From positions 1-21,790 of the IMG/VR virus record IMGVR_UViG_3300027996_000191: a DNA stretch of 21,790 bases. One strand, written 5' to 3'. Positions 1 to 21,790 of this stretch are shown here, piece by piece. Below the pieces are notes generated by a model. The model was not told where the DNA came from. It made no database searches and saw only the letters and a list, made by a program, of their open reading frames with translations. The translations under genes and the position numbers were made by a program. The DNA is from a virus. Numbering within the stretch: the stretch's first letter is position 1; each line of letters begins with the position of its first letter.

Positions 1-1
1 C

Positions 2-25
2 GCCAACCATACTTACTAGGTTGGC
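2..25. repeat. Short inverted repeat at window edge
   Basis: GCCAACC at 2-8 and GGTTGGC at 19-25 form a perfect 7-bp stem around a 10-nt loop. It lies just downstream of the minus-strand gene ending at 52, where a terminator would be expected. No T-tract follows on the minus strand inside the window, so termination cannot be claimed. Confidence 0.35.
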
Positions 26-51
26 CAACATGGTGCTTACTGCTGCTCTTC

Positions 52-408
52 TCATGCGAAGCTTGGTTTATTAAAGCCTCCTTGCACGAAGGTCTTCTTT
101 GAAAATGATTTGGCTTTAAAGCTTGGGTTGTCACGTAGCATTTCATTAACGAACGCCTTGTCTCCCCAACAGCCCTTTTTATATTGATCCCAACGGAAGA
201 ACTCACGGGCAGGTATTGTGCCTTTAAGTTGTCCAAGTCCTTCGACTTGTCCACCAAGTTGGTTCTCTTTTCCAACTTCTATCTCACGTTTCTTTGCTTC
301 GTACTTCTCTAAGTCAACTTCGTAACGCAAGTGTTTCTCCAGGTTCTTCATAAATTGCGTTCCGTTACCTTGAGATGTTTTCCACTTTGGGATGAATATT
401 TCTGCCAT
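52..408 (-). CDS. Hypothetical protein, last late gene in the window
   Basis: A 118-residue hydrophilic, Lys/Glu-rich protein starting MAEIFIPKW. I do not recognise a family. The middle (about residues 20-55) is strongly charged and probably helical. The C-terminal half contains aromatic and basic residues (FFRWDQYKKGCWGD) followed by a Lys/Phe-rich tail. The frame stays open upstream to a TTG at 459, but that extension runs through the terminator hairpin at 424-456, so the ATG at 408 is preferred. No clear Shine-Dalgarno precedes it. It lies downstream of the capsid genes in the same orientation, behind a terminator, so it is probably a virion-region gene expressed by readthrough or from its own promoter. 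Confidence 0.6.
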   Translation of the reverse strand: MAEIFIPKWKTSQGNGTQFMKNLEKHLRYEVDLEKYEAKKREIEVGKENQLGGQVEGLGQLKGTIPAREFFRWDQYKKGCWGDKAFVNEMLRDNPSFKAKSFSKKTFVQGGFNKPSFA

Positions 409-423
409 AATAAAATGATGTGG

Positions 424-456
424 AAAAGGGAGTGACCCGCATTGCAGATCACTCCC
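424..456 (-). terminator. Rho-independent terminator after the decoration-protein gene
   Basis: On the minus strand GGGAGTGA (456-449) and TCACTCCC (435-428) form a perfect 8-bp stem with a 13-nt loop, followed directly by TTTT (427-424). It sits 17 bases past the stop of the gene at 473-901, the classic place for an intrinsic terminator of the head operon. Confidence 0.75.
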
Positions 457-472
457 CAAATCCTAATTGCAA

Positions 473-901
473 TTAAGCAAATTGACCGAGGTCAACGATA
501 CGTAATCCGATAACAATTTCTCCAGCAGTTGCGGATGCAATTGCTGCGTCTGTTACTTCCAAGATAACGGAGGCTGCTGTGCTTGTTCCACCGACAGGTT
601 GTGATTGACCACCTGTGAATGCATCTCCTGTGTTGAACACAGGTGCGGACATTGCGTCCACATCAAGAGCATCGATGAACTCGTCTGGGTCACCAGAGGT
701 TGTTCCTACGTCAATGACGAGGGAGGTTGTACCTGCAAATGCGACACTTTCGTGTACACCTGCAAGCTCAACTGCACCACCTGCTGGGATAGTAGCGATG
801 GTCAATTGACCACCATTACCGATTGTTTGTAAGTCTTCGTAGGTAGCGGTGTATACATGTGTAAAACCTCTACCTGCTTCATTATTTGATAATTCTGGCA
901 T
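473..901 (-). CDS. Probable head decoration or capsid-accessory protein
   Basis: A 142-residue protein directly downstream (29-bp gap) of the major capsid gene, with a good SD (AAGGAG) before ATG 901. It is rich in Gly, Ala, Thr and Val with alternating hydrophobic stretches (for example residues 29-66), as expected of a beta-rich virion protein. A segment near residues 60-80 (GTTSGDPDEFIDALDVD) resembles proteins I associate with the position after SU10-type capsid genes. No signal peptide or membrane segment is seen. The decoration role is inferred from position and composition, not from a diagnostic motif. It is followed by a strong terminator, so it closes the scaffold-capsid-decoration unit. 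Confidence 0.6.
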   Translation of the reverse strand: MPELSNNEAGRGFTHVYTATYEDLQTIGNGGQLTIATIPAGGAVELAGVHESVAFAGTTSLVIDVGTTSGDPDEFIDALDVDAMSAPVFNTGDAFTGGQSQPVGGTSTAASVILEVTDAAIASATAGEIVIGLRIVDLGQFA

Positions 902-930
902 ATCTTAAATCTCCTTAATGTTAAGTGTTA

Positions 931-1896
931 TTAATTGAAATATCCGTGTGCTTTTGGGCTATTGCAGACCAAACCACAAATTACATCAACGAAACCTCTG
1001 CGTCCGCCTCCCTGGTCTTCCAATTCAGTAACTGATTCGGATTTCAAGGACTGCATACCAATGTACTCAGGATCAATTAAGAGACCTGCATCAGCGTCAA
1101 CTGTGTCAGAACCACTCGTGCGATTTATCCAAAGGCTACTTGCCACTGCCACCGAGCCAAAATCACCCTCATATAAATTTACTGATAAGGTTATTTTCTT
1201 GCTCTCAGCATCTTGGTTAACTTGATATGTGTTACGAGTTGAAGAAGACACTCTTGAGAAGTCAGAAATCTCTCTCTTGAGACTTGGGCCTGCAAGTAAG
1301 GTTAACTGACCACCAGGCATTCCGTTAGCTTCGTAAAGTTCTTGAAGAACATTATTGAAGGTTGTTTCGGTTTGCGTGGCAGTAGTGTCATTAGCAACAT
1401 TTTGGTACTCAGCAGGTACATCAGAAGGTTGTCCACCTACTCCTAACCATTTAAGAAGTCCACGTGTCTTGTAAGGTGCGCCTGCTCCAGAGTCTGCTTG
1501 ACGATCTTGTGAAGAACAAAATGCACTTTCAATTGAGCGCTTAATTTGGCGAATACTTTTAGACTCGGCCAATGCCATTTCGTTTGAAACGCCAGCTGTA
1601 TCTACAAGTTCTTGAATATCAGATATTTGGAACGTATCTCTAAATTTTTGAACGTAAGAACCAAGACGTGCGCGGTTTGCGGTTTGATTGGTGAAGCTTG
1701 TCACATCTTCGCCTTCATTAACGCCAGAAAAATCTGGACTCAAAAGTGAGTCGGCCTGCCATTCAAAGAATGTTCCAGATGCTTTTCCCTTTTTTGCCAT
1801 AGATACCAAAGGTGTAGCCTCTGGCTCTAGGATTGTGATTGTTGACATTATGTCTTCTTTATTTCCGACTGTATTATAGCTACTAGCTTGTGCCAT
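931..1896 (-). CDS. Major capsid protein, SU10/DUF5309-like
   Basis: A 321-residue protein with a strong SD (AGGAGG) ahead of ATG 1896. The layout matches the SU10 major capsid family (HK97 fold). An N-terminal arm names its own target state (ITILEPEATPLVSMAKKGKA, about residues 20-40). An ARLGSYVQKFRDTFQISD segment follows at about 75-93, then a helix typical of the spine (EMALAESKSIRQIKRSIESA). The C-terminal part has beta-rich P-loop-like segments ending with an acidic LEDQGGGRRGF stretch. It would form the procapsid shell together with the scaffold encoded just upstream. Length fits the family. The capsid role is well supported by motif pattern and synteny with scaffold, portal and terminase. 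Confidence 0.85.
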   Translation of the reverse strand: MAQASSYNTVGNKEDIMSTITILEPEATPLVSMAKKGKASGTFFEWQADSLLSPDFSGVNEGEDVTSFTNQTANRARLGSYVQKFRDTFQISDIQELVDTAGVSNEMALAESKSIRQIKRSIESAFCSSQDRQADSGAGAPYKTRGLLKWLGVGGQPSDVPAEYQNVANDTTATQTETTFNNVLQELYEANGMPGGQLTLLAGPSLKREISDFSRVSSSTRNTYQVNQDAESKKITLSVNLYEGDFGSVAVASSLWINRTSGSDTVDADAGLLIDPEYIGMQSLKSESVTELEDQGGGRRGFVDVICGLVCNSPKAHGYFN

Positions 1897-1929
1897 ATTT
1901 ATATCCTCCTATTTTGTTTTAAATTATTA

Positions 1930-3033
1930 TTATGCGATTGCTCGCTTTAGTTTTATGTAATTTTGGTAGTCTGCTATATTACCTGACTTCTCAAATTTAG
2001 CATGAGCAGCCTGTACAGCTTTCTTATGTTTACTTCCCTCGGATCTTGGTTTACTTGCACCTGCTTCTGCACTTGCGACAGGAGCAGTTGGTTTCTTCAA
2101 TTTCTTCGGTTGACCTGCATTTGCTTGCTTTGCTTTAACTGCCTTTAATCCTTCCACCATAAGCCCAAGTGCAAAGTTGCTGTTGGGTAGGTGGTCAACT
2201 AATGGCTTATAAAGCGCGCTTTGCTTTACCTGCATGAATACTTTGTAGTCCTCACTCTCTCCATCACTTAGGAAATCGAAAGTTTGAACTGCTTGTTGGT
2301 CACTTGCTTGTCTTTCCTTAATCCAGGCTTCTCTTGCAGGAGCATCTTTGCGAAGGATCTTTTTAGCATTCGCTTTAATTCTCCGTAGATCCGCTTTGGT
2401 GTAAGTCTTGTCGGCATCCTTGACCACATATTCATTGCCAGCATCATCGTACTCCACTTCGTTTTCCATCCCTTCGTCTGCCCATTCAATGAGCGTGTTA
2501 AGGTTTTCTACTTCCTTGGTAAGTGCGTTGACATCGTTGACATTATGCAGGGCATTATCTTTTAGGAATGCAGGTTGTTCAGCAGGCACGGGTGCTTGCT
2601 CAACTTGTGCTTGGAGTTCTTGGTTCTCGGCAAGCAATGCATGTTTCTGCGCGGTTAGTTTCCCAAACCTTTTAATTGCAGAAGCATTGAGATGCTTGGC
2701 TAATTCCTTAGACTCCTCCTCGGATAATGAATCCAAATCCAGGTCTTTAAACTTTGAAAGAACATTATCTGAAGGTTGTACGGGCGGCTCATCTGATTCC
2801 TCTTCTGATTCATCCGGCTCTTCAGCAGACTGATCCTCTGATTCCTCTTCTTCTGTAGATTGTGCAACAGGTTCTGATTCCTCTTCGGGCGTTTCAGTTT
2901 CCTCGGTCTGGCGTTTCTGCATCAAACTTGATGCAAGTTCTGCCATTGTTAGGTTACCTTCACTTTGCGTTAAACTATTTGCAGCAGAATTTTCGGAGGA
3001 TTCTGAGACAACCTCTTCTTGTAATGTTTCCAT
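1930..3033 (-). CDS. Capsid scaffolding protein
   Basis: A 367-residue protein between portal-side genes and the major capsid gene. Residues about 40-90 are an extremely acidic, Glu/Ser/Pro-rich tract. About 100-150 is heptad-like coiled coil (LTAQKHALLAENQELQAQVE), and the C-terminus is Lys-rich and basic. Acidic tract plus coiled coil plus basic capsid-binding tail is the usual build of a tailed-phage scaffold. No Ser/His/Asp maturation-protease signature is seen. ATG 3033 has no obvious SD; an in-frame ATG at 2946 (MAELASSLMQ) is preceded by GAAGG and could be the real or a second start. The region upstream holds the 10-bp-phased TGTAGC repeats and a terminator. Confidence 0.75.
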   Translation of the reverse strand: METLQEEVVSESSENSAANSLTQSEGNLTMAELASSLMQKRQTEETETPEEESEPVAQSTEEEESEDQSAEEPDESEEESDEPPVQPSDNVLSKFKDLDLDSLSEEESKELAKHLNASAIKRFGKLTAQKHALLAENQELQAQVEQAPVPAEQPAFLKDNALHNVNDVNALTKEVENLNTLIEWADEGMENEVEYDDAGNEYVVKDADKTYTKADLRRIKANAKKILRKDAPAREAWIKERQASDQQAVQTFDFLSDGESEDYKVFMQVKQSALYKPLVDHLPNSNFALGLMVEGLKAVKAKQANAGQPKKLKKPTAPVASAEAGASKPRSEGSKHKKAVQAAHAKFEKSGNIADYQNYIKLKRAIA

Positions 3034-3047
3034 ATGATCAAGGCACT

Positions 3048-3092
3048 AATAGCCTAGTGTAGCAAAATGTAGCTGAATGTAGCAAATATAGC
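3048..3092 (-). promoter_or_regulatory. Helically phased GCTACA repeat array upstream of scaffold gene
   Basis: On the plus strand TGTAGC occurs at 3058-3063, 3068-3073 and 3078-3083, exactly 10 bp apart. Degenerate copies AATAGC (3048-3053) and TATAGC (3087-3092) flank them. Read on the coding strand the unit is GCTACA. It lies between the terminator at 3096-3137 and the scaffold start at 3033, where the capsid transcript must begin. One-turn spacing suggests cooperative protein binding on one face of DNA. This is a candidate promoter or activator site, by inference. Confidence 0.5.
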
Positions 3093-3095
3093 AAC

Positions 3096-3137
3096 AAAAA
3101 ACCTCTGCAACCTAATCCCACAAAAGGCTGCAGAGGT
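3096..3137 (-). terminator. Rho-independent terminator upstream of scaffold gene
   Basis: On the minus strand ACCTCTGCAGCC (3137-3126) pairs with GGTTGCAGAGGT (3112-3101) in a 12-bp stem with one mismatch and a 13-nt loop. A T-tract (3100-3096, plus the last stem T) follows. It lies downstream of the gene ending at 3176 and separates the packaging/portal transcript from the capsid transcript. Confidence 0.8.
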
Positions 3138-3175
3138 ATGAACCATACTAACTATAATCTAACCAACATGCAAAA

Positions 3176-3418
3176 TCATAACTTGTAAAATGTATCGAGT
3201 TCCTCGTCTATTGCTTCAAGCTTTCCACACATCATGTAGTGTCGATTTGTGCTATCCACTATTGCTTTTGTTTGCAATTGACGGATAACTTCTTCTCTCA
3301 TTGCTTCTCGCATCGCAATATATTGTTTAAAGTGTGGATCGTTCTTCAACATGGATAATGCCTGGATTGCTTCCTCGGCATCTATCTCGTGGTAGGTTTT
3401 TCTTTTACGGGGACTCAT
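3176..3418 (-). CDS. Small helical protein after the portal gene
   Basis: An 80-residue charged protein, predicted almost wholly helical (about residues 12-50 and 62-78), starting MSPRKRKTYHE. Its ATG overlaps the stop of the microprotein at 3415-3537 (ATGA), so the two are translationally coupled. The C-terminal GKLEAIDEELDTFYKL resembles small proteins often found beside portal genes, but I cannot assign a family. No membrane segment is visible. A strong terminator follows 39 bases after the stop. Confidence 0.65.
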   Translation of the reverse strand: MSPRKRKTYHEIDAEEAIQALSMLKNDPHFKQYIAMREAMREEVIRQLQTKAIVDSTNRHYMMCGKLEAIDEELDTFYKL

Positions 3419-3537
3419 TTTGTATAGTTGTATATAATTCCTATGATTAAAAAAAGGATGTCGCAGATAACATCACGCTCCAGAAAAAAGAAGAAGATGG
3501 TAAGTAGAGCTACCCACTCGCGTTGAAAGTTATGCAC
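3415..3537 (-). CDS. Membrane microprotein, 40 residues, GTG start
   Basis: A 40-residue frame opening with GTG one base past the portal stop (TAATGTG) and closing with TGA that overlaps the next ATG at 3418. It has two hydrophobic runs (ALLTIFFFFLE and ILFLIIGIIY) separated by a short charged stretch (RDVICD), so it could span the membrane twice or pack as a hairpin. The tight coupling on both sides is the main evidence that it is a gene; the same TAATGTG junction is used at the methyltransferase start (9395). Function unknown. Small two-helix proteins in phages include holins, but nothing here proves that. Confidence 0.5.
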   Translation of the reverse strand: MHNFQREWVALLTIFFFFLERDVICDILFLIIGIIYNYTK

Positions 3538-3538
3538 A

Positions 3539-5629
3539 TTATTGTGCAACTGCTCCTGTTGATCCAAATTGTGTGGGTGCTGCTCCCAGCCTTCCAATCT
3601 CAGCGTTTTGTTTTTGCTGAACTTGCATCTGTCTTTGCTGCATGTAGTTCTGTATACGCTCCTGTAATGCCGGATCTTGTTGTACCTTTTGTGCTACATC
3701 TGGTTGTTGTAACCATTGTTGGAACACTTGAAGTTTCATCTCATGGGCATCATTAGGACGTACATTGGGTGGTACACCAGCATAGATTTCTGCAATGGTT
3801 TGTCTCTCTTCATCCATTGCTTTCTGCGATGCGGTTTCTTTGGGAAGCATGATACTTTCCGCAGCACCTGGTAAAATCTGCCCAACTGCAATTTGTAATA
3901 AACGCTCGGTATCCAGCGTGCCATTCTTGTCGAGTTGTGCGCCAAGTTGTGCAATTGCTTTTACACGTTCAAGCATTTGTTCTGGATCTTGTGTGGCAGC
4001 ATCAAACTGCATGTAAAAATCAAATCGTTCACCAGCATTTCCCTTGTCATACTTCTGCATGTCTTGCATACCTGTGACACGAAAGTATTCTTGGTCTGGG
4101 CCATACTGTTGGTAAAGTGAGTATACTTGATCGAGCAGAAGTTTTAAGTGATGAAATACTTTATCAATCACTTCTTGTTGCTTCATCTGTGCTTCCACAG
4201 GATTTACTCCTGGTGCGTTTCTACCAAAGTATCTATCTGCTTGTTCCTGTATGTATCTGCGAAGTTCAACATTAACACCAGATCCACGGGGTGTGTCTGC
4301 AAATCTATACTCGTCTTGCGTGCGGTATGGAACACGGACACCTGGCCCCCATCGACTTGGACTACGTCCAATTGGATGGAGGAGTGGGGGCAAAGTTGTC
4401 AATGATTGCGAGTCAATCGCTGCATCTGTTTCGACCTTGAGTACCTGCTGCAAGCTTTCAATAAGCTCTGGGTATGACCTAGACGAATATAATTTTTTGT
4501 CTGTTTTTTCAAGGGTGGTTACAACAAATGGATATTGCCCATGCGCATAATCAAGTAATTGATGCTTGGCATAAAGATCAGGTATATGACTTGAGTAAAT
4601 GGTGCAGTAAATACCGGGTACATTATCCTCATCCAATAGTCTTTGATAACAGTACACAATTCTAACAAGGCTATTATCATTGTTTCTAGTAAACTCATCA
4701 TTCTCTCGCAATTGATAGATGTTCTCATCTGTATCCTCGCCCTGCCCTGCAAGTTCAATAGCAGCATCCACAAACTCTTCTGACCATTTTTCGGTACTAA
4801 TTTTAGACCTTAATTGCTCTGGAGTCATTGACACCGAATGAAACATATATGGGCTTTCCTGCGGATCTATACAATAGCTTGGCCAAAAAACATCTTCATC
4901 TGGTGCAAGGGCTTTGATCTTGGGTCTACTTACAACTTGGCGTGTGATAGGTACTGTGGTTTCTCCATCCTTACGCATTTCCTTTAACATTGCCCGTGCC
5001 TTGGACTTACTAATATCAAACTGTGTTTTAAGCGCCTCACTTAATTCCTCATCCATACTGCCATCCTGTATAGCTCCGGCAATCTGTGGAAGGACTTGGG
5101 CAATCTCTTCAAGCTTAATGGTCTGTTGTTGCTTCAGTTCTTGATTCTCGTACCAAGCATAATGAACCATCATACCTTTTTCAAAAAGATGATTTAATCC
5201 AAGTTCAATCTCAGGATAAAACTCCTGCATCTTAGAATTAATTAACCATCGTAAAAACATGGATACCACATTGGCACGCTCCACATCACTTGATTCTGTG
5301 GGTGTGGCTATTATGTGACCTCTGCGGATTGCATTCATTGACATTGCCACTCGGCATGAAATCAATTCATCTGCCATGCGAACTTCTTGATCGCTCGCCC
5401 CAATCCAAGGGAATACCTCACCTGTTGAATGTTGATTGGCGTGCTTCTTAAAGTCATCACTCTTACCTGCCCATAAACAATTACGGACATCGTAATCTCT
5501 TTGTCTACGATCTAACCATTCACCTAAATCACTCTGTGTACGCTTGTACGCTTCACTAAGATAAGCAATGTCAGGCTCTTTTGAGACATATAGTAATTCT
5601 GGATCGGACGCAGAAAGCATGTGTAGCAT
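3539..5629 (-). CDS. Portal protein
   Basis: A 696-residue protein immediately downstream of the large terminase. Size, order and content fit a large podovirus-like or SU10-like portal: a dodecameric ring at the capsid vertex through which the terminase pumps DNA. Visible features are an N-terminal segment with WIGASDQEVRMADELIS (about residues 75-91) and a central region with VFWPSYCIDPQESPYMFH. A likely wing/stem region with many aromatic and charged residues follows, and then a long Gln-rich helical C-terminus (about 630-690, repeated QQ pairs) as expected for a barrel. Two starts are possible: ATG 5629 lies in the loop of a perfect 6-bp hairpin, while ATG 5620 is preceded by GCTACAC, the same element seen before other starts. 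Confidence 0.8.
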   Translation of the reverse strand: MLHMLSASDPELLYVSKEPDIAYLSEAYKRTQSDLGEWLDRRQRDYDVRNCLWAGKSDDFKKHANQHSTGEVFPWIGASDQEVRMADELISCRVAMSMNAIRRGHIIATPTESSDVERANVVSMFLRWLINSKMQEFYPEIELGLNHLFEKGMMVHYAWYENQELKQQQTIKLEEIAQVLPQIAGAIQDGSMDEELSEALKTQFDISKSKARAMLKEMRKDGETTVPITRQVVSRPKIKALAPDEDVFWPSYCIDPQESPYMFHSVSMTPEQLRSKISTEKWSEEFVDAAIELAGQGEDTDENIYQLRENDEFTRNNDNSLVRIVYCYQRLLDEDNVPGIYCTIYSSHIPDLYAKHQLLDYAHGQYPFVVTTLEKTDKKLYSSRSYPELIESLQQVLKVETDAAIDSQSLTTLPPLLHPIGRSPSRWGPGVRVPYRTQDEYRFADTPRGSGVNVELRRYIQEQADRYFGRNAPGVNPVEAQMKQQEVIDKVFHHLKLLLDQVYSLYQQYGPDQEYFRVTGMQDMQKYDKGNAGERFDFYMQFDAATQDPEQMLERVKAIAQLGAQLDKNGTLDTERLLQIAVGQILPGAAESIMLPKETASQKAMDEERQTIAEIYAGVPPNVRPNDAHEMKLQVFQQWLQQPDVAQKVQQDPALQERIQNYMQQRQMQVQQKQNAEIGRLGAAPTQFGSTGAVAQ

Positions 5630-5638
5630 AAAGCTACA
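5622..5638. promoter_or_regulatory. Palindrome over the portal start
   Basis: TGTAGC (5622-5627), ATAAA, GCTACA (5633-5638) is a perfect 6-bp inverted repeat. In the minus-strand transcript the ATG at 5629 would sit at the loop-stem boundary, which could limit initiation there. As DNA it is two head-to-head copies of the recurrent GCTACA unit. A TGTAGT (5651-5656) lies nearby; on the coding strand that upstream stretch reads GACTACATAAGG, which also precedes the HTH gene at 9980. Confidence 0.4.
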
Positions 5639-5660
5639 TTAGCACCCTTATGTAGTCAAC

Positions 5661-7346
5661 TCAATATCCACCACCACCTGTGACCTGTATGTCACGATGG
5701 GTGATATGGTCTGCTCCACTTACAAATAAATAACGCAGGCAGTCAATTTGGTCAGAGAAGTAATCACTCTTACTCTCTCCTGCATATTCAAGCATGGAAG
5801 ATATTGTATTCTCGCACTGATCGGAGAAGTAAAGCTTGGGGCAATTCTTGTCTGTCATGGTTTCTGTATCATCCCAGCTAAGTGCATCATTGATCTTGGC
5901 AATACCTGAGTCTATAGACACACCTGGTGCAGCACGGAATACAAATCCCATGTTACTCATTGTATTGATTATATTACTTTCTCCCTCTTTTGTACGCACT
6001 GTGGCTGCTCCCATGCGTGGGTCAACTATCCGCTCAAATATTTCCTCACCATCCTCCTGTGCTTCAAAGTAATCCTTGTAATCACTGTACCCCCAACCTA
6101 AAGGACGTTGTCCAGGGCCAGGTTTACCCACTGCTTTACCTGCACCATTAATATGTGGGATTGCCCATGCTCCCATCGTGCTGTCTGGGAACTCACGATA
6201 GATGTATATCTTCTTGTCCTTAGTTACACCTGCCCATAATCCAACCCAAGGTTTACTACCACCCGGATCGCATATAAAGTAACGGGTTACATTTACAGAT
6301 GGATCAAGGACAAATGGTATCTTACTATGTTCAATTACATTGGACTCACGCTGGAATTTTGGGAACTTACCTTCAAAGCTTTTACTTGGTATGCCAAATA
6401 ATCGAGCAAGCTTTACCTCCTGTGGTTGCTTGCTGTAGGTACGTACAAGTTCGTCTGCATCTACAAAGGGACTCATCTGTGACCAAAAATAATATATGCG
6501 ACAGTCAGGCCAATTAGCAGACACTTGTTCAGTAGGCAGTTCCTTATCCATTAACGCACTATACTTTGACCTGACTGTCGTAGCTCCTTTCAATAAACTA
6601 TTAACTAATGGCGTGTATCCTTGCAGGGTCGTAAAGGTCAGAATCAAGCGACCATGATTATCGGTAAGTCTTGCCAATAGCGTGTTAAAAATATTCTCAG
6701 GAATCTCCTCATCGGCATGAATTGCATGGGCTGCCCATCCCTCGAAGATTTGTGGGTCTGCCATGTACTGTCTGTAATTATTAAAGTATATCGTACTCCC
6801 ACGCTCGGCATCTGGATGGGTGGGTGGTAGGATTGCTTTCCCTGCATTGAATCCATTCTTCTGTGTATATTGCAGACTATGATTCTCACTCTTCTTCTTG
6901 CTTCTCTTGTACCTTGCCGGAAGCGAGTCCCATATATAACGCTGGGAATCACTTATACTTCTTTCCTCACTGACATGCAAAGAACGTATCTCTGCTTCGG
7001 GTATGTTCTGTGCCAAGTGGACAAGCAAGCGAGATGCGAAGGTGGTCTTGGATGAACGATTACCACCGAGGCAGACATGAATTTTTGTGGAATCCCAATT
7101 TTCCATCACCCTACGCCACCCAGGAAGAGTCCAACCCCATTCGATTGGATCTTCCTTCTCGCTGTTTGGTTGGTCAAGAAGCAAGCGTGTAAGTGTTTCG
7201 GCACGTACAGGATCTTGTACAGCAAGCTTGTCTATCTCCTCATCTGATAACGCACACTTTAACTCTCCTCTATCATACTTAAAGTCATCTGTCCAAGGCA
7301 CGCCAAAGCGTGCGTCTATTTCGTCTGCATAGGTTATTTTACCCAC
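5661..7346 (-). CDS. terL: Terminase large subunit
   Basis: A 561-residue DNA-packaging motor. The ATPase half shows Walker A GGNRSSKT (94-101), Walker B IHADEE (209-214) with catalytic Glu, and a coupling motif LTFTTLQG (236-243). The C-terminal RNase-H-like nuclease half shows the acidic triad region: FICDPGG (Asp360), RIVDPRMG (Asp442) and SDQIDCLRYL (Asp532/535). All key residues are present, so it should be active. It starts with GTG at 7346, inside the last codons of the gene at 7339-7584, so it is coupled to it. Its product works with the portal directly downstream. The usual small subunit is not adjacent; the nearest candidate is at 10044 on the other strand. Confidence 0.93.
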   Translation of the reverse strand: MGKITYADEIDARFGVPWTDDFKYDRGELKCALSDEEIDKLAVQDPVRAETLTRLLLDQPNSEKEDPIEWGWTLPGWRRVMENWDSTKIHVCLGGNRSSKTTFASRLLVHLAQNIPEAEIRSLHVSEERSISDSQRYIWDSLPARYKRSKKKSENHSLQYTQKNGFNAGKAILPPTHPDAERGSTIYFNNYRQYMADPQIFEGWAAHAIHADEEIPENIFNTLLARLTDNHGRLILTFTTLQGYTPLVNSLLKGATTVRSKYSALMDKELPTEQVSANWPDCRIYYFWSQMSPFVDADELVRTYSKQPQEVKLARLFGIPSKSFEGKFPKFQRESNVIEHSKIPFVLDPSVNVTRYFICDPGGSKPWVGLWAGVTKDKKIYIYREFPDSTMGAWAIPHINGAGKAVGKPGPGQRPLGWGYSDYKDYFEAQEDGEEIFERIVDPRMGAATVRTKEGESNIINTMSNMGFVFRAAPGVSIDSGIAKINDALSWDDTETMTDKNCPKLYFSDQCENTISSMLEYAGESKSDYFSDQIDCLRYLFVSGADHITHRDIQVTGGGGY

Positions 7347-7584
7347 GATTCAATATCTCAATCCCTACAATCATTGCTTCTTCGAGCGTGTTACACGGGA
7401 TTTCCTTTTCACTGATTGTCCAGCCTTCCGTATCCGTTCCAACACCTCTGGGCTTAATTGCAAGGGTGGTGGCCCTAGCTTTCTCAAGTCGCACCTCGGT
7501 AATTTTGCAACTGATTCGGATATCGCTCGCCCGTAACGATTCCAATAAATCGGATTGTATCCCTTGGGTACTTTCACTTGTCAT
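7339..7584 (-). CDS. Small hypothetical protein upstream of terL
   Basis: An 81-residue soluble protein starting MTSESTQGIQ. The frame stays open upstream to 7704, but the ATG at 7584 forms an ATG-ACA-AGTGA overlap with the end of the zinc-ribbon-like gene (7574-7723), so 7584 is the better start. The N-terminal third is helical, and the rest alternates beta-like strands with a Glu-rich helix (NTLEEAMIVGIEILN). Its stop overlaps the GTG start of terL, indicating translational coupling. No family recognised; a packaging-related accessory role is inferred from position only. Confidence 0.6.
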   Translation of the reverse strand: MTSESTQGIQSDLLESLRASDIRISCKITEVRLEKARATTLAIKPRGVGTDTEGWTISEKEIPCNTLEEAMIVGIEILNRG

Positions 7585-7723
7585 TACATTTGCAGGCATC
7601 TTCATAAAATTGCTTCCATTGCTTGCCACATTGCCAACATCTCTGCCATCCAAACGGGGCTTTTCTTGCCCATAACTTCTGCTGTTCAATAGTCCATTCA
7701 TCATCCCCGTCTATCCACTTCAT
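7574..7723 (-). CDS. Zinc-ribbon-like microprotein
   Basis: A 49-residue protein (MKWIDGDDEWTIEQQKLW...) with four cysteines arranged CWQC at residues 29-32 and CKC at 44-46, plus many Trp and Gln residues. The paired Cys knuckles suggest a small zinc-binding fold, although a clean four-ligand spacing cannot be proven by eye. ATG 7723 overlaps the stop of the coiled-coil gene upstream (ATGA at 7723-7720), and its own stop overlaps the following gene. This head-to-tail overlap chain supports it over the longer open frame through the same DNA on the same strand. Confidence 0.6.
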   Translation of the reverse strand: MKWIDGDDEWTIEQQKLWARKAPFGWQRCWQCGKQWKQFYEDACKCNDK

Positions 7724-7926
7724 GCTTGTCTGGCTTGCTCCTCAGTTAATTGCTTCCATATATCACAACATCTGACCTTTAGATCCGTTACTTCCTTGGA
7801 TAGCTCGTCATTATGTTTCTCCAGATCAATGACCCTGCTTTTAAGCACCATGTTCTCATCCGTTAATCTCCTCACCCATAGTGGCCAACTCTCCAACTTC
7901 TCTCCCGTGGGGGCATATATATTCAT
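7720..7926 (-). CDS. Small coiled-coil protein
   Basis: A 68-residue protein with a short N-terminal segment (MNIYAPTGEKLESWPLW) followed by continuous heptad-like helix from about residue 20 to 62 (LTDENMVLKSRVIDLEKHND). It is probably a dimeric coiled coil. Its start overlaps the stop of the preceding acidic gene and its stop overlaps the next start, each by an ATGA-type junction. Function unknown. It lies two genes upstream of terL, where a structural or packaging helper would be plausible. Confidence 0.65.
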   Translation of the reverse strand: MNIYAPTGEKLESWPLWVRRLTDENMVLKSRVIDLEKHNDELSKEVTDLKVRCCDIWKQLTEEQARQA

Positions 7927-8120
7927 TCTTCGTCCTCCTCGTCTTCGTCCTCCCCCAAATCCATGTCAAATTCAAACTCTATGACATCCTGGTCGTAGTA
8001 TTCTTTAGCTGCATCCACCATACATTGAACAATTTCTTCATCCTCCATATCAGATTCCTCTGACCAGCGATGAATCATATTCTTAAACTCGTGGTAACAT
8101 TGATTTTTTCCGTCTTGCAT
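7923..8120 (-). CDS. Small acidic protein
   Basis: A 65-residue protein ending in an almost uninterrupted Asp/Glu tail (residues 50-65), strongly negative overall. Charge of this kind is seen in DNA-mimic or histone-like-binding phage proteins, but nothing else here supports that role. ATG 8120 would overlap the preceding gene by 38 bases. An in-frame ATG at 8078 (MIHRWSEESD), five bases past the preceding stop, is an equally reasonable start giving 51 residues. The stop overlaps the next gene by four bases. Confidence 0.55.
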   Translation of the reverse strand: MQDGKNQCYHEFKNMIHRWSEESDMEDEEIVQCMVDAAKEYYDQDVIEFEFDMDLGEDEDEEDEE

Positions 8121-8292
8121 AATTTACTAAGTCAAATTTTCCCTGGTGGGGCATCTTACGTGGTATCGTTGTCCGATACACTGTGCCACGGTTGTTGATT
8201 GCTAATTGATTCTTGTTCCAAAATCTGTACCAAGCTTCGTTTATTTCTGCTGTGCTTACTGAGCATCCATTTCCTTCCATAAAGTCTTCCAT
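8083..8292 (-). CDS. Small basic protein following the methyltransferase
   Basis: A 69-residue protein with a basic C-terminal half (RTTIPRKMPHQGKF ... ARRKKSMLPRV) and an aromatic helix-like centre (EAWYRFWNKNQL). It overlaps the 3' end of the methyltransferase gene by 37 bases; an in-frame ATG at 8280 would reduce that to 25. No family recognised. Its place in the chain of overlapping minus-strand genes is the main support. Confidence 0.5.
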   Translation of the reverse strand: MEDFMEGNGCSVSTAEINEAWYRFWNKNQLAINNRGTVYRTTIPRKMPHQGKFDLVNYARRKKSMLPRV

Positions 8293-9395
8293 GCTAGTTC
8301 TGCTGTTTGGGGGACAACTCCATTCCCCAAGAGCCTAAGTCTGTCCACCCTGTGCTGAGTCCCATGAGTTGCTCCACCCATGAAGGATTGAGTTTCGGTG
8401 ACCCTTGGTTCTTCCCACTCGTATTGCTCTTCTCCTGGTCTTGCAGGCCATTGTGTTGCTCCTTGCGTACTTTCTCCTCCAAGTAAAGTGGCACTGAGTT
8501 CTTGCCCTTCGACTTGCGAAACTTCAAGCACTTCTCCATCGTCTCCTCGCTCCTTGGTCTGCTCATCGCAGTTGGAGTTGGCCAATTCTTCTTCGCTTCC
8601 TCCGCTAGTATCTTGCCCCCCGTTCCGGGCTTGCGACTGCCTGGGTTGCCTGCTCGTGGGGTTGGCCAATTCATCTGATTCAAGTCTCTCCCCAAGCACT
8701 TCTGATTGCTCTCCTTCGCAGTTCTCGCTCCCTCGATGTGGTCGCTTGCTTGCGGAGTTGCCCAGTTGTCCATTCCGTACTTGATGAAGTTTGGCAGTTG
8801 ATTCAGATGTCCCTTGAATCCCTTTGACTTGTGAAGTACATGCTCCTCTGAGTTCGTCCCTTTGTAATCCCTCGCAGCTGGCGTGGGGTAGTTTCGCAAG
8901 GATGAAGACTCGTTTCCTTTGGTGTGGAGCGCCAACTTCTTCCGCACTGAATATGCCGAACGTCGTTCGATAACCTTCTTCTTCCAAATCGGACAGGACT
9001 CGCCATAGCCCCATCGAGGTATGCCCGGAAACGTTTTCCCAAAAACACCAAACAGGTCTAATTGCCCTGACGTGCTTGAGGATGTATGGCCATAAGTGTC
9101 TTGGGTCTTTTTCTCCTTGTCGTTTCCCAGCTGAACTGAATGGTTGGCAGGGATATCCTCCAATGAGTCCGTGTACTTTTCCACGAAACTCTCGTGCAGG
9201 GAAGGTTTTAAGATCCGAGTAGATAGGTGCGTTATCCATCCTCCCTTCTTCAGTCTTCGCAACCAGGTTTGCTTGGACGAAGGCTTCGATCTCCACATTA
9301 ACGACTGTTCGCACATCCACGCCTGCTCTTCTAATTCCAAGTTCAAGCCCTCCGTATCCGGTACAAAAGCTGATAATGTTTTGGGTATTATCCAC
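8256..9395 (-). CDS. C5-cytosine DNA methyltransferase
   Basis: A 379-residue enzyme expected to transfer methyl from SAM to C5 of cytosine in a specific DNA site. Motifs are in order: I, FCTGYGGLELG (10-20, SAM site); IV, GGYPCQPFSSAG (79-90) with catalytic Cys83; VI, ENVSGH (120-125); VIII, PHQRKRVFIL (157-166); X-like LGNGVVPQTAELAW (356-369). The segment from about 167 to 330, which should hold target recognition, is hydrophilic and contains repeated LGN/LAN-[SP] blocks. It starts with GTG one base past the preceding stop (TAATGTG). No partner restriction enzyme is visible, so it is probably a solitary phage methylase protecting the genome. A second open frame runs through the same DNA. 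Confidence 0.9.
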   Translation of the reverse strand: MDNTQNIISFCTGYGGLELGIRRAGVDVRTVVNVEIEAFVQANLVAKTEEGRMDNAPIYSDLKTFPAREFRGKVHGLIGGYPCQPFSSAGKRQGEKDPRHLWPYILKHVRAIRPVWCFWENVSGHTSMGLWRVLSDLEEEGYRTTFGIFSAEEVGAPHQRKRVFILAKLPHASCEGLQRDELRGACTSQVKGIQGTSESTAKLHQVRNGQLGNSASKRPHRGSENCEGEQSEVLGERLESDELANPTSRQPRQSQARNGGQDTSGGSEEELANSNCDEQTKERGDDGEVLEVSQVEGQELSATLLGGESTQGATQWPARPGEEQYEWEEPRVTETQSFMGGATHGTQHRVDRLRLLGNGVVPQTAELAWKTLWKEMDAQ

Positions 9396-9418
9396 ATTAC
9401 CTTTGGGATTGTTCCCAT
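8294..9418 (-). CDS. Overlapping +1-frame ORF with WPTP-type repeats
   Basis: A 374-codon open frame, one base downstream in phase from the methyltransferase frame and covering nearly all of it. The second part, roughly from residue 115 (coordinate about 9076) to the end, resembles phage proteins I recall: SGQLDLFGVFGKTFPG (117-132), four [NW][YWA]-P/A-TP blocks (176-180, 218-222, 250-254, 278-282), and a C-terminal LNPSWVEQLMGLSTGWTDLG (343-362). The four blocks lie exactly under LPHAS, LGNSA, LANPT and LANSN of the methyltransferase. The N-terminal 110 residues look like a frame shadow, so a true start, if any, is internal. Either this is genuine dual coding, or the look-alike family in databases is itself an out-of-frame reading of methylase genes. 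Confidence 0.35.
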   Translation of the reverse strand: MGTIPKVMWIIPKTLSAFVPDTEGLNLELEEQAWMCEQSLMWRSKPSSKQTWLRRLKKGGWITHLSTRILKPSLHESFVEKYTDSLEDIPANHSVQLGNDKEKKTQDTYGHTSSSTSGQLDLFGVFGKTFPGIPRWGYGESCPIWKKKVIERRSAYSVRKKLALHTKGNESSSLRNYPTPAARDYKGTNSEEHVLHKSKGFKGHLNQLPNFIKYGMDNWATPQASDHIEGARTAKESNQKCLGRDLNQMNWPTPRAGNPGSRKPGTGGKILAEEAKKNWPTPTAMSRPRSEETMEKCLKFRKSKGKNSVPLYLEEKVRKEQHNGLQDQEKSNTSGKNQGSPKLNPSWVEQLMGLSTGWTDLGSWGMELSPKQQN

Positions 9419-9555
9419 CCCTGTTGCTCGGTCTCTATATTACCTTCTTCACTCTCATCATCATGCTCGTCCAAGCAATCGTACTGTGCATCATCTGGGT
9501 CAGGTAACTCTCTCCAAAATTCCCATCTGTCTGGTGCAAAATTAAACTCACTCAT
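9397..9555 (-). CDS. Small acidic protein before the methyltransferase
   Basis: A 52-residue protein (MSEFNFAPDRWEFWRELPDP...) with a Trp-rich N-terminus and a strongly acidic C-terminal half (DEHDDESEEGN). Its ATG at 9555 overlaps the stop of the HTH gene (ATGA), and its TAA is one base before the methyltransferase GTG. It is therefore the middle member of a coupled three-gene unit. No family recognised. Confidence 0.6.
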   Translation of the reverse strand: MSEFNFAPDRWEFWRELPDPDDAQYDCLDEHDDESEEGNIETEQQGWEQSQR

Positions 9556-9980
9556 ACCAATCTGTCCTTCCTGTCATAATTTCCTTCCAATGTGTACATA
9601 TCCCCATCCTCACGCTTAACCTTGACCATACTGCCCAATCCAAACGTACCTGGCTTTGCACGGAACTTGCCATGTGTACCATCTGGAAATTCAATAAAGC
9701 GTAAGTATGGATTCTTGGGTAGCAGATACACCTTCGCACTAAGTACATCTCCCATACTCTGCTTAATCATCCCTTCCTTAATACTTGCCCTCTCCTCCTT
9801 CGCATCCTCATCCCCCTGCATACTCGCCAGATCCTCAAGTAAACTAACCATCTTCTTGCTCAATCGCTTGCCACTAAATGCAAGCCTGACAGTTACAGGC
9901 TTTACACCAACCAACTTGCTAAACTCCGTGTAGTTCATACACGCTCGCTTTAATACCTCCTGTGCTTGTTCAACTTCCAT
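9552..9980 (-). CDS. HTH DNA-binding protein
   Basis: A 142-residue protein. Residues about 15-50 (NYTEFSKLVGVKPVTVRLAF, then a further helix) fit a helix-turn-helix with recognition helix near 25-35. After a charged linker, residues 75-142 look beta-rich (AKVYLLPKNPYLRFIEFPDG ... MVKVKREDGDMYTLEG), perhaps a small barrel. It is the first gene of the leftward packaging block and is divergent from the plus-strand gene at 10044, across an operator-like palindrome, so autoregulation or control of packaging genes is plausible. The start is preceded by GCTACAA with no SD. It is a regulator by fold; its target is not known. Confidence 0.65.
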   Translation of the reverse strand: MEVEQAQEVLKRACMNYTEFSKLVGVKPVTVRLAFSGKRLSKKMVSLLEDLASMQGDEDAKEERASIKEGMIKQSMGDVLSAKVYLLPKNPYLRFIEFPDGTHGKFRAKPGTFGLGSMVKVKREDGDMYTLEGNYDRKDRLV

Positions 9981-9981
9981 T

Positions 9982-9997
9982 TGTAGCCTTATGTAGT
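9982..9997 (-). promoter_or_regulatory. Two GCTACA/ACTACA units before the HTH gene
   Basis: TGTAGC (9982-9987) and TGTAGT (9992-9997) on the plus strand are 10 bp apart. On the coding strand they read ACTACA then GCTACA, with one A between the second unit and the ATG. This is the same spacing as the array before the scaffold gene and the same start-adjacent placement as at 20674 and 11920. Confidence 0.45.
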
Positions 9998-10000
9998 CTT

Positions 10001-10020
10001 ATACTTGACAATGCAAGTAT
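10001..10020. promoter_or_regulatory. Operator-like palindrome in the divergent promoter region
   Basis: ATACTTG (10001-10007), a 6-nt spacer and CAAGTAT (10014-10020) form a perfect 7-bp inverted repeat in the 63-bp gap between the divergent genes at 9980 and 10044. It contains a TTGACA (10005-10010) that could be a rightward -35 box, although no good -10 follows at the right distance. A repressor bound here could control both directions. Confidence 0.5.
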
Positions 10021-10043
10021 TTTCTGAAAAAAAGTAAAAAACA

Positions 10044-10580
10044 ATGGGTTACTTACATAAACGAAGATCAAGAAAACCTGGTACTGTACGTGGGTTCTGT
10101 GATGATATGACAAAAAATAATATAATTAAATCAGCAGCAAAGATTGCAGCTAAACAATCAACCGCAAATAAAGAGGCAGAAATCCTCAAGCAACAAGATC
10201 CAGAAATACGTCAGTCAGTTGCCAACTTCCTACGCTATCGTTTAGACATGACAGAACAGGAGTTCTTAAACCAAGTAAATTCAAAGCTATCCACTATGGT
10301 GGCAGACTCTCTAAACACACTACATAACAAACTAGATGAAATACCCCCTCAAAACCTTGCCTATGCAGTGGCTGTACTCATGGACAAGTTCCTTACAGTC
10401 TCAGGCAGACCATCAAATATAACTGCATCTGCAAATGTAACCCTCGGTTCATCTGATATGTCCCCGGATCAAGTACGCTCCATACTAAAAGGGGCAACTA
10501 AAGAAGTTAAAAAACAACCTACCAAAGCATCAGAAGATAAAGTAGTAGACATCACTCCAGATGATGACTCCGCTAAATAA
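10044..10580 (+). CDS. Putative terminase small-subunit-like protein
   Basis: A 178-residue, mainly helical protein. A central stretch (about 100-125: YAVAVLMDKFLTVSGRPSNI) matches a pattern I associate with phage proteins beside terminase genes (AxAxLxDK...GxP). The C-terminus is Lys-rich then acidic (VVDITPDDDSAK). The N-terminal 20 residues are basic (HKRRSRKPG); an in-frame ATG at 10107 (MTKNNIIKSA) could be the true start, and neither has a clear SD. Its last 20 bases overlap the start of the HNH gene. HNH nucleases often neighbour terminase genes, which is why a packaging role is suggested; it is equally possible that this is an unrelated DNA-binding protein. Confidence 0.4.
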   Translation: MGYLHKRRSRKPGTVRGFCDDMTKNNIIKSAAKIAAKQSTANKEAEILKQQDPEIRQSVANFLRYRLDMTEQEFLNQVNSKLSTMVADSLNTLHNKLDEIPPQNLAYAVAVLMDKFLTVSGRPSNITASANVTLGSSDMSPDQVRSILKGATKEVKKQPTKASEDKVVDITPDDDSAK

Positions 10581-11148
10581 ACAAATCATTGAACTGCGCA
10601 AAAAAGGTCTGTCCTTTAACCAAATTGCAAAGAAATTAAAATGTGCAAAATCTACTGTCTCCTATGCTCTGCGAAAAAAAACAAGGGATCTATCCAAGGA
10701 AAAAAGTAAAAACTATCCAAAGAAACATAAAGCAATCCTTAGTAAAATATATTCCTTTCAAAATCCTAAACCACCTTCCAAACAAATCAAACCTGCCTGG
10801 TATCTCAATAAATCAAAAAGACAGACATCCAAAGCAATATCAGATAAAGCAAATCGTTTCCAAAGACCTATGACATTCAACTATAAAGATGTTTATGCAA
10901 AATATGGTGACCATTTCCCATGCGCACTTACAGGTAGACCTGTAGATTTTCACGATCCAGATACCTATGAATATGACCATAAAACTCCCACGGCTCGTGG
11001 TGGAGATAACTCTATGGATAATCTGCAAATTGTATGCCCAGAAGCAAATAGGGCAAAAGGTATGATGACAGATCAAGAGTTCCTCGATCTATGTAAAGAA
11101 ATTGTTATCCATGCAGGGCATCGGATATACAAACCTCTGGATAAATAA
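10561..11148 (+). CDS. HNH endonuclease with N-terminal HTH
   Basis: A 195-residue protein with two parts. Residues about 8-40 form a resolvase-type helix-turn-helix (GLSFNQIAKKLKCAKSTVSY). Residues about 118-170 form an HNH nuclease: Cys121, YDH (138-140), GGDNSMDNLQ (147-156, including Asn154), VCPEANRAK (158-166). Only a partial set of Cys ligands is seen (Cys121, Cys159), so a structural zinc is uncertain. HNH enzymes of this size act in phage packaging at cos sites or as homing-type nucleases. Starting inside the previous gene, it is co-translated with it. The GC-rich repeat region just downstream would be a natural place to look for its target. Confidence 0.8.
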   Translation: MMTPLNKQIIELRKKGLSFNQIAKKLKCAKSTVSYALRKKTRDLSKEKSKNYPKKHKAILSKIYSFQNPKPPSKQIKPAWYLNKSKRQTSKAISDKANRFQRPMTFNYKDVYAKYGDHFPCALTGRPVDFHDPDTYEYDHKTPTARGGDNSMDNLQIVCPEANRAKGMMTDQEFLDLCKEIVIHAGHRIYKPLDK

Positions 11149-11159
11149 CTTTTAAAGTA

Positions 11160-11202
11160 TTACCTAGTAAATCAAGCACCTCACTCCATATCTACTAGGT
11201 AA
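11160..11202. repeat. 10-bp inverted repeat
   Basis: TTACCTAGTA (11160-11169) and TACTAGGTAA (11193-11202) are exact reverse complements separated by 23 nt, starting 12 bases after the HNH stop. No T-tract follows, so this does not look like an intrinsic terminator. Related strings TTACCTGGTA (around 11765) and TTACTTAGTA (around 11892) occur further right in the same gap. Confidence 0.55.
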
Positions 11203-11228
11203 ACTACAACAACCATACAAACACATAC

Positions 11229-11242
11229 CCTCGTAAACGAGG
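11229..11242. repeat. Hairpin CCTCG-TAAA-CGAGG
   Basis: A perfect 5-bp stem with a TAAA loop, followed by CCATG. A near-identical unit (CCTCG-TGAAA-CGAGG then GCATG) occurs at 13147-13161 inside a small gene, so this is a dispersed repeat rather than a chance hairpin. Confidence 0.5.
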
Positions 11243-11250
11243 CCATGCTG

Positions 11251-11307
11251 TGGGGGCATGGGGGGCGTGGAAGTATCAAACATGGATGTATGGAGGGTAT
11301 GCCCCCA
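11251..11307. repeat. 9-bp inverted repeat TGGGGGCAT / ATGCCCCCA
   Basis: TGGGGGCAT at 11251-11259 and ATGCCCCCA at 11299-11307 are exact reverse complements with a 39-nt spacer. A shorter GCCCC/GGGGGGC pair lies just to the right, around 11331-11347. Confidence 0.5.
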
Positions 11308-11396
11308 TATCGTAACCAGACGCAAGCAACGCCCCACCAAGGGGGGCAATATTGCAAAAAAAGTTACGTGGGGGGTGATAATAATATAGAAAGAAC

Positions 11397-11412
11397 GCAG
11401 GCGCGCAGGCGC
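11397..11412. repeat. Tandem GCAGGCGC in a GC-rich block
   Basis: Two adjacent copies of GCAGGCGC (11397-11404, 11405-11412) lead into a C-rich run ending in CCCGGG by about 11428. This is by far the most GC-rich stretch in the window. Base composition so unlike the surroundings is seen at phage cohesive-end sites, among other explanations. Confidence 0.5.
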
Positions 11413-11504
11413 GCCCCCGCCCCCCCGGGTGCGTGCCTAGCGTAAACGCGAACGTGCGTCTATTTATAGCATGATTTGCGTGCCTTGTGTATACTAGTGA
11501 CAAC

Positions 11505-11516
11505 GCATGGTGCATG
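11505..11516 (+). repeat. GCATGGTGCATG repeat, copy 1
   Basis: The 12-mer GCATGGTGCATG is exact at 11505-11516, 11859-11870 and 13170-13181, and has one mismatch at 13134-13145. It is a direct pair of GCATG separated by GT. Two copies are in the non-coding gap and two in the coding sequence of the gene at 13036. Confidence 0.5.
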
Positions 11517-11530
11517 AATAGTGGGATGTA

Positions 11531-11540
11531 GCTTGCAAGC
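11531..11540. repeat. Perfect palindrome GCTTGCAAGC
   Basis: A 10-nt perfect palindrome, one of several CTTGCAAG-related sites in this gap; it may be a protein-binding site. No function can be read directly. Confidence 0.35.
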
Positions 11541-11694
11541 TTGGCAAGTTGGTAGGATCGCACGCAAAACAAGGTCTTGCTTGCTTGGTATGATGGATCT
11601 GAATTTAATGTATTTATGTACTTAGCGTATATAGCGTAAATACATATCATGTGTATTTTAAAAATGTGCATCCATCGAGGAATGCTTTTACAAA

Positions 11695-11709
11695 TGCAAG
11701 TAACTTGCA
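11695..11709. promoter_or_regulatory. Palindrome TGCAAGTAACTTGCA
   Basis: A 15-nt palindrome (7-bp arms, one central base). Its 13-nt core GCAAGTAACTTGC recurs exactly at 12708-12720, and the half-site GCAAGT also forms one arm of the palindrome at 10001-10020. Repeated inverted half-sites suggest an operator for one phage regulator, possibly the HTH protein encoded at 9552-9980. Confidence 0.4.
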
Positions 11710-11781
11710 ATAAGGATTCCCGTGGTAGCACGTTGCAAGTTCCCCAATATTCCATGCTATCTTATTACCTGGTACTTGTTC

Positions 11782-11801
11782 CATGATTTCATGATTTCAT
11801 G
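11782..11801 (+). repeat. CATGATTT tandem repeat
   Basis: Two exact CATGATTT units (11782-11789, 11790-11797) followed by a third partial CATG. AT-rich tandem octamers like this can be iterons or simple slippage; the copy number is low. Confidence 0.4.
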
Positions 11802-11835
11802 TAATTAATTTACATACTTTGCCTTGCGCCCTTGC

Positions 11836-11850
11836 GTTCGCGGAGCGAAC
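11836..11850. repeat. Hairpin GTTCGC-GGA-GCGAAC
   Basis: A perfect 6-bp GC-rich stem with a 3-nt loop. It is not followed by a T-tract on either strand. It lies nine bases before the second GCATGGTGCATG copy. Confidence 0.45.
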
Positions 11851-11858
11851 AATTGGCG

Positions 11859-11870
11859 GCATGGTGCATG
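11859..11870 (+). repeat. GCATGGTGCATG repeat, copy 2
   Basis: Exact copy of the 12-mer described at 11505-11516. Confidence 0.5.
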
Positions 11871-11919
11871 TATACAAGCTTGCACGCTATATTACTTAGT
11901 AAACGTCAAACAACTACAA

Positions 11920-12018
11920 ATGTATTTATTTGCTTGCAATGACATAAAAACTGACTTACTGTGCATAAATCTAAGCGAGATTACTCGCACATTATTATTA
12001 CTAAAATTACTACAATGA
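11920..12018 (+). CDS. Microprotein upstream of the RadC-like gene
   Basis: A 32-residue frame (MYLFACNDIKTDLLCINLSE ...) ending in a Leu-rich helix. Two signs favour it: ATG 11920 is preceded by ACTACAA with the same spacing as other starts in this genome, and its TGA overlaps the ATG of the RadC-like gene (ATGA). It may be a leader peptide whose translation feeds initiation of the next gene. No family recognised. Confidence 0.4.
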   Translation: MYLFACNDIKTDLLCINLSEITRTLLLLKLLQ

Positions 12019-12446
12019 TTATTTACGAAACAAAACAAGTTTATACTAAAGTTGGCAATATTGATGCAACAAACCTTGATTGCCCGCAAAAAGTTTACGA
12101 ATACATGGATGGCGCTTTTGACTCAAATCCATTGCAAGAGCAAGTTTATGTAATCTTACTTAATCGCAAGAACATGCCAATTTCTAGAGAGCAGGTAACG
12201 ATTGGCACAACTAGCTCTTGTTTACTTGATCCTAGCACTGTCTTTCGTCCAGCAATACTAGCGGGTGCAAGTGCAATCATTCTATCCCATAATCATCCTA
12301 GTGGTGACCCATCACCATCAAGTGGTGATATGCGAGTAACTAAGAAAATTGTGGAAGCAGGCAAGGTTTTAGATATTGATGTTCTCGATCATGTAATCAT
12401 AGGCGAGAATGATTGTTATAGCTTTCAAGAAAAGGGCTTAATCTAA
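12015..12446 (+). CDS. radC-like: RadC/JAB-domain (JAMM) protein
   Basis: A 143-residue protein covering the RadC catalytic domain only; the N-terminal HhH region of full-length bacterial RadC is absent. The JAMM metal motif is complete: Glu42 (in LQEQVYVILL), His92-Asn-His94 in SHNHPSGDPSPSSGD, Ser102 and Asp105. The family (UPF0758, formerly DUF2466) occurs on many phages, plasmids and islands; its biochemical job is not settled, and the old DNA-repair role of RadC was withdrawn. Chosen start ATG 12015 overlaps the stop of the microprotein upstream. It opens the plus-strand cluster of small genes, the type of place where anti-defence or host-takeover genes sit. Confidence 0.85.
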   Translation: MIIYETKQVYTKVGNIDATNLDCPQKVYEYMDGAFDSNPLQEQVYVILLNRKNMPISREQVTIGTTSSCLLDPSTVFRPAILAGASAIILSHNHPSGDPSPSSGDMRVTKKIVEAGKVLDIDVLDHVIIGENDCYSFQEKGLI

Positions 12447-12475
12447 CATACTACAAACAACTAAATTTACCTACA

Positions 12476-12571
12476 ATGCAATACGACATATCAATAATCA
12501 TTTTAGCACCATACGCCATCCTTGGCGCTTGGATCGCAATTCAAACAATTAAAGCAAAAAGGAGAAACTAG
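12476..12571 (+). CDS. Single-span membrane microprotein
   Basis: A 31-residue frame: short polar N-terminus, one hydrophobic helix (IIILAPYAILGAWIAI) and a basic tail (KAKRRN), consistent with an inner-membrane peptide with its tail in the cytoplasm. ATG 12476 is preceded immediately by CCTACA. Its stop codon lies inside the AAGGAGAAACTAGCATGA cassette that starts the next gene, two bases ahead of that ATG. Function unknown. Confidence 0.5.
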   Translation: MQYDISIIILAPYAILGAWIAIQTIKAKRRN

Positions 12572-12576
12572 CATGA
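12559..12576 (+). repeat. Translational-coupling cassette, copy 1
   Basis: AAGGAGAAACTAGCATGA carries an SD (AAGGAG) and the next ATG. Here the upstream frame reads TAG within it. Exact copies lie at 12783-12800 and 13022-13039, and a copy lacking two bases at 13815-13831. Confidence 0.65.
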
Positions 12577-12800
12577 GCATAGACAACTTTAAATGGACAC
12601 GTCAAAAGAATGGCGTGCTGGATTTTATAGACATTTACAACGAGGAAAGTGTTTTTGGGAAAGGTTACGCTAGTATGTGCATGATGCATGAGAACAAGCA
12701 TGTTTTAGCAAGTAACTTGCGTGCATGTTTTGGTTTCCTGACTTTGCACAAAAGTACAAAACTTGCGGAAAGAATACTTACAAAGGAGAAACTAGCATGA
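12573..12800 (+). CDS. Hypothetical protein, small-gene cluster
   Basis: A 75-residue protein starting MSIDNFKWTRQKNGVLDF behind an ideal SD (AAGGAG, 8 bases before ATG 12573). An upstream in-frame ATG at 12522 would run through the coding end of the preceding gene and is not preferred. It contains several His, Met and Cys residues around 28-40 (SMCMMHENKH), though no clean metal motif. It ends KEKLA, encoded by the cassette that also provides the SD and ATG of the following gene. The palindrome GCAAGTAACTTGC (12708-12720) lies within it. No family recognised. Confidence 0.6.
   Translation: MSIDNFKWTRQKNGVLDFIDIYNEESVFGKGYASMCMMHENKHVLASNLRACFGFLTLHKSTKLAERILTKEKLA
12783..12800 (+). repeat. 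Translational-coupling cassette, copy 2
   Basis: Exact second copy of AAGGAGAAACTAGCATGA. The upstream gene reads it as Lys-Glu-Lys-Leu-Ala-stop, and the downstream gene starts at its ATG with a four-base overlap. Confidence 0.65.
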
Positions 12801-13039
12801 CATTAAGAGAATTAAAACCATCTAGCTATAGCGCCATCAATGTAACTGTTGAGTATCTTGGTAGGAGATATCTTATAACACATTGCAATGATTGGTTTAC
12901 TGCTGAACGTGTAGCTTGCGATTACCAAGCTAAATTTCCTGACGCATGTTACTTTACAAGTAGCAAGTATGACTCAACTCACATTGATGGTAAAGCCATT
13001 GATTTTCGCAATCATTATGCAAAGGAGAAACTAGCATGA
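12797..13039 (+). CDS. Hypothetical protein, small-gene cluster
   Basis: An 80-residue protein starting MTLRELKPSSYSAINVTVEY, whose ATG overlaps the previous stop. It appears compact and mixed alpha/beta with many Tyr, Phe and Asp residues, no membrane segment and no recognised motif. Like its upstream neighbour it ends in KEKLA encoded by the shared cassette, but the two proteins do not otherwise look alike, so the similarity lies in the junction, not in the genes. Confidence 0.6.
   Translation: MTLRELKPSSYSAINVTVEYLGRRYLITHCNDWFTAERVACDYQAKFPDACYFTSSKYDSTHIDGKAIDFRNHYAKEKLA
13022..13039 (+). repeat. Translational-coupling cassette, copy 3
   Basis: Exact third copy of AAGGAGAAACTAGCATGA at the next gene junction, again read as KEKLA-stop by the upstream gene. 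Confidence 0.65.
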
Positions 13040-13224
13040 AACACGCCACACAACTCTTTCCAATCGCCTTGCAAGAGCTACTAGAGATAGGCGAGAAAGG
13101 CATGAAACAAAGAGAGCAAAGGGAGCGTGCTGAGCATGGTGCACGGCCTCGTGAAACGAGGGCATGTAAGCATGGTGCATGTAGAGAGAAACAACTTAAA
13201 CTTAAACTAACAACCACACTATAA
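13036..13224 (+). CDS. Hypothetical basic protein containing a repeat insertion
   Basis: A 62-residue protein. Residues 1-28 look like an ordinary helical domain (HATQLFPIALQELLEIGEKG), while from about 29 it is Arg/Glu/His/Cys-rich (REQRERAEHGARPRETRACK). That second part is encoded by DNA holding two GCATGGTGCAYG repeats and a CCTCG/CGAGG hairpin also present in the non-coding gap, so a mobile-like repeat seems to have inserted and been read through. A good SD is supplied by the cassette. Whether the tail is functional is open. Confidence 0.5.
   Translation: MKHATQLFPIALQELLEIGEKGMKQREQRERAEHGARPRETRACKHGACREKQLKLKLTTTL
13134..13181. repeat. Composite repeat inside a coding sequence
   Basis: GCATGGTGCACG (13134-13145), hairpin CCTCG-TGAAA-CGAGG (13147-13161) and GCATGGTGCATG (13170-13181). 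The parts match the non-coding gap at 11229-11242, 11505-11516 and 11859-11870. Confidence 0.5.
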
Positions 13225-13226
13225 AA

Positions 13227-13556
13227 ATGGATACTATAAACTTAGAAAATATTACTGACCTTCAAGATGCATCATCTGCAATTGATAAAATTCTGGATCA
13301 ATTATTCAAAGAAACAAAAAAAGTGAATGCTGAGCAATTAGGATTAGACAGGCGAGCATGCTATGGAGAAAGATTAATTATTGATACTTGCGAGGGATAC
13401 ATCGCAGTTCATCACAATGATTTAAATAGCATGATGTATTACGGTGGCTTTGAATACGTTGACGCAGATTCAATAACTAAAATTGGAGATTATACTTTCT
13501 TTATGGATGAAAATAGAGTTTCCGAATGCATTGATCACTTGAAGGAGAGCGAATAA
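13227..13556 (+). CDS. Hypothetical acidic protein
   Basis: A 109-residue protein starting MDTINLENITDLQDASSAID two bases after the preceding stop, without an obvious SD. The N-terminal 35 residues form a probable amphipathic helix pair. The rest is mixed, with a Tyr/Met/Gly-rich stretch (SMMYYGGFEYVDADSI). It has net negative charge, which is common among small phage inhibitors of host proteins, but no family is recognised. Confidence 0.6.
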   Translation: MDTINLENITDLQDASSAIDKILDQLFKETKKVNAEQLGLDRRACYGERLIIDTCEGYIAVHHNDLNSMMYYGGFEYVDADSITKIGDYTFFMDENRVSECIDHLKESE

Positions 13557-13558
13557 TT

Positions 13559-13831
13559 ATGAGCGAGAAACAAGTAACACACACACCTGGACCATGGTAT
13601 GAATATCAAAGCGAGAAATATGCATATAAAATGATTTCTTCAAAATATGGAGAAAGTATTGCAAACCATGTACCAAACGAAAACGCCCGGCTAATTGCAG
13701 CAGCGCCTGAGATGCATGAGGTTCTATCTGAGTTATTAGAGACACTGGAACTTTCCAAGGATTATGGGTTTGATGATGAATACGAGAAAGTGAAAGCAAT
13801 CCTCGCCAAGGTGGAAGGAGAAACAGCATGA
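13559..13831 (+). CDS. Phage small protein of the HTPGPW / AAPEM type
   Basis: A 90-residue protein with the pattern very common in temperate phages: HTPGPWYEY near the N-terminus (residues 8-16), then ARLIAAAPEMHEVLSELLE in the middle, and a Glu/Lys-rich helical end. The family is widespread in early or accessory regions and has no established function. ATG 13559 follows the prior stop by two bases. The 3' end carries a shortened form of the coupling cassette. A long antisense frame covers the same DNA and is rejected. Confidence 0.75.
   Translation: MSEKQVTHTPGPWYEYQSEKYAYKMISSKYGESIANHVPNENARLIAAAPEMHEVLSELLETLELSKDYGFDDEYEKVKAILAKVEGETA
13815..13831 (+). repeat. Translational-coupling cassette, diverged copy
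   Basis: AAGGAGAAACAGCATGA is the cassette with a two-base deletion. The upstream gene reads it as GETA-stop, and the next gene starts at its ATG. Confidence 0.55.
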
Positions 13832-14181
13832 TTCACATAAATAAATTAAAGTTGAATGACTTTGCAGAAGTTGCAACGCACTCAAGATGCCGAGCATTTG
13901 CATTTGAAAGCAGTTTTTGCTGGTTTGAATACCATGAAAAGTTTTCAAGCAATGAGAAACATCCAGAGTTAAAGCTTGAAGGTGACAACATCCAGGGAAC
14001 TTTTCATTTTGTTGATGATAAAAGTATTTCGGATCTTTGGTTAGTTCTTACTGATTTCCAAGAAAGAGGTATTGAGTTTTACACCTTTTGGAGAGAAGCT
14101 CAAAACAAGATTGGAGAAAAAGATGAAACATTTACCACAACTGAATGGATTGTATGGACTCCTAACGAGAAATTTAATTAA
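13828..14181 (+). CDS. Hypothetical protein, last of the plus-strand cluster
   Basis: A 117-residue protein starting MIHINKLKLNDFAEVATHSR, rich in Phe and Trp (FCWFEYHEKF, WLVLTDFQERGIEFYTFWRE), soluble and probably a compact alpha/beta fold. It overlaps the previous gene by four bases and uses its SD. It is followed by the terminator-like structure at 14232-14291. No family recognised. Confidence 0.65.
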   Translation: MIHINKLKLNDFAEVATHSRCRAFAFESSFCWFEYHEKFSSNEKHPELKLEGDNIQGTFHFVDDKSISDLWLVLTDFQERGIEFYTFWREAQNKIGEKDETFTTTEWIVWTPNEKFN

Positions 14182-14231
14182 TCGTGATTATACGAATACC
14201 ATAATCAGATTATCAGGTAAAACACATCTTT

Positions 14232-14291
14232 AGGTCATATAGCCTCTTAAAGGCGTTTTAACACCCACATGGGTATATTGACCTTCTTTTT
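14232..14291 (+). terminator. Terminator-like structured element between convergent blocks
   Basis: AGGTCATATA (14232-14241) pairs with TATATTGACCT (14274-14284) with one bulged T, and TCTTTTTAT follows (14285-14293). The enclosed loop contains two small hairpins, GCCT/AGGC and CCCA/TGGG. The T-rich tail is on the plus strand, fitting termination of the 11920-14181 transcript. The multi-branched shape is unlike a simple terminator and could be a structured RNA. The rest of the 187-bp gap shows no gene. Confidence 0.5.
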
Positions 14292-14367
14292 ATCCAAAAG
14301 CGTTTTCTAGACCCCATGCTCGTAACGCAATGGCATACTATGAGATACCATGTAAGTCATTTGTAGT

Positions 14368-15630
14368 CTAAAATGGTTTCTTATCATGTAATCTAGTATC
14401 AACTCGTGTTGAGAAACGCCCGGTTGGCTTGGTAAAAGTTAGCTTGGTTGCACGCACCTCGCCATTTCTATTCTTAGCAACATTGCAAATAATATCATCA
14501 TTGGTTGGATCTACTTCTTTCTCACGATGCATGAGTAACACACAATCTGCATCTTGTTCTATACTTCCTGACTCACGCAAGTCAGAGAGCATGGGATTGC
14601 GGTTAGCACTTTCTAACGCTCTGTTGAGTTGAGAAAGGGCAAGCACAGGAACTTCATACTCCATTGCCATTGCTTTCAAGGAACGAGAAATGTGGCTCAC
14701 CTCTTGCACTCTTGAGTCATGCCCAGGTGAGGAGAGTAGTTGCAAGTAATCGATTACGATTAAACCAAGCTCACCTTCAAGTCTTTGCTTGGCAACAAAT
14801 GCCTCAATTGATTGCATGGTTGCTTGGTTATCATCTTTGAATGTAATAGGCCAAGTCTGCATGGCTTGCACTTGTGTCTCTAACTTTTGCTTATGTCCAG
14901 CATTGAGAAATCCCTTACCTGTTGGTTTGCGCACACCACTTGCATTGGATAAAAGTCTACCTGCACATTCAGATGATGACATTTCTAAGCTTGCATAGCT
15001 TGCCCTTAAACCACGCTTTGCAGTCTCATATGTCATTTGTATTGCTAATGCACTCTTGCCTACTCCTGGGCGTGCTGCAAGGACGTACAAACTACCTTTC
15101 TTGAATCCACCTCCAAGAATAGCATCTAACTTTTCCAATCCTGTGGGGATTGCTTGTGTACCACCTGCATCCACTTCAAGAAATTCTGCAAATGCTTCTT
15201 TGCTTGCTGCACCACATGCAACCACACCCTTTCTTTGACTAAGTGATTTTGCAATGGTGTTAACAAAGGTCTGACTTATCTCTTCTGCTGGCTTGCTCTC
15301 TTTTAAATCATCGTTTGCTTGCCATAATGCACGCTCCACGGATCTCGTGTTACGATGATCAATTAAATATTCAATGTATCTTTCAATGCCACCACCACCA
15401 TACTTCTCGCTCAAAAAGATTACTTCTTGTTTTAGCTCTGGATGTTCTATGATTACATCTATCTCATTGGCAGGTGATAAACGTAAGCACGTTTCAAAGA
15501 TCGTGGAACGATCCATGGAGGAGAAGTCATCCTTGGTTAATGATTCACCTGCTTGTGCAGTGGCAACTCCACTTTCATCATGCAGCATGGATGAGAGAAC
15601 TGCTTGCTCTGCAAGTTCGTAATCAATCAT
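14368..15630 (-). CDS. dnaB: Replicative DNA helicase DnaB-like
   Basis: A 420-residue protein with an N-terminal helical domain (about 1-130) and a RecA-like motor: Walker A ARPGVGKS (186-193), H2/Walker B IVIDYLQLL (291-299), H3 SQLNR (333-337) and the arginine-finger region SDLRESGSIEQDAD (349-362). It should be a hexameric 5'-3' helicase opening the phage replication fork. At 420 residues it is slightly shorter than typical bacterial DnaB (about 450-470). Its ATG overlaps the end of the ribbon-helix-helix replication protein gene, which probably encodes its loader or organiser. It is the last gene of the leftward early block. Confidence 0.93.
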   Translation of the reverse strand: MIDYELAEQAVLSSMLHDESGVATAQAGESLTKDDFSSMDRSTIFETCLRLSPANEIDVIIEHPELKQEVIFLSEKYGGGGIERYIEYLIDHRNTRSVERALWQANDDLKESKPAEEISQTFVNTIAKSLSQRKGVVACGAASKEAFAEFLEVDAGGTQAIPTGLEKLDAILGGGFKKGSLYVLAARPGVGKSALAIQMTYETAKRGLRASYASLEMSSSECAGRLLSNASGVRKPTGKGFLNAGHKQKLETQVQAMQTWPITFKDDNQATMQSIEAFVAKQRLEGELGLIVIDYLQLLSSPGHDSRVQEVSHISRSLKAMAMEYEVPVLALSQLNRALESANRNPMLSDLRESGSIEQDADCVLLMHREKEVDPTNDDIICNVAKNRNGEVRATKLTFTKPTGRFSTRVDTRLHDKKPF

Positions 15631-16180
15631 CCGGGTGTTTTGTAGTCACATCAAAATTTAATCCATGAGTTGAAACAGATACCACGTTATCATACCCTCC
15701 ATCATTTAACCATGAGTTTGGATGTTTTGCATAATTTCCTTTCTCGTGAAAATGTTGATTGTATTTATCTGCACATTCTTTTGGATCAAGCTGTGAGAGA
15801 TCATCCCAATTCAATCTGATAGTCTTGACAACACGTCTTGCAAATTGCTGGTTTTTACACACTTCCCAGAATGCTTGAAACCATGCATGTGTTTCCTCTT
15901 TTTTTGCATCCTTGTTTTTTGCCTCTGTATTATTTTTCATTATATCTTTAGATATAATATTATTATCTACACACGTGCGCACGCGAGGATTGTAATACGG
16001 GGGTATTACATTGGCATTTTGGATGGTCGGTGCAATGAACTGTGAAATTGCTGCTTTTACGACCTCAGATTTCCTCATTCCTGTTAGCTCACAAAACAAC
16101 ATTAATCGTGCGTTTGCGGACTCGTTTAATCGGAACGATGTTGTGTAACTTTTTCCTTCTTCTTTTTCTTCTTCTGACAT
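15623..16180 (-). CDS. Replication accessory protein with N-terminal ribbon-helix-helix
   Basis: A 185-residue protein. Residues 11-50 (SYTTSFRLNESANARLMLFC ... SEVVKAAISQFI) fit a ribbon-helix-helix DNA-binding domain. After a disordered Asn/Lys linker (about 75-95), the C-terminal part (AWFQAFWEVCKNQQFARRVV ... HPNSWLNDGGYDN) resembles the end of phage replisome organisers and helicase-loader partners. It lies immediately upstream of dnaB and overlaps it by eight bases. The likely role, by inference, is to bind origin DNA through the ribbon-helix-helix and recruit helicase. A strong SD (GGAGG) lies within the end of the preceding microprotein gene. Fusion of these two parts is uncommon to my knowledge. 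Confidence 0.6.
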   Translation of the reverse strand: MSEEEKEEGKSYTTSFRLNESANARLMLFCELTGMRKSEVVKAAISQFIAPTIQNANVIPPYYNPRVRTCVDNNIISKDIMKNNTEAKNKDAKKEETHAWFQAFWEVCKNQQFARRVVKTIRLNWDDLSQLDPKECADKYNQHFHEKGNYAKHPNSWLNDGGYDNVVSVSTHGLNFDVTTKHPDD

Positions 16181-16184
16181 ATTT

Positions 16185-16301
16185 TTATCCTCCTATTAAT
16201 GCTAGAATCCATGCAAATATCATCCACAACCAAGTGATAACTGCTGCTATAAATATTGATGTAATTATTATTTTATTCATGATTTTATTAAGTGTATTCA
16301 T
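16185..16301 (-). CDS. Membrane microprotein, 38 residues
   Basis: MNTLNKIMNK followed by a long hydrophobic segment (IIITSIFIAAVITWLWMIFA then WILALIGG), a clear single membrane span with a basic N-terminus. An SD (AAGGAG) precedes ATG 16301. Its final codons GGA-GGA-TAA double as the SD of the replication protein at 16180, so the genes are coupled. Function unknown. It fills an otherwise empty gap between nuclease and replication genes. Confidence 0.65.
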   Translation of the reverse strand: MNTLNKIMNKIIITSIFIAAVITWLWMIFAWILALIGG

Positions 16302-16321
16302 TGTAACTCCTTGTAGTTTAT

Positions 16322-16756
16322 TCAGCGTTTAATGATACTGCTGGCATAGTTTTTTATGCGTTGCACGGGTATCAAGTATGCTTTCTTTGGTTGGGTATCT
16401 CCTTTACCTGTGAATTGACGCAGGGGTGGATTTTGCTCGACGATAAGATCCTTTAGTTGTCTTGGGGTGATGAATATAAACTCATCCTTCGTATCAAATA
16501 TCCACCAATCTGCGGTGGTTGCCATCAACCCGGATCGCCTGCCATACATCTCCACTTCCACCACGAGATTGCCCGAATAATGAGCCTTCCAATCCTGTTT
16601 TACCTCATATCCTTGCTTAGTATTAGCTAAGAAGAAATCAAAGCCAGAGAACTTGCCTGGTATGGGTATGGGCTTATGCCCCTTGGACTGGAAGAACTCG
16701 ATTAATTCGGCCTCACGCAGCTTGCCAACACTAAGACTCGTGTCGAACTCGGTCAT
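16322..16756 (-). CDS. PD-(D/E)XK nuclease, resolvase-like
   Basis: A 144-residue protein. A conserved helix with Glu residues (GKLREAELIEFFQ, 11-23) is followed by GFDFF (Asp40) and the EVK motif (Glu51, Lys53) in YEVKQDW; then GNLVVEVE (62-69) and TADWWIF (81-87). This is the core of a PD-(D/E)XK nuclease of the kind found in phage recombination blocks, where such enzymes act as junction resolvases or as packaging or repair nucleases. All expected catalytic residues are present. It starts 26 bases inside the end of the ParB-like gene. The RusA gene nearby is disrupted, so this enzyme may carry the resolvase role. Confidence 0.7.
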   Translation of the reverse strand: MTEFDTSLSVGKLREAELIEFFQSKGHKPIPIPGKFSGFDFFLANTKQGYEVKQDWKAHYSGNLVVEVEMYGRRSGLMATTADWWIFDTKDEFIFITPRQLKDLIVEQNPPLRQFTGKGDTQPKKAYLIPVQRIKNYASSIIKR

Positions 16757-17657
16757 TGATTGTTGGTGTATCAGGTTTAGGAATCATACTATCACCACGA
16801 ACAGCAATTCTATCCATTTCTTTTCCCTTCAACCAATTATTCCAACAAGATATTCCTGCTTTTAATATATATCTAGTCTCTGGTTGGGCATTATGTGTGA
16901 CATGCTTGATAAACGCATTCCTCAACACTAAACCTGGACTTCCTTTTGTTAGGTTCTCACCATAAAAAACTTGGTTCATAAACTTGTCTGCCAATGTGGT
17001 TGACTCGTCATCCTCGACCCTACCTTCTGCTCTTCTTAGCAAATAATTTAAGCAAGAAATTGCAGTTGTTTTAATTTTGAGAAGTTTATACCACTTTTGT
17101 GCCTGCTTAACTGAGGTATCAAGATTCGGATAATTAATAAGTAACTCCTCACATTCATGGTTCTCTATTCTTGCAGATCGACCACCACCAGCAGCAGAAA
17201 TTTCTCCTGTAGTATCAACCTTAACAATAACTGCTAAACACGCAGCCATGCTTGTTGTTCGCTTTAGTCCATTAATGCTAAACACATCTGCCACATTTCT
17301 TCTTTTACCAGAGTCAATTGTATTAAATGCTTCATTGTTATCTAAGATAACACATATTACATTTAAAGGTACATCTGCTTTGATACATGCATGAAGTCGA
17401 TGCTGACCATCAATTAACATGCCACCTCCAAATGTTATTGTCTCGCCATTAATTCTCCAGCGACCTGCTTTCATCTGCTTTGCATATCTTAATATAACTT
17501 GCTTGGATAACTTTCTATTTTTTATTTGTCCTTCAAGAATTTCTTTTGCTTCCTGTGGAGTTATTGTTCGTATATCCACATACGCACCTAGTTCATTGTT
17601 GTATAAGTATTGTGACTCAGACATCTCTGAGTTCATTGTTTGTTGAGCTATATTCAT
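16731..17657 (-). CDS. ParB/Srx-fold protein
   Basis: A 308-residue protein. The N-terminal half has the ParB-like hallmark GGGMLIDGQHRLHACIKADV (77-96) after a SKQVILRYAKQMKAGRW helix region, and then AFNTIDSGKRRNVADVF (110-126), a combination I know from phage proteins sharing the ParB/Srx nucleotide-binding fold. The C-terminal half is mainly helical and unassigned. The family binds DNA or nucleotides, and some ParB-fold proteins hydrolyse CTP or ATP. Partition is unlikely because there is no ParA partner; a replication or nucleotide-related role is more plausible. The likely start is ATG 17657, without clear SD; in-frame ATGs at codons 8 and 12 are alternatives. Confidence 0.7.
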   Translation of the reverse strand: MNIAQQTMNSEMSESQYLYNNELGAYVDIRTITPQEAKEILEGQIKNRKLSKQVILRYAKQMKAGRWRINGETITFGGGMLIDGQHRLHACIKADVPLNVICVILDNNEAFNTIDSGKRRNVADVFSINGLKRTTSMAACLAVIVKVDTTGEISAAGGGRSARIENHECEELLINYPNLDTSVKQAQKWYKLLKIKTTAISCLNYLLRRAEGRVEDDESTTLADKFMNQVFYGENLTKGSPGLVLRNAFIKHVTHNAQPETRYILKAGISCWNNWLKGKEMDRIAVRGDSMIPKPDTPTINDRVRHES

Positions 17658-17675
17658 ATTAGTATTTTTTATTAG

Positions 17676-18007
17676 TTATTGTTTTGTTACCTCTACCCAC
17701 GTCTCTTCTTCCTTGTAGGTTTTGACTTTTTCTTGGCTGACTTCGAGGGTGATCGCTTGAGGGTCATCTTCTGGAATAATGTTCGCAGCCCGAAGCGAAT
17801 CGACAAGGTACTTAACTCCCCCAACAAGGTTGTCCGGGTCGCAGATTCTGACTCGCTTGGAGATAATGCGGACTCGATGGCGATCATCGCCTCCTTCTGC
17901 ATTTCTCTCTTCTCTTTTACTCGCGCCCACCGATTCATACCCAGAAGTGTGTTCAATGAAGGGGTTCGTTTCTTCACGCACAGCGTTATTTTTTCTCCCT
18001 TTTCCAT
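17676..18007 (-). pseudogene. rusA-like: RusA-like Holliday-junction resolvase, frameshifted
   Basis: The N-terminal half is in one frame from ATG 18007 (ITLCVKKRTPSLNTLLGMNR, then a basic helix MQKEAMIAIES). The C-terminal half is one frame back (RICDPDNLVGGVKYLVDSLR, then NIIPEDDPQAIT), with the catalytic aspartates in DPDN and LVDS. Neither frame alone gives a full RusA. A -1 shift between about 17900 and 17850 restores a 110-residue protein of normal size. I see no X-XXY-YYZ slippery heptamer there, so a one-base indel or assembly error is more likely than programmed frameshifting. It starts directly after the DnaA-domain gene. Confidence 0.65.
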
Positions 18008-18009
18008 CA

Positions 18010-18489
18010 CTAGTTGGCATTTATATTTCTTCCCACCAGGTTAATCTTGGCTGCCATCTCGCGATCACATTCAAGTAAATCATGGATCTTATTACAGGTG
18101 TGGGATATATTACTGTGATTGCGATCAAAGACCTTGCCCAACTCTTCAACCTTGTATCCCTGTTTACGTGCAAAGTAGACTGCACATTGACGTGCCAATG
18201 CTACATCCTGTGTGCGTTTCCTACTATTAATCTCCTTTACACTTACACCCAATGTCTTGGCACATATCTCTTTTATTTTTGGAATGGAGACCATGCACTC
18301 GCGCTGTGTATATATAGTGATGTCAGGGTCACTTTGATTGTTCATATCCTCGCCTGCTAATGTAGCCACTAATTGTTTCAGTGCTGCATGTAGTACCACA
18401 ACCGCGCCTTCAAAGTTCTGTTGCTCAATATGAGCTTCAGCATAACCCAGCACTTTATCCATCTCGTTTATTTTCAATCTATTAGCCAT
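18010..18489 (-). CDS. DnaA domain-IV-like protein without AAA+ module
   Basis: A 159-residue protein. Residues about 69-145 match the origin-binding domain IV of DnaA: IPKIKEICAKTLGVSVKEIN, RKRTQDVALARQCAVYFARK (basic loop and helix), and the signature FDRNHSNISHTCNKI (121-135), corresponding to the DHTTVLHACRKI region of bacterial DnaA. There is no Walker A or B, and no room for an AAA+ domain. The first 45 residues are a separate helical segment. It could bind host-like DnaA boxes to recruit or block replication initiation. It overlaps the preceding gene by 16 bases, in the early block. Confidence 0.8.
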   Translation of the reverse strand: MANRLKINEMDKVLGYAEAHIEQQNFEGAVVVLHAALKQLVATLAGEDMNNQSDPDITIYTQRECMVSIPKIKEICAKTLGVSVKEINSRKRTQDVALARQCAVYFARKQGYKVEELGKVFDRNHSNISHTCNKIHDLLECDREMAAKINLVGRNINAN

Positions 18490-18710
18490 TCGTCAGAACT
18501 CCTTCCTTCGGTTTTTAACCATTTGTTAATTTCTTTTTTATCCCATGCAAATCCACGTCCACCTCGGCATCTCATGCCATCAATGATGTAACATGTTAAA
18601 CCTTCATCCTCATGGAATTGATCCAAGGATGTTTGCGATTTATAGCCCATAAGTTTGAGTGCTTTCTTGCTGGTGATAAGGTATTTCTTTGCACCTTGAT
18701 TTCGTGCCAT
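18474..18710 (-). CDS. Small HTH protein, excisionase-like
   Basis: A 78-residue protein starting MARNQGAKKYLITSKKAL at ATG 18710, which shares one base with the stop of the nuclease gene. Residues 10-25 (LITSKKALKLMGYKSQTSLD) resemble the winged-helix of MerR/excisionase-type proteins. The centre contains MRCRGGRGFAWDKKEINKWL, a pattern common in small phage DNA-binding proteins with an invariant end Trp-Leu. With an integrase in the same block, a directionality-factor role is plausible but not proven; control of the replication genes is an alternative. Confidence 0.55.
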   Translation of the reverse strand: MARNQGAKKYLITSKKALKLMGYKSQTSLDQFHEDEGLTCYIIDGMRCRGGRGFAWDKKEINKWLKTEGRSSDEWLID

Positions 18711-19687
18711 CACGCAGACTTCCTTTCATTTTCCCAACGAAGAGCGGTAGAAAATTCAGTCATGTCCACCATGTTACGATTACCTACTTTTCGTTTCTCA
18801 AGTTTATGTTTCTTTACAACCTTACACACAAAGCTTCGACTCACTCTAAACTTATCTGCAATCTGTGTAATGCTCAGTCTATTAGTTGTAAATAAGCCAC
18901 CAAGGTTTAGCGTTTTAATGTCATCCGTGTAGCCAGGCCATACATCAGTTGCCAGGCATTTACCATATAAGCGAATAGCATCAAGCACTCGTGGAATCTC
19001 TTTTTCTATGTCGTTGTTATCCAATGCATAACATGCAGTTGCATATGGTTCACTCTTCTCAACCACCAAGAACACAAACTGCTTGGGTCGCTCGCCCATC
19101 TGCCGTAATGCAGTCATGTAATATGCTGCCTGGAATGCATAGCCAAATTGACGCACGCTCTTGGCAAAGCCTTTCTCACTTGCATCCATGGTTGTCTTTA
19201 AGTCTATGACCATTCCTGTCTCGGTATTATATAAGTCAGGACGAACCTTGCAGGGTGTGCCATCGATCTCAAAGAATCCTGTATGTTCAACCTTGCACGA
19301 TGGATGATATAGCATATCCATTAACAATGGATGTTGGCGTGCAGATGCTGCTACTTCCATGCACATGTTATAGTCAGACTCTGGTAACCAACGCTTGTTT
19401 GGTTCTGCTGATTCCATCTCTGCCATTGCATCTTTGTATGCTTTGGTTCTGCTGGAGTTACCATCAATCTCTGTTGGCTTGCATCCAAATTCAATATCTA
19501 CTAGTGCAGGTTCTAATGCAGCAGTGTGTACTAAGCTACCATTCCTTAATGCTGGTGTGCTTGGCGTGGGGAACTTCATCGAATGCTTCACCTTGAGTGG
19601 GCAAGAGCCGAGCAATTGTCTCGCTCGACTCGAACCCAACGCAGGGTCTGCATGATAGTCCTCGTTACTAATATTAGGACGTAACAT
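18710..19687 (-). CDS. RecE-like exonuclease with C-terminal HTH
   Basis: A 325-residue protein of the RecE/exonuclease VIII-type PD-(D/E)XK group: an early LGSSRARQLL helix, GSLVHTAALEP with conserved His55, GTPCKVRPDLYN (Asp151), VIDLKTT (Asp162, Lys164) and GYAFQAAYY (Gln186). All catalytic residues are present. The core ends at WPGYTDD IKTLNLGG (about 250-264). Residues 266-325 then form a helix-turn-helix (LSITQIADKFRVSRSFVCKV) with a basic tail, which normal RecE-type proteins lack. ATG 19687 lies one base past the preceding stop. It would resect dsDNA for annealing; the partner encoded upstream is SSB-like. Confidence 0.85.
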   Translation of the reverse strand: MLRPNISNEDYHADPALGSSRARQLLGSCPLKVKHSMKFPTPSTPALRNGSLVHTAALEPALVDIEFGCKPTEIDGNSSRTKAYKDAMAEMESAEPNKRWLPESDYNMCMEVAASARQHPLLMDMLYHPSCKVEHTGFFEIDGTPCKVRPDLYNTETGMVIDLKTTMDASEKGFAKSVRQFGYAFQAAYYMTALRQMGERPKQFVFLVVEKSEPYATACYALDNNDIEKEIPRVLDAIRLYGKCLATDVWPGYTDDIKTLNLGGLFTTNRLSITQIADKFRVSRSFVCKVVKKHKLEKRKVGNRNMVDMTEFSTALRWENERKSA

Positions 19688-19688
19688 A

Positions 19689-20264
19689 TCAATAAGGGAC
19701 TTCGTCCTCGTCTTCAGCAACAGGTGGTTCAAATGCTGCAAATGGATCTTCTCCATCAAATAATGCAGGTAGATTTATTGCCTTTAATTCTGCCTTGGCA
19801 ATAGCTCGCAGATCATCATCCAACTTTTTAATTGGCTTTGGATTCATGGCATAGGTTGTTTCCAATCCTTCACCATTCCTGACAACTGAGATGTCGTACT
19901 TCCGGCAGTCTCCCCAATCCTCATCGTTAGCAAGTTGCAATAACTCTGATTGTAGTTTTGTCTGCGTCATCTCCAATATCTGCACTTTACTCTCTGCATA
20001 ATTATAAACAACAAACGCATAAAAACTGCGTGGTTTATCTTCAAATGCCTGGGGTGCTTCTGCACCTTCTGCCCAACGGATCGGACGCTTCTTGCCATCC
20101 ACAACTGCCCAGCCTAACGTTCCACATATAAAGCCAGGAGTAGGCTTATCATCACTCGATCCGATTATTCGGAACTTATTATCTCCCTGCTGAAACCTCA
20201 TATAGTTTCCAGCGCCACCACCACCCTCTGAAGGTGCTTTTATATTACTTGGTAAGAATGCCAT
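19689..20264 (-). CDS. ssDNA-binding-like recombination protein
   Basis: A 191-residue protein. The N-terminal NYMRFQQGDNKFRIIGS (20-36) and central VYNYAESKVQILEMTQTKLQ (87-106), DWGDCRKYDISVVRNGEGLE (116-135) are a pattern I know from phage proteins paired with RecE/RecT-type or Cas4-like nucleases and thought to bind ssDNA through an OB fold. The C-terminus is acidic and ends DEDEVPY, similar to the SSB tail (acidic residues then a Pro and an aromatic) that docks partner proteins. It stops one base before the RecE-like start. No SD precedes ATG 20264; the region upstream carries GCTACA units. Confidence 0.65.
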   Translation of the reverse strand: MAFLPSNIKAPSEGGGGAGNYMRFQQGDNKFRIIGSSDDKPTPGFICGTLGWAVVDGKKRPIRWAEGAEAPQAFEDKPRSFYAFVVYNYAESKVQILEMTQTKLQSELLQLANDEDWGDCRKYDISVVRNGEGLETTYAMNPKPIKKLDDDLRAIAKAELKAINLPALFDGEDPFAAFEPPVAEDEDEVPY

Positions 20265-20301
20265 ATTATTATATTTATTTATTATTTTTGTATTGTTTGT
20301 G

Positions 20302-20329
20302 TTGACATGTAGCTTTTAGTGTAGTTTTG
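20302..20329 (+). promoter_or_regulatory. Divergent promoter region with TGTAGC units
   Basis: The 73-bp gap between the genes at 20264 and 20338 contains TTGACA (20302-20307), TGTAGC (20308-20313) and TGTAGT (20320-20325). A Bacteroidetes-style TAnnTTTG string occurs at 20322-20329, but the many SD sites elsewhere argue against that host group, so it may be chance. Read towards the SSB-like gene the units are ACTACA and GCTACA. Confidence 0.35.
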
Positions 20330-20337
20330 TGTGTTTT

Positions 20338-20538
20338 ATGCCATCAAAACCCAACTTAACAAAACCCGTGTCAATTCGATTATCTCCGCAAGTGCGGAAA
20401 ACTGTTAAAGATCTCTCGGAAAGTACCGGGCTTCTCCAGGCTCAAGTGTATGACCTGATTCTTCGTGCTGGTTGTAAAGCGATTGAGGACAATCAAATGA
20501 AGTTTGAGATGCCTCTTCGTTTTGAGCAGAAGCAGTAA
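20338..20538 (+). CDS. Ribbon-helix-helix protein
   Basis: A 66-residue protein starting MPSKPNLTKPVSIRL; a slightly upstream ATG at 20329 is possible. The strand KPVSIRLS and helices QVRKTVKDLSESTG and AQVYDLILRAGCKAIEDNQ match the CopG/Arc ribbon-helix-helix fold, a dimeric DNA-binding domain. It is the only plus-strand gene in the integration-replication block, divergent from the SSB-like gene, so it probably represses that block or itself. Its 3' end overlaps a minus-strand gene by 134 bases. No SD is seen. Confidence 0.65.
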   Translation: MPSKPNLTKPVSIRLSPQVRKTVKDLSESTGLLQAQVYDLILRAGCKAIEDNQMKFEMPLRFEQKQ

Positions 20539-20674
20539 GTAAAAACTCAAGTGATTGTTGCAAGTCCTCAATACGGACTATGCTTGGCCTGTCGCAGAAT
20601 ACCTCGACTTGTCCATCCTCTTTGAGATTTAACTCTATTCCATTTAATACTATTGTGTGATTGTAAGTAGTCAT
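20405..20674 (-). CDS. Hypothetical protein, overlaps convergent RHH gene
   Basis: An 89-residue frame starting MTTYNHTIVLNGIELNLKED. The first 50 residues look like a real small protein (beta hairpin, then helix RIEDLQQSLEFLLTASAQN). The last 40 are antisense to the ribbon-helix-helix gene and look less ordered. ATG 20674 is preceded by GCTACAA, as at 9980. Both genes may be real with an antisense 3' overlap, or this one may be spurious beyond its N-terminus. It lies between integrase and the recombination genes; function unknown. Confidence 0.45.
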   Translation of the reverse strand: MTTYNHTIVLNGIELNLKEDGQVEVFCDRPSIVRIEDLQQSLEFLLTASAQNEEASQTSFDCPQSLYNQHEESGHTLEPGEARYFPRDL

Positions 20675-20707
20675 TTGTAGCTTATTAATTATTGTTTTTA
20701 CCGCTAT

Positions 20708-20730
20708 TTTAAATTAGAAGTTTAAATTAG
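20708..20730. repeat. Direct repeat TTTAAATTAG at the integrase 3' end
   Basis: Two exact 10-bp copies (20708-20717, 20721-20730), 13 bp apart; the second covers the integrase stop. This could be an arm-type site or an att-related repeat, but AT-rich repeats also arise by chance. Confidence 0.35.
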
Positions 20731-21725
20731 GATGCCTTTAGTTGTGGCAATCCTGAGTATATTCGATCCGTGATCTTTGTGTCTGCGTGACCCAACGCTT
20801 TACTCGCTGCATAGATACCATCACTTCGCATAATTCTGTGACCACAGTATTTACGTAATAAATGTATTCTGTAAGTCTCTTTCACGCCACACTCGTTTTT
20901 CAAGAAGGTGTTGAATATACGAGGAAGAAAATCCTTTGGTGCATCAAGCACTAATACATCTGATGCTGCATCACCACGAAGGTCTTGAAATATATCCCAA
21001 TAGGTAGGGTCACATGGCCTGTCCTCAAAGTCTGTGGGCTTTGCACGCTTAATACTCTTGGGTTGCCAGACTCGTATCAATTTATTGCCATCTAGCGTGC
21101 TATAAAAATCACTCCACTTAATCCGCTTTATCTCGGATCTACGCAAACCAAGTCCATACCCAAGCAAGAATGCCATGTAAATACTTGGTCGCTCAAATCG
21201 AACTTCCTCGCACTTTGCAATAATTCTATCAATTGCATCTGTGGGAATGAATGCTTTCACGCCAATTGGTGCAACTCGGTGTGCAGTCCAATTGCTAAAG
21301 AAGCGAGCTTCAATTCCACAAGCCACATAGTACTCGCACATGTTGCGACTGAACAAACTCTTCGCACGCCTTAACCTTTCCTTGTGTTGTGGGAATACCT
21401 GTGCGTAGTGTGCTGGTAAAGTTAAATTATACTGCGGATGCGTGCCACCCAAGTACCTTGTGTCCATGTCCACATTCATACCCAAGTCAGTAAGCACTAA
21501 TTTAAAAATGCCAGCACATGCCTTCATCGTCTTGTACGAAGGTGGTGTAAAATTAACCGCACGACAGTCAAGATAGTTGTAGATTAGTTCACTAATGTTA
21601 ATAACGCGCAGTGGAGGCGCTACGAAATCTAACTGTATTGGGGTATTAGTCATTCTTGTAGTAGGTAAGTTGTGGGTAGTTACCTCTAATAAGCGATTTG
21701 GCGTTTGTAAAGTAGTATTGTTCAT
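20727..21725 (-). CDS. int: Tyrosine integrase
   Basis: A 332-residue site-specific recombinase. The catalytic set is present: Arg near 195 in LGLRRSEIKRIKW, a beta-hairpin Lys in WQPKSIKRA, HLLR (His288, Arg291), His313 in LGHADTKITDR and the nucleophile Tyr323 in RIYSG. The N-terminal 100 or so residues would hold the core-binding domain; a classical arm-binding domain is not obvious. It should integrate and, with a directionality factor, excise the phage. It starts at ATG 21725; a second ATG at codon 25 is possible. The 65 bases beyond it, to the window end, are very AT-rich with no gene; attP is not identifiable. Confidence 0.9.
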   Translation of the reverse strand: MNNTTLQTPNRLLEVTTHNLPTTRMTNTPIQLDFVAPPLRVINISELIYNYLDCRAVNFTPPSYKTMKACAGIFKLVLTDLGMNVDMDTRYLGGTHPQYNLTLPAHYAQVFPQHKERLRRAKSLFSRNMCEYYVACGIEARFFSNWTAHRVAPIGVKAFIPTDAIDRIIAKCEEVRFERPSIYMAFLLGYGLGLRRSEIKRIKWSDFYSTLDGNKLIRVWQPKSIKRAKPTDFEDRPCDPTYWDIFQDLRGDAASDVLVLDAPKDFLPRIFNTFLKNECGVKETYRIHLLRKYCGHRIMRSDGIYAASKALGHADTKITDRIYSGLPQLKAS

Positions 21726-21790
21726 TTCGTTAAGACTTTTAATTTATTTTATTATTTTTATTGTTTTAACCTATATATTTATTAGTGATC

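Follow-up and report, generated by a model that had tools for sequence, protein, structure and literature searches.

The window, that is, the whole stretch of 21,790 nucleotides of viral DNA analysed here, carries on its minus strand a gene that is open in two overlapping reading frames, M and W. The neighbours of this gene suggest a tailed temperate-type phage, with matches to a major head protein (window 931-1896), the large terminase subunit (weak; 5661-7346), a DnaB-like helicase (14368-15630), exonuclease VIII (18710-19759) and an integrase (20727-21725). The M frame (8256-9395, minus strand, as are all features of this gene given below) starts with GTG and encodes a C5-cytosine DNA methyltransferase of 379 amino acids that matches PF00145 (1.6e-31) and PHROG_363 (1e-54). 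Motifs I-VIII and X are in frame, including the catalytic Cys83, ENV (residues 120-122), QRKR (159-162) and the C-terminal LGNGVVPQ, all of them present as listed in a preliminary description of this DNA. The motifs of the catalytic core, I, IV (PCQ), VI (ENV) and VIII, are invariant in the relatives, and motif X (GNxVVP) is likewise conserved, with LRLLGNGV invariant in 40 relatives. In the AlphaFold2 model of M, residues 1-175 and 361-378, which comprise the catalytic core and the motif-X helix, mostly have high pLDDT, and residues 178-357 have pLDDT below 50 and are predicted to be disordered; the closest structure found for this model with Foldseek is M.HaeIII (1dct, E 8.7e-13). The canonical motif IX is absent from the M frame. 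Because of this absence, the predicted disorder of residues 178-357 and the constraint on the W frame in that region, M does not have the make-up of a single-chain C5 methyltransferase, in which one frame contains both the recognition domain and motif IX.

The W frame (8294-9397, minus strand) is overprinted on M in the +1 register and encodes a predicted protein of 367 amino acids, supported by a match to PHROG_1008, openness in the relatives and constraint at the codon level. The longest +1 ORF runs from ATG 9418 (8294-9418, minus strand; 374 amino acids), in agreement with the 374 open codons of the preliminary description; the true start of W is probably ATG 9397, since this codon belongs to a conserved AUGUG. 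This frame contains each of the signatures that had been described for it: SGQLDLFG, four xxTP blocks and LNPSWVEQLMG. PHROG_1008 (‘DNA methyltransferase') matches W at 1.3e-26; its profile spans W through the motif-IX-like segment and then motif X, and this family seems to mix nested members with split ones, in which W is a separate ORF. Searches of Pfam and NCBIfam with W yielded no family match, the profile of the window W found no methyltransferase and nothing useful in the PDB, the W of a single split form (L168) had no PDB match either, and one W stretch had no megablast match among plasmids. The sole match to a solved structure comes from a profile of split W proteins, the IX-X part of which aligns with plant DRM methylases at a weak E of 0.051. 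Modelled alone with AlphaFold2, W has a mean pLDDT of 49.7, as might be expected of half an enzyme, and a comparison of this low-confidence model with viral structure models gave no meaningful fold match.

The two proteins probably start at a shared AUGUG (9393-9397, minus strand), in which AUG (9397-9395) opens W and GUG (9395-9393) opens M. Among 82 loci, the start region reads ATGTG in 58, the window included, and GTGTG in 12, for a total of 70 with RTGTG, so that overlapping AUG/GUG or GUG/GUG codons lead into two open frames; in these loci, the first codon opens W (MWIIPK...), and M starts from the GTG that follows two bases downstream. The remaining 12 were not scored as twin starts: the sequences of L032 and L127 start within the gene, and in most of the rest W has a start codon of its own close to that of M. 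Upstream of the twin start, at 2-4 nt, the window has a weak Shine-Dalgarno match (AAAGG), and an SD-like stretch within 20 nt is found in 65 of the 82 loci.

Relatives were collected from IMG/VR by tblastn with W (61 loci, with identities as low as about 33%) and by a separate scan with M, from which 80 of 233 loci were kept; two further searches used consensus-like peptides of this family as queries, and the conclusions rest on the loci returned. In each of the 82 distinct full-length loci, M and W are both open for 256-495 codons, with +1 as the constant offset. When the codons of the window gene are permuted synonymously, 4.9 stops are predicted in the +1 frame from motif IV to X-12, with P(open) of about 0; the open +1 frame in the window is not due to chance. 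W is open in 80 of 80 scorable relatives in each of three regions, the N-terminus to motif IV, motifs IV-VIII and the target-recognition region (TRD), compared with 4.8%, 27% and 11%, respectively, expected from permutation synonymous for M, and M is open over the TRD and the motif-IX segment in 78 of 78, compared with 1% expected from permutation synonymous for W; these permutations were made within each gene, and the figures are not multiplied because the loci are related and hence not independent.

A sample unbiased for W is provided by the scan with the M alignment, which gave 80 loci with 72 scored genes of the nested type. From motif IV to just before motif X, W is stop-free in 58 of these 72 genes (1.1% expected), and most of the 14 exceptions stay open in W as far as the IX segment; 58 of the 72 genes have an IX-like motif in W next to motif X, versus 0.6 expected. 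The control frame, M+2, is stop-free in none of the 72. The canonical methylases of phages Javan584, P-KP2, SPbetaL6 and Golestan contain +1 stops at chance numbers, so that this frame is closed, and lack an IX-like motif in it; three of the four have an in-frame motif IX of the LTPREC type. A permutation analysis of W similarity over motifs IV-VIII in bacterial loci was set aside because its loci had been chosen for their similarity to W and scores were high in the control frame too. The M+2 frame and the canonical methylases bear on the reading that W is an out-of-frame artefact, a shadow of conserved methylase codons and composition. Parts of W over motif IV do mirror conserved M residues and reflect ordinary M-frame constraint, as such a shadow would, but the permutation tests with their M+2 control, the canonical methylases, the W-frame constraint on the recognition modules and the existence of separate W ORFs with M closed all speak against it. 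With W stop-free in most of the M-selected genes and the +1 frame closed in the canonical methylases, this reading is rejected and has, in our estimate, almost no chance of being correct.

The two frames can be told apart by selection: position 3 of W is position 1 of M, so the phase of the substitutions separates them. Between relatives, M position 3 accounts for 0.64 of the phase total in motif IV (GGYPCQPFSSAGK, with Cys83; 9123-9161), where M is the constrained frame, for 0.64 in a pre-IX element (WPARPGEEQYEWEEPRV; 8400-8450) and for 0.70 in motif X (RVDRLRLLGNGVVPQ; 8307-8351), the latter two also under M-frame selection. Position 1 of M, i.e. position 3 of W, changes most in the recognition modules of W (0.61) and in a segment under W-frame selection (PKLNPSWVEQLMGLSTGWTDLG; 8333-8398; 0.60), which is IX-like by pattern and position, with weak profile support. 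From the start to motif I, the rates at M positions 1 and 3 are equal (0.41/0.41), and the N-terminal part of W over motif I and the following M sequence (9194-9397) is constrained in both frames. The overlap-aware ratio, in which change that is synonymous in M and nonsynonymous in W is divided by change that is nonsynonymous in M and synonymous in W, is 5.4 in motifs IV-VIII, which include the motif VIII region (EEVGAPHQRKRVFILA; 8895-8942), 0.22 in the TRD modules, 2.7 in the pre-IX element, 0.13 in the IX-like segment and very high in motif X. Relative to doubly synonymous change, W-nonsynonymous change (sn/ss) is 0.10 in the N-terminal part, from the start to motif IV, and 0.55 over motifs IV-VIII, where W is weakly constrained. 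In the shared modules A-C, identity is 0.94-0.98 for W versus 0.71-0.74 for M. Because the phase shares, the overlap-aware ratios and the module identities agree, selection alternates along a single DNA stretch, acting on M in motifs IV-VIII, on W in the WPTP modules, on M in the pre-IX element, on W in the IX-like segment and on M in motif X.

Between motifs VIII and IX, in the W frame, lies a tandem array of exchangeable modules. Across the 82 loci, the recognition regions of W consist of 293 blocks with a median length of 39 amino acids that fall into 66 clusters; the same blocks occur at differing ordinal positions, and 73 distinct arrangements are seen. The window has four modules. The cassette of module 1 (YPTPAARDYKG...; 8765-8890) is also found in other relatives; module 2 (WATPQASDHIEGARTAKESNQKCLGRDLNQMN; 8669-8764) recurs in 47 relatives and module 3 (WPTPRAGNPGSRKPGTGGKILAEEAKKN; 8585-8668) in 63, each at ordinal positions 1-5, with identities of 0.955 in W versus 0.744 in M for module 2 and 0.98 versus 0.713 for module 3; module 4 (WPTPTAMSRPRSEE...) spans 8459-8584. 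Their position and shuffling suggest that these are target-recognition modules.

In some of the relatives, the two frames are split. M then ends shortly past motif VIII, and W forms an ORF of its own that includes motif X, as in actinophages Ovechkin, Datway, Ashwin and KBurrousTX and in loci L168, L232, L243, L248, L252 and L318; motif X thus stays with whichever chain reaches it. A further two loci (L321, 857-1465, and L325, 2496-3353) have motif X in the W frame and no clear IX-like segment, and look like frame-swapped or degraded intermediates between the nested and split forms. A common type of W segment over M motifs VI-VIII, SxTxPxSGMTRNGxxxxLP, is seen in actinophages and an Acinetobacter phage (L157-L160, L164) and is kept even where W is a separate ORF. 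WPTP proteins with no open methylase frame beneath them occur in actinophages, Brevibacillus, Ligilactobacillus and others, and these separate ORFs refute the notion that every WPTP protein is the shadow of a methylase. The preliminary description had left the choice between true dual coding and an out-of-frame artefact, and had named beforehand the marks of the latter: +1 stops or frameshifts among close relatives, methylase third positions free of excess constraint, and WPTP homologues that always overlie a methylase frame. The artefact fails on each count, given that the relatives show no such stops or frameshifts, that the third positions of M codons are under strong constraint over the WPTP modules and the IX-like segment compared with motifs IV-VIII, and that stand-alone WPTP proteins exist; dual coding is supported by the open W frame, the frame-specific constraint and the stand-alone W. 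The recognition region and IX-like segment of W, the twin start and the breadth of the family go beyond that description.

The split forms also suggest another route to a complete enzyme, a +1 ribosomal frameshift after motif VIII that would join M to W in one chain with motifs I-VIII, the array and motif IX. The ORFs of the split forms overlap in +1 exactly where the slip would be needed, and W is weakly constrained over motifs IV-VIII, as this scheme would allow. However, W has its own conserved start, the twin RTGTG, and from that start to motif IV it is open and constrained in the relatives, neither of which a slip further downstream requires; moreover, in the nested form, the fused chain would be left without motif X. 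A frameshift is therefore improbable.

The distribution of motifs points to two polypeptides instead. M and W are complementary: the IX-like segment is in W, and motif X is in M in the nested form and in W in the split form. We consider it very probable that the locus encodes a two-polypeptide C5-cytosine methyltransferase, one subunit of which is nested in the +1 frame of the gene for the other, with W most likely being the target-recognition and motif-IX subunit. W could conceivably be a real overprinted protein with a different role, e.g. a regulator or an anti-restriction factor, and the lack of a Pfam or NCBIfam match and of a fold match for its model would fit such a role. What makes this quite improbable is that M lacks motif IX and a folded recognition domain and its partner W provides a recognition-like array and, in the correct order, an IX-like segment, that precisely in those loci with a truncated M, motif X is found in W, and that nearly all loci examined have W within a C5 methylase gene or immediately after it.

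Under the two-subunit reading, a ribosome at the AUGUG would begin either at AUG, making W, or two bases on at GUG, making M. M would contribute AdoMet binding and catalysis (motifs I-VIII, Cys83) together with motif X, and its part between motifs VIII and X, an out-of-frame reading of the recognition array, would probably be an unstructured linker. W would supply the array, one to seven shuffled cassettes of about 39 amino acids that start with WPTP or a similar sequence and are probably one target-recognition domain each, and the motif-IX-like segment. The two chains are expected to form a single enzyme, as those of M.AquI and M.EcoHK31I do; its set of targets would vary with its cassettes, by analogy with the multispecific methylases of Bacillus phages, and its likely role is to shield phage DNA from host restriction. 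With such an enzyme encoded in two interleaved frames, every cassette swap would have to read in both.

The arrangement is widespread. Scanning genomes with W turned up relatives in 373 stretches; 80 were kept, from Firmicutes, Bacteroidota, Proteobacteria and other groups, and M is fully open under W in 69 of the 74 loci examined. In one sample of genomes from the family of the Paenibacillus alvei locus, W has a match in 11 of 151. Five near-identical copies of the nested gene are present on a single Roseovarius chromosome, OX638333.1 (L215, L217, L219-L221). Existing annotations capture the pair piecemeal: nested W is recorded as ‘g49/g62 internal gene' in Paenibacillus phages Diva and Lily (L150, 1974-2678; L161, 2007-2498), both frames are named DNA methyltransferase in Xanthomonas PhiXhv-18, and Synechococcus Ssp-JY39 has a ‘hypothetical protein' with coordinates that fit the W frame, with M listed in its relative Yong-M2-251. 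The literature searched, the coverage of which excluded most subscription papers, contains no description of family-wide nesting. If the interpretation holds, few same-strand dual-coding arrangements in phages are longer, more widespread or better supported than this one, the WPTP proteins make up the half that is missing from methylases now annotated as complete single chains, and specificity predictions made from the M frame use an out-of-frame shadow. The AUGUG twin starts would gain a clear use in long frames, natural split methylases with swappable cassettes would be at hand, and annotation rules that forbid large overlaps would be concealing real subunits.

Split C5 enzymes such as M.AquI and M.EcoHK31I are known; what seems new is the nesting as a family rule, the overprinted array and the twin start. 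The gene for the large polypeptide of M.EcoHK31I contains the small ORF, in a different frame, and M.EaeI is of the same kind. It appears likely that there is a very large family in phages and prophages with catalysis in one frame and exchangeable recognition cassettes plus motif IX in the other, part of which starts at AUGUG, and that this general design includes M.EcoHK31I, an enzyme regarded as an oddity. Both polypeptides of M.EcoHK31I (YGGCCR) are required, the small one having motif IX and the large one motifs I-VIII and X (PMC3404938), as in the nested form here. The recognition domain of that enzyme is, however, assigned to the large subunit, whereas here selection places recognition in the nested frame, and it is a single restriction-modification enzyme; here, a whole family shares the arrangement, along with arrays of cassettes and, in the clade of the window, a twin start. 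M.AquI (CYCGRG), with motifs I-VIII in the alpha subunit and the distal recognition region and motifs IX-X in the beta subunit, matches the split forms; as far as it is described (PMC3404938), it is not nested, whereas the nested form here keeps motif X in M. Tandem recognition domains for several targets are also known in the C5 methylases of Bacillus phages SPR, SPbeta, phi3T and H2 (PMC8936443), but those enzymes are all encoded in one frame, and SPbetaL6, one of the controls here, has motif IX in frame and a closed +1 frame. In Escherichia coli, initiation at AUGUG and GUGUG yields two overlapping products, and the ambiguous starts of pqiA, tamA and narQ likewise consist of overlapping start codons with two translatable frames (PMC9841429); the alternative frames there are short and of unknown use, whereas the second frame described here extends over 367 codons and is conserved and constrained.
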